DNA from: Saprospiraceae bacterium
GTDB lineage: Bacteria; Bacteroidota; Bacteroidia; Chitinophagales; Saprospiraceae
Assembly: GCA_016787415.1 (NCBI GenBank)
Contig: JAEUUT010000032.1
Coordinates: forward strand, 1-64,000
DNA: 64,000 nucleotides
Direction: 5' to 3'
Below, piece by piece: positions 1 to 64,000 of this stretch (positions are counted from its first letter, which is position 1; each line of letters opens with the position of its first letter). The notes beneath the pieces were generated by a model, which did not search any database, was not told where the DNA came from, and saw only the letters and a program-made list of their open reading frames with translations. The translations under genes and the position numbers were made by a program.

Positions 1-656
1 GTGCCTATCCAGATACTGCCGGCGGGGCCTGGTACGACGAACTGCACAATTTTATCCTGCAACACTGATGTGCCTCCCAGAAATCGAAAGGTGTTGTCGG
101 ACAATAACTCATAAACGCCCTGGCCGATTACGGGCAACAAAATTTTCCCGTTGACAGCAGTAGCAAACATGATGGCTTCCGGCGGTTTGAGGGCCGTTAC
201 TTTTTCATAGTCGTATTTATACAGGATAGAAAAAGATTGAAACAGCACACAATCAGGAAGTACGAGGATATGCCAGATTTCTTCCTTGTGAAATTGCTTT
301 GAAAGCCCCTGGTTGCTCAGAGAGGTATATTCCATACGGCCGGAAGCGTTGGTTTTCCAGTAGCCGAATTCTGCAAAACCGCCGCAGAATATCTCTCCGT
401 TTTTACCAACAGCCACCGCCCTGACGGTTTGCTTTTCGGGCATAAAAAACTTCTGCCAGCGGGCGCCGTCAAATTCGAGCATGCTTCCATTATTGCCCGC
501 ATACAGCCATCCTTCCGGCGATTGTACCAGGGACCAGTTCTGATTTTGTGCGTTGTAATCGGATGGCGTGAAATTGCGCACATAAGGTGCTTCCCTCCCG
601 GATGCCGGGAAACAAGCCTGCCAAAGAAAGATCAGTATCAGTCCGGTGCGCCACAT
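1..656 (-). CDS. Two-component-regulator propeller protein, N-terminal part (3' end outside window)
   Basis: The minus-strand frame read from ATG at 656 stays open to the window edge, about 218 codons. It begins with a hydrophobic leader (TGLILIFLWQACF) and then YVRNFTPSDYNAQNQNWSLV, followed by blades with EGWLYAGNNGSMLEFDGARW and GEIFCGGFAEFGYW. This is the usual start of Bacteroidota sensor/regulators with a periplasmic beta-propeller and a triple-tyrosine domain ahead of a membrane segment and an HTH or kinase output. The output domain is not in the window, so LuxR, AraC or kinase type is undecided. Two other minus-strand frames here are also open, but neither gives the propeller pattern. 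Confidence 0.75.
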   Translation of the reverse strand, partial: MWRTGLILIFLWQACFPASGREAPYVRNFTPSDYNAQNQNWSLVQSPEGWLYAGNNGSMLEFDGARWQKFFMPEKQTVRAVAVGKNGEIFCGGFAEFGYWKTNASGRMEYTSLSNQGLSKQFHKEEIWHILVLPDCVLFQSFSILYKYDYEKVTALKPPEAIMFATAVNGKILLPVIGQGVYELLSDNTFRFLGGTSVLQDKIVQFVVPGPAGSIWIG

Positions 657-755
657 TTGGCAAAGGAACAGTGCTTTTTTCCAATTTCCTATGGTGAAAG
701 TTGACGGAATCCGGTAATTTTTAAGTTTTTAGCAAAAATCAATAATACACCTTTA

Positions 756-763
756 TACTTTTG
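756..763 (+). promoter_or_regulatory. -7 promoter element of kup
   Basis: TACTTTTG fits the Bacteroidota sigma-ABfr -7 consensus TAnnTTTG and lies 25 bases before the kup ATG. No convincing -33 TTG is seen at the expected distance. Confidence 0.5.
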
Positions 764-788
764 CCAGCCTCAACACAAATCAACAAAA

Positions 789-2744
789 ATGGGCAACCAC
801 GACCAGCACCGACTTTCCGTAGCAGGCGTATTTATCACTCTCGGCATCATATTCGGCGACATCGGCACTTCGCCGTTGTATGTAATGAAAGCTGTGGTAG
901 GAGAAGGGCAGATTATTGATCGGATCATGGTATTAGGCGGGGTTTCGCTGGTTTTCTGGACCCTTACCATTCAAACGACCCTCAAGTATGTGTGGCTGGT
1001 GCTTCGGGCCGATAATAAAGGGGAAGGTGGTATTTTTTCGCTGTACTCTCTGGTGAAGCGCCGGCAGCGCTGGCTGATGTTTCCTGCGTTACTGGGCGGC
1101 GCTGCCGTATTGGCCGAAGGCATGATTACACCGCCTATCACTGTTTCTTCTGCGATTGAAGGCCTGGCTATTCGATACCCGGGTATTCCCACTATCCCTA
1201 TCACGATAAGTATTATTTGTTTGCTTTTTTTTATTCAGCGTTTCGGTACGGCTGCCGTTGGAAAAGGATTTGGGCCGGTGATGTTTCTGTGGTTTACCAT
1301 GCTGGGCGTGCTGGGTATTAGTCAGGCGATCTATGAACCCGATGTGTTTCATGCCATCGACCCGCGAATGGGCATTGCCCTGTTGCGCAACAGCCCAAGC
1401 ATGCTGGTGGTGCTGGGCGCTGTTTTTCTGTGTACTACCGGGGCAGAAGCATTGTATGCCGACTTAGGGCATTGCGGCAGAGAAAACATCCGGGTGAGTT
1501 GGATATATGTGAAAATTTGCCTGTTGCTCAATTATTTTGGGCAGGCGGCCTGGTTGCTGCACCACAGCGGAAAGCCGCTGGATGAAAATCCATTCTTTGG
1601 CATTATGCCCGACTGGTTTTTATGGCCAGGAATTATCATCGCTACCTTTGCTGCCATTATTGCCAGTCAGTCTATGATTTCCGGGTCGTTCACGCTGGCA
1701 TCCGAAGCCATTCGCCTGGGTTTTCTGCCCAAAATGACGGTGCGTTTTCCTACCAACCTGAAAGGACAAATTTATATTCCATCCGTCAATACCTTTTTAT
1801 GGCTGGGTTGTGTTGCCGTGGTACTTTATTTCGAGCACAGTTCGAAAATGGAAGCCGCATACGGACTTTCTGTGGTGGTTACGATGTTGTGCAGCACCAT
1901 TTTGTTGTCCAACTGGATGGTGATTCATCGTTACAAATCTTCGCTCATCTGGCTGTTCCTGATTTTTTACATCCTGTGGGAAGGTAGTTTTTTCATAGCC
2001 AACACACTGAAATTTTCGGAGGGCGGTTACGTCACAGTTATCATGGGCGCCCTGCTTTTCGGCATGATGCTGCTGTGGATTACTGCACGGCGTATTCGCT
2101 TGAGATACAACGATGAAGTAAAGATCAAGGACTACCTGGATCAACTGATTTCGTTGAGCAACGACAACGATATTCCGAAATACGCCACGAATCTTGTATT
2201 TATGAGTGGCGCCAAAAACCCAAAAAAGGTAGAGGAAAAAGTGCTGTACTCTATCCTACAAACACAACCCAAACGTGCCGACGTGTACTGGTTTGTGCAT
2301 ATCGAAACAACCGACGAGCCTTATACTATGGAATATGAGGTGAATACTCTGGTGCCCGACGATGTGTATAAGGTCACGTTCAGGCTTGGGTTCCGCGTAC
2401 AGCAACGCATGAATGTTTTCATGCACCGCGTAGTGCAGGAACTTGTTGAGAATGAAGAACTTACAATTTATTCTCGATACCATTCCTCTGGCAGCAAGTA
2501 TCCTACCGGCGATTTCCGTTTTGTCATTATCCAGGAATTCCTGAGCAATGAAAACGAACTTCCGTGGAAAGATCAACTTATTTTGAGCATTTACCTGACC
2601 ATGAAGGGCTGGGTATCTTCGCCGAAAAACTGGTTTGGCCTGGACTCCGATTCTGTAGAGGAAGAACAGGCGCCGCTGGTGCTGCAACCTGTGAAGGACG
2701 TAAACCTGCGCCGGGTGATTCGAAACAGCGGTCGGAACACATGA
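789..2744 (+). CDS. kup: KUP/HAK/KT family potassium uptake protein
   Basis: 651 residues, the usual Kup length (about 620-650). It is an inner-membrane K+/H+ symporter. The family signature is at the N-terminus (GIIFGDIGTSPLY, about residues 20-32). About twelve membrane segments fill residues 15-440, including the conserved GGIFSLY stretch (about 79-85) and the loop with LYADLGHCGRENI. The last 200 residues form the hydrophilic cytoplasmic domain, where SRYHSSGSKYPTGDFRFVII is seen. It stands alone between an opposite-strand regulator and the cold-shock gene, with its own -7 element 25 bases upstream. No truncation or frameshift is visible. The identification rests on strong family features. 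Confidence 0.96.
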   Translation: MGNHDQHRLSVAGVFITLGIIFGDIGTSPLYVMKAVVGEGQIIDRIMVLGGVSLVFWTLTIQTTLKYVWLVLRADNKGEGGIFSLYSLVKRRQRWLMFPALLGGAAVLAEGMITPPITVSSAIEGLAIRYPGIPTIPITISIICLLFFIQRFGTAAVGKGFGPVMFLWFTMLGVLGISQAIYEPDVFHAIDPRMGIALLRNSPSMLVVLGAVFLCTTGAEALYADLGHCGRENIRVSWIYVKICLLLNYFGQAAWLLHHSGKPLDENPFFGIMPDWFLWPGIIIATFAAIIASQSMISGSFTLASEAIRLGFLPKMTVRFPTNLKGQIYIPSVNTFLWLGCVAVVLYFEHSSKMEAAYGLSVVVTMLCSTILLSNWMVIHRYKSSLIWLFLIFYILWEGSFFIANTLKFSEGGYVTVIMGALLFGMMLLWITARRIRLRYNDEVKIKDYLDQLISLSNDNDIPKYATNLVFMSGAKNPKKVEEKVLYSILQTQPKRADVYWFVHIETTDEPYTMEYEVNTLVPDDVYKVTFRLGFRVQQRMNVFMHRVVQELVENEELTIYSRYHSSGSKYPTGDFRFVIIQEFLSNENELPWKDQLILSIYLTMKGWVSSPKNWFGLDSDSVEEEQAPLVLQPVKDVNLRRVIRNSGRNT

Positions 2745-2760
2745 ACTCATTGTGGCAGGC

Positions 2761-2791
2761 TTGCCTCACATGAGCCGATTTCCTAATTTTG
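2761..2791 (+). promoter_or_regulatory. Promoter of the cold-shock gene
   Basis: TTG at 2761-2763, a 20-base spacer and TAATTTTG at 2784-2791 fit the Bacteroidota -33/-7 pattern. The predicted leader is about 75 nt, longer than most leaders here. Confidence 0.6.
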
Positions 2792-2874
2792 CAGCGTATT
2801 TACTCACAGCAGTCGTCGCGTCCCTGTTGCGAGACAATACTTGCCTCATCTTTCATTTTTTTAAATTATTATCA

Positions 2875-3066
2875 ATGTATAAGGGAACCGTCAAGTTTTA
2901 CAACGAAGCCAAAGGTTACGGGTTTATCGTTGAAGAGGGTACCGGACAGGAGATTTTTGTACACGTTACCGGGTTAGTCGACAAAATTAGAAATGGCGAT
3001 GAAGTCGTTTTCGAAACCAAAAAAAGCAAAAAAGGAATGACCGCTGTAAGTGTTAAAGTTGCTTAG
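2875..3066 (+). CDS. Cold-shock domain protein (CspA family)
   Basis: 63 residues forming one cold-shock OB-fold that binds single-stranded RNA or DNA as an RNA chaperone. The RNP-1-like motif is KGYGFI (residues 13-18) and the RNP-2-like motif is IFVHV. The start is placed at the ATG of MYKGTVKFYNEAKGYGFI. The frame is open 41 codons further upstream, but that extension has no homologous character and contains the promoter. An intrinsic terminator follows 25 bases after the stop. The AT-rich leader of about 75 nt recalls the long regulatory leaders of cold-inducible csp genes, but whether this copy is cold-induced cannot be told. Confidence 0.94.
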   Translation: MYKGTVKFYNEAKGYGFIVEEGTGQEIFVHVTGLVDKIRNGDEVVFETKKSKKGMTAVSVKVA

Positions 3067-3089
3067 AGCGAAGCCTTCACCAACACTTG

Positions 3090-3130
3090 TTAGCCACAAA
3101 GGACATGTATTCTTTGTGGCTAATTTTTTT
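3090..3130 (+). terminator. Intrinsic terminator after the cold-shock gene
   Basis: TTAGCCACAAAG (3090-3101) pairs with CTTTGTGGCTAA (3112-3123), a 12-bp stem with a 10-base loop, followed by a T-run. Confidence 0.85.
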
Positions 3131-3144
3131 CGATGGAGTCAGGC

Positions 3145-3528
3145 TCAAATTTTAAAGGTAAAAGTATAGTTGGCCCAGAAATTCCAGAGCATCACTACGC
3201 CTGTTGCAAACAATTTGGAGGGGTAAAAACGAACATTCTGCCGCTCGGTGAGCCAATAAATGATACCATTGTTGAGCAAAAGGCCTATCAGGGCAATGAT
3301 GGCAAATTTCCCAAATTGCATGGCCACATTGGGGTCGTGGCTGTGAAACGTCCACACTCGGTTCAGCAAATAATTGCTTACCACAGCACAGGCAAAACCC
3401 GTACTGTTGGCGACGTATTTGTTCAGGCGGGCGCGCTCTTTCAGCAGCCAGGTGATACCAAAGTCAACAATGACGCCCGAGGCGCCTACTACTCCGAATT
3501 TGAACAGTTTGACCAACAATTCCTGCAT
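3145..3528 (-). CDS. GtrA-like family membrane protein
   Basis: 127 residues with four predicted membrane helices, the size and shape of GtrA/DPMS-type proteins. These are thought to move polyprenyl-linked sugars across the inner membrane or help cell-wall glycosylation. Visible family features are the opening KLFKFGVVGASGVIVDFGIT, the central NYLLNRVWTF and the C-terminal NFWANYTFTF. TACCTTTG at 3573-3580 (minus strand) is a plausible promoter, so it may be transcribed separately from the cyclase upstream. The substrate cannot be inferred from its neighbours. Confidence 0.9.
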   Translation of the reverse strand: MQELLVKLFKFGVVGASGVIVDFGITWLLKERARLNKYVANSTGFACAVVSNYLLNRVWTFHSHDPNVAMQFGKFAIIALIGLLLNNGIIYWLTERQNVRFYPSKLFATGVVMLWNFWANYTFTFKI

Positions 3529-3572
3529 ATCGCACTTTGCTGTTTTGCTTAATGCTTCCTGAGAAGCCGCTG

Positions 3573-3580
3573 CAAAGGTA
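3573..3580 (-). promoter_or_regulatory. -7 element of the gtrA-like gene
   Basis: Minus-strand TACCTTTG matches TAnnTTTG, between the cyclase stop and the gtrA-like start. No good -33 element is seen. Confidence 0.4.
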
Positions 3581-3582
3581 TT

Positions 3583-5688
3583 TTACTTTTCCAATTTCAT
3601 TCCGTCTACGAAATACATTGCGATCTCGCCTTTGTTTTTGGCGGCCAAATGCCCCCTGTAAGTACAGTGAAAACGGTCTTTGATGTGCAGGTAGGTTGTT
3701 TCCGACACATTGATTCGGCCTATTTCACCACCTTGTTCGAGCCTTGCCGCCACATTGACCGTATCGCCCCAGATGTCGTAGGCAAATTTGTGGCTTCCCA
3801 CCACTCCAGCCACTACCGGGCCGGTGTGGACACCTATGCGCATTTCAAAAAGTGCCTGTTGGCTGGCCGCTTTGCGTTGCATCAGCAGACGGAGTTCTTC
3901 CAGCATTTCCATGGCAGCACTCACCGTATCGAACGCGTGCGTGGCGTTTTCGACGGGCAGCCCGCCGGCACACATGTAGGAGTCGCCGATGGTTTTTATT
4001 TTTTCTAGCCCATGCCGTGAAATAATATCGTCGAACAGGCGGAAACACTCATCCAGTGCAGCAATGAGCGCTTCGGGCGACATACTTTCTGCGATGGTGG
4101 TAAAACTTTTGAAATCGGTAAACATTACCGTAACCGATTCATAACGAACAGGTTGCACCTTGTTGTGCAACTTAAGTTCGAGTGCGGTACGTTCCGGCAG
4201 GATGTTCGTTAGCAGGTTGTCGGCGCGTTCGCGTTCCAGTTGAATCGCCCGGTTTTTGGCTGCCAGTTCGCTGTTGGCACGTGCGCGTATGCGGTTTCGA
4301 TTGTAGAGCAGCCCGGCTACCAGAAGTAATAAAATTGCCCCGCCCAGCAGGGCCCACTGGCGGGTTTGGGCAGAGACCAGTTCGGCATCGCGCACCCGGA
4401 TTTCCCGTTTTTGTTCTTCTATTTCCTCCTGCTTTTTCTGGTCGGCAAATACCGCCTCCTTGCGCACAAAGTCGGTACCTATTTTTTCGTTGAGACGCAC
4501 GTAGCGGAGGCTGTCGTATTGTACCCGCCAATGGTACGCCTGCGCAAAATTGCCCATACGGGCATACACTTCTGCAAAATCCTTGTAGGCACCTTGCACG
4601 TATTTTTCATCGCCTGTTTCCAGGGCGATGTTGTAGTATTTCTGCACGTATTCAAGTGCAAGCGATTGTCGGCCTGCTCGATAGTGTACGTCGCCGATGG
4701 TGTTGTACACTTCCATCAAGGCCTGATAATCGTCGAGTTCGCGGCATATTTTTTCGGCCTGCTGGAGGTATTGAAGCGCACGGTTGTAATTGCCTATGTG
4801 TTTGTATGCATCGCCCATATTGGTGTACACATTGGCTTGTCCGGGCAGGTCATCGAGGTCTTTCCACAATTGCAGTGCACGTTGGTAGTAGGTGAGCGCT
4901 ACCCGCGAAGAGTCTACCTCGTCGAGCGCGTTGGCGTAGTCGGTCAGCGCTTCGGCCAGGCGGGCGGGGTCGTCGAGGCGTTCGCGCATGTGGAGTGCGC
5001 GGGTGTACCATTTGAGGGCATCGGAATAGCGATCCAGTTCGAGTTGCAGGTGGCCGAGTTGGGTGTACACTTTGGCCATTCCATCGCGGTCGTTGCGGGC
5101 TTCGAGTATCAGGCGAGCATCGAGCAAGTGGCTTTGGGACTCCGGATAAAGCCCCATTTCCTGGTATGCCGCAGCGAGATTGAACAGTGCACGGGCAATT
5201 TTCACGGTATCGTGCAATTGTTCCTGTATCCGCAGGTTTTCGCGGTGAAACACGAGCGCCGTATCAAAATGGCCTGTCATTTCATTGATAACACCTAGGT
5301 TATTGAGCGAAGAACCGAGGTCTTTCAGGTCGTTGAGTTGGCGCCGAATGGCGAGCGCTTTTTTATAGTTTGTTTCTGCTTGCGCCAGATTTCCCCTGAT
5401 TTCCTCCACTACACCGAAGCCGTTCCAGGCAGCGGCTTCACCTTTGGGGTAATTCAGCGACTTTGCCAGTGCAATCGCCTGTTCAAGGAGCGCGGCGGAT
5501 TCGTCGGTATGGCGTTCGTTGATTTCCCAGGCCAGTTCCGTCAGGGTGTTGACCCGTTGGGTATCCTGTTTCATACCTTTTAATACCTGTCGCAGAGAGT
5601 CGGCCCTATCGGCTTGTGCCCATGCCGCCACCCACAACCCCAGGAGGATTGTTAGCAAGGATGCCCGAATATATGCTCTTTTTTTCAT
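3583..5688 (-). CDS. TPR-repeat receptor-type adenylate cyclase (class III)
   Basis: 701 residues from the ATG before MKKRAYIRASLLTILLGLW. An upstream ATG at 5751 is rejected because it would bury this signal peptide. Layout: signal peptide, about ten TPR repeats (residues 30-400), one membrane helix (WALLGGAILLLLVAGLLY, about 445-465), a coiled linker and a class III cyclase domain (from about 519). Both metal aspartates are present (FTDF and IGDSY). The purine-selecting residues are of adenylate type: Lys in EKIKTIGD and Asp in YDIWGDTVNVAAR, where guanylate cyclases have Glu and Cys. It probably turns a periplasmic protein interaction or ligand into cytoplasmic cAMP. Confidence 0.93.
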   Translation of the reverse strand: MKKRAYIRASLLTILLGLWVAAWAQADRADSLRQVLKGMKQDTQRVNTLTELAWEINERHTDESAALLEQAIALAKSLNYPKGEAAAWNGFGVVEEIRGNLAQAETNYKKALAIRRQLNDLKDLGSSLNNLGVINEMTGHFDTALVFHRENLRIQEQLHDTVKIARALFNLAAAYQEMGLYPESQSHLLDARLILEARNDRDGMAKVYTQLGHLQLELDRYSDALKWYTRALHMRERLDDPARLAEALTDYANALDEVDSSRVALTYYQRALQLWKDLDDLPGQANVYTNMGDAYKHIGNYNRALQYLQQAEKICRELDDYQALMEVYNTIGDVHYRAGRQSLALEYVQKYYNIALETGDEKYVQGAYKDFAEVYARMGNFAQAYHWRVQYDSLRYVRLNEKIGTDFVRKEAVFADQKKQEEIEEQKREIRVRDAELVSAQTRQWALLGGAILLLLVAGLLYNRNRIRARANSELAAKNRAIQLERERADNLLTNILPERTALELKLHNKVQPVRYESVTVMFTDFKSFTTIAESMSPEALIAALDECFRLFDDIISRHGLEKIKTIGDSYMCAGGLPVENATHAFDTVSAAMEMLEELRLLMQRKAASQQALFEMRIGVHTGPVVAGVVGSHKFAYDIWGDTVNVAARLEQGGEIGRINVSETTYLHIKDRFHCTYRGHLAAKNKGEIAMYFVDGMKLEK

Positions 5689-5772
5689 GTGCGCCGGGGC
5701 AAAACTGTGAAAAATATAGCAAAGTGGGCGTACTTTTTCCCGTGTACGCACGCTCTACACTCGCCGTTATTT

Positions 5773-5780
5773 TACATTTG
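5773..5780 (+). promoter_or_regulatory. -7 element of the small lipoprotein gene
   Basis: TACATTTG fits TAnnTTTG, 41 bases before the ATG at 5822. The -33 element is unclear. Confidence 0.4.
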
Positions 5781-5821
5781 CTGCGCAAACTCATTTTTTT
5801 GATCTCAACCATTCCGCTCCG

Positions 5822-6262
5822 ATGAAAATGCAAAACACTCTAATCGCCTTGTTTGTAACAATATTGATAGCCGGCACGGCTTGCAAACACACCCGCTACA
5901 CCCCTTCCAACCTGCCCGAAGAGCGACTTCAATGGGGCACCGGCGGCGGTTTTGTGGGAAAGGAATCGTTTTACATCCTGCTTGAAAACGGGCAGGTATT
6001 TCAGCACGAAGCCACCTGGGGCGACAGCATTGCAGAGATAGAAACGGTGAAGCGTAAAATTGCCAAATCCCTGTTCAAAACAGCAGAACAAGCCGGTCTC
6101 AATACCCTCGATTTCAACCACCCGGCCAATATGTATTCGTTTATTTCCCTTTCCAAAGGCAAACGAATCGTTTGGGGAGATAAAAAATTTCCCGTAGCCG
6201 CCCCTGTAGACCAATTGTACAAAGACCTGAACAAACTTGTAAACAAGGATAAAACCATGTAA
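5822..6262 (+). CDS. Small lipoprotein of unknown function
   Basis: 146 residues. The N-terminus is a lipoprotein signal (hydrophobic ALFVTILIAGTAC with Cys at about residue 21). The rest is soluble, with a glycine-rich start (GTGGGFVGKESFYILLENG) and a basic C-terminus. I do not recognise the family. Similar small lipoproteins are common in this phylum. The gene is divergent from the cyclase and its stop lies only a few bases before palindrome R1. A second in-frame ATG at codon 3 is equally possible as the start. Confidence 0.75.
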   Translation: MKMQNTLIALFVTILIAGTACKHTRYTPSNLPEERLQWGTGGGFVGKESFYILLENGQVFQHEATWGDSIAEIETVKRKIAKSLFKTAEQAGLNTLDFNHPANMYSFISLSKGKRIVWGDKKFPVAAPVDQLYKDLNKLVNKDKTM

Positions 6263-6265
6263 TCA

Positions 6266-6400
6266 TAGTCCCGAGTCGTGAGTCCTGAGTCCTGAGTCTG
6301 TAGAGTACGCCTTGTTACCCCTGGTTTTACTACGTATCAAAGCCAAGAATTATATGGTGTACTCTACAGACTCAGGACTTAGGACTCAGGACTACGGACT
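6266..6400. repeat. Palindromic element R1 with heptamer-built arms
   Basis: An imperfect 45-bp inverted repeat (about 6266-6311 and 6356-6400). The outer arm is built of AGTCCTG-type heptamers. The inner arm is GTAGAGTAC followed by GCC or ACC. The 44-base interior contains GGTTTTACTACGTATCAAAG and is nearly the same as in R2. It could act as a transcript end, but no T-run follows. Confidence 0.85.
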
Positions 6401-6415
6401 AACAAATATCTTTTT

Positions 6416-8494
6416 ATGAACGTTCACTTTTCGCTGCGCGCCCTGACTTGCTGCGCAGCCCTTTCCATCTTCCTGTTTTCATGTGGGCAAAAACAGGAAG
6501 CAGCCACCACACAAGCCCCGGCAGCAGATACTGAAAAGGTTGTGCTGGATACCTTTGCCGACCTCCAGATTCTGCAATACGAACTGCCAGGTTGGGACAA
6601 ACTTGACCTGCGCCAGAAAACGTTTATTTACTACCTGTCAGAAGCCTCTTTGGCCGGTCGCGACATCATTTACGACCAGCACTGCAAAATGAACCTGACG
6701 GTGCGCAAATCGCTGGAAGCCATTTTCAATACCTACAAGGGCGATCGCACTTCGCCACAATGGAAAGCCTTCGAAACCTATGCCAAACGCGTATGGTTCA
6801 GCAACGGCATCCACCACCACTACAACGAAACCAAAATTCTGCCAGAGTTTCCGCAGCCCTATTTCAGTTCGCTGGTGCAACAATCAGATGCCAAAGCCTT
6901 CCCGCTTGCGCAGGGTGAAGACATGAATGCTTTCATGCTGAAATTGCTGCCCGTGATGTTCGACCCGACGGTTTTCCCAAAACGCACCAGCAAGGATGCC
7001 TCGGGAGACATTATCAAAGGTTCTTCGGTGAATTTTTATGAAAATGTGACAGCCGATCAGGTCGATGCTTTCTACAAGCCCATGAAACAGGCTGCCGGTG
7101 CAAACGCCCCTTCCTTCGGTCTCAACAGCAAACTGGTCAATGAAAACGGCACGCTCAAGGAGTATGTATGGCGGGCCGGAGCGGGTAATATGTATGGCGC
7201 TGCTATCGATAAAATTGTCGAAAACCTGCAAAAAGCACAGCCTTTTGCCGAAAATGACCAGCAGAAAAAAGCCATCGGCCTCCTGATCGAGTATTTTAAG
7301 AGTGGCGACCTGAAAAAATTCGATGAATACAACCTGGCCTGGATAAAAGACACAGAAAGCAAAATCGACTTCATCAACGGTTTTATCGAAGTGTACCACG
7401 ATCCGAAAGGATACAAAGCCGATTTTGAAGCCGTCGTGCAGTATAACGACCCTGAAGCCACTGAAAAAATGGCTATCGTGAGCAAAAACGCTCAGTATTT
7501 TGAAGACAACAGTACGATTCCCGCCGCTTACAAAAAAGAAAGCGTACAGGGGGTTTCCTATCGTGTGATCAATGTGGCCATGGAAGGTGGCGACTGCGCA
7601 CCCAGTACACCCATCGGCATCAACCTGCCCAATGCAGACTGGATACGCGAATTGGGCTCCAAATCTGTGAGCCTCAACAATATCGAAAATGCTTACGGTA
7701 AAGCCGGGGGCGCACTGGCTACTGCTGAATTTGCCAACGATGCCGAGGAAATTGAAAATGCCAAAAAATACGCCGAAGCCTGTGGCAAAATGCACACCGC
7801 CCTGCATGAGGTGATCGGGCATGCCAGCGGCAAACTGAAAAAAGGCGTGTCGGAACCCAATGTCACCCTCAAACACTACGCCAGCACACTGGAAGAGGCT
7901 CGCGCCGACCTGGTGGCCTTGTACTTCATGCCCGACCCAAAACTCGTGGAATGGGGCCTCCTGCCCGACGCCAATGCTTTCAAGGCCGAATACGACAATT
8001 ACATTCGCAACGGCCTGCTCATGCAATTGCGCCGCCTGCAACCCGGCCACGACATCGAGGAAGACCATATGCGCAACCGCCAACTAGTGGCCGCCTGGGC
8101 TTTTGAAAAAGGCAAAGCCGACAACGTCATCGCCAAAGAAATACGCAACGGCAAGATTTACTACGACATTCGTGATTATGCCAAACTGCGCACCCTCTTC
8201 GGGCAATTACTCTCCGAAATTCAGCGCATTAAGTCTGAAGGCGACTTCAGCGCCGCCAGCGCGCTCGTTGAAACCTATGGGGTGAAAACCGACGCCGAAA
8301 CCGGCAAACAGGTGAAAGCGCGCTACGCCAGCCTGCCCACCAAAGCCTATTCCGGATTCGTTCAGCCCAAACTCGTTGCCGTAAAAGACGCCAGTGGTAA
8401 TATCACTGACATCAAGGTGGAACGCGAACTGGATTTTGTGCAGCAAATGCTGCGATATGGGAAGGAGTACGGATTTTTACCCACAAATAATTAA
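6416..8494 (+). CDS. Dipeptidyl peptidase III (M49 family zinc peptidase), lipoprotein
   Basis: 692 residues, close to the 670-700 of Bacteroidota DPP III. It removes dipeptides from the N-terminus of short peptides. The zinc motif HEVIGH (residues 464-469) and the second motif EEARAD (about 493-498) match the M49 signatures HEXXGH and EEXR(K)AE(D). A lipoprotein signal (LSIFLFSCGQ) suggests an envelope location rather than the cytosol. The gene is bracketed by palindromes R1 and R2. The reading frame is intact. Peptide substrates cannot be told. Confidence 0.93.
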   Translation: MNVHFSLRALTCCAALSIFLFSCGQKQEAATTQAPAADTEKVVLDTFADLQILQYELPGWDKLDLRQKTFIYYLSEASLAGRDIIYDQHCKMNLTVRKSLEAIFNTYKGDRTSPQWKAFETYAKRVWFSNGIHHHYNETKILPEFPQPYFSSLVQQSDAKAFPLAQGEDMNAFMLKLLPVMFDPTVFPKRTSKDASGDIIKGSSVNFYENVTADQVDAFYKPMKQAAGANAPSFGLNSKLVNENGTLKEYVWRAGAGNMYGAAIDKIVENLQKAQPFAENDQQKKAIGLLIEYFKSGDLKKFDEYNLAWIKDTESKIDFINGFIEVYHDPKGYKADFEAVVQYNDPEATEKMAIVSKNAQYFEDNSTIPAAYKKESVQGVSYRVINVAMEGGDCAPSTPIGINLPNADWIRELGSKSVSLNNIENAYGKAGGALATAEFANDAEEIENAKKYAEACGKMHTALHEVIGHASGKLKKGVSEPNVTLKHYASTLEEARADLVALYFMPDPKLVEWGLLPDANAFKAEYDNYIRNGLLMQLRRLQPGHDIEEDHMRNRQLVAAWAFEKGKADNVIAKEIRNGKIYYDIRDYAKLRTLFGQLLSEIQRIKSEGDFSAASALVETYGVKTDAETGKQVKARYASLPTKAYSGFVQPKLVAVKDASGNITDIKVERELDFVQQMLRYGKEYGFLPTNN

Positions 8495-8628
8495 AGTCCT
8501 GAGTCGTAAGTCCTGAGTCCTGAGTCTGTAGCGTACACCTTATTACACCTGGTTTTACTACGTATCAAAGCCAAGAAATACAAGGTGTACGCTACAGACT
8601 CAGGACTCAGGACTTACGACTCAGGACT
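8495..8628. repeat. Palindromic element R2, perfect 47-bp inverted repeat
   Basis: 8495-8541 and 8582-8628 are exact reverse complements around a 40-base interior. The arms are heptamers ending in GTAGCGTACACCTT. The interior matches that of R1 apart from a few bases. It begins directly after the stop of the M49 gene. Confidence 0.95.
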
Positions 8629-8744
8629 CCAACTTTACATTGGGTTAATACAGACTTAAACCAAACTTAACCCTTTCTTTTTCAGTGCAGGGATGCGCCC
8701 GGCCGACCTTTGCGGCGCAACATTTTCATAAAAAATATCCTGCA

Positions 8745-11645
8745 ATGAAAAAGACTCTTCTACTCCTGGCCGCACTGTTCGTCGCCTGCACCGGCATTTT
8801 TGCCCAGGTGACTGTTTCCGGCGACATTACGACCAACACTACCTGGAGCAAAAACAATACCTATCTGCTGAGTGGTTTTGTATATGTGAAAAACGGTGCT
8901 ACGCTGACCATTGAAGCAGGTACAACCATCAAAGGCGATAAAATTACCAAAGGCGCCCTGATCGTTACCCGCGGTTCCAAAATCATTGCCGAAGGCACGG
9001 CTGCTGAACCAATCGTTTTCACCAGCAATGAAGCCTCCCCTACCTATGGCGACTGGGGCGGCGTGATCATTCTGGGCAATGGCACTACCAACAACTCTTT
9101 CCAGGGCACCGCAGGCTGTGGTGAAATTGAAGGCGGCGTAAACAATGCCAACGGCGATGGCCTGTATGGCGGCGGTTGCGGCGGTGGCACACCCAATGCT
9201 ACCGACAACTCCGGTACGCTGAAATATGTGCGCATCGAATACCCGGGTATTGCTTTCCAGCCCAACAACGAAATCAACGGTCTGACCCTCGGCGGTGTAG
9301 GTTCAGGCACTATCATCGATAACGTACAGGTGTCGTATTCCGGCGACGATTCATTCGAATGGTTTGGCGGTTCTGTCAACTGCAAGCACCTGATCGCTTA
9401 CCGCGGTCTGGATGATGATTTCGACGCTGACTTCGGCTACAACGGCAACATTCAATTTGCTTACGCACAACGCGACCCGGAAGTAGCCGACGTAAGCGGC
9501 TCCAACGGTTTTGAAGTAGACAACAACGCTACTGGCACGGCTGCTACGCCTAAAACCCGTCCTACTTTCTCCAACGTAACCATTGCCGGCCCAAGCGGCT
9601 CGGTGGCTGCCGACTACAAGCGCGCCAACCACTTGCGCCGCAACTCGGAGTCGGGTGTGTTCAATTCTGTCTTTGTAGGCGCCTACCCGGTTGGTCTGTT
9701 TATCGACGGTGACTCCTGCGCTCAAAATGCGATCAATGGCAAACTCGTGGTAAAAAATTCTTTCTACCACGGCATGGCCACCCCGCTCTCTACCAACGGT
9801 ACTGGCTTCGACATCAATGCGTACGCATCCGCCAACCAGGTTTCGACCGGCACCAACGCTGCTGATGCTCAACTGGCCGATCCGTTTAACCTGAACATTC
9901 CCGACCCGCGTCCGCTGGGCAACTCGCCTGTACTGGGCGCTGCCGTTTTCTCCGATGCTCGTCTGGGTGGTGGTTTCTTCACACCCGTAAGTTATGCAGG
10001 CGCTTTCGGCCCTTCCGGCGACTGGACGGCTTCGTGGTCGCGCTTCGGCGACAACCTCCAGCAAGTGGGCCTGGCTCCTACGCCTGAAGTAGTTGTTTCC
10101 ACCAATATCACTACCAATACTACCTGGACGGCCGATAAAGTGTATGTACTGCAAGGATTCGTCTATGTAAAAAACTGCGCTACCCTGACCATTGAACCCG
10201 GTACAGTCATCAAAGGCGACAAAGGCACCAAAGGCGCACTGATCGTAACCCGTTGCTCGAAAATTGAAGCAGAAGGTACTGCCGACCTGCCGATCGTATT
10301 CACGACCAACGACCCAGAGCCTACTTATGGCTCCTGGGGTGGCCTGATTCTGCTGGGCAATGGCACAACCAACACTTCTTACCAAGGTACAGCCGGTTGC
10401 GGTGAAATTGAAGGCGGTGTAAACAATGCTGCCGGTGACGGCCTCTATGGTGGCGCATGCGGCGGTGGTACACCCAATGCTGCCGACAACTCCGGTACGC
10501 TGAAGTATGTACGCATCGAGTACCCGGGTATTGCATTCCAGCCCAACAACGAAATCAACGGCCTGACACTGGGCGGCGTAGGCTCAGGCACTACCATCGA
10601 CCATGTGCAGGTTTCTTACTCCGGCGATGACTCGTTTGAATGGTTTGGCGGCTCTGTCAATGCCAAACACCTGATCGCTTACCGCGGCCTCGATGATGAT
10701 TTCGACTGCGATTTCGGTTTCAACGGTAGCATCCAATACGCTTTCAGCGTGCGCGACCCGGAAATTGCCGACGTAAGCGGCTCCAACGGTTTTGAAATTG
10801 ATAACAATGCCACAGGCACTGCTGCTACACCCAAAACGCGCCCGACTTTCTCCAATGTAACGATTGTTGGCCCGACGGGTTCAGTTGCTTCCGACTACCG
10901 CCGTGCTGCGCACATCCGCCGTAATTCCGAACCGGCTATTTTCAACTCCATCCTGATGGGCAGTTATCCAGTTGGTATTTTCATTGATGGCGACTCTTGC
11001 GCCAACCACGCTACTTCCGGTAAAATTGAAGTAAAAAACACCTTTGTAGCAGGCCCAACCACGCTGCTTACAACTACCAATACTGTAGGTTTTGACGTCA
11101 CTTCCTGGTTTAATACGGCTGCTTTTGCCAACTCCGCTCTGGCAACTTCTTCATCTATGAACCTGCAGGATCCTTTCAACCTTGACGCTCCAAACGCTTC
11201 TCCAACCTTCTCTTCCCCTGCACTGGGCGCTGCTTCCTTTACTGCTGCCCGTATTAACAACACCTTCTTTGATCAGGTGTCGTATGCAGGCGCTTTCAGC
11301 GGTCAGGAAGACTGGACACAAGGCTGGGCCAAGTTCCTCGAACTGAATGTTGACGGTCTGACGGAAACTAAAAATGTAGAACAGTACATCCAACAGGTAA
11401 AACTGTTCCCCACGGTTGCCAACGATCAGGTTACGCTCCAACTGCAACTTACAGAAGCAGCCAACCTGAATGTATCGGTATATGGCATGAACGGCCAGTA
11501 TTTCGGGCAGCAAGTAGATGAAAAAGCCGCCGCTGGCGAGCAAACATTCACCCTGCAAACGATGCACCTGCCCGCCGGTTTCTACTTTGTGCGGATTCAG
11601 GCAGGAAATGCTGTGAAAACCGAGAAGTTGATTGTGGTTCGGTAG
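8745..11645 (+). CDS. Duplicated beta-helix-like secreted protein with T9SS sorting domain
   Basis: 966 residues from the ATG of [20 protein letters not shown]. An upstream start at 8685 is rejected because the signal peptide begins here. Two long repeats of about 420 residues follow (about 22-445 and 450-880). Each opens with ITTNTTW and a beta-rich GFVYVKN..ATLTIE..T.IKGD stretch, then DWGG or [31 protein letters not shown] and GLDDDF. The last 80 residues are a Por/T9SS C-terminal sorting domain ([16 protein letters not shown] ... [10 protein letters not shown]). The protein is expected on the surface or secreted. Ligand and function are unknown; the asparagine- and aspartate-rich loops suggest metal or glycan contact. 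Confidence 0.85.
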
Positions 11646-11651
11646 TAACTT

Positions 11652-11736
11652 AGTTGTGGCATAAGCCAAAAAGAAAAGGTCTTTTCGAACGAATGTTCGA
11701 AAAGACCTTTTCTTTTTTATAGCTTATGCCACAACT
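11652..11736. terminator. Very long bidirectional hairpin between convergent genes
   Basis: The inner stem 11668-11690 pairs with 11695-11717 around a GAAT loop, with A-run and T-run ends. An outer exact 15-bp repeat (11652-11666 with 11722-11736) encloses it. It serves as terminator for the beta-helix gene and for secA. Confidence 0.9.
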
Positions 11737-11739
11737 AAA

Positions 11740-15096
<3,357 letters not shown>

Positions 15097-15178
15097 GGTG
15101 TCGGGAATTATAATGATGAAAGATGAATGATGAACGATAAACAGGGCTTGCCTATTACAGTTTGTTCATCAAGGGCTG

Positions 15179-15186
15179 CAAAGATA
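15179..15186 (-). promoter_or_regulatory. -7 element of secA
   Basis: Minus-strand TATCTTTG matches TAnnTTTG, about 80 bases before the secA ATG. The -33 element is unclear. Confidence 0.45.
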
Positions 15187-15317
15187 CAACTTCGTGTTGG
15201 TGCAGACGGGAGGCAGCGTCACATTTCATTCCATATAGGAAAAATGAGACTTTTTTGACAAAATGGCAGACCGTATCTATGCGAGCAGAAAAAGTGGCAG
15301 CGTTTTCGGCCAAAACC

Positions 15318-16730
15318 CTACCACATATAACTGGCCACGGCGCCTGCATCCAGGGAGGTGGCCACCCATTTACCGTTGAATTTTATATTGAAAGTAGTTG
15401 TCACAGCGGCGTCATTCTCCACGATCAGGACTTTTTTGCCTTCCGGCGTTTTGAATGCTACATTGTTGAGGCTGCCTGCAATGTTGCTGGCAATTCTTAC
15501 AGAGCCGGCCGGCACAAATTTCGAAGCATGCGCAATATTGTAGTAGGCTACATTTTTTGAATAACTAGTACTGCTGTTAATGGTAACAGCGCCTTTACAC
15601 TGCGAACAACCGCCGGGGGTATGGGGACCGAAACTCGCATTATTGGCCAGGTTCCATTCAAGCGCATTGACGCTCCAGTTTCGCATCGAGCCAATAACCA
15701 CATTTTTCAGGTGCCATTTCAAGTCGCCGCCGAAATCGCCCGTTGAAGAGGTCCATTGCTCCGTGAAATACAGTTTTTTATCCGGGTACGCATCATGCAC
15801 CGTCGACAAGGCGCTGATATCGCCATTGTATAAATGGAAGGCAGAACCATCTACAAAAGGGTTGGCATTGGCATCGTTGAGCACCTGCATCGGGTATTGC
15901 GGGTTATCGCAGTTGTGGTCGTAACACACAATTTTGGTTGTAATTCCGTTGAATTGAAAGGCCGCGCCCAGTTTTTTTATAAAACTGATTTGCTGGTCGG
16001 CGGTCATGACCATACTGGGGTTGTTACCACCATGCAGAGGTTCGTTTTGTGGGCAAACTGCATCAATGGTGATTCCCTGTTCCTTCATGGCCTGAATATA
16101 TTTTACAAAATAAGTAGCATAGGAACTGTAATAAACCGGGAACAGGCTGCTACCCACCGAATTGTAGTTTGTTTTCATCCACAAGGGCGCCGACCAGGGC
16201 ACTGCCATTATTTTTATATCCGGGTTGATCAGCAATATTTCCTTCAACATGGACACCAGCGCGCTGTCCGAAGCAATGCTAAAATGAGTCTGCGAAACGT
16301 CAGTCTGGCCCTGGGCCAAATCATTGTATGAAAAAACCGACGCATTCAAGTCGGATGCGCCGATGCTGATTCGCAAATAACTTATACCGATATCTTCTGT
16401 CGATTTTCCAAACAGGTTTTGGAGTAATCTCCGTTTTTCGGCCGGGGTCAAGGTATTGATTACCTCTACGCTTCCACCGGTGAGGGTGTAGCCGAAACCA
16501 TCCACTGTCTGGAAAGTCTCCGCCTCATCCACTTCGATGGAAGGGTAAGCATTCTTTATAGTGTCAAATGACAGTGCAGATGATTGTTTCTGCAACAGTA
16601 CCGATTGATCTCCTTTGGTAAGCCAAACATCTACCTCCACAGGCTTTATGAGTTCTGTTTCCGGGCAAGGGCGGCACTTGAAAGCGAGCGTAACAACTGA
16701 TATTATCAGGGCAATGTGAGCGATTTTCAT
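15318..16730 (-). CDS. Glycoside hydrolase family 30 enzyme
   Basis: About 470 residues from the ATG of MKIAHIALIISVVTLAFKC; the frame runs 18 codons further upstream without signal-like sequence. It has the GH30 (beta/alpha)8 plus beta-sandwich layout of glucosylceramidases and beta-1,6-glucanases. Seen: QTVDGFGYTLTGGSVEVI, ISYLRISIGASDLN, the acid/base Glu in CPQNEPLHGG and the nucleophile Glu in LYFTEQWTSSTGDF. A signal peptide or lipoprotein signal points to an envelope location. It lies downstream of SusD and SusC and is the only glycoside hydrolase of the locus, so beta-1,6-glucan or a related beta-glucoside is the likely target. The exact subfamily is not decided. Confidence 0.9.
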   Translation of the reverse strand: MKIAHIALIISVVTLAFKCRPCPETELIKPVEVDVWLTKGDQSVLLQKQSSALSFDTIKNAYPSIEVDEAETFQTVDGFGYTLTGGSVEVINTLTPAEKRRLLQNLFGKSTEDIGISYLRISIGASDLNASVFSYNDLAQGQTDVSQTHFSIASDSALVSMLKEILLINPDIKIMAVPWSAPLWMKTNYNSVGSSLFPVYYSSYATYFVKYIQAMKEQGITIDAVCPQNEPLHGGNNPSMVMTADQQISFIKKLGAAFQFNGITTKIVCYDHNCDNPQYPMQVLNDANANPFVDGSAFHLYNGDISALSTVHDAYPDKKLYFTEQWTSSTGDFGGDLKWHLKNVVIGSMRNWSVNALEWNLANNASFGPHTPGGCSQCKGAVTINSSTSYSKNVAYYNIAHASKFVPAGSVRIASNIAGSLNNVAFKTPEGKKVLIVENDAAVTTTFNIKFNGKWVATSLDAGAVASYMW

Positions 16731-16858
16731 TTTCAATATTTTAAGACTACACCTGCAAATATCAGGTAAACGCGCGGTTGACAATTACATTGGCATGAGA
16801 TTGCCGAAAAGAATGTGCTTCAGAAGTAGTAAAGCGGCCTCAGGTATTTCTGAAGAGA

Positions 16859-16908
16859 ATCAGGTCAATATTAGTTTAACCTTTAGACTAAACTAATATT
16901 GACCTGAT
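16859..16908. repeat. Perfect 20-bp inverted repeat with 10-base loop
   Basis: 16859-16878 and 16889-16908 are exact reverse complements. The hairpin starts about 10 bases after the susD stop on the minus strand. No T-run follows on that strand, so it may attenuate or protect the susCD message rather than end it. Confidence 0.8.
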
Positions 16909-16918
16909 ACTGAAAAAA

Positions 16919-18406
16919 TTAATACCCCGGGTTTTGCGACAGGTTCGGGTTGTTGTCCAGAACCGCCTGCGGAAGCGGCCACACCAGGTCACTCGTTGTC
17001 ATATTGCCTATGTAGGGCATAGGCGTGTCTGTCGAGGTCTGGGTTGCGGGGTTGTAAACGGGATATGTCTGCTGCGACAAAATTTCGATCGATTTTCCGG
17101 TTCTTTTCAAGTCATACCATCTTTGGCCTTCAAACGCCAGTTCAAGGAATCGTTCCTGAAGAATTTTATTGATGGCATCATCTTCAGAGGTAGCGGGCGC
17201 CACATTCGGCAAGGTCACCCGGGTGCGTATCTGGTTCACCAGAGCCATGGCGCCGTTATAATCGCCGGTTCTCGCCAGCGCTTCTGCTTTCAGAAGAATA
17301 ATATCTGCCAGACGGAAGACATAAAAATTCTGGGTGCCGTTTGTGGCCCTCATTTTCCAGGGAAATGGGAACTGCGTGAATGTGGTCCAGTACGGATCGG
17401 CAAAGGTGGTCGGAAATTTCTTGATAGAAGAGGTTTTCCTTTTGGCATCCAGTGCAATGCTCAGTGTGTGCGACGGGGTATTGAATTTTTTCCAGTTGCT
17501 ACCGATAAATACATTGGTACACCAGCAATTGATCAAAGAACCCTGCCCTTCTCCATTAACTTCCCAGATCGACTCTGCATTTCCTTCATGCAAATTATCG
17601 AACAAGTGATCGTAGGTAGCCAACAGGCTGTAACCGCCGTTTATGATCGCGTCGCAATGCTGAATCACTTTTGCCCAGTCCGGATCGGGTTTGGTGGCAT
17701 ACACTTTTGCAAGCAAGGCATGCGCCGCATCCTTATTGGGTCTGTACTTGCTTTCCGGCGTACCTGTGGCAGCAGGCGCCTTGGCAAGCGCTGTTTCACA
17801 GTCGGCTATGATTGCGCTGTACACTTCCGTGATCGGCCTTCTGCGCGGATACAGGTCGTTGTAGAGAGAATCGAAATTGGCAGCATTTACAGACGTAATA
17901 GTAGAATTGATAATAGGGAATTCGCCCCAAATCTGGGTTCCCATAAATCTGGTTAAAGCCCGGAAGAGCGCTGCCTGGCCGATCATTTCATCCTTTCTGT
18001 CTTGCGACAAACCCGGCACGTCATTTACATAATTGATGATGAGGTTGCATATTTTCACATGGTCGCTCAAGTGCCCCCAGTCGCGGGCAATGACATAATT
18101 GGTTGAAATAATGCGGTATTCATCGATTTGGAAAAACTCCTGGCCGTCTGCTCCGGCATAAGCCACATCGCTGCCGCCATCACCCAGGAAGAAGTAGTCG
18201 AATTGCCAAAATTCATTGCCGAAAATACCATAAACCGAATTCATGGCGCCTTCTGCATCTTCCACGGTTTTCAAAATCTGCTCATCCTGCGGAGGCACGA
18301 CCTTGTCGGTGATGGGTTCGGTATCCAGTAATTTGTTGCACGATGCAGAAAAAATCACTGCGGCAAAAACGATCAGTGCTTTTGTGAAAAATGGTATGTT
18401 TTTCAT
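16919..18406 (-). CDS. SusD/RagB family glycan-binding lipoprotein
   Basis: 495 residues with a lipoprotein signal (FAAVIFSASCNKLLDTEPI) and the SusD layout. It is the surface lid that binds oligosaccharide over the SusC channel. Family hallmarks are the early helical region with AEGAMNSVYGIFG, the TPR-like stretch ALFRALTRF and the C-terminal VNQIRTRVTLP followed by ILQERFLELAFEGQRWYDLKR. It starts 20 bases after the susC stop and was surely co-transcribed with it. The ligand is unknown; the neighbouring GH30 suggests a beta-glucan. Confidence 0.95.
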   Translation of the reverse strand: MKNIPFFTKALIVFAAVIFSASCNKLLDTEPITDKVVPPQDEQILKTVEDAEGAMNSVYGIFGNEFWQFDYFFLGDGGSDVAYAGADGQEFFQIDEYRIISTNYVIARDWGHLSDHVKICNLIINYVNDVPGLSQDRKDEMIGQAALFRALTRFMGTQIWGEFPIINSTITSVNAANFDSLYNDLYPRRRPITEVYSAIIADCETALAKAPAATGTPESKYRPNKDAAHALLAKVYATKPDPDWAKVIQHCDAIINGGYSLLATYDHLFDNLHEGNAESIWEVNGEGQGSLINCWCTNVFIGSNWKKFNTPSHTLSIALDAKRKTSSIKKFPTTFADPYWTTFTQFPFPWKMRATNGTQNFYVFRLADIILLKAEALARTGDYNGAMALVNQIRTRVTLPNVAPATSEDDAINKILQERFLELAFEGQRWYDLKRTGKSIEILSQQTYPVYNPATQTSTDTPMPYIGNMTTSDLVWPLPQAVLDNNPNLSQNPGY

Positions 18407-18426
18407 AACCTCATTGCTTTTGTTTT

Positions 18427-21384
18427 TTAAAATTGAACTTTTATGCCTCCGATAAAAGTCCTTACCTGCGGATAGGTGCCATAGTCGATTCCACGGGCCA
18501 CGCCGGTCGTTTCATTGTTGGAACCAACTTCGGGGTCGAAGCCGGAGTATTTCGTCAGGGTTACCAGATTCTGTCCTGTGGCATAAATCTTGACGAAATC
18601 CATGCCCCACAAACCTTTTTTGAAACTATAGGCAAGGGTAGCAGATTTCAGCCGAACATAAGACCCATCTTCCAGAAATCTGTCCGACGCAAGCACTGCA
18701 TTGAAGTCATTTGCTCGGGGAATGGAGGTAATATCGCCTTCCTTGCGCCACCTTTCCAATACAGTAACAGATTGATTTTTAGGGCTTTGCATGCCTTCCA
18801 GGTCAATTCTTGAAGCATTGAATATATCATTACCCTGGCTGCCCGTAATCAGAAAATCGAGTGTAATGCCTTTGTACGACAGAGAGTTGGTAAGGCCGTA
18901 TGTGAAATCAGGCATCGCGTTTCCGATAATCGTTCTGTCCGTGGCATTCAAAAAGCCGCTTCCATCAATGTCCTTGTATTCAATATTGCCATTCAAGGGA
19001 TTCACTTGCGCAACTGCATAGCCGAAGAAATTGCCCAGTGGCTGGCCTTCTTCTATCAGGTTGACGCCCTGATAACCGTACGACTCGTATTTGTTTTTGC
19101 CGTATTCTACCACCTTGTTTTTCAAAAAGGAAATATTGAAACTGGTATTCCAGTTGAAGTTATCGTTTCTGACATTGATGGTATTCACCGTGAAGTCGAT
19201 CCCTTTATTTTCAATTTCTCCGGCATTGTAGAGGTAGTCTTTGCCTTCAATTTTCAGTCTAAAAAGCAGGTTTTTTGTATTTCTTTTAAACACATCGGTC
19301 ATAATCTTAACCCTTGAATCGAACATGTTCAAGTCAAGCCCTACGTTTACATCCGTCGTGGTTTCCCAGGTGAGGTCATCATTGGTGTAATTGATCGGGT
19401 CCAGCGCATTTGGATTGGTATAACTGTACCCCGCCAATCCGAAAGAAGCATATTCCGGAATACCGGAAATATTACCGGTTCGACCCCAGCCTGCTCTGAG
19501 TTTCAACAGCGAGATCAATTTCACATCGCTGAAAAAATCCTCGCCTGAAACAATCCACGCGGCAGAAATACCCGGGAAATAGCCCCATTTATGTCCTTTT
19601 GCCAATTGTGAGGAGCCGCTGTACCGGAACACGCCATTGACGATATACTTATCGCGGTAGTTGTAGGTCGTTCTGGTGAAATACGAAATGGTATTTTTTT
19701 CGCGCTCGATGATCCTCGCGTAGGTCGTATCCATCATCTGGGTCAGGTCCAGTTTTCTCAATTCCAGCGGAAATCCGATTCCTTCCACCTGATCCTGGTC
19801 GTAGTGAAAATGTTGAACGCTGTTGCCAAACAGGAAATTGAGGTCGTGGCTACCCATGTGGAGTGCATACTCCAGGGTGTTTTCCACGTTCAGGTTAAAA
19901 TTGTCGCTTATACTTTGCCGCCCTATCCCCCTGGTGGCGATGTCGGGGTTGTCGTTGTTTCTGCCATAGTTGGAGCGATAACTATCTACAAAATACTCGT
20001 ATTTGCTATTTGCCTTGTCGATGGTAGCCGATGGCTTCCAGACCAGGTTTTTGAGCAATGTAACATCGAAGCCAAGATTGCCCATGTATCTTTTCACGTG
20101 TGTGTCTTCCTGTCTGCTTTGAAATGAAACAGGGTTTTCCAGCGAGGCAATCGGGTTGGAGGCGAACTGGCCCGGCAATTGGCCGTTGGCTTCGGCGCCA
20201 CCTACCAGATCATCGGCATATACCGGCAAATACGGTTGGGTGGTCAGTGCGCTCAAAATAACCCCACCCTGATTGGCGCTGTTGTTGTCGCTGGTATTGG
20301 CCAATTGCGTATTGATAAGATTCAAATTGGTATGCACCTTCAGCCATGATGTAGCATCATAATCGAGGTTTACCCGTCCGGAAAGTCGGGCAAACCTGGA
20401 AGGATCGACAATGCCTCTTGTATCCTGATAACCCAGGGAGGTGTATGCCCTCAGTTTTTGAGTGCCTCCGGAGTAGGAAAGTTCATAGTTTCTATCTTGC
20501 CCGGTCTGAAAAACCTTGTCGCTCCAGTTTGTATTGATACCGGCGTACCCTGGCGAGTTGGCCTGGTCGACATATGACGAACTCAAATCAGCCATCAAGG
20601 CTTTGTACTGATCCAGATCGAGTACATCAATATTTTTTACAATGTTGGAAATACCCATGTAGGTACTAAATCCGAATGTATTATTATTGGCTTTGCCTCT
20701 TTTGGTGGTAATCAATACCACACCGGAACTGCCATTGATACCATAGATGGCGGTAGCAGTAGCATCTTTTAGTATCTGAATATCAACAATATCGTCGGCA
20801 TTGATGCCATCTGCGGAATATGTTTGAATACCATCGATTACAAAAAGGGGATTTACGCCCGAAATGATGGAACTCAGCCCCCTGATTCTTATGTCGAGTG
20901 CACCGCCGGGTTTGCCGGAAGGCTGTACGACATTCACCCCTGCGGCATTTCCCTGGAGGGCCTGCCCCACTGAAGTGATCGGTCTGTCGTCGAAGTTTTC
21001 TGCTCCAACGGATGAGATGGCATTGGTAACCAGTTTTCTTTTTTGCGTACCATAACCAACGCTGATGACCACTACTTCTGAAAGTTTGTTGGCGTCTTCA
21101 GACATGCTTACGTTCAGCGTTGGTGAGTCGCCAACGACCATTTCTTTTCTGGTATAGCCGATGAACGAAAAAACAAGGGTGTCTTTTGGGTTTGCTTTCA
21201 GGGAAAAGTTCCCATCGACATCCGTTATAGCGCCCGATCTGGCGATTTTTGTGGCAACTGTAACCCCTATCAGGGGCTGATTGCTATTGGCATCCTTAAC
21301 ATTCCCGTTTATTTCTATTGTTTGTGCATTAGCAAAACCCGCAATAAAAATGAATAGAATATTGAAGTAGTTTTTAATGCTCAT
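18427..21384 (-). CDS. SusC/RagA family TonB-linked outer-membrane transporter
   Basis: 985 residues. Order of parts: signal peptide (FIFIAGFANA), carboxypeptidase-regulatory-like beta-sandwich (about 24-100, with GNVKDANSNQPLIGVTV), TonB box region (SEVVVISVGYGTQKR), plug domain (about 115-230, with VQPSGKPGGALDIRIRGLSS and ILKDATATAIYGINGSSGVV) and a 22-strand barrel ending in IGGIKVQF. It imports oligosaccharides with SusD, driven by TonB. It follows the SusE/F-like gene after a hairpin. The frame is intact. Confidence 0.96.
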   Translation of the reverse strand: MSIKNYFNILFIFIAGFANAQTIEINGNVKDANSNQPLIGVTVATKIARSGAITDVDGNFSLKANPKDTLVFSFIGYTRKEMVVGDSPTLNVSMSEDANKLSEVVVISVGYGTQKRKLVTNAISSVGAENFDDRPITSVGQALQGNAAGVNVVQPSGKPGGALDIRIRGLSSIISGVNPLFVIDGIQTYSADGINADDIVDIQILKDATATAIYGINGSSGVVLITTKRGKANNNTFGFSTYMGISNIVKNIDVLDLDQYKALMADLSSSYVDQANSPGYAGINTNWSDKVFQTGQDRNYELSYSGGTQKLRAYTSLGYQDTRGIVDPSRFARLSGRVNLDYDATSWLKVHTNLNLINTQLANTSDNNSANQGGVILSALTTQPYLPVYADDLVGGAEANGQLPGQFASNPIASLENPVSFQSRQEDTHVKRYMGNLGFDVTLLKNLVWKPSATIDKANSKYEYFVDSYRSNYGRNNDNPDIATRGIGRQSISDNFNLNVENTLEYALHMGSHDLNFLFGNSVQHFHYDQDQVEGIGFPLELRKLDLTQMMDTTYARIIEREKNTISYFTRTTYNYRDKYIVNGVFRYSGSSQLAKGHKWGYFPGISAAWIVSGEDFFSDVKLISLLKLRAGWGRTGNISGIPEYASFGLAGYSYTNPNALDPINYTNDDLTWETTTDVNVGLDLNMFDSRVKIMTDVFKRNTKNLLFRLKIEGKDYLYNAGEIENKGIDFTVNTINVRNDNFNWNTSFNISFLKNKVVEYGKNKYESYGYQGVNLIEEGQPLGNFFGYAVAQVNPLNGNIEYKDIDGSGFLNATDRTIIGNAMPDFTYGLTNSLSYKGITLDFLITGSQGNDIFNASRIDLEGMQSPKNQSVTVLERWRKEGDITSIPRANDFNAVLASDRFLEDGSYVRLKSATLAYSFKKGLWGMDFVKIYATGQNLVTLTKYSGFDPEVGSNNETTGVARGIDYGTYPQVRTFIGGIKVQF

Positions 21385-21450
21385 TTATAGGATGGTTTAC
21401 TTGAAAATGAATGGGTGAAAACAAACACTCGGGGGGGCAACAACCCACAA

Positions 21451-21498
21451 AAGGCTGACTCACAAGCACCTGTATCCGGGCGCTTGTGAATCAACCTC
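21451..21498 (-). terminator. Hairpin between the SusE/F-like gene and susC
   Basis: On the minus strand an imperfect stem around GATTCACAAGC / GCTTGTGAGTC with a 14-base loop, followed by CTTTTG. It is a weak terminator or an attenuator that would set the ratio of the first gene to susCD. Confidence 0.55.
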
Positions 21499-21527
21499 TT
21501 TTAAATGTGTGTCGTTGAAGAACGTGG

Positions 21528-22766
21528 CTAGTTTTTAACCAGTTTCAAAGTTTCCGAACCAACTTTGGCATAATACACGCCCTTGATAAGTTGGGATGCA
21601 TCGATGGAGACTTCGTTCGAGAACACGTCTGTTGTGGAAACAACTTTACCCAGCACATCCACAATTTGAATGGTCTTCACTTGTGAATTGTCGCTGATCG
21701 TAAAATTCCACTTGTTGTTCGCGGGGTTCGGAGAAACCTTGATGTTGGAACTTGTTACTTCACTGGTGGCTACGGTTACGGCAAACGACCACTCACCTGT
21801 CGAGCGGTTAAACGTGACGTTGTACGCATTGGGAGCGGGCCATGGCACAAAAATATCGCCACCGCCGCCGTTCACACCATTCATAGCAGCACCAGTTAGT
21901 GCAAGGTTGTTGCCTCCGTTTGCACTTACATTGCAGCCAAATTGTGCAGTCCAGTCGTGGTTGTCTCTGAATTTCAGGTGGAGTTCCGCATCCGTCCAGG
22001 TTGCATTAACAACCGGCGCCCAGCCATTTTTTGTAAAAATAACGTTGTCGGTTGTCTCCAAATCCAGGTCGGTATTCCAGCCGGAGCCTGCGAAATTACC
22101 GATCATACTCACCACTACCGGCTCGAAAATGTATTCAGCCGGCCCTGTAGCGGATGGCAACACGAAATACGTGTTGTACGTGCCCGCTGGTACAGGAATG
22201 GTTGCTCCGGATACTACCGGGCCATCAGGAAAACCGCCGCCCCATTGAGCAACAACTGGTGTTGTTTCCTTAAAACTTGCATCTCCTCCAGGGAAATACA
22301 GGCTTTTTTTGAAGTAACTGGCGCCATTGGAAGTATTCATCTGAACATCGTCGCTCAAACCGCCACCACTGACCTTGACAACAGGGTTGGGGTTCACGCC
22401 TTCCGTAAATGAATATTCTTTTGTAGTTACGTTGTAAGTAACGTTCCAGAATCCCAATGTACCTACAATGTTGGAGCCACCGTTTATGGTAACTTTTCCC
22501 GAGGGAAAACCAGGTGCAGGGGTATCGGTAGAATAACCGCCGGTAGTTTCCCAGGTGCCGCCTTCGGAAAACTTCATATTGCCGTCTGCTACAATTTCAA
22601 AGTTGCTGGCAGTCCAGACAATGCCGTCAGTGGATGTTAACGCCAGGTTTCCGGGCTGATTCCAGCCACCGGTACCAGTTCCGGTAATAGTAACTTGCGT
22701 TACCTGTGCGTTCAGGGCGAAGCAGAAAAGGCTCGCCATTGCTAGATAAAATAGTCTTGCTTGCAT
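21528..22766 (-). CDS. SusE/SusF-like surface glycan-binding protein with T9SS sorting domain
   Basis: 412 residues with a signal peptide (LFYLAMASLFCFALNAQ). Three related beta-sandwich modules follow. They carry GTGTGGWNQPGNLALTSTDG, then a FWNVTYNVTTKEYSF end, and later NFAGSGWNTDLDLETTDN with the matching end YNVTFNRSTGEWSF. This pattern is typical of SusE/SusF carbohydrate-binding modules. The last 75 residues are a T9SS sorting domain (ISDNSQVKTIQIVDVLGKVV ... IKGVYYAKV). It is the first gene of the locus in transcription order, unlike the classical susCDEF order. Binding to the substrate of the GH30 locus is inferred. Confidence 0.82.
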   Translation of the reverse strand: MQARLFYLAMASLFCFALNAQVTQVTITGTGTGGWNQPGNLALTSTDGIVWTASNFEIVADGNMKFSEGGTWETTGGYSTDTPAPGFPSGKVTINGGSNIVGTLGFWNVTYNVTTKEYSFTEGVNPNPVVKVSGGGLSDDVQMNTSNGASYFKKSLYFPGGDASFKETTPVVAQWGGGFPDGPVVSGATIPVPAGTYNTYFVLPSATGPAEYIFEPVVVSMIGNFAGSGWNTDLDLETTDNVIFTKNGWAPVVNATWTDAELHLKFRDNHDWTAQFGCNVSANGGNNLALTGAAMNGVNGGGGDIFVPWPAPNAYNVTFNRSTGEWSFAVTVATSEVTSSNIKVSPNPANNKWNFTISDNSQVKTIQIVDVLGKVVSTTDVFSNEVSIDASQLIKGVYYAKVGSETLKLVKN

Positions 22767-23110
22767 GAAAATGGGTTGAGTTATTGAAAAAAAATTGAAA
22801 GCAAGCCGATAGGCACTTGCTTGGGTTAATTTCCAACAAGAGAGTACAAGTTCTATTTTACTAGTGTGATAATTTGGCTCTTTGGAGATTTTGCAGTACT
22901 AAAATCGTCGCAAATATCAAAAAATATAACAAAATATCAACACAATTGAATAAAATATTTACATCTTCTAAAATGGATCGTTCATTTTCATGTTCCGGGA
23001 TTGGCATGCATCCATAATTTTTGCGCCATGAACAAAGTAATATTTCATCCAAAAGAATGAATAAAGGCTGATTTGTAGAACCTTTACCTCCCGAAAAATC
23101 CAACTTGCCT
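22767..23110. other. Intergenic region between divergent genes
   Basis: 344 bases between the glycan locus and the symporter gene. It must hold both promoters. It is AT-rich in the middle. No clear TAnnTTTG box was found. A minus-strand frame of 94 codons here (22861-23145) overlaps the symporter start and looks like chance. Confidence 0.5.
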
Positions 23111-24025
23111 ATGCATCCGGTCGATACCCTGCAATTGCATTTCAATCCCGATCAAATGATCGTGCTGAACATCGCCATGGCTTTTCTCATGTTTGGCGTT
23201 GCGCTCGACGTGCTACCGGGCGATTTCCGCAAAGTGGTTGAGTTCCCCAAATCTGTAGCCGTGGGGCTGCTAGCGCAGTACCTGATATTTCCCCTGCTGA
23301 CGCTGGCTATTATTTATGCCTTTCATCCGCCAGTAAGTGTAGCAATGGGGATGGTGCTGGTGAGTATGTGCCCATCGGGCAATATGACGAATTTTCTGGT
23401 GCATTTTGCCCGGGCCAATGTGGCACTGTCCGTCACACTCAATGCCATCATCATCCTCTCGGCCACGGTGGTTACCCCGGCCGGCTTTTTATTCTGGTCT
23501 AAGTTTATCCCCGATTCTGCGGCGCTCCGGCAGTCGTTTGAAATCAAATTTGTGGATATGGCGCTGATTATTGTGGAGTTGATTCTGGCGCCGCTGCTGC
23601 TGGGGATGTTACTGAACCGGCATTATCCGGTAACCATTGCACGCATTCGCCCCTGGGTGCAGCGCATTTCCCTACTCATATTTTTTACCATTCTGGTGCT
23701 GGCTTTGTTTGGCAACCGCGATAATCTGGGCAATTACCTGGGTTTTGTTTTTTTGCTGGTGCTGGTACACAACGTAGTAGCCATCAGCAACGGCTATTTT
23801 CTGGGCCGCCTGGCCCGACTGCCCGAACTCGACTGTCGCACCCTGGCCTTCGAATCGGGCGTACACAATACCGCCCTGGGCCTGCTCCTGATTTTCCGTT
23901 TTTTCAACGGCCTCGGCGGCATGGCGCTTATTGCAGCCTGGTGGGGCATTTGGGATTTGGTGACGGGGCTGGGGCTGGCGGCGTATTTTAGAAGTGAGAA
24001 GCGAGAGGTGAGAGGTGAGAGGTGA
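23111..24025 (+). CDS. BASS family (bile acid:sodium symporter-like) transporter
   Basis: 304 residues with about nine to ten membrane helices. It fits the bile acid/Na+ symporter family, which in bacteria moves organic acids such as pantoate or pyruvate with Na+. Seen: MFGVALDVLPGDF near the start, the conserved MCPSGNMTNFLVHFARANVALSV sodium-site region in helices 3-4, and the second crossover region ESGVHNTALGLLL. ATG at 23111 is chosen over TTG at 23105. The last codons (REVRGER and the stop) lie inside palindrome R3. The substrate is unknown. Confidence 0.88.
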   Translation: MHPVDTLQLHFNPDQMIVLNIAMAFLMFGVALDVLPGDFRKVVEFPKSVAVGLLAQYLIFPLLTLAIIYAFHPPVSVAMGMVLVSMCPSGNMTNFLVHFARANVALSVTLNAIIILSATVVTPAGFLFWSKFIPDSAALRQSFEIKFVDMALIIVELILAPLLLGMLLNRHYPVTIARIRPWVQRISLLIFFTILVLALFGNRDNLGNYLGFVFLLVLVHNVVAISNGYFLGRLARLPELDCRTLAFESGVHNTALGLLLIFRFFNGLGGMALIAAWWGIWDLVTGLGLAAYFRSEKREVRGER

Positions 24026-24087
24026 GAGGCGTAGAGTACACGGTGTACTCTACGCCTCTCACTTCTCACCTCTCACCTCTCACCTCT
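23990..24087. repeat. Palindromic element R3, GAGAGGT heptamer arms, inside two gene ends
   Basis: The left arm (about 23990-24030) and right arm (24054-24087) are runs of GAGAGGT-type heptamers. The centre is the palindrome GTAGAGTACAC-G-GTGTACTCTAC (24031-24053), the same core as in R1. The arms supply the last codons of both convergent genes. Confidence 0.9.
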
Positions 24088-25212
24088 AACAATCTTCTGC
24101 CAGTATGCCGTTTCCCCGTCCGACACCTTTAAAAAATAAACGCCTGAAGGCAACGGAGAAGCATCCATTCGAAGCGTACCGTTTTCTGTAGGGGTGGGCG
24201 TCCATTCGGCTATTTTCCTGCCCTGAACATCTGACAGCGAGCATGTCCAGTTGCGATTTTTCCCGGCTACCGGCAAGGCCACATCGAACAAACCTGAGGT
24301 GGGGTTAGGAAAAACAAGCAACGAAGCTTCATCGGCAATTTCTTCGGTTGCAACGGCCGAACAGCCCGGCATGTAATGAAACGCATCCGAGATAGATGGG
24401 CAATTGGCATCGTTGTATTTCACATAATAGGTGCCCGCAGCCGTGGGATGGTACGACTGGCCAAAGCCGAGTATGGTAGTCTGGTTGGATGCCAGCCAGA
24501 CATTGGAGCTGTTGTAACTCGAATACAAACTGTCATTGGCGCAGGAAATAGTGGGCGGGGCAGGCGTTTCATTCACCGGAAATGACTGTCTGTATGTAGT
24601 AGTCGTTACCATTTTTGTCTTGATGACCAATTTCAATTGACTACCTGCATCGGCAAACTGGCCGCCTGTGGTGTTGGCAGGCACGTTGACCTGACCCAGA
24701 AAATCGCTGGCGCCACACCAAAATCCGTCGTCTTTATCCCACACGGTCAATGGAAATTGCTGGTGCGTGATAACGCCCGACAAGCCATAAAAAACCGGCG
24801 GCAATACCTCATCCTGCACAGGTGTGCGTACCCAGTACGGACTATTGGCCGTATAACTCAAATATTCCAGAAACAGGTCGGGGGAGCCTTCCCCCAGGCA
24901 AAAACCGCCGCCCACCCAGGAATTGGGGTGTATCTGGGTCACAATCACGGAATCAATAACGCGAAATGGCGTAGTCGATGTCACCGTCAGGCTGATGGTG
25001 TAATCCCCGGGTGTGGCATATTGAACGATGGGGGGCGCATAGGTGTCCGCCGTTGTTCCGTTGCCAAAATCCCAGTGATACGTGGTAAAAATATTGGGTG
25101 TGATGACATCGATTGGAACCGATTGGCAGGTGGGTTTTGGAACCTGAAAAAGAGGTTGGGCTTCGGCTGCTGCAACCATGCAACAGGCGATCAGAAAAAG
25201 TTGGAATCTCAT
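24073..25212 (-). CDS. Secreted PKD-domain protein with T9SS sorting domain
   Basis: 379 residues with a signal peptide (LFLIACCMVAAAEAQ). Residues 30-95 form a PKD-like fold (YHWDFGNGTTADTYAPPIVQ ... YTISLTV). A middle part with cysteines follows (GGGFCLGEGSPDLFLEYLSY, TISCANDSLYSSYNSSN). The C-terminus is a T9SS sorting domain (LLVFPNPTSGLFDVALP ... LPSGVYFLKV). Function is not recognised; PKD domains usually mediate adhesion or substrate contact. The final residues RGER and the stop are read from palindrome R3. It probably shares a transcript with the esterase-like gene 133 bases upstream. Confidence 0.8.
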   Translation of the reverse strand: MRFQLFLIACCMVAAAEAQPLFQVPKPTCQSVPIDVITPNIFTTYHWDFGNGTTADTYAPPIVQYATPGDYTISLTVTSTTPFRVIDSVIVTQIHPNSWVGGGFCLGEGSPDLFLEYLSYTANSPYWVRTPVQDEVLPPVFYGLSGVITHQQFPLTVWDKDDGFWCGASDFLGQVNVPANTTGGQFADAGSQLKLVIKTKMVTTTTYRQSFPVNETPAPPTISCANDSLYSSYNSSNVWLASNQTTILGFGQSYHPTAAGTYYVKYNDANCPSISDAFHYMPGCSAVATEEIADEASLLVFPNPTSGLFDVALPVAGKNRNWTCSLSDVQGRKIAEWTPTPTENGTLRMDASPLPSGVYFLKVSDGETAYWQKIVRGER

Positions 25213-25345
25213 GATGTTGAATTTGGATTGGGTAAGGAACTGTATGAAAACTCCTGGCCAGGCTGAAAATGGTTTTTCGGGTAAAATTGATGTGAAACGG
25301 GCAATTCAGGGCGTTTTACTCGGGATCGTAGGAAAAGACGAGTAT

Positions 25346-26746
25346 TTACAACCGGATTACTCTTGCAACACCTGAACTGCCTTTACTGTCTGTCACATGC
25401 AGCACATAAACACCAGCAGGCAAATCCAAATGGATGCTCAAATGCTGTGCGCCTGCAGACAGCCAAAGTCGGTTTTGAAGGTATGTACGCCCGGTCTGAT
25501 CTTGTATAGTGTATTGATAGGAGTCCGAAAATGGAACTTCGATGGTGGCCTCTATACTGTTGTCTGTAAAAGCCGACTGTACAACGCGAATATCCAGCCG
25601 CGCCTGTTTCGGTTCAACTACCGGAACGCTGAGCCCTGGCCCTGAAGGCAAAACATCGCACAATGGCGGCGTTTCTCCGCTACCGTCGGGACAATACGAA
25701 AGCGCAGGGCTGCGTGTCACCGATGTATGTAGCGATACATTTTCACCACAGATGACAGTTTTTATGATAAATGCAGGTATTTCTCTGAAAATTGCTTGCA
25801 AAAGCAGGCTGTCGCCAATATCGTGGCCAAACCCTTCTCCGCTGAGCAGCAGCAGATTTCCGCCCAGTTCATGCACCCGATGCGCAACGGCACATGCGCC
25901 ATACACCTGTGTCTGATAGGTGTGGCAGCAAGGTATAGCAGCATTGACGTCGTAATCGACTACCCCGTCAGCCGTTCCGTGTACCAATGCTACTGAAATA
26001 TGTTCATCGTTTATTTCTTCTGCATCAATCCAGTCGGGATTCAGGGAAGCCCCTGCCATTGGAACAACGGCTTGAATGCCTTCTACTGGATCGAGCGCTT
26101 CGCTGAGATAGTCGTTACCGGGCGTACCTGCGCCTGAAAGCACCTGCTGAATTTCATCCTGATCCAGAAAAGCAACATTCAGTGCAGTAAAAGCGCCTGC
26201 ACTATGTCCGCTCACGACGACCTGCTCGGGGTCGATGTGGTAATCTGTGGCATGTTGCTGTAGCCAGCGAATGCCGTCGTTTACGTCGACCACGGCCACA
26301 TAGGAACTGGGTACAAAGGAATATCCCCAACTGATATTGCAGGGAGAAAACACATTGGCCAGCAGGCAATCGTTGCGTTTACATAAACGATAGTCGATGG
26401 TAGCGCACACAAAGCCCATTTGGGCAAATCGCTCGGCAAAAGCGTTGAAATCGTGGTAATTGCCCGCAATAAAATACCCGCCGTGAATCAGCACCACCAG
26501 GGGGCGTTGTTCGCCCGCAGGCAGGTCGCTGGGGTAATACACCCGCAGGCGAATGTTTTCGGGAATTTCAAAAAACCATTCATCAATGGCCGGGGCTTGC
26601 TTGTACACCACGTCGTCGTACGCAACGGGGTGGTTTTCTGTAAGATACACTGTTCCATTAGAGCAGTAACCTTGCGCCTGCACGCTTCGGGCGCCTGAAA
26701 GCAAAATAATAAACAGGAACAGTAGTGTGTAAGTTGGTTTCATCAT
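25346..26746 (-). CDS. Secreted alpha/beta-hydrolase (esterase/lipase-like) with T9SS sorting domain
   Basis: 466 residues with a signal peptide (LFLFIILLSGARSVQAQ). The hydrolase core shows the oxyanion motif HGGYF (about residue 88), the nucleophile elbow GHSAG (Ser about 182), a later HGTADG carrying a candidate Asp, and EGFGHD carrying a candidate His. This is the carboxylesterase/BD-FAE-like type that cleaves esters, possibly acetyl or feruloyl groups on polysaccharide. The last 85 residues form a T9SS-type beta-sandwich (LDLPAGVYVLHVTDSKG). Cysteines are frequent, in keeping with export. The substrate is not known. Confidence 0.87.
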   Translation of the reverse strand: MMKPTYTLLFLFIILLSGARSVQAQGYCSNGTVYLTENHPVAYDDVVYKQAPAIDEWFFEIPENIRLRVYYPSDLPAGEQRPLVVLIHGGYFIAGNYHDFNAFAERFAQMGFVCATIDYRLCKRNDCLLANVFSPCNISWGYSFVPSSYVAVVDVNDGIRWLQQHATDYHIDPEQVVVSGHSAGAFTALNVAFLDQDEIQQVLSGAGTPGNDYLSEALDPVEGIQAVVPMAGASLNPDWIDAEEINDEHISVALVHGTADGVVDYDVNAAIPCCHTYQTQVYGACAVAHRVHELGGNLLLLSGEGFGHDIGDSLLLQAIFREIPAFIIKTVICGENVSLHTSVTRSPALSYCPDGSGETPPLCDVLPSGPGLSVPVVEPKQARLDIRVVQSAFTDNSIEATIEVPFSDSYQYTIQDQTGRTYLQNRLWLSAGAQHLSIHLDLPAGVYVLHVTDSKGSSGVARVIRL

Positions 26747-26920
26747 CGTCAGTCGTTTTGTTCGGATTATGAATACAAAAGTGGGGGATTGGTTGGTATC
26801 CGCACTACCCTGAAATGCGGGAAATGCAAAAAATCACGGCCTTGCCTGTTTGCGGGTAGAAGCGCCTCCCGGCTTTCCGTGATTTTGGGGCTGAGGCAGG
26901 TTCTCCTGCTCAAGGAGCGC

Positions 26921-26950
26921 TTTGAGGGCCTGTTTCTTTGTATATATTTG
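26921..26950 (+). promoter_or_regulatory. Promoter of the histidine kinase gene
   Basis: TTTG (26921-26924), an 18-base spacer and TATATTTG (26943-26950) match the -33/-7 consensus. The predicted leader is short (about 6-8 bases) and supports the ATG at 26963. Confidence 0.65.
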
Positions 26951-26962
26951 TCGTTGCGACCT

Positions 26963-28927
26963 ATGAAACGACTCTTGACATTATGTGCGGGCTTCATTCT
27001 GGCTTGTACGACTGCTTCTGCACAATCGCCGGCCTGTTTTCTGAAAGACACGGTTTTTGAAGTGCTGCACGCGCAACTGGAAGTGCTGGAAGACACCGCC
27101 AATGCGCTGGACATCCAGCAGGTGCAGCAGCACGCCTTCCAGCCAATGGAAAACCTGCCATTTGTGCGCGGTTACCGCCACGAAACGATATGGCTACGGT
27201 TCAAGGTAATCAACCAGGCCGAACAAAGCCGTTTTTTTACGGTAGAAGTGGTAAATCCGCTCATACCCCAACTTTCTTTTTATCAGGTAAACAGCCGTGG
27301 TCGGGTTGATACGGCTTTCACTACAGGCGCATCCTTTCCTTTTTCTCAGCGGCCGGTGCATCGTCGCAATTTCATGTTTCCGTTGCATCTGGAAAAAGGA
27401 GATTCCTGTCAGGTATATTTATCCATTGCGCGTGATTTTTTGCCCAATTCCAATGTGCTTATTGTGGATTACGACACCCGGGAAGGGGTTATCCGGCGCT
27501 ATGAGGACATTTTGTTGACGGTTTTTTTTGTGTTTTGTTCCCTGTATCTCATCCTGTCAGCCTTTGTGTTTTCCGTTACCCGGCAGCGTTTTCAATGGTA
27601 TTACTTTGGATATGTGCTGCTAACGGCCTGCTTTATATCGGCGTTTCTGGGACATGGATTTCAGTATATCTGGCCGGAATATCCCCGTTTGCAATTCGTA
27701 GTCCCACTGGCGCTCAACAATGTGCGCCTTATCCTCGGCATCTGGTTTTTCCAGGCGTATTTCGATTTGGCGCGCAATGCCCGACGACTCAACATTTTTT
27801 TAGGTGTGACGATCGGATTTTTCCTGCTGGCCCTGCTGGTGCAGAGCGTGTATACTGTCTGGATGCCTTTTACAGGAGTTTATGCCCAACTGATGCACGC
27901 AGGGTACGTTTTCTTTTGTGTTTATCTCTTCTTTTTCTGCCTCGTCATCATGCTATGGGCTTTAAAAGAGTTTTTCCTAAAGCGGCGCAGGCGCTCGGCA
28001 GCCCTTTTTCTCGTAGTCATTTTGAATTTTATAGGCCTTGCTACCACGTCTTTGCAAGGGCTGGGCTACAACCTGTCGGCCTGGGCGCCAGATGATATTT
28101 TTACTAAAAAACTGGTTTTTACTACCCAGACTTTCTACGTGCCCGTGCCGGTAATGGCTGCTTTCTTTTTTGAAATGTTGCTGGTATTCAACTTCTCCAT
28201 TCGGAAATTCATGCGTTTGCTGGAAAAAGACCGGCGCACTCAGATGAAAATTGCGCAGGCTCGGGAAGAAGGCCTCCAGGCATTGATTCTGGGTGTGGAA
28301 AATGAGCGCCGCCGCATTGCCCGCGAACTACACGACGGCGCCTGCGTTCAACTGGCGGCTATCAATATGCAGATAGACCACTTGCGCGACAACCTGAGCG
28401 ATCAATCCGGGCTGTCGGAACAACTCGACGCCGTCACCACAGATCTGGAAGAAACTTACCGGGAACTGCGCAGTATTTCACACGACCTGATGTCTAAAGC
28501 CCTTGAAAAAACCGACCTGCGGGTAGCATTGGAAGACCTCATCATTCGGTGTCGCAATGCCCAGCCTGGCCTCGATATTCAGTTTTTTGCAAAATTTGAT
28601 CCGGAAAAAGTAGGCCGACTGGTAAAAATTCACCTCTACCGTATCGTGCAGGAATTGATGGCCAATGTACTCAAACACGCACAGGCTACACAAACCAGCG
28701 TTCAAGTGCTGGAACACCAGGGGTTCATGCTCCTGACGGTGGAAGACAACGGGAAAGGGTTTGATACTGCTGCCAGCAACCCCTCTGATGGCATCGGGCT
28801 GGCCAATATCCGTACGCGGGTGGAAGTATTGCGCGGGACACTGCACCTGGACTCGTCAGCCGGTCGCGGCACATTCGTCAATATCAGCATACCCTGGGAC
28901 ACTATTACCACAGATCATGCTGCTTGA
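26963..28927 (+). CDS. 7TMR-DISM sensor histidine kinase (HisKA_3 type)
   Basis: 654 residues from the ATG of MKRLLTLCAGFILACTTASA. The frame is open 58 codons further upstream, but that stretch contains the promoter and no signal peptide. Layout: signal peptide, periplasmic DISMED2-like beta domain (about 20-185, with TIWLRFKVIN), seven membrane helices (about 190-400), coiled linker, HisKA_3 dimer domain with the phospho-acceptor His in ARELHDGA (His457), and HATPase_c with an N box (VQELMANVLKHA) and G boxes (VEDNGKGFD, GIGLANI). Its partner is very likely the convergent LuxR-type regulator, whose 3' end overlaps by 23 bases. Confidence 0.93.
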   Translation: MKRLLTLCAGFILACTTASAQSPACFLKDTVFEVLHAQLEVLEDTANALDIQQVQQHAFQPMENLPFVRGYRHETIWLRFKVINQAEQSRFFTVEVVNPLIPQLSFYQVNSRGRVDTAFTTGASFPFSQRPVHRRNFMFPLHLEKGDSCQVYLSIARDFLPNSNVLIVDYDTREGVIRRYEDILLTVFFVFCSLYLILSAFVFSVTRQRFQWYYFGYVLLTACFISAFLGHGFQYIWPEYPRLQFVVPLALNNVRLILGIWFFQAYFDLARNARRLNIFLGVTIGFFLLALLVQSVYTVWMPFTGVYAQLMHAGYVFFCVYLFFFCLVIMLWALKEFFLKRRRRSAALFLVVILNFIGLATTSLQGLGYNLSAWAPDDIFTKKLVFTTQTFYVPVPVMAAFFFEMLLVFNFSIRKFMRLLEKDRRTQMKIAQAREEGLQALILGVENERRRIARELHDGACVQLAAINMQIDHLRDNLSDQSGLSEQLDAVTTDLEETYRELRSISHDLMSKALEKTDLRVALEDLIIRCRNAQPGLDIQFFAKFDPEKVGRLVKIHLYRIVQELMANVLKHAQATQTSVQVLEHQGFMLLTVEDNGKGFDTAASNPSDGIGLANIRTRVEVLRGTLHLDSSAGRGTFVNISIPWDTITTDHAA

Positions 28928-29564
28928 GAAATTCGCCTACTTCGTAGCGGCTGGATGCGCCTGTTTTGGCGCGGATGTTTTTGATATGACTTTCCACCGT
29001 ATCCTCGCTAATAAACAGGGCGCCTGCAATTTCCCGGATGGCTGCTCCTTTCACATAAACACGCGCTACTTCCAGTTCGCGTGGTGTAAGAACTGATTTT
29101 GGCATTTTGGGCGCGGGCTGCACTACGGCTTGAATAAGTTCCCGCAATGCTGTCCGATCCAGGTAATATTGGCCGTTTGCTACCTGCTGGATGGCCTGAA
29201 TCAGTTCGTTTTTGCTTACTTCTTTGGAAACGTAACCCAGGGCCCCCTTTTGCAGCGACTCCCGGATGACCGACATATCGCAACTGACACTGAGCATCAG
29301 CACGCCCACTTCGGGAAATTCCTCTCTGATAATGCGGCAGGCTTCTCCCCCATCCAAGGGGCGCCCCCTGAAAAAATAGTCCATCAGAACTACATCGGGT
29401 GGCTGTTGTCGAATGAGTTCAAGTGCATCCTCCGCGCTCCGCGCACTCCACACAACTTCTACCACATCGCGGGCGTTGCTGAGCAAGGCGCTCAGGCTTT
29501 CGATAAACAATTCCTGGTCGTCTGCCAGGCCAATTGTAATAGGAGCAATACTGGTCTCGGGCAT
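28905..29564 (-). CDS. NarL/LuxR family response regulator
   Basis: 219 residues. The receiver domain (about 9-125) has acidic residues at 15-16, phospho-Asp62 in VVLMDYFF and the conserved Lys in VSKEVSKNEL. The LuxR-type HTH (about 155-219) shows LTPRELEVARVYVKGAAIRE, IAGALFISEDTVESHIKNIR and KTGASSRYEV. It is the likely partner of the HisKA_3 kinase on the other strand. The two genes face each other and their last 23 bases overlap, an uncommon layout for a two-component pair. Confidence 0.95.
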   Translation of the reverse strand: MPETSIAPITIGLADDQELFIESLSALLSNARDVVEVVWSARSAEDALELIRQQPPDVVLMDYFFRGRPLDGGEACRIIREEFPEVGVLMLSVSCDMSVIRESLQKGALGYVSKEVSKNELIQAIQQVANGQYYLDRTALRELIQAVVQPAPKMPKSVLTPRELEVARVYVKGAAIREIAGALFISEDTVESHIKNIRAKTGASSRYEVGEFLKQHDLW

Positions 29565-29633
29565 AGGCGTGGTGTTTTCCTGTGCGAATATGCCATTTTT
29601 TGGTCAAATCATAAAAGAAGGGCATAAAACGGG

Positions 29634-29641
29634 TACTTTTG
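29634..29641 (+). promoter_or_regulatory. -7 element of the TPR lipoprotein gene
   Basis: TACTTTTG matches TAnnTTTG, 38 bases before the ATG at 29680. Confidence 0.5.
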
Positions 29642-29679
29642 CAAACTTTTTCAAGTTTTTACAAGCAAAAACCCAAGCT

Positions 29680-30699
29680 ATGACACACCGCTACTGCCTG
29701 CTCTGTCTTTCCTTGTTCCTTTTGTGGGCATGCAACAATGATCCTGAAAAAAGCGCCCCTGCAACTCAAAATGGTCAGGACCCCGCTCTTGCCAAACTGA
29801 ATGATTTAGTAGCCCGGAACCCCAACAACGACTCCATCCTGTATTTGCGGGCACGGGCTTACTACGAACTGGATGCCTACGACGAGGCCATACGCGACTT
29901 ATCAAAAGCCATCCAGATCGACTCCATGCAGCCCGCCTATTATCACCTGCTGGGCGACGCCCTGCTGGATTATGCGCGCCCGGGCGACTCCAAACGCGCG
30001 CTCGATGTAATGGAACTGGCAGTACAACGTTTTCCCACACGATACGCGACGCTGCTGAAACTCAGCGAATTTCAGTTGATTGTACGCCAACACAGCGAAG
30101 CGCTCAAAACGCTGGATAAAATTCTGCAACGCGACCCGCAAAACGCAGAAGCCTTCTTTATGGCCGGCCGCATCGCACTCGATAAAGGAGATACCACTAA
30201 TGCCATCGCTTCCTTGAAGAAATCGACGCAGTTCGACGCAGGTCACCTCGATGCCTGGATGTTTCTCGGGCGTATTTTTGTCAATCGAAACAACCCTGCC
30301 GCCTTGCAGTATTTCGACAATGTGCTCCGGCTCGACTCCACTAACCTGGAAGCACGCGAATACAAGGGCATTTTTTACAAAAAAACCGGCAATTTTGAAA
30401 AAGCCTTCGAGGCGTACCGCGATATCATCGTGCGAAACCCAGATTATTCGAATGCCTATTTCGATCTGGGTGTCATTTATCTCGAACTGGATTCTCTCAA
30501 CCAGGCATACAGCAATTTCGATATTGCCACCAAAACTGATCCCTTGTTTGTAAAGGCTTATTACTACCGCGGATTGTGTTCGGAAATGAAAGGCAACAAA
30601 GAGGCCGCTATTGCCGATTACAAACAAGCCAATGGCATGTCGCCGGACTATCTGGAAGCCAAAGAAGCACTGGTGCGTCTGGGGCAGAAAGCGGAGTAG
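29680..30699 (+). CDS. TPR-repeat lipoprotein
   Basis: 339 residues from the ATG of MTHRYCLLCLSLFLLWACNN, a clear lipoprotein signal. The frame is open further upstream, but that part overlaps the divergent regulator and its promoter. About eight TPR units fill residues 45-330 (for example AYYELDAYDEAIRDLSKAIQ, FYKKTGNFEKAFEAYRDIIV and YYYRGLCSEMKGNKEAAIAD). It is probably an envelope scaffold protein for complex assembly. Specific partners are not known. Palindrome R4 follows 13 bases after the stop. Confidence 0.88.
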   Translation: MTHRYCLLCLSLFLLWACNNDPEKSAPATQNGQDPALAKLNDLVARNPNNDSILYLRARAYYELDAYDEAIRDLSKAIQIDSMQPAYYHLLGDALLDYARPGDSKRALDVMELAVQRFPTRYATLLKLSEFQLIVRQHSEALKTLDKILQRDPQNAEAFFMAGRIALDKGDTTNAIASLKKSTQFDAGHLDAWMFLGRIFVNRNNPAALQYFDNVLRLDSTNLEAREYKGIFYKKTGNFEKAFEAYRDIIVRNPDYSNAYFDLGVIYLELDSLNQAYSNFDIATKTDPLFVKAYYYRGLCSEMKGNKEAAIADYKQANGMSPDYLEAKEALVRLGQKAE

Positions 30700-30712
30700 G
30701 GAGGGCGGTTGA

Positions 30713-30875
30713 ATCAGGATTGGTAGGATTTTAAGGATTAGAAGGATGCCCTACAGGATGTTGGAATTAAAAAATTGGACTAAAAATAAGCCTCCTGATC
30801 AATTGGAGTTAATTATTGGAATTTCGACATCCCGTTGGGCATCCTTCTAATCCTTAAAATCCTACCAATCCTGAT
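30713..30875. repeat. Palindromic element R4, perfect 39-bp inverted repeat
   Basis: 30713-30751 and 30837-30875 are exact reverse complements, separated by 85 bases. The arms are built of AAGGATT/TAGGATT-like units. Part of the spacer (GGATGTTGGAATT with AATTTCGACATCC) also pairs. It lacks the GTAG(A/C)GTACACC core of R1-R3. Confidence 0.92.
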
Positions 30876-30916
30876 CCAGCCCCCTATCAACCCTAAAAAA
30901 TCCCCACAACTTTCTA

Positions 30917-30924
30917 TACCTTTG
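30917..30924 (+). promoter_or_regulatory. -7 element of ahcY
   Basis: TACCTTTG matches TAnnTTTG, about 110 bases before the ahcY ATG. The leader of about 100 nt is long for this genome, but no known SAM or SAH riboswitch pattern was recognised in it. Confidence 0.5.
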
Positions 30925-31033
30925 CGCTGCATTTTGACACAACAAACCGAACGATATTCTGTTTGAGTGTTTTATCTCGCAGATTTCCCAAATAAAACCA
31001 CTCTTTTTTTTACCGCATACTCACTTTTCGACA

Positions 31034-32350
31034 ATGTCCGCAGCAACAGAAACTCGCCCCGCTTACAAAGTTAAAGACATAGCCCTCGCCGAATGGGGCC
31101 GCAAGGAAATACAACTCGCCGAGGCAGAAATGCCTGGTTTGATGGCTCTCCGCGAAGAATTCGGCGCTTCCAAACCGCTCAAAGGCGCTCGTATTGCCGG
31201 ATGCCTGCACATGACCATCCAGACCGCCGTACTGATTGAAACACTGGTGGAACTTGGCGCAGAAGTGAGCTGGTCCTCCTGCAATATTTTCTCTACTCAG
31301 GACCACGCCGCGGCCGCCATTGCTGCCGCCGGCATCCCTGTTTTCGCCTGGAAAGGCATGAATGCAGAAGAATTTGACTGGTGCATCGAACAAACGCTGT
31401 TTGCTTTCAGCGATGGCCAGCCCCTGAACATGATCCTCGACGACGGTGGCGACCTCACCAACATGGTGCTCGATCAGTACCCCGAACTCGCAGCAGGTAT
31501 TCGTGGCATTTCGGAAGAAACCACTACCGGCGTTCACCGCCTGTACGAGCGCGTGGCAAAAGGAACGCTTCCGCTGCCCGCGATCAATATCAACGACTCC
31601 GTTACCAAATCCAAATTCGATAACAAATACGGTTGCAAGGAAAGTCTCGTCGACGCCATCCGCCGCGCTACCGATATTATGATGGCCGGTAAAGTGGCTG
31701 TTGTAGCCGGTTATGGCGACGTAGGCAAAGGCTCTGCTGCTTCATTGCGTGGCGCCGGCGCTCGTGTGATCGTTACCGAAATCGACCCGATTTGTGCGCT
31801 GCAAGCTGCGATGGATGGATTTGAAGTAAAAAAGATGGAAAATGCCATTCCGCGCGCCAATATCATCGTGACCGCTACCGGCAACTGCGATATCGTGACG
31901 GCCAAGCACTTCAAGATGATGAACGATAAAACCATCGTTTGCAACATCGGCCACTTCGACAACGAAATCGACATGGCATGGCTCAATGAAAATTACGGCC
32001 ATACCAAAATGACCGTGAAACCACAGGTCGACCTCTACAACATCGATGGAAAAGACATCATCGTACTGGCAGAAGGTCGCCTGGTAAACCTCGGTTGCGC
32101 CACAGGTCACCCGTCATTTGTAATGTCCAATTCCTTCACCAACCAGGTGCTGGCCCAACTCGAACTCTGGGAAAAAGCCGGACAATACGAAAACAAGGTG
32201 TACATGCTGCCCAAACACCTCGACGAAAAAGTAGCGCGCCTGCACCTCGCCAAAATCGGTGTCGAACTGGAAGAACTCCAGCACCACCAGGCTGAATACA
32301 TCGGCGTGACGCCTTCAGGCCCGTTCAAACCTGAATACTATCGCTATTAA
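31034..32350 (+). CDS. ahcY: Adenosylhomocysteinase (S-adenosyl-L-homocysteine hydrolase)
   Basis: 438 residues, the normal length. It splits SAH into adenosine and homocysteine in the cytoplasm and keeps the methylation cycle running. Seen: [20 protein letters not shown] at the start, [29 protein letters not shown], the NAD-binding [18 protein letters not shown] (about residue 226), and [10 protein letters not shown]. The C-terminus ends FKPEYYRY with the Lys/Tyr pair that reaches into the neighbouring subunit's NAD site. A strong terminator follows. Monocistronic. Confidence 0.98.
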
Positions 32351-32382
32351 GAAAGGCTTTTTACATTGACCTTTCCTTTCAC

Positions 32383-32424
32383 AACGGCGCTGCGGGACCT
32401 CCTACCCCTCAGCGCCGTTTTTTA
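32383..32424 (+). terminator. Intrinsic terminator after ahcY
   Basis: AACGGCGCTG (32383-32392) pairs with CAGCGCCGTT (32410-32419) and a T-run follows. Confidence 0.85.
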
Positions 32425-32443
32425 ATCAACCCTACGTTTAAGC

Positions 32444-33937
32444 ATGATTAATCTGCGCTCACTCCTCTTTCTGACTCTTTGCATACCTGCCGCAACCTTG
32501 CATGCCGGCAAATACTTCGATTTCTCTACTTCCGCCCAATCTGCTTACCAACAAGCACTCAGCCTACGCCTTTCCGAAGCACGCAATACGCTCGAACAGT
32601 TCAAACGCAACGAGCCTGACAACCTGATTGCCGTTTACCTCGAAAACTATGTAGATTTCTTTACCATTTTCGCCAATGACGTGGAAAGCGAATACCGAAC
32701 CCTGGCGAAAAACATGGACAAACGGCTGGACAAACTCGCTCGCGGCGATCGGCGTTCGCCCTATTACCTGTACACACAGGCAGAAGTTCGCCTGCAATGG
32801 GCTATTCTTCGCATTCGTTTCGGCGATTACCTCAGTGGCGCCAGCGATGTGAAACTGGCATATGCCCTGCTGGAACAAAACCAGAAAAAATTCCCCGATT
32901 TTATAGCCAATAAAAAAAGCCTTGGTTTGTTGCATGCCATGGTGGGCAACCTTCCCGACGACTATAAATGGGTCATACGCAGTTTTGGTGGCATGACCGG
33001 CACCACCGATCAAGGGTTAAAAGAACTGGAAGAGGTGATGGCATATGCCAAACAACACGCTTTTATTTTTGAGGATGAAGCCGTCGTTACCTATGCTTTT
33101 CTGCAATTGTACCTGAACAATAAATCCAGCGTGGCTTGGGAAACCATTAAAAACAGCAAACTGAATCCGAAAACCAGCCCGCTGGCCAATTATGCTCTCG
33201 CAACAGTAGCCATGCGCTCCGAACGCAATGATGAAGCCATAAAAATGTTGCAAAACTTCCCGACAGGAGGTGCTTTTTCAAATCTTTTCCAACGGCATTA
33301 CATGCTCGGACTGGCTAAACTGCGCCGCCTCGATCAGGATGCCAACCAATCGCTCGAATTGTTTTTACAGCAATACAAGGGTGCAAACGGTATCAAGGAA
33401 TGTTACCAGAAACTGGCCTGGCATAGCCTGGTACAGGGCAACCCGACGGCATACCGACAATATATCGCACAAGTAAAGCAACATGGCGCCGACAACTCCG
33501 AGCCCGACAAGGCTGCCCTGGCCGAAGCAAAAAGCAACGAAATACCCGATATTCGCCTGATCAAGGCCCGGCTATTGTTTGATGCGGGCTATTACCAGCG
33601 CGCCTACGACGTGTTGAAGTCTGCGGAAGCCGATTACAAGTCAAACCGGAAACTTTTTCTGGAATACACCTACCGACTGGGCCGGATCACCCATAAAATG
33701 GGCAAATCACCCGAAGCGCTCCGCTATTACCAACAAACATTGGATCAGGGCGCCAGCGAACCCTGGTATTTTGCCTGCAACGCAGCCTTGCAAATGGGCC
33801 TAGTGTATGAAGAAAAACGCGATTATTCCAGCGCCCGAAATGCATTCCAGCGTTGCCTCTCGCTCAAGCCGTCCGACTATTCCAACAGCCTGCATGCACA
33901 AGCCAAAGCGGGGATGAGCCGTTGTAAAAACAAATAA
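32444..33937 (+). CDS. TPR-like helical-repeat exported protein, unknown function
   Basis: 497 residues with a signal peptide (LLFLTLCIPAATLHAGKYF). The rest is all helical, with divergent TPR-type repeats that become clear near the end (RLGRITHKMGKSPEALRYYQ, GLVYEEKRDYSSARNAFQRC). I know of similar unnamed proteins in this phylum but no established role. It lies between ahcY (after its terminator) and recQ, 40 bases ahead of the latter, so co-transcription with recQ is possible. Confidence 0.8.
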   Translation: MINLRSLLFLTLCIPAATLHAGKYFDFSTSAQSAYQQALSLRLSEARNTLEQFKRNEPDNLIAVYLENYVDFFTIFANDVESEYRTLAKNMDKRLDKLARGDRRSPYYLYTQAEVRLQWAILRIRFGDYLSGASDVKLAYALLEQNQKKFPDFIANKKSLGLLHAMVGNLPDDYKWVIRSFGGMTGTTDQGLKELEEVMAYAKQHAFIFEDEAVVTYAFLQLYLNNKSSVAWETIKNSKLNPKTSPLANYALATVAMRSERNDEAIKMLQNFPTGGAFSNLFQRHYMLGLAKLRRLDQDANQSLELFLQQYKGANGIKECYQKLAWHSLVQGNPTAYRQYIAQVKQHGADNSEPDKAALAEAKSNEIPDIRLIKARLLFDAGYYQRAYDVLKSAEADYKSNRKLFLEYTYRLGRITHKMGKSPEALRYYQQTLDQGASEPWYFACNAALQMGLVYEEKRDYSSARNAFQRCLSLKPSDYSNSLHAQAKAGMSRCKNK

Positions 33938-33977
33938 ACAATATTTGTTTTAACTTCGCCCTGAATTTTCCAACATT

Positions 33978-36116
33978 ATGTCGCTTTCCAGGGCAAAAGC
34001 CGCGCTCAAACAATATTTCGGGTATGATACCTTCCGGCCGCTTCAGGCCGATATTATCCGTACTGTGTATGAGGGTCGCGATGCGCTGGTGCTGATGCCC
34101 ACGGGCGGAGGCAAAAGCCTTTGTTATCAGGTGCCCGCTATTACCTTGGATGGAACAGCAGTCGTATTGAGCCCGCTTATTGCCCTGATGAAAGACCAGG
34201 TGGAAGGACTAAGTGCCAACGGCGTACCCGCCGCATTCCTCAACAGCACGCTCAATGCAGAACAGGTGCGGAATGTGGAAGATGCCTTGCTGGCAGGGTA
34301 TATCAAACTTTTGTATGTAAGCCCCGAAAAACTCGTGTCGCAGAGTTTTCAGCCTTTGTTGAAACGCCTGAAAATCAGCCTGTTCGCTATCGACGAAGCG
34401 CATTGCATTTCCGCCTGGGGGCACGATTTTCGGCCGGAATACACGCAGTTGCGTTTTTTAAAAGAACAATTTCCACAAGTACCCATCCTGGCACTTACGG
34501 CTACTGCCGACAAACTTACCCGCAAGGACATCGTTGCCCAACTGAACCTGCCCGATCCGCAGATTTTTATTTCCTCCTTCGATCGGCCCAATATCAGCCT
34601 GCAAGTGCGCCCCGGCCAACGCCGTTATGAACAAATCGTTGATTTTTTGAAACAACATCAGCGACAATCCGGCATTATTTACTGCCTGTCGAGGAGAAGT
34701 TGTGAGGAACTGTCGGCCAAACTCAACGCTAAAGGTTTCAAAACGGCCTTTTACCACGCCGATTTGCCGGCCCGGCAGCGCAACCAGGTGCAAGAGGATT
34801 TTATCAACGATAAAATACCGGTCATCTGCGCCACCATTGCCTTCGGAATGGGCATTGATAAAAGCAATGTGCGCTTTGTGATTCATTACAACCTGCCGCG
34901 CAATCTTGAATCCTATTATCAGGAAATCGGGCGGGCGGGTCGGGACGGGCTGCCCTCGTCGGCACTTTTGTTTTTCAGTTACAGCGATGTACAGACGTAC
35001 CGGCAAATGTTTGAAGAAGGCGATGGCGCCGACGAGCAAAAACAATTGAAAATTGCCAAACTGGAGCGCATGTTTCAGTTTGCAGAAGCGCCCGTATGTC
35101 GCCGACAAACCGTTTTGCAATATTTCGGTGAGTCGCACGACGGTAAGTGCGGGCATTGCGACGTGTGTGAAAACCCGCCGCGCCGTTTCGATGGCACTAC
35201 GGCAGCACAAAAAGCCTTGTCGGCGCTGCTGCGCACCGGAGAGAAAGTGGGTATGCAATTGCTGGTTGATATTTTACGTGGAAGCCGCCGACAGGAAGTG
35301 CTGGAGCCTGGTTTTGATAAAATAAAAACCTACGGCGCCGGCAAGGAATATTCGTACGACGTCTGGATGTTTCTGCTGTCGCAAATGCTGCACCAGGGAT
35401 TGCTCGAAATTGCATATGACGATTTCAGCCACTTGCGCGTAACCGAAACGGGCAAAAAGGTTTTATTTGAAAACAAACAGGTCGTACTGGCTATGCCACC
35501 TGAAAAAGCCGCCGCCAGGCCGCAAGCGCAACCTGTAGAAAAAAGCAAGGCGCAGTTGTTCCGCGACGAATTATTCGACGCGCTCGTTATGCTCCGGCGC
35601 AGTATCGCTCAAAAGCAAGGCATACCGCCTTACCTCGTCTTCAGCGATGCCACCTTGAGTGAAATGGCAGAGAAACGCCCGCTGGCAGATGCCGATATGA
35701 TGCGTATTTCTGGTGTAGGCGAACGAAAATTGCATTTATACGGTGATGCATTCATGGAGGTGGTACGAAAATTTGTTGTGGACAAATCTGGCGAAGGTGC
35801 CGCGCTCGGCGGCAGCAGTTACCTGCAAACATGGGAAATGTTCAAACAGGGCAATTCTGTAGAGGCCATAGCCGAAAAACGCCGCATGAGCCCGCTCACC
35901 ATTACTGGCCACCTGGCTATCATGTACGAAAAAGGCGAACTGGTGGACATTCGTTCGTGGGTGCGCTCCGATCAAATGGATCTGATTCAGGGCGCTTTGC
36001 CGTTGTTTGGCGAACCGTATGAGTTGAAAGAAATTTACGATCACTTTGAACACAAGTTTTCGTACACCCAGATCCAGTTTTCAATTGCTGATTTCCGCAA
36101 ACAGTGCAAAAAATAA
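33978..36116 (+). CDS. recQ: ATP-dependent DNA helicase RecQ
   Basis: 712 residues. It is a 3'-5' helicase in recombination and fork repair. Order: helicase core with Walker A (MPTGGGKSLCYQ, about 40-51), DEAH box (IDEAHCISAWGHDFRPEY, about 138), motif VI QEIGRAGRDG, RQC zinc cysteines (CRRQTVLQYFGE ... CGHCDVC), winged helix, and an HRDC domain (about 525-605, with LRRSIAQKQGIPPYLVFSDA). A C-terminal helix-turn-helix-like tail (from about 610) is usual in long RecQ forms. No frame damage. The array of small-RNA units starts directly after it on the opposite strand. Confidence 0.97.
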   Translation: MSLSRAKAALKQYFGYDTFRPLQADIIRTVYEGRDALVLMPTGGGKSLCYQVPAITLDGTAVVLSPLIALMKDQVEGLSANGVPAAFLNSTLNAEQVRNVEDALLAGYIKLLYVSPEKLVSQSFQPLLKRLKISLFAIDEAHCISAWGHDFRPEYTQLRFLKEQFPQVPILALTATADKLTRKDIVAQLNLPDPQIFISSFDRPNISLQVRPGQRRYEQIVDFLKQHQRQSGIIYCLSRRSCEELSAKLNAKGFKTAFYHADLPARQRNQVQEDFINDKIPVICATIAFGMGIDKSNVRFVIHYNLPRNLESYYQEIGRAGRDGLPSSALLFFSYSDVQTYRQMFEEGDGADEQKQLKIAKLERMFQFAEAPVCRRQTVLQYFGESHDGKCGHCDVCENPPRRFDGTTAAQKALSALLRTGEKVGMQLLVDILRGSRRQEVLEPGFDKIKTYGAGKEYSYDVWMFLLSQMLHQGLLEIAYDDFSHLRVTETGKKVLFENKQVVLAMPPEKAAARPQAQPVEKSKAQLFRDELFDALVMLRRSIAQKQGIPPYLVFSDATLSEMAEKRPLADADMMRISGVGERKLHLYGDAFMEVVRKFVVDKSGEGAALGGSSYLQTWEMFKQGNSVEAIAEKRRMSPLTITGHLAIMYEKGELVDIRSWVRSDQMDLIQGALPLFGEPYELKEIYDHFEHKFSYTQIQFSIADFRKQCKK

Positions 36117-36132
36117 AAGCACCATTTGGCAG

Positions 36133-36535
36133 GGGCAAAAAAAAACCCGGCGCTCGTTTGCGCCGGGTCGGTTTCCCGTATATAATCTCATGAAAAGTTT
36201 CGGAATCAGTGTATCAAAGTTCTCCGCTTTCTCTTGCCGCACCGCCGTTTGCTTTCTTTGATGATACAAAAGTGCAGCACATCATTCCACTGGCAAAGAA
36301 CAAAAAAGAAAATTTGTTGAGCAAGTGTTTTAAAGGGTAATATTTAAAAACCTTGCATTTGAAAGCAAAAACAAGATGTTTTCAGCGTTTTCACCCCCCT
36401 ATACTCCACGCCAGCGTTCATTTTGTTGAAAATTATCATATGAAAAGAGTGTGTTTTTTTTGAAAAAAAAATTTTTTTCGCCTGTTTTTCTATTTTGTTC
36501 AGGCTGCTTTTTTCATGAAGTTGCTTGAACGGATC
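36133..36535 (-). repeat. Repeat unit A of the small-RNA array
   Basis: About 400 bases repeated as unit B (36598-37005) with scattered differences. In transcription order (minus strand) a unit holds a conserved ATGAAAAAAGCAGCCTGA, a GCCTG/CAGGC stem with an A/T tract, the promoter, the RNA and the terminator. Only the RNA-promoter half is kept in unit C. Confidence 0.8.
36137..36261 (-). ncRNA. Predicted small RNA A
   Basis: On the minus strand, TTTG (36297-36294), an exact 19-base spacer and CACTTTTG (36274-36267) form a Bacteroidota-type promoter. The transcript, about 125 nt, ends in a perfect terminator: 8-bp GC stem CCCGGCGC/GCGCCGGG with a 6-base loop and nine Ts. The 5' half can fold with a stem TGT[ATC]ATCAAAG / CTTTGATACA, where the bracketed bases bulge. 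A frame runs through the unit, but A and B differ at four codons, all changing the residue, and the frame starts inside the promoter and crosses the terminator. I therefore treat it as non-coding. Confidence 0.65.
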
Positions 36536-36597
36536 TTACACAAAGCGTAGCGTGGATCTGTTTCAATGGAATATCCCAACATATTCCCACTGAGAAA

Positions 36598-37005
36598 AGG
36601 GCAAAAAAAAACCCGGCGCTCGTTTGCGCCGGGTCGGTTTCCCGTATATAATCTCATGAAAAGTTTCGGAATCTGTGTATCAAAGTTCTCCGCTTTCTTT
36701 CGCCGCACCGCCGTTCGCTTTCTTTGATGATACAAAAGTGCAGCACATCATTCCACTGCCAAAGAACAAAAAAGAAAATTTGTTGAGCGGTTTTTTTGCA
36801 GCCAATATTCAAAATCTCGCATTTAGAAACAAAAAAAAGAGTTTTTTAACGTTTTCACGCTCATAGATTTTGCGCCAACATCCACTTTGTTGAAAATTAA
36901 TTCGTGAAAACAGGGTTTCTTTTTCGAAAAAAAAATTTTTCGCCTGCTTTTCTATTTTGCTCAGGCTGCTTTTTTCATATAGTTGCTCGAACGGGTTTTG
37001 TCTTT
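36598..37005 (-). repeat. Repeat unit B of the small-RNA array
   Basis: Second full-length unit, about 468 bases after unit A. Both the RNA and the upstream flank with the five-codon ATGAAAAAAGCAGCCTGA are kept. Confidence 0.8.
36603..36727 (-). ncRNA. Predicted small RNA B
   Basis: Same layout as RNA A: -33 TTTG (36763-36760), 19-base spacer, CACTTTTG (36740-36733), start near 36727 and terminator stem at 36612-36633 followed by nine Ts. It differs from A at only a few bases, mostly in the 5' hairpin loop. Confidence 0.65.
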
Positions 37006-37187
37006 AGACATTTTCTGCCTGCTCCAGAACGAGACAGGAAAACATTTTTTAAAGCCTAAAAGCATCTTCTACCTGCACTACGCTTTGTGTCCTCGGTGAA
37101 AACCTTTGTGTTTAAAATATTTTACCTCTATGAACACGGCGGGTAATGTGGATATCCTGCTATGGAATATCCCCCCCAAAAAAAGGC

Positions 37188-37312
37188 AAAAAAAAACCCG
37201 GCGCTCGTTTGCGCCGGGTCGGTTTCCCGTATATAATCTCATGAAAAGTTTCGGAATCAGTGTGTCAACAATTACCGCTTTCTCAAATATCGCTGCCGCT
37301 TTCTTTTATTGA
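37188..37312 (-). ncRNA. Predicted small RNA C, diverged 5' half
   Basis: -33 TTTG (37348-37345), a 19-base spacer and CACTTTTG (37325-37318) are kept, although the spacer sequence itself has changed. The 3' half, including the terminator stem (37197-37218), matches A. The 5' half has changed but still pairs: TGT[ACT]GTCAA / TTGACACA, with an A-U to G-C exchange relative to A and B. Confidence 0.62.
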
Positions 37313-37325
37313 CAGTACAAAAGTG

Positions 37326-37743
37326 CAAACATTTCTACCATATGCAAAGAACACAAAACTGAATTTGTTGATTTGTTATTCTTTGTATATCGCACATTCA
37401 AATAGCATGTTTTTTTAAAATATGATGAAAAACGCATGTATTTGGGTAAATTAAAGCCATATACATATGCGCGTATCTATCCATTTGTTGATTTTTTTAA
37501 TATAAATTTTTTTTTATTTTTTTTCATAATTTTTTGCAAACGTATAATCCGCAAATCTAAAAGTACACTTTTTTTCGCGCCCTGATTGATCAATAGGCGA
37601 AAACACAACCGCCAAGATCAAAGCCCTGAACAGAATCTAAAGCCTTGATCTTTAATAATATTTTAAAAAAACAATAAGGACCGTTTAATTGGATTTAAAA
37701 CGCCAAGGGTCTTGACCAGCATGCGGGTAAATTCCAAATCGAA
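37326..37743. other. AT-rich non-coding stretch before the prophage
   Basis: About 420 bases with long A/T runs (around 37490-37530) and no credible gene. The left end of the prophage is expected somewhere between recQ and here. No attachment repeat or TG..CA end could be recognised. Confidence 0.5.
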
Positions 37744-38082
37744 TTACCGGTTGACCCATACGCTAGCCACCAGCCGCCAGCCCAGCAGATCGGCGGGTTT
37801 CAGTGGAATATAATCTTCGCCCGCAAACCTTTGCATCATGATGAAGGTTTCGCCGACCGATTGCTCGTAATAATCATAGGTACACTTCGCCGTGGTGGTG
37901 ATGACATGCCCTTTCTTCAGGCCGGTTTTGGTCACGTATACGATCTCCGCTGTATCGATGCGCTCCGGTGCGAAAAGATGAGTCGGGGTCGGTTCGGTGG
38001 CAGGTTTCAAAAAGCGGACTTTTTGCGCGTCGGCAGCAAGGCTGAAAAGCAAAATGCCAATGAGAGAAAAAACGAGTTTCAT
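37744..38082 (-). CDS. Small exported protein at the end of the prophage tail operon
   Basis: 112 residues from the ATG of MKLVFSLIGILLFSLAADAQ, a Sec signal peptide. The upstream extension to 38160 overlaps the fibre gene and is not signal-like. The mature part is small and basic, with one Cys (AKCTYDYYEQ) and the end GWRLVASVWVNR. The family is not recognised. It follows the fibre gene by 13 bases and is probably co-transcribed. A role in altering the host surface, or as a fibre partner, is only a guess. Confidence 0.7.
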   Translation of the reverse strand: MKLVFSLIGILLFSLAADAQKVRFLKPATEPTPTHLFAPERIDTAEIVYVTKTGLKKGHVITTTAKCTYDYYEQSVGETFIMMQRFAGEDYIPLKPADLLGWRLVASVWVNR

Positions 38083-38095
38083 TGAAATGGGCAGT

Positions 38096-40702
38096 TTACG
38101 GTTTGAGAATATAGGTGACAACCACCCCTTTTGCGGGTGTGGCCAAGTCGTTGGTACCAATATTGAGCCTGAGCATATCGCCAGTGGCCAGCGTCAGACC
38201 GCAACCCGTTACATCCTTCTGTAAATCACCCGCTGAGAACGATGTACTACAGCCGCTACTGGCAGAGCCGGCCAGTGTGGTACGTTGTACCTGGACGGTG
38301 AGCGAACCGGCGCCGCTGCCAGCCGTGGCAAGGCTTACGGTATAGCCTTCTAACTTCCAGCCATTATAAACGCTTGGAACACGCCAGTATCCATCTGGTA
38401 TTGGCCCCGTCGCGGTGAAGTCAACAGTAGGGCCTGAAACAGTAAGCGCTATCGATTCGTAGTCGTCAATTGGAACCCATGAACTACCATTCCAACGGAG
38501 CGATTGGTATAATGAAGCGCCAAGAGGATCAATAAGATTAAGATATTTCCCCCACCCAATAGTATTCGTATTAGAATACTTTCCATACAAAGCCCCATTA
38601 GTCCCGTCATTAACCAGTGCTAAATCGCCAGGATTTGCAGTAATAACAGACAAAGGAGATGCTGTGCTGCGGTAAAAATTGTTTCCACCTGTGCTATTTT
38701 CGATTTTAACTAACGGCTGTGTTGAACCCTCTGATACACTTGCAATAACCTCAAGTGTTGAGGTCGGAGTTGAAATATACTTACCAATCGTAACACGGTT
38801 GTTTCCATGAACATTGAAGGAAACCTGTCCAGTGGACTCGTTTTTAACCTGTAGAATGGGGATCGTGGTTGAGCCAATCGAATTATTGAACATATGCTGA
38901 ACGCCTGATGATGTGTTAGACTGATAAATCATTGGTTGCCCAGAAAACTGCCTGAATGTGCCAGAAATACCACCATAAACAATAGTATTTATGCCGCTGA
39001 AGGTTAAAAACTTATTCGTAGCCCCAGTAAAAACAAAGCCGAAATCAGTTTGAGATCCTGATGTCGTTCCATTTACTCTAAATTCAGAATTTGTAGATGG
39101 AGACGTTCCTGTCAAAACTCGGAATTGTGCAGTACCAGCCGAATTATCTCTTTCAAGAATAAAATAAGGCAAACCTGTACCCGTTGACCTGTAGTCAACA
39201 TAGTCTACAGCATTAAAAACCTTCGCAAGGCCCGTTGCTTTTTGAATATTATACGACATGTGGCGGTTTTTATTACCGTTTTTTGCCGTCGACTCAAGAT
39301 GAACCTCAAAGTCACCCGTTGGCGATGTACCACCACCAATGTAATGGCTTTCGATTGCCCAATGAACCTCAGCCTCATTAGGGTTCACTTTTCCACCACC
39401 ACCATTTGAATTGTAACCAAAGTGCCAGACAGCATCCCGTTGCCCATCCGAATTTAAATAAGAATTATCAATTGTAGAGTAGTAATTTCCGTACGGACGG
39501 GTACCAGTCACAGTATCGCCCTGCGTTGTGACGATAGATTGCAGTAATCCACCTATCCCTGAATGCCGAAACGTTTGTAAAGCGCTATACTTTGGAACGC
39601 CAGACCCATTTACAAGAGTGTCGAGCCTCACACTTCTCCCCGTTACGGATAATTGCCCAACAGAATTATTGATTGTATTTGCCTGGGTAAGCGTAGCGCC
39701 AGTTGTGAGAACTTGTTGCAACGTTTGAGACCCACCACCCCCACTCACATCCGTTCCCGGCGCCCACACCGTCCCGTTCCACTTCATCACCTGCCCCGTA
39801 CTTGCCCCATTCTGAGCCAAAGTAAGCGGCGTCCCCGATTCCCCATTTCCTGAAAACTGCCCGGATGTATAAAAAGTACCAGTCGGCGAGCCATCTATTA
39901 CCCACTCGACGCCATTCCACCGCCATTGCTCCAGGCAATCGGTATTCCAGGCCAAAAAAGGGCCAACGATAGGGTCGGGAACCACCGAAGGGGCCAAACA
40001 ATCCCCCTCAGCATATTCATATGCCGCACCAGGAGGCAAAGTCGGATTCCACGAGCCGCCGTCCCAGATAAGGGTTTGTCCCGGTAGCGGTATAGCGTCA
40101 GACAAGGGGTGCCCCTGAATAGCCACCACAGTTGGATTAGGGTAATTACTATCAAGATCGCCGCCAGCCGTGCCGGTTGGCGCTGTTGCATCGGCTGATG
40201 GCGCCCAAGCCGTCCCATTCCATTTAAGTACCTGCCCCGAGGATGCCCCATTCCTTCCAATATGAACCAGTTTAACCTCTCCTGGTGAGATATTCAAACT
40301 ATCCACGTTTTTCACGCCAAGCAGTTCACCAACGCTCACCCAGGAGACACCATTACTAAGGTGCAACGCCTTGTTTCCGTTCACATCAACAACCTGAATA
40401 GCCGCCGATCCGGCCGGTACTGGCTGCGTAGGCAATGGAGAGCCAAGCCCAACGCTATAAATAACCGGCTGTGTAATACTCCCGCTCCCTGCATGCGCAT
40501 CCACATATTTTTTAACGGCGAGTGCCGATACCAGCATGGCATCGGTAGCGCCCGTGAGCGTTGTGTCAGTCATAATGCTCGACACCTTTTTCCCGTTGGA
40601 GGACGGCAACTGAAGCACGTCCGTCACCGTGGTTCGTTGAGCATAAACAGACGCCGAAAACGCCAGCACAATGGCCAGCAACAATAAAACTTTCCCTTTC
40701 AT
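38096..40702 (-). CDS. Large fibre-like prophage protein with Sec signal peptide
   Basis: 868 residues. It starts with a clear signal peptide (MKGKVLLLLAIVLAFSASVY, then AQ). Short repeats of the form GQVLKWNGTAWAP occur at least twice and in weaker copies, a pattern of phage and Bacteroidota fibre or adhesin proteins. The middle (about 330-700) is rich in Gly, Ser, Thr and Asn and poorer in GC at DNA level. The end has a small beta domain with two Cys (SGCSTSF, TGCGLTL). The start overlaps the previous phage gene by ATGA, so it belongs to the tail operon. Export is odd for a virion fibre. Confidence 0.75.
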   Translation of the reverse strand: MKGKVLLLLAIVLAFSASVYAQRTTVTDVLQLPSSNGKKVSSIMTDTTLTGATDAMLVSALAVKKYVDAHAGSGSITQPVIYSVGLGSPLPTQPVPAGSAAIQVVDVNGNKALHLSNGVSWVSVGELLGVKNVDSLNISPGEVKLVHIGRNGASSGQVLKWNGTAWAPSADATAPTGTAGGDLDSNYPNPTVVAIQGHPLSDAIPLPGQTLIWDGGSWNPTLPPGAAYEYAEGDCLAPSVVPDPIVGPFLAWNTDCLEQWRWNGVEWVIDGSPTGTFYTSGQFSGNGESGTPLTLAQNGASTGQVMKWNGTVWAPGTDVSGGGGSQTLQQVLTTGATLTQANTINNSVGQLSVTGRSVRLDTLVNGSGVPKYSALQTFRHSGIGGLLQSIVTTQGDTVTGTRPYGNYYSTIDNSYLNSDGQRDAVWHFGYNSNGGGGKVNPNEAEVHWAIESHYIGGGTSPTGDFEVHLESTAKNGNKNRHMSYNIQKATGLAKVFNAVDYVDYRSTGTGLPYFILERDNSAGTAQFRVLTGTSPSTNSEFRVNGTTSGSQTDFGFVFTGATNKFLTFSGINTIVYGGISGTFRQFSGQPMIYQSNTSSGVQHMFNNSIGSTTIPILQVKNESTGQVSFNVHGNNRVTIGKYISTPTSTLEVIASVSEGSTQPLVKIENSTGGNNFYRSTASPLSVITANPGDLALVNDGTNGALYGKYSNTNTIGWGKYLNLIDPLGASLYQSLRWNGSSWVPIDDYESIALTVSGPTVDFTATGPIPDGYWRVPSVYNGWKLEGYTVSLATAGSGAGSLTVQVQRTTLAGSASSGCSTSFSAGDLQKDVTGCGLTLATGDMLRLNIGTNDLATPAKGVVVTYILKP

Positions 40703-41151
40703 TTGAACACGATTTTGATAGTATAAGTACCTGCTAACCCGCTGAAGTGTATTGTTGTCGCGCTTGGAAAATCATAGTATCGATCCACGAATGCAGCCGT
40801 ATTGGCAGCCACGGATTCGTCGGAAACGATCTCTTTAGTGCCGGCACTCAGGCCGACAGAAAACGTCATGGATGACGTGCTTTTGATGCGGATGACATCC
40901 AGAAAAGTGCCTGCTGGAATAGTCACAGATCGAGACGTCGCTGTGCCAGACAGCAAGATTGGAGTAATGGCATCTACAGCCGCTTGCGAGGCAAGGCTAC
41001 CCAATGCATCATCCAGACCATTTACATTGTTGATCTCAATCGTATCGTCCTTATGTACGAACGAGTCCAGCCAGTCCCAAAACTGACTTTGAGTAGGTTT
41101 GTCGCCAGTCTGAAACCACGATTTAATTGTGTTGATCGCTTGCTTTGCCAT
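40699..41151 (-). CDS. Tail-fibre-associated phage protein
   Basis: 150 residues. The N-terminus (INTIKSWFQTGDKPTQSQFW) is a motif I associate with proteins next to tail fibres in Bacteroidota prophages. The C-terminal half is a beta-rich domain (about 70-150). No signal peptide. It sits between the collar-type fibre and the exported fibre-like protein and overlaps the latter by four bases. Likely a fibre connector or short fibre; not proven. Confidence 0.72.
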   Translation of the reverse strand: MAKQAINTIKSWFQTGDKPTQSQFWDWLDSFVHKDDTIEINNVNGLDDALGSLASQAAVDAITPILLSGTATSRSVTIPAGTFLDVIRIKSTSSMTFSVGLSAGTKEIVSDESVAANTAAFVDRYYDFPSATTIHFSGLAGTYTIKIVFK

Positions 41152-41154
41152 GTG

Positions 41155-42282
41155 TTAAACGCGCTGGATGAAGACTAAAACCCGGAACGGCGGCCGGTTT
41201 TCATGTGCCTGGCCGCCACCTGCTTCAGGTATAGCCACAGGCGAAGCCGTAACGTTTGGTTCGGTGCCAGAGCCGGAAGCATCAATACCTGACACAGTAG
41301 TCGACTGCCCGGCAACGGACTGTTTGATCAGCCCCGCATCACCTGCTGCAATCGATGCAGGGCCGTGCCGGTGTGCTGGCATTTCGAGTGTGCTGAGCGT
41401 ATGTGCTTTTTCGCCGCCGCTGCCTCCTGGTGTATTGTATGCCACATCCCATAGATTGCCGCCCGGATCACTGATCCGGCCGTCATAAGCCACCGGGAAG
41501 CGGCTACGCAGGTCGAGCGTACCGTTGGCCCCATTGCAGAGCGCCCAGCCCTTCAACTCCCATTTACCCAGGCCGGTGCCGTCAAAACTGGTGGAGAGTG
41601 CCGCCCGCATCCGAATGTCACCAACGGGCGAAGTGGCCCGAGCCGTAACATCTGCAAGGCGCTGAGAGGTGTACGGATTGAACGCAATGAAGTTCGACCC
41701 TGGCGCCGTGTTTGTCCAGGAGCCATCCTCCTTCAAATAAATCGGATATCCGCCTGAATAAGATGGCACAGTCACAAACTTGCGATTGATAACGGCGATA
41801 CCAGCAGCAATGGCCAGCGTTGAAGCGCCAGTATTTACGCTGGATACAGCACAGCCAGAGACAACAACCTCGGGCTCGAATGTGATCAGATCGAGCAGCC
41901 TGTTTTGTATGTTTTGGATACCCTCCAGGCGCTGGAGATCAGCATAGTTGTAGGTAGTGCCGCCTGTACCGAATTTCGCTTTACGCGTAAAATATCGATC
42001 AATCAGCGAGCCATTCTGATTCGCCTTTTGCACCACAGATTGTTCGATGATGAAAGTGGCCGTTTTTACGCCACCTTCAAAAAACAACAACTCTCCATTA
42101 AGATATATCCAGCCGTCGCTCACATTCATACCTGCCTCCACCATGCCCGACAAGATCACGCCGCTACCGAAATAAGCGGCAAGACCATTCAGGGCATCTG
42201 CATACGTCGACTGCATAAATCCCAGGGTTGCATCCGCTTCCAGCGGAAAGCCATTCGGAGAGGCAAAATTGATATTGTTCAT
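41155..42282 (-). CDS. Phage tail fibre with collar-type C-terminal domain
   Basis: 375 residues. The N-terminal part (about 1-150) would attach to the baseplate. The C-terminal part has the phage collar signature (LKGWALCNGANGTLDLRSRF) and the typical ending (HTLSTLEMPAHRH ... HENRPPFRVLVFIQRV). It is a receptor-binding protein of the virion. It overlaps the upstream baseplate gene by ATGA. Confidence 0.85.
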   Translation of the reverse strand: MNNINFASPNGFPLEADATLGFMQSTYADALNGLAAYFGSGVILSGMVEAGMNVSDGWIYLNGELLFFEGGVKTATFIIEQSVVQKANQNGSLIDRYFTRKAKFGTGGTTYNYADLQRLEGIQNIQNRLLDLITFEPEVVVSGCAVSSVNTGASTLAIAAGIAVINRKFVTVPSYSGGYPIYLKEDGSWTNTAPGSNFIAFNPYTSQRLADVTARATSPVGDIRMRAALSTSFDGTGLGKWELKGWALCNGANGTLDLRSRFPVAYDGRISDPGGNLWDVAYNTPGGSGGEKAHTLSTLEMPAHRHGPASIAAGDAGLIKQSVAGQSTTVSGIDASGSGTEPNVTASPVAIPEAGGGQAHENRPPFRVLVFIQRV

Positions 42283-42713
42283 AAGTAAATGATCTCGTAG
42301 CGTTTGGTGGGCAACTTGTATCGGTTCACAAATGCCCTGATGGCTGATTCATAGGGTTGCAGATCGAGCGGCAACTGAACGATAAAGTCTACTGCCGACC
42401 CGGTTATGAAAACCGGCAGATAAACCGGCTGATTTTCGTCTTCAGTGAAGATGTACACCGGCTCTGCCTGGTCGGTGTCATACACCTCAATTGGATTGCT
42501 ACCCAGCCAAAAACGGTTTAAATAATACTCTAAAATCCTTTTTTGGCCGGTTATGTAAATACTGCTTCTTGTGGTGTTGGAAAAAATCAAAAACTTACCA
42601 TGCAGCATTTTCACCGGCGCCACCAACGCATTGAGCCAGGCCAGCATACGGCCTTTCCGAATGCTCGCTGGCAGCAGCCAGTTGATGAGTGTATTCAGGT
42701 CAAGTGCGTACAT
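42279..42713 (-). CDS. Putative baseplate protein (gp48-position)
   Basis: 144 residues without clear family motifs. The position between the baseplate J-like gene and the fibre is where Mu gp48-type tail proteins lie. Start and stop overlap both neighbours by one to four bases, which supports translational coupling. The sequence is rich in aromatic residues and ends in KRYEIIYL. Confidence 0.65.
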   Translation of the reverse strand: MYALDLNTLINWLLPASIRKGRMLAWLNALVAPVKMLHGKFLIFSNTTRSSIYITGQKRILEYYLNRFWLGSNPIEVYDTDQAEPVYIFTEDENQPVYLPVFITGSAVDFIVQLPLDLQPYESAIRAFVNRYKLPTKRYEIIYL

Positions 42714-43549
42714 CAGGCCGGTATGAAGTTGAGAATCAAATCAGTTTCCTCGTCGTAAAACTTCAAGAACCCGCTATACGGATCATAGAACACGTCGATG
42801 TTGGCAAACGAAGGATCGTCGTCGCGGCGAGCCTGACAAAGCCGGAACTCTGGCACGATCACACCCTCCACGGCTTGCAGTGCATCCACATGCCGCGCTT
42901 TGATATATTTCCCATCAAAAGGAAGATCACGCAGGAAAGCTTTTGCAGCATCCTGCACCGGCGTCGACGTAGCGCCATCAAGCCGGGCGCCATCGCTCGA
43001 AAGTATGGTGGCATCGTAGTACACATCCACCTGAATCTTCAGGTGATCTGCCGGCACAGATCGAACGATCATCTTAACGCCTGCATCCTTCACTTCCGTC
43101 ATGTAGGCCGTAAAAGCCTCTGTTTCTGTCAGGTCAAGTTCGGCAAGGTCGTCGCCGCTGGCTTTTTGCACCTTTACGTACAGGATATTATCAACCTCCG
43201 TAACGGCTGCCTCGGCAATAATCTTTTGAGCAGCAACTTGTTCGTCTGTCAGGCCGGTGTTATTGTATTCGTCATTGGCCACATTCAATGTGCCGCCATG
43301 CTGGTACCCCAGGGCTTTGGTTTGATACCAGCGCAGGGTGTGGGGTTTCTGCGAAGCCACCAGTTCAGTTATTTCTGTACGGTACAGATCAAAAAGCACT
43401 TCCAGCGTCCAAATAGCCACCGCTACGATATACGTCCACAGCCGCCAGATAGCGGTCACACTGGTGCTCGTCAGTTGAGGGCTGAGCGTCGTGTCATTTT
43501 GGACGGCTGTAATAATTTCAGCCTGTATTTCTGCGATTGTTCTGGCCAT
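42713..43549 (-). CDS. Baseplate J-like protein
   Basis: 278 residues from the ATG of MARTIAEIQAEIITAV. It has the pattern of gpJ/Mu gp47-like wedge proteins: an N-terminal helical region with SVTAIWRLWTYIVAVAIWTL, a middle part with DNILYVKVQKASGDDL, and a C-terminal part with HLKIQVDVYYDATIL and ALQAVEGVIVPEF. It forms the baseplate wedge of a contractile tail. The start at 43561 would overlap the LysM gene and is less likely. Confidence 0.82.
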   Translation of the reverse strand: MARTIAEIQAEIITAVQNDTTLSPQLTSTSVTAIWRLWTYIVAVAIWTLEVLFDLYRTEITELVASQKPHTLRWYQTKALGYQHGGTLNVANDEYNNTGLTDEQVAAQKIIAEAAVTEVDNILYVKVQKASGDDLAELDLTETEAFTAYMTEVKDAGVKMIVRSVPADHLKIQVDVYYDATILSSDGARLDGATSTPVQDAAKAFLRDLPFDGKYIKARHVDALQAVEGVIVPEFRLCQARRDDDPSFANIDVFYDPYSGFLKFYDEETDLILNFIPA

Positions 43550-43550
43550 G

Positions 43551-43835
43551 TTATTGCACAATAAAATCGTACTCTATTCCCCAATAGGACACTCCTTCAT
43601 CTAATGCTTTTACGCCAACGGAAGCCGGCACGTAGCCGCCTTGCGTAAAGTATTGCTGCACCCGCTTGTCGGTTGCCACGGCCGGTATTACAAGGGCCTG
43701 ACCGGCTGCGATATTGGCTGTAAGCGACAGTCCATTCAGGCGGGCGATCTCTGGAAAAGCGCTCAGCGCTCCACAGTACTGCACTGCGATGTCGGGCAGT
43801 GTTTGGCCTGGCTGCACTATGATATTACGATTCAT
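43551..43835 (-). CDS. LysM-domain tail protein
   Basis: 94 residues from the ATG of MNRNIIVQPGQTLPDIAVQY. The first 50 residues are a LysM fold (ending AAGQALVIP). LysM tail proteins join the tail tube to the baseplate hub or bind peptidoglycan. It overlaps the upstream gene by 11 bases. The remaining 40 residues have no known motif. Confidence 0.8.
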   Translation of the reverse strand: MNRNIIVQPGQTLPDIAVQYCGALSAFPEIARLNGLSLTANIAAGQALVIPAVATDKRVQQYFTQGGYVPASVGVKALDEGVSYWGIEYDFIVQ

Positions 43836-44112
43836 ATATTGCCTCCACATTGAATGTTTGTCCACTTCCTGCTATCTTCAGCACCTTCATTCCATCCGCT
43901 TCATATTCTCGCTTGATCTGGCCGTTGAGGTTTCCCGTTGCGTCGTCAAGTAGCCAGGATGCAATACCTACACCCCGCGATGGAAACTCCTTCAATTCGC
44001 CTTTTTCTACCAGAAGCAAAAGTTGCTGATGCTGCCGTGTGCTTTCGCCGGTCACAAAGTCGCCGCCATCAAAGGCAAGGTCGAACGTGTCGCCAAGTAG
44101 TATATCAAGCAT
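43825..44112 (-). CDS. Baseplate wedge protein (Mu gp46/GPW-gp25-like)
   Basis: 95 residues. The opening DILLGDTFDLAFDGGDFVTG, followed by QHQQLLLLVEKGELKEFPSR, fits Mu gp46-like proteins, small baseplate components. The position between spike and LysM gene agrees. Confidence 0.72.
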   Translation of the reverse strand: MLDILLGDTFDLAFDGGDFVTGESTRQHQQLLLLVEKGELKEFPSRGVGIASWLLDDATGNLNGQIKREYEADGMKVLKIAGSGQTFNVEAIYES

Positions 44113-44113
44113 A

Positions 44114-44626
44114 TCAGGACTTTAGTATCTGAGCGATTTGAGTTTTGACGGCATCGAAAGCAGCCAGATTCACAGGTACTGAACTCGGCGTCCCAGGGCT
44201 TGCACAGGTAACTGTGATCGTTTTAATCGCATCGACCAGGGCATCAAGGGCAGCCCTGAGCGTTTGATTGTTCCTTTCAATCAAAACCCCTGCGTTCGTC
44301 ATTTCAAAGCGGGTAGTATCAACCAGGAAAACGACCTTCGAAACATCCGTGTACGACATTACAAAGTAGCCGTTCGGACTATTCCCGATATTACCAACCA
44401 GCACCGCACTACCAACAGCAGGGATAACTACAGGCCCCTGTTCGCTGCCATCGATGGCAGCACGAAGTCGCACATTGAAAAGTTCCGTTTCGTCTCCATC
44501 AGATACGTCACACGTCAGGGCATGCTCATCAACAGACGTAACCGTTGCCGTCAAGACCGTAGCAGTATGCTGATCTTGAATAAGGCGCTTGAACGCCTGC
44601 ACTACGTCGTTTCTTGAGTCTGCCAT
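44114..44626 (-). CDS. Baseplate spike protein (gpV/gp45-like)
   Basis: 170 residues. The beta-rich OB-like N-terminal domain (about 20-100) has a VTSVDEHALTCDVSDGDE start, PVVIPAVGSAVLVGNIGN in the middle and a Thr/Val C-terminal part, the layout of Mu gp45 and P2 gpV membrane-piercing spikes. It directly follows the hub gene, as in other Mu-like tails. Confidence 0.72.
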   Translation of the reverse strand: MADSRNDVVQAFKRLIQDQHTATVLTATVTSVDEHALTCDVSDGDETELFNVRLRAAIDGSEQGPVVIPAVGSAVLVGNIGNSPNGYFVMSYTDVSKVVFLVDTTRFEMTNAGVLIERNNQTLRAALDALVDAIKTITVTCASPGTPSSVPVNLAAFDAVKTQIAQILKS

Positions 44627-45612
44627 CAGATTGAAACCTTTATTCCAAGTTCTATTTTGCGCCGGGCGCCTTCCGTCCCGAATGTTGTTGTCACTTTATC
44701 CACCAGGTAGTCACCGCCTCGCTCATCAAAATGAATATCCCGAATCCGGGCTACGTTTCCGACCTGCACCAACGGCAAAAGGAAGGTATTGAAGCCGCCT
44801 TTGTACCCGGTGTACTTGTACTTTCGCAACTCCTGTAGTGCCAGCGTTTCCAGTTGCTTTGGGTCGTCCAGATCGTAGAAAAACAATGTCCTCGTTTCAC
44901 CATCCAGGTCGCCGACAGCCTTTTCCACTTTGGTATTATTCGGCCTGATGTGTACCGCCTTTACCTTGATCCTTGTGTCATCTTCATTCACCCACTCCAG
45001 GTCGTTGTCAATCACATTCTCGCTGATGCCGTATTTCACAACCGTTCCGTCCGTGTAACTCGATAGCCCAACATGTAACTCGTTGAAATTCTTCAGGTAA
45101 ATCGTCAGTCCGTAGTCATCCTTGAGTTTTTGCAGCGCCGTGGCTGCCGTCACGTTTTTGAAATAAAACTCTGTGAAATTCACCCCTGGCACATCGCCTT
45201 TCAGGCTTATTCCCGTCCCTTCCAAAATGAAGTTTAAAAGGCTTTTTAGCGTCGTTTTCTTGAAACTCGCCTTCAGATTTTTACGGCGCAGCGTCCAGGT
45301 ACCATCGATGCACTCGATCTCCAACGGCGTCGAGGGCTTGATGCGGCTGATATACCCATAAAACTCTTCCTGTAAATCGCCATTATAGCCCAGATTGATA
45401 GCGATCTCATCACCAACGTTAAACACCCGTGCGGTATCCACCTCAGTAATAAACCTCCCCTGCCGTTCAAGCCTCGCCGTTGTGGGCATTTTGATTGTAG
45501 CAGTGTCAGATATAACCTTGGCTGAACTCACTATTTCGACCATATTCACGCGGGTGAACCTGATCGTTCCTCTTTTAGTAAGCACCTGTATATCAACGCC
45601 CAGTACGTACAT
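44626..45612 (-). CDS. Baseplate hub protein (gpD/gp27/Mu gpP-like)
   Basis: 328 residues. Beta-rich, with EIAINLGYNGDLQEEFYGYI (hub domain turn), KTTLKSLLNFILEGTGISL and KLKDDYGLTIYL, as in late-control/gpD hub proteins that crown the tail tube. Position between a DUF6046-like gene and the spike gene supports the role. Confidence 0.78.
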   Translation of the reverse strand: MYVLGVDIQVLTKRGTIRFTRVNMVEIVSSAKVISDTATIKMPTTARLERQGRFITEVDTARVFNVGDEIAINLGYNGDLQEEFYGYISRIKPSTPLEIECIDGTWTLRRKNLKASFKKTTLKSLLNFILEGTGISLKGDVPGVNFTEFYFKNVTAATALQKLKDDYGLTIYLKNFNELHVGLSSYTDGTVVKYGISENVIDNDLEWVNEDDTRIKVKAVHIRPNNTKVEKAVGDLDGETRTLFFYDLDDPKQLETLALQELRKYKYTGYKGGFNTFLLPLVQVGNVARIRDIHFDERGGDYLVDKVTTTFGTEGARRKIELGIKVSI

Positions 45613-45613
45613 A

Positions 45614-46222
45614 TCAAAGTTCCAGTGTAAAGTCCTCGTCGGACGTGCATATAAATTGATACGCCTGAGCGTGTTGAATCCCGATCATTTCCGGAAGTAA
45701 AAATTCCTTAATTACAAGCCGGTAAATGCCGAGCAGGTTCGTCAGGGCACTTTCTACCTCAAGCGCCTCATTGCGCTCATACAGATCGCGCAGCGCTTTT
45801 ACTTCGTCTTCCGGATACACGAGCACTGAATCATAATTCACTACTACACCCCGGATCGTCACGCTCCAGTCTTCCACACTGATCAGTTCCTTCACCGTAC
45901 CTCGCCGGGTGCTGCCAGCCAATGCCGTTTCGACGATATTTTTCCGGCTGCTGATAATCACAGACGGCTCATTCGGAAGTACCAGCCCCCCAAGTCGCAT
46001 GGGCATGAACACCGGGCGCCCGGTTGGCAAATTGGATACAACAGACTGGCGCATCTGCACGAATTCGGCCCCCTCCTGATCATCACTTACAGGCACGTCT
46101 TCAAAAGGCTGTTCGCTACGGATTTTCAGCTCATCGGCCTTACTACCATCGAAAGGCAGCCCACGACCTACGCCGAAAGCGTCCTTCAGTATTGTGCCGA
46201 TGTCGAAAGTCAATTGTGGCAT
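45614..46222 (-). CDS. Tail/baseplate protein of the DUF6046 type (tentative)
   Basis: 202 residues, mixed alpha/beta. FMPMRLGGLVLPNEPSVIIS and TVKELISVEDWSVTIRGVVV recall proteins found between tape measure and hub in Bacteroidota prophages. Its likely role is tail-tube completion or as a structural equivalent of the Mu gpN position. The start overlaps the tape-measure stop (TGATG). Confidence 0.62.
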   Translation of the reverse strand: MPQLTFDIGTILKDAFGVGRGLPFDGSKADELKIRSEQPFEDVPVSDDQEGAEFVQMRQSVVSNLPTGRPVFMPMRLGGLVLPNEPSVIISSRKNIVETALAGSTRRGTVKELISVEDWSVTIRGVVVNYDSVLVYPEDEVKALRDLYERNEALEVESALTNLLGIYRLVIKEFLLPEMIGIQHAQAYQFICTSDEDFTLEL

Positions 46223-47874
46223 CAGTTCGTTTGCACCTGGTTTGCGGAATTCAGCACCTGGGCCAATTCCTTGATGAGCAGATCACGCAGGTTTTCCATG
46301 CCTTCCCGGACGTTTGTAGTCTGCACCGTGAAGGATTCCACCATTTTTCCGTTGAAGTTGATGACAATGTTTTTGCCGGTACTCCCGGTGATGCCGCTCG
46401 CCATCTTCGCGCCTTCAGAAGCCGCTTTGTTTTTCGACCCGGCAGGGCTGTTGAAGTTTGCGCCGCCAAATGCTGCTCCTGGAGCGGTTGCAGCCTTTTC
46501 AGTTGTAGGTAATCCGGCGTCAGCCTTGAAATCAGAAACGCCACTATTCCAACCGCGCGTAAATGCCGACCCCATTTCATCACCAAAACTTTTACCCCAT
46601 GATGTTGCCGACTCATTCAATGTCTTCATGCCAGCCTGCACCTGGTCGGAATTACCGTTCCACGCACCACGGAGAATTTCAAAAGCCCCGATGACAGGTT
46701 TCACAAACCTGTCGATCAAAAGGGTGGCAAACGTTTGAATTGTTTCCCACATGCCATAAAGAAACCCTCGAAAGCCCTCCGACTTATTCCATGCCCATAC
46801 GACCGCACCACCAAGAGCCATGAGGCCAGCGATTACAAAGCCTACAGGATTGGCCGCCATTGCGGCGTTGAGGGTTGCCATCGCCCCGGTAAGACTCCAG
46901 GTGCTTGCCGTTGTGATAGTAGTCCAAAGCGCCTGCAACTCCGTTCGATAAGTCAACGCAGCAACGGCGCCAGCCAAACCAAACACGATGGGGATATTGT
47001 TGGAGATCAGCGAAAAGAGCGGGATAAAAACATTGCTGATAAGCGCCGTAGCAACTGGCATCAGGCCGAGACCAACCTCGTTTTTAAGGTTGAATACCGC
47101 ATTGTTAAACTCGTCCAGTTTTGCCCTTGGGGTATCCATCGCCGCCGCCAGCCCTGGGCTAAATGTCTTGTGCATTTCTGCCGCGAACTTGGGTAGAAAG
47201 TCGCCGGCCACCACTTGCCCTTTTTCCAACATCTTATCCAGTTGGCTATTGCTTACGCCCATCGCCCGAGCAGCGATGGCAAAAGCGCCAGGGATGCGCT
47301 CGCCCAACTGTCCTCGCAGTTCTTCTGCCTGCACCTTGCCTTTACTGGCCATTTGTCCCAGTGCCAGCAGGGCGCCAGTAGTGTCATCGGCACTCAGGCC
47401 CATAACGCGGCTGGCTTCCGCTACCGACGTGTAGATGTCGCGGGTTTGGGCTGCCGTAATATTCGTTCCGATCATCGATCCGCTCAGGGTCTTGAAGCCC
47501 TGGAGAGCAGACAATGCAGGTGTGCTTAAATCCTCAATGGACTTTTTGACAAATGCCAGGTTTTCAACCCCCTCTTTCCCTCCAGCGAACCGGATAGCAT
47601 TCTCCGTTGCGCCCGTATTTGCGGCGCTGTTGATGCTGGCCAATGTACTGGCGCCAATAGCAAGTCCAGCCACCCACCCCATCACAGAAGACCGCATGCC
47701 TTCAAACGCTCCGCGTCCATCGCTGCCAAGTTTCTTCACAGCCCGGCCTGTGTCATTCACCTCACCCTGCGCCTTTTCAAGCGAGGACTCAAAACGCTCC
47801 GTGGAGCCAATAAGCCGATCAAGCGAATTGCCTCCAAGTACGTTGAGATTTATGAGATAGTTAAAGCCGGACAT
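46222..47874 (-). CDS. Tail tape-measure protein
   Basis: 550 residues, short for the family, so the tail would be roughly 80 nm if the usual 0.15 nm per residue holds. N-terminal coiled region, TMP core with GALLALGQMASKGKVQAEEL and RGQLGERIPGAFAIAARAMG (about 165-205), several hydrophobic helices in the middle (about 280-380) and a Gly/Ala-rich end. The ATG overlaps the stop of the frameshifted chaperone (TAATG). Confidence 0.92.
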   Translation of the reverse strand: MSGFNYLINLNVLGGNSLDRLIGSTERFESSLEKAQGEVNDTGRAVKKLGSDGRGAFEGMRSSVMGWVAGLAIGASTLASINSAANTGATENAIRFAGGKEGVENLAFVKKSIEDLSTPALSALQGFKTLSGSMIGTNITAAQTRDIYTSVAEASRVMGLSADDTTGALLALGQMASKGKVQAEELRGQLGERIPGAFAIAARAMGVSNSQLDKMLEKGQVVAGDFLPKFAAEMHKTFSPGLAAAMDTPRAKLDEFNNAVFNLKNEVGLGLMPVATALISNVFIPLFSLISNNIPIVFGLAGAVAALTYRTELQALWTTITTASTWSLTGAMATLNAAMAANPVGFVIAGLMALGGAVVWAWNKSEGFRGFLYGMWETIQTFATLLIDRFVKPVIGAFEILRGAWNGNSDQVQAGMKTLNESATSWGKSFGDEMGSAFTRGWNSGVSDFKADAGLPTTEKAATAPGAAFGGANFNSPAGSKNKAASEGAKMASGITGSTGKNIVINFNGKMVESFTVQTTNVREGMENLRDLLIKELAQVLNSANQVQTN

Positions 47875-48547
47875 TACTTAGATTCGGATTTTCGAATGTG
47901 TTGGAGTTGCCTGATCTTCAGCGCCCATTGTTCATTCGAGAGGACTGAAGGGTCGGATATGTGCAGGTAATATTGAAGCAAGGTATTGTGGTACTCTACC
48001 CAGTTTTCTTCCGGGCTTCCATCGAAGCCCTTCAGAAGTTTCCCAGGTCGTCCCCGGTGTATTCCAGCAGCGAATCGAGTATTTCAGAGAAGCCGAGCAG
48101 ATGGCCGGCAGACTGTTTCACATCTTCATCGCCTTCAATCCAGCATGCCGAAAGGATGTGCTTAGCATACAGCAGTGGGTTCTGCTTGCCCTTTACCTGG
48201 GCCTGGCTGTATGTTTCACGATCAACAGGTTTCAGCAGCACCATTTTTTCGTCGGAGAATTCTATGGTTGCCACTCCATCCTTCCAGGAGTGCGCGCAAG
48301 AAATTTTCCCAAAAACATCGTCGCTGATAGTGGACAACTGTCGCAAATAAGCCACGGTGTTTTTGAGTTTTTCTTTGTCACCATCAACCACCAGCCCGAT
48401 CAAAGTGTCGGCTACCCCGTTGGGATCGCGCCGGCCATTTGCCAGGGCAAGCCCCAGCACTTTGGTGTCTGGATGCTTCAGTTTAATCGTGTAGCCATCA
48501 TTGAAGACTACGATAAGCGTTTCGTCATTCCGTTGAACCGTCGCCAT
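47874..48547 (-). CDS. Tail assembly chaperone, predicted -1 frameshift product
   Basis: If ribosomes slip by -1 on GGGAAAC (48044-48038), the 170 upstream residues are joined to a 54-residue extension (LLKGFDGSPEENWVEYHNTL ... RKSESK) that ends in TAA one base into the tape-measure ATG. The extension frame has no usable ATG, GTG or TTG start near its beginning and looks like real protein. The arrangement matches the G/GT chaperone pairs of lambda- and Mu-type tails, which help the tape measure to take up tube protein. Confidence 0.75.
48032..48547 (-). CDS. Tail assembly chaperone, short form
   Basis: 171 residues in the unshifted frame, ending GDDLGNF. The mostly alpha/beta N-terminus (VFNDGYTIKLKHPDTKVLGL) and the position between tube and tape measure mark it as the G-type chaperone. 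The long form is given separately. Confidence 0.8.
   Translation of the reverse strand: MATVQRNDETLIVVFNDGYTIKLKHPDTKVLGLALANGRRDPNGVADTLIGLVVDGDKEKLKNTVAYLRQLSTISDDVFGKISCAHSWKDGVATIEFSDEKMVLLKPVDRETYSQAQVKGKQNPLLYAKHILSACWIEGDEDVKQSAGHLLGFSEILDSLLEYTGDDLGNF
48038..48044 (-). other. Programmed -1 frameshift site
   Basis: G GGA AAC in the zero frame, two codons before the TGA stop. It is the X XXY YYZ type, near-identical to the lambda G GGA AAG site. Confidence 0.78.
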
Positions 48548-48634
48548 TTTTCCTTTAAATAGTGTTTAATGTTAAAAAAATGGGGGCGGGCGATGCGGCC
48601 CGCCCCCGAATTGCGCTGTCGAAAAAAATATTTC

Positions 48635-49054
48635 TTAGGCCCCTTCCTTCACATCGAGTGCCAGGAACGGCATGGAAATTTCCATGAACTTGTCCGCAGC
48701 CTGCATGCCCTTTTCGTATTCCGTAAACTGGCAGCCCTGGATAATATCGGTCACAGCGGTTGCGCCATTGCCATAAGTGACTACGATGTCAAAAGACACG
48801 TCGGTCAGTTTGGCCAATGGATTTGCCGTTTTCACCGCCAGGCGCATGGCTTCCAGTTCAGACTGGAGCAGCATCAGTTCGCCCTCCACCTTTTCAGAGC
48901 CGTTTTGGATGCTCAGGGCTTTTTTGCCCCGGCCGTGCAAAAGTTCCTTTTCAACCGAAACCTTGTACGACACGCCGCGAAAACCTTCGAGCGTCCGCCC
49001 CAGGATATTCACACTGATGTCCGAGAACGAGTATTGTCTTGAATTGAATCCCAT
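48635..49054 (-). CDS. Tail tube protein
   Basis: 139 residues, compact and beta-rich. MGFNSRQYSFSDISVNILG and the FTEYEKGMQAADKFMEISMP end are typical of tube proteins of Bacteroidota contractile phages. It directly follows the sheath gene, the common order. Confidence 0.85.
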   Translation of the reverse strand: MGFNSRQYSFSDISVNILGRTLEGFRGVSYKVSVEKELLHGRGKKALSIQNGSEKVEGELMLLQSELEAMRLAVKTANPLAKLTDVSFDIVVTYGNGATAVTDIIQGCQFTEYEKGMQAADKFMEISMPFLALDVKEGA

Positions 49055-49066
49055 TGCGCAGGTAGT

Positions 49067-50254
49067 TTAGGACAGTGCCGGGTTAGTGAATCCGAGCCGC
49101 ACCTCGATCTGCTTGGCATAGCCATATGGAACGATGCGGATGTCGATACAGATTTTGTTCGTGCTGAGCACATTTTGCAGCGGGTCGACGTAGGCTTCCA
49201 CGCTTACGATTTCGCTTTCGCCTACCATTGCCGTACCGATTGCGTTCTCGATCAGGGCCTGGTACTGCTTTGCTTTTACGGTAGCGATGTAGCCCGTATC
49301 AGGATCGATCAGCACCTCGTCCAGGATTTCCTCGACGTAGGTGGTGTATGCGATCCGGATGGCCTTGTCGATAATCCGGCCACGTGCCAGGCTGCTGTAG
49401 TCGTTGGTAGCGGCCACGGCAGTAGGGTCGTCCGTGAAGTAGTACCCGGCTTTTCCGGGATACGTGCGCAGCGTGATAAACCCTTTATCGTGGATAGCAG
49501 TCGATGCACCCTGATTGCTTTCCAGCGTAGCCGTTCCGAGGTAAGCCGCCGTGATAGGCAGGCTTCCGTCCTTCACGCGCCCCGGATTACGCTGCACCGG
49601 CACAGCAGCGAGTCGGCCGAGCAGGATACCGATAGCCGACCGGGCGCCGCTTTCGCTGTTCCCGATCAGTACGGCCATGTTGGGCTTTGTCAGTGCCTTC
49701 AGGTTTACCAGCGACGAACTGGTGCCCGTGTATGCATAGCCTTCCACAACGATGCGCACGGGCTTGAAAGCCGCCTGCATATCGTCGGCCAGCGCCTGGC
49801 CAGTGGTGAGGGCATTTACGATGTCTGCATCGATCTGGTGCGTCGAGGTGCTGGGAGAATAGCCACCAGCGGGATTACGACCAACGCCCAGGATGCGAAT
49901 ACGGCCACCTGCATCGTCAAGCAGTTTCTTGGCGTGTGTATTGGTTTTCGTCAGGATGGCCTCCACCGTTGTAGCCTGGCTCACCAGCATGATCCACAAC
50001 TCGGCGCCGTCGCCGGCTGCGTCGTAAAACTCTTTGATGGTGCGCCACACCTTTACGGTGTTGGTGGTATCGTAGGCGGCATCGATGCCGAGCGCCTCGA
50101 AGTCATCCAGGCCGAAACCCTGAAACGATGTGCCCAGGGCCAGACTGGTGGCGGCCACACCGTTGAACACGATGCCGACAACTGCGTCATCGCTTTGCGG
50201 GGCAAGGCCGAGGCCACCGTTTTGAAGTAGTACGTTTACTCCGGGTAAAGGCAT
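49067..50254 (-). CDS. Tail sheath protein (DUF2586-like)
   Basis: 395 residues, the expected size. The opening PLPGVNVLLQNGGLGLAPQS and the C-terminal domain (ARGRIIDKAIRIAYTTYVEE ... VDPLQNVLSTNKICIDIRIV) are those of sheath-type proteins. It proves a contractile (myovirus-type) tail. Confidence 0.85.
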   Translation of the reverse strand: MPLPGVNVLLQNGGLGLAPQSDDAVVGIVFNGVAATSLALGTSFQGFGLDDFEALGIDAAYDTTNTVKVWRTIKEFYDAAGDGAELWIMLVSQATTVEAILTKTNTHAKKLLDDAGGRIRILGVGRNPAGGYSPSTSTHQIDADIVNALTTGQALADDMQAAFKPVRIVVEGYAYTGTSSSLVNLKALTKPNMAVLIGNSESGARSAIGILLGRLAAVPVQRNPGRVKDGSLPITAAYLGTATLESNQGASTAIHDKGFITLRTYPGKAGYYFTDDPTAVAATNDYSSLARGRIIDKAIRIAYTTYVEEILDEVLIDPDTGYIATVKAKQYQALIENAIGTAMVGESEIVSVEAYVDPLQNVLSTNKICIDIRIVPYGYAKQIEVRLGFTNPALS

Positions 50255-50301
50255 AACACGTATTTATGAGAGTACCGGTAGGGAAGGCAGGAACGCACTG
50301 T

Positions 50302-50709
50302 TTAGTGCGTCCCGCCTCCTGTACGCCGGTTCGGAATGAACGAATCGAGGATATTTTTCAGGAAGTTCAGGATACTGTCGTCTCGTTGCGTAGGAGTAAG
50401 CCGGACGATAGCCTCCAGAAAAGTGCCCAGGGCAAACAACAGCCCTACCCAGTTGGCTTTGATAAATCCCCATACGTTTGCGCCCTCCTGATCAGGAACA
50501 GGCTCATTGGTATCAGGAATGTCTGCCGTGTCGGCCTGAGCGATTTCGGCTACTTGCGCGACCTGAGCGTATTGCACAGGCACAACAGACGTCTCCACCT
50601 GGGCGCGCTGGCCACGCACAAGATCGTGCTGAGCAATGCCGAATTTTACGCCGAGTGCAACCACCAGGGCAAACAAGGCAAACAGTTTGGGAATGCGGTA
50701 ATTTTTCAT
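50302..50709 (-). CDS. Small phage membrane protein, possible holin
   Basis: 135 residues with an N-terminal membrane helix (LFALFALVVALGVKFGIA) and a second hydrophobic stretch (WVGLLFALGTFLEAIVRL), joined by a Gln/Val/Asp-rich linker. The size and two-helix layout would suit a holin, but no endolysin is seen nearby. Confidence 0.6.
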   Translation of the reverse strand: MKNYRIPKLFALFALVVALGVKFGIAQHDLVRGQRAQVETSVVPVQYAQVAQVAEIAQADTADIPDTNEPVPDQEGANVWGFIKANWVGLLFALGTFLEAIVRLTPTQRDDSILNFLKNILDSFIPNRRTGGGTH

Positions 50710-50750
50710 TGCGAATCAATGGTTATATCAAGGCCAAAGGCCCGGATGAG

Positions 50751-51137
50751 TTACTTTTTCTTGCCGCCTTTTTTGGCAGGTTTTTCCTCCTGGTCGGCGG
50801 CTGCTTTATTGGCGGCCTCCTGGTCGGCTTTCGCCTTGTCAGCGGCTTCCTGTTCGGCTTTTGCCTTGTCAGCGGCTTCCTGTTCGGCTTTCGCCTTGTC
50901 AGCGGCTTCCTGTTCGGCTTTCGCCTTATCGGCGGCTTCCTGTTCGGCTTTTGCCTTGTCAGCGGCTTCCTGCATCGGGCTTTGATACTGCGATGCACGG
51001 GTCACAACTTCGACCTTACCCTGCACGAATTTGGCGTGGGTTTCCGCTTCGCCCATTTTCAGGAAAGGCATATCATTGACGACAAAAATCTTGTCGGCGT
51101 CGGGGTAGCAATCAAAAACTGATTTCCAGTTCATCAT
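50751..51137 (-). CDS. Phage protein with repeated QEAADKAKAE segment
   Basis: 128 residues. A folded N-terminal part (about 1-55, with NWKSVFDCYPDADKIFVVND) is followed by five to six copies of a decapeptide QEAADKAKAE and a Lys-rich tail (KKGGKKK). The repeat forms a charged helix or coiled coil. It overlaps the upstream gene by ATGA. Function unknown. Confidence 0.7.
   Translation of the reverse strand: MMNWKSVFDCYPDADKIFVVNDMPFLKMGEAETHAKFVQGKVEVVTRASQYQSPMQEAADKAKAEQEAADKAKAEQEAADKAKAEQEAADKAKAEQEAADKAKADQEAANKAAADQEEKPAKKGGKKK
50811..50970. repeat. 30-bp tandem repeat inside a phage gene
   Basis: About 5.3 copies of a 30-base unit with few differences, encoding the repeated decapeptide. 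Confidence 0.9.
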
Positions 51138-51367
51138 AAGTGTAAAAGTTTGGGAAGTATGCTGCCGACAATGCCGGCTACGAATCCGATCACAGCACCC
51201 CAGACACGTATCTTGATTTGCTGCTCCAGGAGTTTCATTTCCAGTTGAGCGACCTTATCTGCAAGCGCTTTTTGCGACGACACCTCTTGTTCCAGACGGT
51301 CTACTTTCTCATTCAAGAGTAGCAGTAGTTCACGCTCTGTCAGGTTATTCAGTTTGTTTGCCGCCAT
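51134..51367 (-). CDS. Small coiled-coil membrane protein of the prophage
   Basis: 77 residues. A coiled coil (about 8-50, EKVDRLEQEVSSQKALADKV) is followed by one membrane helix (WGAVIGFVAGIVGSILPKLL). The layout recalls holin-like or Rz-type small proteins, but no assignment is safe. Confidence 0.65.
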   Translation of the reverse strand: MAANKLNNLTERELLLLLNEKVDRLEQEVSSQKALADKVAQLEMKLLEQQIKIRVWGAVIGFVAGIVGSILPKLLHL

Positions 51368-51403
51368 ATCAATAAGTACCTCAGATAAGATCGCTCAATC
51401 TGT

Positions 51404-51742
51404 TTAGTTGATGGTATTGGTCGCCGTGTGGATGAACTTGCCGTTCGCCATCACGAAGGACGCAACCTTGGTTTTGTTGATCGTACCGGCCAGGCCTGCG
51501 CTGGTAGCGTAAGTGCTGCCAAACGTTACGTCGTAGGCCGTGCCGCCACAAGGGACTTCCACGAAAAGCAGCGCGCCGTCTTTCACCCCCGAATCAGGGG
51601 TAATATTGATGGTGGTGGCGCCCGTCAGGTTAGAACCCAATTTGGCGTAGGTCACCTGGTCGCCAACGGAAAGGGCAATCGTGGTGGCCGTGGTGACGGC
51701 TTGCATATCGGCATCGCCGAAAGGATATTTTACACCGGACAT
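51404..51742 (-). CDS. Head decoration protein candidate
   Basis: 112 residues from the ATG of MSGVKYPFGDADMQAVTTAT. Beta-rich, Thr/Gly-rich (VEVPCGGTAYDVTFGSTYAT). It directly follows the capsid gene, the common place for decoration proteins. The longer start at 51808 would overlap the capsid gene and is rejected. Confidence 0.62.
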   Translation of the reverse strand: MSGVKYPFGDADMQAVTTATTIALSVGDQVTYAKLGSNLTGATTINITPDSGVKDGALLFVEVPCGGTAYDVTFGSTYATSAGLAGTINKTKVASFVMANGKFIHTATNTIN

Positions 51743-51800
51743 ATGTTCGATTTGAGTGTTGAAAGAATCAGATTCGCCCTGCCATTCCGGGCTATCGTTA

Positions 51801-52706
51801 CTAACCATCTACCAGCAGGCCCACGCCAGCGTTGTCGTTACGGCGACGGCGGCCACCGTTGCGGATGAGGAAGGAAACGATGTCGCCCTGGTATTCAGCG
51901 CGGTTCAGGTTTTCGAAGATGTCCACTGTGCCCGTGGCTTTTTCCACGCTGCCTTTGGCGAATGCTACCGATGCCTCGTTGTCGTCCGTCGCGTTGGCAG
52001 CGTCGGGTGCCTTCACAGTGCCACCGCTGGCCACGCGAATGGTCAGGTTGCGCTGGATGAATTTGAAGCCGTGCAGAGCCGGGATATCGCCGTCCTTGAT
52101 ATTCACGATGTTCTGAAAGTAGTTTTTCAGGTTCGTATCGCTCAGCAGGTCGTTGTAGTGCGAAGCGCACAGCACGAAGTAGCGGTCTTTCATCGGAACG
52201 TTGGCCGCATCGAAAGCAGCCTTCATGGCAATGATGTCGGCTTCAGTGGCGCGTTTGCGGGTACCCGTTGCGCCGGCTGCGCCGGCAGGGCGGGTGGTGG
52301 CGCTGGAGGTGGCTACACGGAAAGCCGTGGTGTTGGGGATGGAGAGCGCCCATCGGTACAGCATCCAGGTGCCCACGTCGTCCAGGAGGCTGCCCAACTG
52401 TTCATCGATCACGGACTGCATTTTGTCGTACGACAATTCTGCCTTGTCAATGTCGGTGATCAGTACCGGCTGTTTCGAGAAACGGTCGAGTGCATAAGTG
52501 ATGTCGGTATCGCCACGCTGTACCACGGTAAGCGGGTAGGTGCTGTTGTTGACGATGGTCGGGGTGGGGCCTGCGCTTTGAGGGATGTGTACCACGCTAC
52601 CGCCATACACCATGTCATCCGCATCGGTAGCGAAAGCCATGAACCGGTTATCCAGTTGGAGGCGCTCGATAATTTCGCGCTTCCACATTTCGACATTAAC
52701 TGCCAT
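51801..52706 (-). CDS. Major capsid protein
   Basis: 301 residues without a long prodomain. MWKREIIERLQLDNRFMAFA, followed by DITYALDRFSKQPVLITDID and NVPMKDRYFVLCASHYNDLL, fits the HK97-fold capsid proteins of Bacteroidota Mu-like phages. The position after the protease/scaffold gene supports this. Confidence 0.85.
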   Translation of the reverse strand: MAVNVEMWKREIIERLQLDNRFMAFATDADDMVYGGSVVHIPQSAGPTPTIVNNSTYPLTVVQRGDTDITYALDRFSKQPVLITDIDKAELSYDKMQSVIDEQLGSLLDDVGTWMLYRWALSIPNTTAFRVATSSATTRPAGAAGATGTRKRATEADIIAMKAAFDAANVPMKDRYFVLCASHYNDLLSDTNLKNYFQNIVNIKDGDIPALHGFKFIQRNLTIRVASGGTVKAPDAANATDDNEASVAFAKGSVEKATGTVDIFENLNRAEYQGDIVSFLIRNGGRRRRNDNAGVGLLVDG

Positions 52707-52770
52707 TGGTATAAAGAGTTGATTTGTAAACGATGGATGTTGTATAGGTCAGACCTGGCCAGATCGGCGT

Positions 52771-53772
52771 TTAGTCTTTCGCGTCGACTTTGTAATCCTT
52801 GCCAAATTCGGCTTTGTACAGCATGTTGAAAGTGTCGAAGTCGTTGTCCTTCAGTTTCTGAAGGCCGGCCGGATCACCCTTGCGCATCTCGCTGAAGGTT
52901 TTGCCGTTGTACGTGAAGTCGCCCGAACCGTTGCCGTTTTTCCCTGCCGGGAAATCAGACAGTTTCACCACTTTGGGCAAGCCCTCCAGGGCGGCTTTGG
53001 CGCTGTCGAAGTCGGCATTGAACAGGTTCACATACACCTGGCGCTGCGCCTGCGTGATACGATTTTCAGCCACGGCAGCATCCACCAGGGTTTTGATGTC
53101 GTTGTCGCGCTGCGCCTTTTGAGCGTCCTCGATCTCCTTGAGTTTAGCCTTCAGGGCAGTGTTTTCGGAAGACAGAGCGACAAGTGCCGTGATTTTCGTT
53201 TGTACGTCGGAAAGGGTAATGTTGCCGGTGAGGCCCAAAAGGCCACCGATGATTTTCAGTTCTTCCATGTTGTGAATGGTAGGTGTGGATGTGTTGCCGG
53301 CCGTCAGCGATACCAGGGCCGTTTTGTCTCCCAGGTCAATCACCTGGTCGTTGTCGTCGTAGAGTGCGATAGCGCCATCATTCGAAGCCACGTCGCAAAT
53401 GCTTGCTTCGCGGATTTTGCTGGCTGCCAATGTCGCCAGCGTTTGGCCGGCTACCATAGAGGACGGATCCCATTTGCGAGGTTTCAGACCGGCACTGGCT
53501 TCGAAAATATGACCGGCTTCAACCTTGCGAGCGATGTCGGCCGCAAAGGGATCATCCATATCAAATTCAGGATCAGCCAGGAGTTTGCCGCCTTCTTTGC
53601 GCAAGTTGACCCAGTGCCCGATTGGCAGGATTTGATTCTTATCCGTGCCATTGGCCCGTACATGGTTCCACAGCATAACGAGTTTGCCGGAAACCGGAAG
53701 TTCTATACCTTCGGTAAGAACCCGAAAGCCATAAGAGTTAACGTCGTTTGTGCTGAGAATGAATGTAGGCAT
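52771..53772 (-). CDS. Prohead protease/scaffold fusion protein (Mu gpI/Z-like)
   Basis: 333 residues from the ATG of MPTFILSTNDVNSYGFRVLT. The upstream ATG at 53820 precedes the predicted promoter. The N-terminal half (about 1-150) resembles a prohead protease (LWNHVRANGTDKN, HIFEASAGLKPRKWDP, IREASICDV with a candidate Ser). The C-terminal half (about 185-333) is a helical scaffold with a coiled coil (SSENTALKAKLKEIEDAQKA). In one protein it would both template and mature the prohead. Confidence 0.78.
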   Translation of the reverse strand: MPTFILSTNDVNSYGFRVLTEGIELPVSGKLVMLWNHVRANGTDKNQILPIGHWVNLRKEGGKLLADPEFDMDDPFAADIARKVEAGHIFEASAGLKPRKWDPSSMVAGQTLATLAASKIREASICDVASNDGAIALYDDNDQVIDLGDKTALVSLTAGNTSTPTIHNMEELKIIGGLLGLTGNITLSDVQTKITALVALSSENTALKAKLKEIEDAQKAQRDNDIKTLVDAAVAENRITQAQRQVYVNLFNADFDSAKAALEGLPKVVKLSDFPAGKNGNGSGDFTYNGKTFSEMRKGDPAGLQKLKDNDFDTFNMLYKAEFGKDYKVDAKD

Positions 53773-53792
53773 TGCTTTCGCTATTGATGCCA

Positions 53793-53820
53793 CAAACATA
53801 TTAGCACAAGAAGCCCACAA
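53793..53820 (-). promoter_or_regulatory. Promoter of the leftward head-tail operon
   Basis: Minus strand: TTG (53820-53818), 17-base spacer, TATGTTTG (53800-53793), a perfect -7 box. The predicted start is near 53786. Confidence 0.6.
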
Positions 53821-53896
53821 CCAAATAAGCAGGCGAAGGCCGCCGCAACCCTTGCGAACACTGCCACATCATACTATATATGGTGTATTTCGCCAA

Positions 53897-53904
53897 TACT
53901 TTTG
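53897..53904 (+). promoter_or_regulatory. -7 element of the rightward packaging/head operon
   Basis: TACTTTTG matches TAnnTTTG, 15 bases before the ATG at 53919. Because it lies downstream of ATG 53880, it supports the shorter start of the terminase small-subunit gene. Confidence 0.5.
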
Positions 53905-53918
53905 CCCAAAATGACCGT

Positions 53919-54344
53919 ATGACGATTGATCAAAAAAAGGAGTTTGCCAAACTCCTGTATGTCCGCGAACGCCTCACGCAAAAGGAGGTAGCCACACGCG
54001 CCGAGGTATCCGAACAGACGATGGTGAAATGGGTGAGGGAATATGGATGGGAAAAACTGCGCCGGTCGCTGCTCGTTACCAAACAGGAACAAATCGCACG
54101 GCTGTACGATCAGATTGAATCGCTGAATACCGAGATTGGCGACGGATACGCCGATTCCAAACAGGCCGACGTAATCACCAAACTCACCGCCGCCATCCGG
54201 AACATGGAAACCGAAGTAAATATCGGTGAGCGCGTCGAAGTGTGTATGGAACTCTGCGACTACACGCGCCAGGTAGCGCCCGAAAAAGCGAGCGAACTGG
54301 TAACACTCTGCGATTCGTTTATTAAATCGATGCTGAAACGATGA
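53919..54344 (+). CDS. Terminase small subunit candidate (HTH DNA-binding)
   Basis: 141 residues from ATG 53919. An HTH (about 15-40, LTQKEVATRAEVSEQTMVKW) is followed by a long helical part. It starts the rightward operon and overlaps the large terminase by ATGA, the place of the Mu gp27-type small subunit. It would recognise the packaging site. Confidence 0.75.
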   Translation: MTIDQKKEFAKLLYVRERLTQKEVATRAEVSEQTMVKWVREYGWEKLRRSLLVTKQEQIARLYDQIESLNTEIGDGYADSKQADVITKLTAAIRNMETEVNIGERVEVCMELCDYTRQVAPEKASELVTLCDSFIKSMLKR

Positions 54345-55855
54345 GCGCCGGAACCGACAAACAATTCCTACAACGCTGGGACGAATACCGCAAAAGCGTA
54401 GAGCGCGACATACCTGTCCCGTTCGACGAGACGGAAGCGCAGCAAAAAGCCCGCAAGGCACGGCTACTCAGCAACTTCGAGGAATTCTGCAAGTATTATT
54501 TCCCAACGTACTGTTCGGCGCCGTTCGCGCCGTTTCACCTGAAGTTTGCGCGCAAGGTGGCGAAGGCCGACAAAATATACATGGTTCGAGCCTGGGCGCG
54601 GGAACACGCCAAGTCGGTTGTATCCGGACTGTTTATCCCCATCTTCGAAATGCTGAACGGCCGGCTGTTCAACATGCTCCTGGTTTCGCACTCGTACGAC
54701 AACGCCTGTGAACTGCTCATGCCGCTCATGATCCAGTTGGAAAGCAACCCCAGGCTGATACATGATTTCGGAAGTCAAAAGTCCTGGCGCGGTTGGGAAA
54801 TCGGCCGTTTCATCACCGCAGGTGGCCAGTCCTTTCGGGCGCTCGGCAGCGGCCAAAGCCCGCGCGGTTCGCGCAATGAAGAAAAGCGCCCGGACTTCAT
54901 ACTCATCGACGACATCGATACCGACGAGGAAGCCCGCAACCCGACCCGCTTGAAAAAGAAATGGGACTGGATAGAGCAGGCGCTTTGGCCCACCATGTCG
55001 ATCTCGGGCCGTAAGCGCTTTATCATCGTCGGCAATATCATCGCTAAGGATAGTATTGTCGTTCGTGCCTCGAAAAAGGCCGACGACTTTGAGCAGATCA
55101 ACATTCTGGACAAGAATGGCCAGCCATCCTGGAAGGAGCGCTACAGCCTTACCGACGTCAACTACATGCTGTCGAAAATCTCCTATGCTTCCGGGCAAAA
55201 GGAGTATTTTAATAACCCGATCAACGAGGGTACAGTTTTCACCGACATTCGCTGGGGGAAAGTGCCCGACCTGAGAAAATTCACCTTTGTGGTGGATTAC
55301 TGCGACTCGTCGTACAAGGATAGCCGAAAAAACGATTTTAAGGCCGTGACGCTGGTTGGCGAGTATCAGGGCAATTACTATATAATACGTGTACGCCTGG
55401 AACAGACCATCCTGACCAAAATGCTGGAATGGTTCTACGACCTGCGCGACTTCGTGCGCGACCGCACCCAGATGTACAACTACGTGGAGTGCAACGGCTT
55501 CCAGGATGCATGGTACACCGACGTGTTTATGCCGGCGCTGCGCACGATGGAAAAGGCAAAGGGTACGATGGCCATCAGCCCGGACGACCGCGACAAACCC
55601 GACAAGTTCAGCCGCATCGAGGGCAACCTCGAACCGCTCAACCGGCGCGGCTCGCTCATCTTCAACGAGGACGAAAAAGACGACCCGCACATGCAACGCC
55701 TCGAAGAACAGTTTCGGGCCATAGAGCCGGGACTGCCTGCACACGACGACGGGCCTGATGCAGTAGAGGGGGCCGTCTGGATTATCAATAACAAACTGCG
55801 CCGCCTGGAGCCTATGACTGTAGGAAAAGACCGGCGCACCAAAAACAAGTTCTGA
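54341..55855 (+). CDS. Terminase large subunit
   Basis: 504 residues. The ATPase part shows a deviant Walker A (WAREHAKS, about 84-91) and Walker B (FILIDDID, about 186-193). The RNase H-like nuclease part has VVDYCDSSYKDSRKNDFKAV and the late Asp in DDGPDAVEGA. It packages DNA into the prohead. Size and order fit Mu gp28-like terminases of this phylum. Confidence 0.92.
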   Translation: MSAGTDKQFLQRWDEYRKSVERDIPVPFDETEAQQKARKARLLSNFEEFCKYYFPTYCSAPFAPFHLKFARKVAKADKIYMVRAWAREHAKSVVSGLFIPIFEMLNGRLFNMLLVSHSYDNACELLMPLMIQLESNPRLIHDFGSQKSWRGWEIGRFITAGGQSFRALGSGQSPRGSRNEEKRPDFILIDDIDTDEEARNPTRLKKKWDWIEQALWPTMSISGRKRFIIVGNIIAKDSIVVRASKKADDFEQINILDKNGQPSWKERYSLTDVNYMLSKISYASGQKEYFNNPINEGTVFTDIRWGKVPDLRKFTFVVDYCDSSYKDSRKNDFKAVTLVGEYQGNYYIIRVRLEQTILTKMLEWFYDLRDFVRDRTQMYNYVECNGFQDAWYTDVFMPALRTMEKAKGTMAISPDDRDKPDKFSRIEGNLEPLNRRGSLIFNEDEKDDPHMQRLEEQFRAIEPGLPAHDDGPDAVEGAVWIINNKLRRLEPMTVGKDRRTKNKF

Positions 55856-55856
55856 T

Positions 55857-56267
55857 ATGCCGTTTATTCTGAAATCCGACCTGTACACCAAAATACTGGA
55901 GGACGAACTGAACGAGATCACACGCGCCGACGACACCCTGATAACACAGGCAGCCGACTCGGCCGTGGCCGAGATGCGCGGATACCTGTTCGACACGTTC
56001 GACGTGGATACCATCTTCAGCCAGACCGGCGAAAACCGGCATGCACTGCTTGTCGATTTCGGGGCCGACATCACACTGTACATCCTGGTGAGCCGATTGC
56101 AGGCAGGCCAAAGTATAGACGACCGGCGCGAACGATACGAGCGCGCCAAGACCTGGCTACGTCAAGCCAGCAAGACAGAATTTTACAACGACCTGCCACG
56201 CCGGATCGAAACCAAACAGACGCACATTTCCTACGGAAGTCTGCCAAAACGGAATAACAGGTTTTAA
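55857..56267 (+). CDS. DUF1320 head-tail connector (Mu gp36-like)
   Basis: 136 residues. ELNEITRADDTLITQAADSA and LYILVSRLQAGQSIDDRRER are features of DUF1320 connectors, which sit under the portal. In Mu this gene follows the head genes; here it lies between terminase and portal. Confidence 0.85.
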   Translation: MPFILKSDLYTKILEDELNEITRADDTLITQAADSAVAEMRGYLFDTFDVDTIFSQTGENRHALLVDFGADITLYILVSRLQAGQSIDDRRERYERAKTWLRQASKTEFYNDLPRRIETKQTHISYGSLPKRNNRF

Positions 56268-56342
56268 CCCGATAGCCACAACCAATTTTTAACGCGATTT
56301 AAACGCTCCTGCGGCGTTTTTACCCACTCAAGTAGTACAAGT

Positions 56343-57638
56343 ATGGCGTTCAACATAAAAAGTTTCTCTACGGGCCTAAAAAACAACTTTTTGTCTTTGG
56401 CGTCCGGCATGGGTTTTCGGCCACAGAATACCGTTATCAACCATGTAACGGTAAGGCCCGTAAACCGGCAAAGCCAGGACATACAGAAATGGCGCTCAGC
56501 GCTGAAGACCGCCGAACAGGAAAGCCAGCAGCGGCAAGCCATATACGACCTATACAGCGACATCCTGCTGGATGGCCGACTCAAGGCGCTGATTAATCAG
56601 CGGATCACCAGGATCACCAACACGCCGCTGATCTTTCACAACAAAGGGAAGCGCATAGACCTGGTGACCGACCTGACGAAATACAGTTTCTTTCGGGACT
56701 TCCTGACCGAAACCCTGCAAGCCCGATTCTGGGGCCACAGCCTTCAGGAACTGTACTGGCCTGCGCCAGGGGAAAAGAAAGGAGTGACCAACCTGATACC
56801 GCGCAAGCACGTGAAGCCGAAATTCGGAATCGTCACCCGGCAGCAGTTCGACATGACGGGTCTGCCATACCGCGAAGCGCCTTACAACGAGTATTGCATC
56901 GAGGTGGGCAAACCCGACGACCTCGGGCTGATCCTGGAAGCCTGCCCCTATGTAATTTTTAAGCGTGGCGGCTTTGGCGACTGGGCCGAATTCGCAGAGG
57001 TGTTCGGCATGCCTTTCCGCTGGGCCACCTACAACAACGAGCAAAGCCGCCAGATTCTGGAAACAGCGCTGAGCCAGGCAGGCGCAGCCGGCTACGTGGT
57101 GGCGCCAGAAGATGCCAAACTCGAATTCCACAACCCTACGGCCGGTGGCCAGTCCAACGACATATTCCGCTTCCTCATCGAAGCCTGCAATCAGGAGATC
57201 AGCGTAACGATCCTGGGCAACACCATGACCACCACGGAGGCAAAGCACAGCGGGTACGCACAGAGCGAAACCCAGTGGAAGACCCAGGACGAAATCCACA
57301 AGGACGACCGGGCCTTTGTTTTAACGGTGCTGAATGAGCGTTTAAATGACTATTTGTTGTCGCTCGGCTACCCGGTGCGAAAAGGCGAATGGTGTTTCGA
57401 AGATGGCGACGGTCTGAGCCTGAAGGAGCGCCTCGACATCGATATTCAGATAGCCGGGCAGGGTGTACCCATTGCGATGGATTACTGGTACGACAAGTAC
57501 ATGATCCCGAAACCGAAACCAGGTGAAGTGACTCAAATCGAACAAGTGGAGGAAGACGACCCGGAAGACCCGGAAGAGGGCGATCAGCCAGGACAGGCCA
57601 CGGACAAAAAGAAGCCCGCCAGGCCGGGAAAGCCCTGA
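56343..57638 (+). CDS. DUF935 portal protein (Mu gp29-like)
   Basis: 431 residues. The family pattern is clear: YDLYSDILLDGRLKALINQR near the start, FWGHSLQELYWPAPGE, GGFGDWAEFAEVFGMPFRWA and ILGNTMTTTEAKHSGYAQSE. It forms the twelve-fold portal. The C-terminal tail is Glu/Pro/Lys-rich and its last codons overlap the probable true start of the next gene. Confidence 0.93.
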   Translation: MAFNIKSFSTGLKNNFLSLASGMGFRPQNTVINHVTVRPVNRQSQDIQKWRSALKTAEQESQQRQAIYDLYSDILLDGRLKALINQRITRITNTPLIFHNKGKRIDLVTDLTKYSFFRDFLTETLQARFWGHSLQELYWPAPGEKKGVTNLIPRKHVKPKFGIVTRQQFDMTGLPYREAPYNEYCIEVGKPDDLGLILEACPYVIFKRGGFGDWAEFAEVFGMPFRWATYNNEQSRQILETALSQAGAAGYVVAPEDAKLEFHNPTAGGQSNDIFRFLIEACNQEISVTILGNTMTTTEAKHSGYAQSETQWKTQDEIHKDDRAFVLTVLNERLNDYLLSLGYPVRKGEWCFEDGDGLSLKERLDIDIQIAGQGVPIAMDYWYDKYMIPKPKPGEVTQIEQVEEDDPEDPEEGDQPGQATDKKKPARPGKP

Positions 57639-57730
57639 GCCGTAGCGCGCAGCGCGGGGTTGATTTACTTGCGCTCTACGGCCTCGATGACGAGCACCCG
57701 CCATCCTGCACTTGTGCGGGTTGTTCGGAC

Positions 57731-58858
57731 GTGGCTATGGTCACCCTGGCCGATGGATTCGATATTCGTTTCCGGCGCATTGCGCAGGCAGTGGAACAGT
57801 TGTTTCTGGATGGTGTGTTCGCACAGTCTATCCTGCCCAACCGCATCGACCGGGCCATATGGCAGGAGCATTACAGCCGCCTGCTCAACCATGCCGAAGC
57901 GGGCTGGGGCAAACGCTTCAGCGAAGCCGCCGACCTGCAAGAATGGGAACGCTTTCAGCGCATAGAGCAAAACCTGCGCGAATTCGCAGCCCTGAAACAA
58001 CACCGCATCATCGAGGAGTTGCGCCAGTTAAAAATCAAGTACCCCAACAGGGCCGACTGGGAGCCAGCCGCCCGAAAACTGCTTACCCGGCACAACGTGC
58101 GCTACCTGAAGGCCGAACTACAGGCCACTACGGCCGCCGCGCAGGCTGCCGAATCGTGGGCAGTATTCGAATCGCGGGCATACCTGTACCCCAACCTGCG
58201 CTATGAAACAGCCGGCGACGAACGGGTGCGGGAAAGCCACCGGGTGCTCGATGGAACGGTGAGACCGATAAACGATCCGTTCTGGGATGTGTACTACCCT
58301 CCAAACGGATGGGGCTGCCGGTGCAAGGTGGTGCAGACCGATGATGATGCCACCACTACCGGCGAAGGGGTCGACTTCGAACCGGCAAAAGGCTTCCGTA
58401 ACAATGTAGGCAAAACCGGCAAACTGTTTGGCGAAGACCACCCTTACTATAATGTGTCGACGCTCGACCGGGAAGCCATACAGAACCAGGCGCGTGAATT
58501 CCATGCAGAGGTGACACGCGACCAGGTGCGCGACTGGGCCGTTACCGACCTGGTGCCGTCGTTCAGCAAACAACTGCCCGAACTGCCACAACCCGCCACC
58601 ATCACCACCGCCGAGGTAGACGCCATCACGGCAGGTAAACACGTGGACGCATCGAGCCGCAACGAACTGCTGTACGTTCTGTCCAGGATCACCGGCCAAG
58701 ACCTGGCATTTCAGGACAGCGCCGATGGCTGGTACCGATACCTGCTGCGAGCCTTTGAGCAGGCGTATTACTTCCACTTCCGCGAAGTGCAGGCCGATGG
58801 CGCCACACGCATAGGGCTGGCAGCCATCAGCGACAAACTCGAAACCCGAGGGCCATAA
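57731..58858 (+). CDS. Mu F-like minor head protein (gp30-like), start uncertain
   Basis: 375 residues from GTG 57731. The Mu F domain (about 100-230) has NVRYLKAELQATTAAAQAAE, RYETAGDERVRESHRVLDGT and NPFWDVYYPPNGWGCRC-like elements (seen as DPFWDVYYPPNGWGCRCKV). It helps head assembly or ejection. The same frame is open upstream to 57527 and reads like protein from 57635 on (GVDLLALYGLDDEHPP, then CTCAGC). It has no ATG, GTG or TTG there, but a CTG overlaps the portal stop as CTGA. The annotated start is the conservative choice; the real N-terminus is probably 32 residues longer. Confidence 0.85.
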   Translation: MAMVTLADGFDIRFRRIAQAVEQLFLDGVFAQSILPNRIDRAIWQEHYSRLLNHAEAGWGKRFSEAADLQEWERFQRIEQNLREFAALKQHRIIEELRQLKIKYPNRADWEPAARKLLTRHNVRYLKAELQATTAAAQAAESWAVFESRAYLYPNLRYETAGDERVRESHRVLDGTVRPINDPFWDVYYPPNGWGCRCKVVQTDDDATTTGEGVDFEPAKGFRNNVGKTGKLFGEDHPYYNVSTLDREAIQNQAREFHAEVTRDQVRDWAVTDLVPSFSKQLPELPQPATITTAEVDAITAGKHVDASSRNELLYVLSRITGQDLAFQDSADGWYRYLLRAFEQAYYFHFREVQADGATRIGLAAISDKLETRGP

Positions 58859-58870
58859 ACCAACCACACC

Positions 58871-59305
58871 ATGAGTGCAAGCGATTTTTTCAAAAACCTG
58901 AAAGCAGGATTGCCCCGACTGCAAGACCGCATCCTGAACGACGTGATCGCCGTGGAGGCAGAAAACTTCCACGCGAAAAACTTCCGTGATGAAGGCTTTA
59001 CCGACGTGGCCCTGCAAAAGTGGCCAGCCCGAAAGAAAGCCGACAAGAACCCGGCGCGTCGGGCGCTCCTGGTGCAAACCGGCACCCTCAAAGGCCATGC
59101 GCTGAAAGGCCGGGTGCAGGGCAATTCCGTGGTATTCAGTTTCCCGCTGGAATACATGCGCGTACACAACGAAGGAGGCCGAGCCGGGCGCGGCGCGGGT
59201 TTCGATATGCCCAAACGCCAATTCGTAGGCGCAAGCGAATACCTGAAAAAGCGCATCGAGGACAAAGCCCGCCGCCTGATGGATCAGTTTTTAAACAGTC
59301 TTTAA
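58871..59305 (+). CDS. Phage virion morphogenesis protein (Mu gpG-like)
   Basis: 144 residues. IAVEAENFHAKNFRDEGFTD, ARRALLVQTGTLKGHAL and FPLEYMRVHNEGGRAGRG fit gpG/phage_tail_S proteins, which act in tail or head completion. Twelve bases after the minor head gene. Confidence 0.87.
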   Translation: MSASDFFKNLKAGLPRLQDRILNDVIAVEAENFHAKNFRDEGFTDVALQKWPARKKADKNPARRALLVQTGTLKGHALKGRVQGNSVVFSFPLEYMRVHNEGGRAGRGAGFDMPKRQFVGASEYLKKRIEDKARRLMDQFLNSL

Positions 59306-59311
59306 TGACCC

Positions 59312-59818
59312 ATGAAAGAGATTTTCACAGCCTTTCAGGCAGCCATAGCGGCCAGCGTAGCGGCCATCAAGTTTACAGACTTCGACCTGGGCCAACTCGA
59401 CGTGCCTAATCCGCCCGTATCATTCCCCTGTGCGCTGCTGGCATTCACGGGATCGACCACGACTGTACTGGGCGCAGAAAACGACGAGGAAACGCTGGTG
59501 GTGGAAGTGGCCATTGCGTTCCGGCTGCGCGAACGTACGCACAGCGTGGCCACGCAGACATACAGGGATGAAGCGCTCACACACATGGATACCGTGGAAG
59601 CCGTACGGCAGGCGCTAAGCGGCCTCACTGGCACAACCTTTTCGGCGCTGAAGTTCCAGGGTTTTTCGCTCGACCGCAGGGCCGACCTGCGTGTATACCG
59701 CCAGCGGTACGAAACCTCGTACTATCCGGAACCAGCCAGCGCAGGTGATCCGCAGTATGTGCCCTGGCCGAATCCTACCGGGCCGGACTTGTGTGTACAT
59801 CCGGATATTGAGCCGTGA
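59312..59818 (+). CDS. Tail completion/terminator candidate (Mu gp37 position)
   Basis: 168 residues. FPCALLAFTGSTTTVLGAEN, then ETLVVEVAIAFRLRERTHSV and GFSLDRRADLRVYRQRYETS suggest a compact alpha/beta protein such as tail terminators. It ends the rightward operon just before a bidirectional terminator. Confidence 0.65.
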   Translation: MKEIFTAFQAAIAASVAAIKFTDFDLGQLDVPNPPVSFPCALLAFTGSTTTVLGAENDEETLVVEVAIAFRLRERTHSVATQTYRDEALTHMDTVEAVRQALSGLTGTTFSALKFQGFSLDRRADLRVYRQRYETSYYPEPASAGDPQYVPWPNPTGPDLCVHPDIEP

Positions 59819-59844
59819 AACATTTTGTTTTTCCATAAAACAGA

Positions 59845-59874
59845 AGCGCCCGGAGGAATTTACCTCCGGGCGCT
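59845..59874. terminator. Bidirectional terminator between convergent phage operons
   Basis: AGCGCCCGGAGG (59845-59856) pairs exactly with CCTCCGGGCGCT (59863-59874), loop AATTTA. T-rich tracts follow on both sides. Confidence 0.88.
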
Positions 59875-59882
59875 TTCTAATT

Positions 59883-60140
59883 TTACTGCACTGCGCGGCT
59901 GCCCTTGCTTTCGTAGGGCTGCCTTTGTAGCGCCGCCTGCATCTGCCCTTCGTCGGGCAGCATTTCGATGGTGGCATCTATTTCGGCGGCAATGGCGTCC
60001 AGTATGGCCGGGCCGTTGTTGGGGTTGGCTACTGCTGCGCTCAGCACCAGCAGGCGGTTGCGCAGGCGAAGATACCAGTCGTCGGCATGGGCCTCGGTGA
60101 CCAGGTGTACAGTTCCGGTATTGGTGGCGGCGCTTATCAT
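59883..60140 (-). CDS. Small phage protein of unknown function
   Basis: 85 residues, helical, rich in Ala (LVLSAAVANPNNGPAILDAI). It overlaps the antirepressor-like gene by ATGA and so is co-translated with it. No recognised family. Confidence 0.6.
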   Translation of the reverse strand: MISAATNTGTVHLVTEAHADDWYLRLRNRLLVLSAAVANPNNGPAILDAIAAEIDATIEMLPDEGQMQAALQRQPYESKGSRAVQ

Positions 60141-60691
60141 TTCTGCTCACCTCCTTTCCCGCCTATGAAAGGCAGTTGAAGTTGTACGGCCGGAATGCTC
60201 AGATCGGGCATAAGTTTTTGCACCAGGGCAGTGCGCACGGTTTTGTCATCCACCAGCGCCACCAGGCTGAGCAACTCCACCAGCCTGTCCTTGCTCAACC
60301 GGTTGTGATTGCGGCGGGTAGCCCGCGGTAGTTCTACCTTTGGAGCAGTGACGGCCAGTACCACCTGTTCGGCCCAGTCCCGGAACATCTTGGCCCGTTC
60401 GGACTTGATGAAGAAGCCAAGACGGATAACACCGGCCTTTGTCCACATGGTTGTGCGCCGGTTTTGGCTGCCGTCGAAAATTTCGACGGCAGGTATGTAA
60501 TGTACACCTTCCTGAAACTCGCCATTTGTTTTGTGGCTTCGGATAGTGTTTTCAGCAACGCCATATCCTTTTGCAACGTCGGAAGTTGGCATTAGATAAT
60601 CGGCACTGCCATGTTCAATAACGGTCACTGAAATCCCATCAGCAACGGTAAGCAAGACGGGATTGCCGTCAATTTTCTGAACCTTTTGCAT
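60137..60691 (-). CDS. Phage antirepressor-like DNA-binding protein
   Basis: 184 residues from the ATG of MQKVQKIDGNPVLLTVADG. The N-terminal domain (about 15-105) has the pattern of Bro/antirepressor-type proteins (LMPTSDVAKGYGVAENTIRS, EGVHYIPAVEIFD, TMWTKAGVIRLGFFIKSERA). The C-terminal half is helical and basic. It probably counteracts a repressor or controls early genes. An earlier TTG start is rejected because it would lie inside the leader hairpin. The leader carries an attenuator-like structure. Confidence 0.78.
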   Translation of the reverse strand: MQKVQKIDGNPVLLTVADGISVTVIEHGSADYLMPTSDVAKGYGVAENTIRSHKTNGEFQEGVHYIPAVEIFDGSQNRRTTMWTKAGVIRLGFFIKSERAKMFRDWAEQVVLAVTAPKVELPRATRRNHNRLSKDRLVELLSLVALVDDKTVRTALVQKLMPDLSIPAVQLQLPFIGGKGGEQK

Positions 60692-60716
60692 TTGCACGTT
60701 AAAAGGTTGTGGGCAT

Positions 60717-60879
60717 AAAAAAGCCCTGCCAGGACGTTGCAAACTCACCGAACCGCAGAGCAGTAAGGAGGTCAAGGAGCCTCACGGCTTCCTTCGTCTG
60801 ACAGGGTTATTTTACCCCTTATTAAGAAACTTGTTGTTTGAAAATGCTCGGCTAAAAGACACTTTCGGTGAGTTTGCAA
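60717..60879 (-). promoter_or_regulatory. Attenuator-like leader of the antirepressor gene
   Basis: Minus-strand leader with two mutually exclusive pairings. One is a terminator stem CCCTGTCAG (60806-60798) with CTGGCAGGG (60732-60724), followed by C and six Ts. The other is an exact 16-bp pairing of 60879-60864 with 60752-60737. The two helices cross, so they form either a pseudoknot or a switch. Confidence 0.6.
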
Positions 60880-60885
60880 TGCAAA
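60873..60885. promoter_or_regulatory. Palindromic operator candidate TTTGCAATGCAAA
   Basis: An exact palindrome around a central A at the upstream end of the leader, between the divergent antirepressor-like and lipoprotein genes. A repressor site is plausible, but only one copy was noticed. Confidence 0.35.
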
Positions 60886-60977
60886 TGTAAAACACTTTTA
60901 GTTAAAGTTCAAAACAAATGCACATTTGGTTTTGCGGGGTTTGTAGGTTGGACGACAATAAAACGGCTTCCTACCTT

Positions 60978-61394
60978 ATGAAAAGCATCCTTTGCAGAAC
61001 CATCGCGTCACTTTGTATTTTGATAATGTTGCAGTGCAGCACCAAAACCGAAAAGCCCGCTTTGCCTGTTTTGAACTGTTCGGCTACCATAAAGCCGCTC
61101 GTATTTGAAGGAAACAACTATTATTATCTGGTAACAGGTTTCGATTCAAAACAAAGCGATTGCTATAAAGCCATACGCAGATATATCACGGAAGTCTCGC
61201 CAAACCTCACCGCACCGTACACCATGCACTTCCTGGATAATTTACCAGACTTCAAACCTGTAGCGGGGAAAATGTACGGAAACGAGGCAATTCGAAAGAA
61301 GGTGATTGCTCAGTACATGTACTTCAAAGGAAGTAAGGAAGATGTGATGTTTGATCCCGTTGGAGAAGGGATTTATGTAGAACCAGGGAACTGA
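60978..61394 (+). CDS. Lipoprotein cargo gene against operon direction
   Basis: 138 residues from the ATG of MKSILCRTIASLCILIMLQC, a lipoprotein signal (Cys at residue 20). An upstream start at 60918 is rejected. The mature part is unknown (VTGFDSKQSDCYKAIRRYIT). It lies on the plus strand within minus-strand phage genes, like a moron or lysogenic-conversion gene. Confidence 0.7.
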   Translation: MKSILCRTIASLCILIMLQCSTKTEKPALPVLNCSATIKPLVFEGNNYYYLVTGFDSKQSDCYKAIRRYITEVSPNLTAPYTMHFLDNLPDFKPVAGKMYGNEAIRKKVIAQYMYFKGSKEDVMFDPVGEGIYVEPGN

Positions 61395-61397
61395 CTT

Positions 61398-61760
61398 TTA
61401 AAACAGACTCAACTGCGCGCCATCCTCTTCACCCCCACCATGATCGTTTCCGTGGCTTTCAGCAACTCGCTGATTCCACTCTTTCGCCTCTTTCAGCATG
61501 CGGCTCAAGTCCTCGGCATATTCAGCCATACCGGCTTTGCGGGCTTCCGACATGTTGTTGTATTTGGCGCTGTGTATGCCAGGAGGGGAAGATCGTACGG
61601 CCATGTTTCCAAATTTGATGTGGATACTCAAACCAAAGCCCCACAGTCCGCTCGGGGCTTTGTGGACGGTTACTTTACCGTAAAACTGCTTGCAGGTCTC
61701 CTGATGCACGATGACAGGATTCGTACACACGCCGTGTTGGTTGAAAATGTAGTCGCTCAT
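61398..61760 (-). CDS. Small phage protein of unknown function
   Basis: 120 residues from the ATG overlapping the ATPase stop (ATGA). The C-terminus is acidic and glycine-rich (GNDHGGGEEDGAQLSLF). The ending LSLF resembles clamp-binding peptides of replication proteins, but this is only a hint. The longer frame to 61943 is a shadow of the ATPase gene. Confidence 0.65.
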   Translation of the reverse strand: MSDYIFNQHGVCTNPVIVHQETCKQFYGKVTVHKAPSGLWGFGLSIHIKFGNMAVRSSPPGIHSAKYNNMSEARKAGMAEYAEDLSRMLKEAKEWNQRVAESHGNDHGGGEEDGAQLSLF

Positions 61761-62380
61761 ACCAATTCGAGTTTGCTCTGAGTGCCGGCCACTGGCTTGC
61801 GTTCCCAGATGATGAATTTTTGATTGCCGCCAAACCGGCTGCGCGGGTAGGCCACAAAGTCGCGCACGTGTATTTTCACGTCGCACATGTAGGCTATCTG
61901 CTTGGCGTATTCGCCACGGGGTTTGCCGCCAGCCTCCCAGCACACTACAATGAACGATTTGCGCGGGTGCTCGTCTATGAGGCGTTTGAACTGCGTGGTC
62001 GTCAGGTTCAAGTAGTCGCGGCTATCGATCACCACTACTTGCGGCGCATTTTTGCCGCTCAGGCGTTCGAGCATTTCCTCGAATGTTTCCTGGTCGCCAA
62101 ATATCACCTTGCCGGACACGTCCATCATGTTATTGCGGCGCAGCGCATCCTGGAGGGTTTTGCAGATGCCTTGTTCGAAGGAATTGTAGTACACCTTCGA
62201 GAAGCCCGCCATGTATTTGGCCAGTTGGATGCAGAACTCCGTTTTGCCGTTTCCAGGATTGCCCCAGATGATAACTTTCATATTGCGCTCTGGCTCGCCG
62301 AATGTATCGGCCCAAGGCCCCTGAAAGTCGTATGTGATAAACTTCCGGTCAAGGAAGTCCGATATTCCGATGGCTCTCAT
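61757..62380 (-). CDS. P-loop ATPase (RecA/DnaB-like or MuB-position)
   Basis: 207 residues. Walker A GNPGNGKTEF (about 40-49) and Walker B-like VVVIDSRDYL (about 113-122) mark a RecA-type ATPase. Its role may be replication, DNA transfer or transposition. MuB-type ATPases occur in the early region of Mu-like phages, but no transposase is in the window, so this is open. Confidence 0.78.
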   Translation of the reverse strand: MRAIGISDFLDRKFITYDFQGPWADTFGEPERNMKVIIWGNPGNGKTEFCIQLAKYMAGFSKVYYNSFEQGICKTLQDALRRNNMMDVSGKVIFGDQETFEEMLERLSGKNAPQVVVIDSRDYLNLTTTQFKRLIDEHPRKSFIVVCWEAGGKPRGEYAKQIAYMCDVKIHVRDFVAYPRSRFGGNQKFIIWERKPVAGTQSKLELV

Positions 62381-62383
62381 TGT

Positions 62384-62614
62384 TTAATTGATAGTTTTTT
62401 CATTATCGATGTTGATCAGCCCGCATTCTACAGGTGTCGACTTAAAGCCTTTTTCCTTCAGGTATGGCTGCGCCTCCAGCGCATCGAGGATAAGATTGTG
62501 CAGGCGTTCGCTGCCGAGTATGGCCATTGCCAACATCATTGTAACATCTTGCTGGCTGCCGTCGTACTCAACGTGGTGGCCTATTTCGTTCGTTTCGATA
62601 TGGAGTTTAGCCAT
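62384..62614 (-). CDS. Small phage protein of unknown function
   Basis: 76 residues, helical middle (MMLAMAILGSERLHNLILDA). Overlaps its neighbour upstream by TAATG and lies three bases before the ATPase gene. Confidence 0.6.
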   Translation of the reverse strand: MAKLHIETNEIGHHVEYDGSQQDVTMMLAMAILGSERLHNLILDALEAQPYLKEKGFKSTPVECGLINIDNEKTIN

Positions 62615-63009
62615 TAGTCTGCAATCTTTATTTCCTTACACGTCTTTTTCAGGTGATTGATCAACGCTGTCGAACTGTTCCAGTAGTTTCTATATGCTAC
62701 GATGTGAACCTGTTTTTTAGCGTCTTTGGCCGCTTTAGGGCCATCCAGAAACCTGATTATTTTCAAAGTGTTAGGTTTATGCCGTACGCAAACAGCCTGG
62801 CCAAATTTCACACCGATCGGATTATCAGGATTACTGTACTCACCTTTCCATGATCCATCTATAAACCATAGAGTTACGAGCCGCCGCTTAGAAAGGGCAT
62901 TTTGAAAACTTACCAGGTATCCGTCGCAATCCAATCGTACATAGCCCAAAGGACTATGATCCATGTCTTTTAGTTTGGAAATCCATTCAGGAGTGTTCTT
63001 TTTAGTCAT
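62614..63009 (-). CDS. Phage protein of unknown function
   Basis: 131 residues, basic, no known motif. GYVRLDCDGYLVSFQNALSK and TLWFIDGSWKGEYSNPDNPI suggest a small beta domain. Overlaps the MazG-like gene by eight bases. Confidence 0.6.
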   Translation of the reverse strand: MTKKNTPEWISKLKDMDHSPLGYVRLDCDGYLVSFQNALSKRRLVTLWFIDGSWKGEYSNPDNPIGVKFGQAVCVRHKPNTLKIIRFLDGPKAAKDAKKQVHIVAYRNYWNSSTALINHLKKTCKEIKIAD

Positions 63010-63307
63010 GGTTAAAAGGCAATTCAGGGGTGTTTAAAAGAAATCGAAAACACATGGCAGCCGTCTGTGTAGCCTCCTTGTGCATTTGATAATAGCGGCC
63101 TTTTTCATATTGATATTGAAGCGCTGCCTGTATCAGTTCCCCAGATTCTTCAGCAACAATGGCAGCCTTATGAATCAAATCCTCCGGCCACTCCGGATGT
63201 TGTTTTACAGCGCTATCATATTCGACAGTTACGGCAACGATCCAGCGCTGAAAATCGATAGGAAGCGCGGCAAAGTGTTCCTCGCACATTTCTTTGGTGA
63301 GTTTCAT
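63002..63307 (-). CDS. MazG-like nucleotide pyrophosphohydrolase-type protein
   Basis: 101 residues, all helical. The stretch HKAAIVAEESGELIQAALQY carries the EExxE-like metal-binding pattern of MazG/dUTPase-2 folds. Phage MazG proteins lower host alarmone or clean nucleotide pools. The assignment rests on this one motif. Confidence 0.62.
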   Translation of the reverse strand: MKLTKEMCEEHFAALPIDFQRWIVAVTVEYDSAVKQHPEWPEDLIHKAAIVAEESGELIQAALQYQYEKGRYYQMHKEATQTAAMCFRFLLNTPELPFNHD

Positions 63308-63336
63308 TCCGAAGTTATTTTAAAAGTGAATTTTTG

Positions 63337-63406
63337 AAGCACATCCGGGACTCGAACCCAGTTCCTCCGGCTGTGAAGCCGGCGCATGCCTGTCTGCCAA
63401 TGTGCT
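63337..63406 (-). tRNA. tRNA-like element with abnormal anticodon loop
   Basis: 70 bases: acceptor stem AGCACAT/ATGTGCT, T8, D-arm with A14 and GG, T-arm CTGGG-TTCGAGT-CCCGG, variable loop of five. The anticodon stem CCGGC/GCCGG leaves a six-base loop TTCACA (eight if only four pairs form), so the anticodon reads CAC (Val) or TCA, depending on the fold. CCA is not encoded. Confidence 0.65.
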
Positions 63407-63479
63407 GAACCAGCCCGCAACTTATTCGGGGTTTGCCCCCGCCAACCGTCCCTCCTCGTTGCGGCGCATCATGTATGCC

Positions 63480-63671
63480 TTAGTATTTCTTATCAGAAAT
63501 TTCTCCTTTGGCGATCATATCGACCACCTCTTGTTTTGCCTGTTCGTAGTTTGCTTTGTCCTTTTGTGTGAGCGGCCCATGTTTGGCCCGGATGTATGTG
63601 CCATTGCGGCGAGAATCCCAGACGCGCCCTACGGATGTCCGGATTTTCCGGACGTTTGATGGATAACTCAT
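63480..63671 (-). CDS. Small basic phage protein of unknown function
   Basis: 63 residues from the ATG that overlaps the upstream stop (ATGA). Basic start (MSYPSNVRKIRTSVGRVW) and a helical end (ANYEQAKQEVVDMIAKGEIS). No recognised family. Confidence 0.62.
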   Translation of the reverse strand: MSYPSNVRKIRTSVGRVWDSRRNGTYIRAKHGPLTQKDKANYEQAKQEVVDMIAKGEISDKKY

Positions 63672-64000
63672 GACAACACCTCCTTTTGTTTTTGTTCGGC
63701 CTTCCATTTTCGCCATAGCGCCGCCAGCAGAAGCAATACGCCGCTGAGCCAGGTCAGTCGTTCAGGCCATTCTGCACCGGCCGTAGGAATGACGCCAGGC
63801 GCCGGAAGCGCCGACACCAGCCGCACGGTATCGTGTACCAATTCGCGGGTAATGATCTTCTGTCCAGGTAGATAAATCTGCGACGTGACGTAATAGTCCG
63901 TATCCCGGTCGAGGCCAGCCGGGCAGGGTACGGTATCACGTACGGTCACGGTGTAGCCGGCCAGTTCCACCGTATCGGTCTGCACGGTGGTGATGGTGCG
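63668..64000 (-). CDS. Phage membrane-anchored protein, 5' end outside window
   Basis: The frame is open to the window edge (RTITTVQTDTVELAGYTV...), so the start is outside. About 110 residues are seen. A soluble part with TVRDTVPCPAGLDRDTDY is followed by one membrane helix (LTWLSGVLLLLAALW) and a Lys-rich tail. It could be a spanin- or Rz-like protein, but the family is not recognised. Confidence 0.6.
   Translation of the reverse strand, partial: RTITTVQTDTVELAGYTVTVRDTVPCPAGLDRDTDYYVTSQIYLPGQKIITRELVHDTVRLVSALPAPGVIPTAGAEWPERLTWLSGVLLLLAALWRKWKAEQKQKEVLS

Follow-up and report, generated by a model that had tools for sequence, protein, structure and literature searches.

A predicted multicopy small-RNA family of one Saprospiraceae genus, built on an older family-wide core-hairpin module

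The PrrF RNAs are duplicated neighbouring sRNAs of similar size class with a GC-rich terminator, and the several copies of LhrC1-5 share conserved pairing motifs. LhrC1-5 of Listeria monocytogenes is a multicopy sRNA family related to the cell envelope (PMC4132741). The FopS RNAs of Bacteroides thetaiotaomicron form a family of paralogous sRNAs that is encoded in multiple copies behind canonical Bacteroidota promoters and represses susC mRNAs by pairing at the start codon. They are approximately 65-70 nt long, carry the seed at the 5' end and bind the RRM-1 protein RbpB (PMC11697453). Little is known of post-transcriptional control among Bacteroidota other than Bacteroides, and a literature search returned no paper that combined Saprospiraceae with small RNA and sRNA.

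The window analysed here is a stretch of 64,000 nt from a Saprospiraceae bacterium. Three tandem units, designated A, B and C, lie next to recQ; the parts of the locus are as follows.

36137..36320, minus strand: unit A, aligned from the sequence (134.3 bits with model R1); boxes TCAACAAA at 36320-36313, TTTG (-33) at 36297-36294 and CACTTTTG (-7) at 36274-36267; promoter-based predicted 5' end at about 36261 and transcript end at about 36137
36603..36786, minus strand: unit B (135.9 bits with R1); boxes TCAACAAA at 36786-36779, TTTG at 36763-36760 and CACTTTTG at 36740-36733; predicted 5' end at about 36727
37188..37371, minus strand: unit C (131.2 bits with R1), with a diverged 5' half; boxes TCAACAAA at 37371-37364, TTTG at 37348-37345 and CACTTTTG at 37325-37318; predicted 5' end at about 37312
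36213..36262, minus strand: P1, the first stem of unit A, formed by ATCAAAG (36262-36256) and CTTTGAT (36219-36213)
36170..36201 in A, 36636-36667 in B and 37221-37252 in C, minus strand: invariant unpaired core GAAACTTTTCATGAGATTATATACGGGAAACC
36137..36168 in A, 36603-36634 in B and 37188-37219 in C, minus strand: hairpin P2 with loop AAACGA, followed by nine Ts
33978..36116, plus strand: recQ (Pfam RQC, HRDC and RecQ_Zn_bind), the convergent neighbour of the array

Direct reading and alignment confirmed the architecture given in the preliminary description, in which each unit consists of TTTG, exactly 19 bases, CACTTTTG, a predicted transcript of about 125 nt and a GC hairpin with nine Ts; the 5' ends of all three are predictions from promoter positions. 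P1 closes an unpaired, purine-rich loop in A, and B and C have an equivalent. The P2 loop reads GCAAACGAGC, and the terminators of A, B and C are identical (ACCCGGCGC-AAACGA-GCGCCGGGT plus nine Ts). The 25-mer TTTTCATGAGATTATATACGGGAAA occurs three times in the window versus not once in 100 shuffles. Exact TTTG at a spacing of 19 was found in 35 of 83 units, the rest having imperfect boxes or another spacing, and the recQ family adjoins the units in 17 loci of the neighbour table.

In organisation the family resembles FopS. Both belong to Bacteroidota and comprise many paralogous intergenic sRNAs with canonical -33/-7 promoters, several of them per genome, and the likeness extends to a conserved unpaired seed, one 3'-UTR-derived member, a phage homologue and pairing of the seed at start codons of exported-protein mRNAs, which for the Saprospiraceae family is a prediction. 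The Saprospiraceae RNA is longer, with a predicted length of about 125 nt compared to about 65-70 nt in FopS; its core lies in the 3' half, where FopS has a 5' seed, and tandem arrays dominate. LhrC1-5 is likewise multicopy with conserved pairing motifs, but belongs to an unrelated phylum and gave no Rfam sequence match. PrrF (RF00444) reached 21.7 bits over the whole unit against a gathering score of 90 (E 0.75), and the unit is not a member of that family.

To judge whether the units encode RNA, base pairing was assessed across 48 of them. In the two helices, 98.2% of cells were paired, compared to 30-48% in slid controls, and nine pairs had changes on both sides; the covariation score of 0.476 exceeded that of shuffles (0.182) and of slid controls (no higher than 0.113). 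P1 (seven pairs) was paired in 96.1% of cells with three pairs changed on both sides, and P2 (ten pairs) in 99.6% of cells with six pairs so changed. The stretch between the helices is unpaired and almost invariant, with TCATGAGA in 70 of 70 units and CTTTTCATGAGATT in 66 of 70. The exchange of an A-U for a G-C pair reported earlier in the first stem (ATCAAAG/CTTTGAT in A and B, GTCAA/TTGAC in C) was correct, and the related copies with compensatory changes that had been expected were recovered by DNA and covariance-model searches in nearly every genome of the genus, both helices covarying far above controls. The array had also been called undescribed, and an Rfam 15 scan agreed in that nothing in the window matched at gathering score; a permissive scan returned chance-level scores only. 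A 6S analogue was considered and rejected: a search for 6S RNA (RF00013) gave no match in the window or in 61 genomes of the order, and its control was positive in 4 of 14 well-known genomes, so that its sensitivity in this phylum is unproven. The units very probably constitute an RNA gene family, and the initial reading of them as small-RNA genes is supported, in the form of paralogous sRNA genes.

The units are widespread within the genus. A DNA search of 61 genomes recovered them in 36 of 37 genus members, typically with 2-7 matches per genome; the 24 genomes from other families had none. A core-containing query matched 41 of 42 genus genomes, one of them solely through the tRNA part of the query; the single non-matching genome had shown a partial copy in the earlier DNA search, and the family is present in about 40 of the 42. 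With the full covariance model, all nine genus members sampled gave a match and the 290 other genomes from the order gave none, and an exact pattern retrieved 60 stretches from a named genome collection, nearly all of them Saprospiraceae-type MAGs. Contig JAKLJF010000065.1 (13,831 bases; L140, L253), labelled Thermoanaerobaculia, also carries the sRNA. This NCBI label is probably wrong, because genus member G329 also has a contig of 13,831 bases.

The two halves of the units differ in how they vary. Hairpins were identical in 73% of paralogous pairs within genomes, compared to 5% of pairs between genomes. Mean identity was 0.97 within and 0.87 between genomes for the 3' halves, and 0.72 within and 0.62 between for the 5' halves, all of these being statistics that ignore the relatedness of the genomes. 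The likeness within genomes includes copies on separate contigs (for example in G018, G020, G021, G024, G026 and G027). Because hairpins are mostly identical within genomes and rarely between them, these comparisons suggest concerted evolution of the hairpins and 3' halves; the identity pattern would follow either from gene conversion or from selection that the 3' halves have in common.

The array had been described as consisting of three genes. Units A, B and C are real, but there are more copies: a fourth full copy, D, is 97% identical to A and lies on the same strand at contig positions 73499-73682. A Mu-like prophage that split the array has placed it outside the window. With a divergent fifth copy on contig C43, the genome holds four full copies and one divergent one. 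The prophage between C and D extends from about position 37542 of the window to about position 73490 of the contig (L026), and encodes a Mu-type portal protein (Portal_Mu) and a protein with a weak match to rve, the transposase/integrase core. Inside it, ARAGORN reports a tRNA whose type is undefined and whose anticodon loop is abnormal (window 63336-63406, minus strand). The array is unbroken in G016, where recQ and a zinc-carboxypeptidase gene flank four successive units. The same array in G034 is occupied by a related prophage (L057, L058) at another spacer and in the opposite orientation, which suggests that the insertions in the two genomes were independent.

Judged by the contexts in which its sequence recurs, the invariant unpaired core (TTTTCATGAGATTATA...) together with the hairpin with loop GCAAANGAGC is a portable module. 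In G005 (L104:5390-5959), four consecutive core-hairpin modules share a single promoter. Their internal hairpins have no T-run, and some of the modules are preceded by short inverted repeats, read by eye. The C43 copy (L243:12681-12826, corresponding to G000:C43:36680-36825) has a tRNA-like sequence directly before the core and hairpin. That sequence scores 46.7 bits with the Rfam tRNA model (threshold 29), has no recognisable anticodon and is assigned no amino acid by ARAGORN. The tRNA-core fusion was seen in no other genus genome among the 42 searched. Phage-type genes, such as one for an HNH endonuclease, lie near the C43 copy.

Five IMG/VR contigs (L256, L257, L281, L291 and L314) carry the module at 46-70 bits without P1, which is absent or replaced in both the phage copies and the C43 copy. 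Two of the viral copies lie directly behind promoter-like boxes, one of these adjoining a terminase gene; two overlap the 3' end of an open frame, and one lies behind a tRNA-Met gene. Plasmids gave no module match, and INPHARED phages gave a single chance-level match of 21 bases. Within the family, a model of the 3' part matched 84 of 298 Saprospiraceae genomes and 43 of 112 genera at E <=0.01, where about three were expected, the E-values being rough. What these matches have in common is TTCATGRGATTATRATTTGTT followed by a GC hairpin; it is often repeated in tandem and sometimes stands behind the same kind of promoter. Allowing one mismatch, the family-wide 21-mer had three single matches outside the family in 395 genomes, and the short core is Saprospiraceae-wide and essentially confined to the family. 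An sRNA-like promoter is also present at genes encoding large secreted DUF7619/Por_Secre_tail proteins (L079:4722-4795 and 7762-7823; also L080, L084 and L094), two of which end in a weak module; downstream of DUF7619 genes the family-wide module is found in other genera as well. It is possible, though fairly unlikely, that a single RNA module is in use across the Saprospiraceae, in the sRNA genes of the hosts, in the polycistronic array and the tRNA-like fusion, at mRNA 3' ends and in phages, and that the minimal copies of the phages plug into the control that the host exerts post-transcriptionally on exported proteins.

Target pairing was assessed in 800 kb of the relative G007, with simple gene calls and with a simple signal-peptide rule in place of SignalP. 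Core duplexes of <= -12 kcal/mol formed at 35 of 162 starts of signal-peptide-like genes, compared to 11.2 +/- 4.4 for shuffled cores, and none of 60 shuffled cores reached 35. There was no excess at other starts, inside genes or with the 5' domain. The shorter family-wide core paired at 26 signal-peptide-like starts, compared to 8.1 for shuffles, and the AUG and codons 2-3 were at the centre of the pairing. The whole core was rejected as the source of this signal, which the octamer TTTTCATG carries alone: cores that kept the octamer with the rest randomised scored as well, and the conservation of the rest of the core is therefore left unaccounted for. Anti-start pairing with messages for exported proteins is, as predicted here, supported but not specific. 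Away from the sRNA loci, matches to the full complement ATCTCATGAAAAG were dispersed, and no target recurred convincingly among them. A cis 'anticore' CATAATCCCATAAA beside some family-wide copies looked complementary by eye and was rejected; its duplex scores fell within shuffled controls, and it is also scarce in whole genomes. It had been proposed that such paralogues act on related targets or answer different signals. The invariance of the core makes action on related targets plausible; nothing found here supports different signals.

We propose that the units, as paralogues, encode a regulatory sRNA that acts in trans and belongs to a single Saprospiraceae genus, and that each is probably transcribed from a separate -33/-7 promoter. 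The core (CTTTTCATGAG...ACGGGAAA) would pair around the start codon of mRNAs that begin AUGAAAA and code for exported or secreted proteins, and would thereby block translation initiation, while hairpin P2 would end and protect the transcript. The variable, purine-rich P1 domain may be dispensable in some contexts; phages and a prophage-like region carry the core plus hairpin without it. Several copies would raise dosage, with their 3' halves presumably kept alike by concerted evolution. Translational repression at start codons, for which FopS is a precedent within the phylum, is the best, though unproven, mechanism, and we give it slightly less than an even chance on this analysis. The overlap of some copies with 3' ends of open frames counts against this proposal, as such copies are not free sRNAs.

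It is scarcely credible that the units encode a small peptide. An open frame is present in A and B, but it is uninterrupted in no more than 11 of 70 units and is displaced by indels of 1 and 2 nt, and indels in the core and hairpin alter the peptide wholly while base pairing is kept; all codon changes from A to B are non-synonymous, as had been claimed in arguing against a peptide. A DNA element, such as a mobile element or a phage attachment or recombination site, would agree with the tandem repeats, their homogenised 3' halves and the prophages inside the array in two genomes. It is very improbable given the compensatory changes in two helices, the conserved promoter boxes, the oriented T-runs and the stable position beside recQ in 17 loci; moreover, the prophage is Mu-like with an rve-type transposase and sits in spacers, not in units. 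Because the helices compensate, a peptide is disfavoured and Rfam holds no match, the units are best described as a new genus-level sRNA family, as predicted from sequence, with an older family-wide module.

The module might instead be mainly a 3'-end element, a terminator with conserved upstream sequence that aids termination or protection, the tandem units then being short transcripts with no role in trans. Family-wide relatives are often downstream of genes, two viral copies overlap an open-frame 3' end, and all copies have the GC hairpin, usually with a T-run. We consider this improbable: a genome has only about 2 to 12 copies, too few for a general terminator, and in the genus the units also possess individual promoters and a second helix, both of them conserved. 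A rather unlikely reading is that core and hairpin are a protein-binding module, by which the RNA sequesters or presents an RNA-binding protein and copies and repeats set the capacity in a sponge-like manner. This would account for the invariance of the whole core beyond the anti-start octamer, the conservation of loop GCAAANGAGC where a terminator loop need not be conserved, the G005 transcript with four modules and internal hairpins without T-run, and the occurrence of the module with differing 5' parts. It sits poorly with start-region complementarity that is specific to signal-peptide-like genes and with the distribution of RRM-1 proteins (PF00076), which were not found in this genome or in most sampled genus members (11 of 16 genomes lack one, although these are drafts and absence is not absolute). 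For that reason, dependence on RbpB is also unlikely.

As a family of regulatory sRNA genes, the units would offer a genus-wide, covariation-supported sRNA with an exact and testable core. They provide a natural comparison with FopS, probably without RbpB; phages carry minimal versions, and the dispersed sRNA genes are a candidate for concerted evolution that is confined to their 3' halves.
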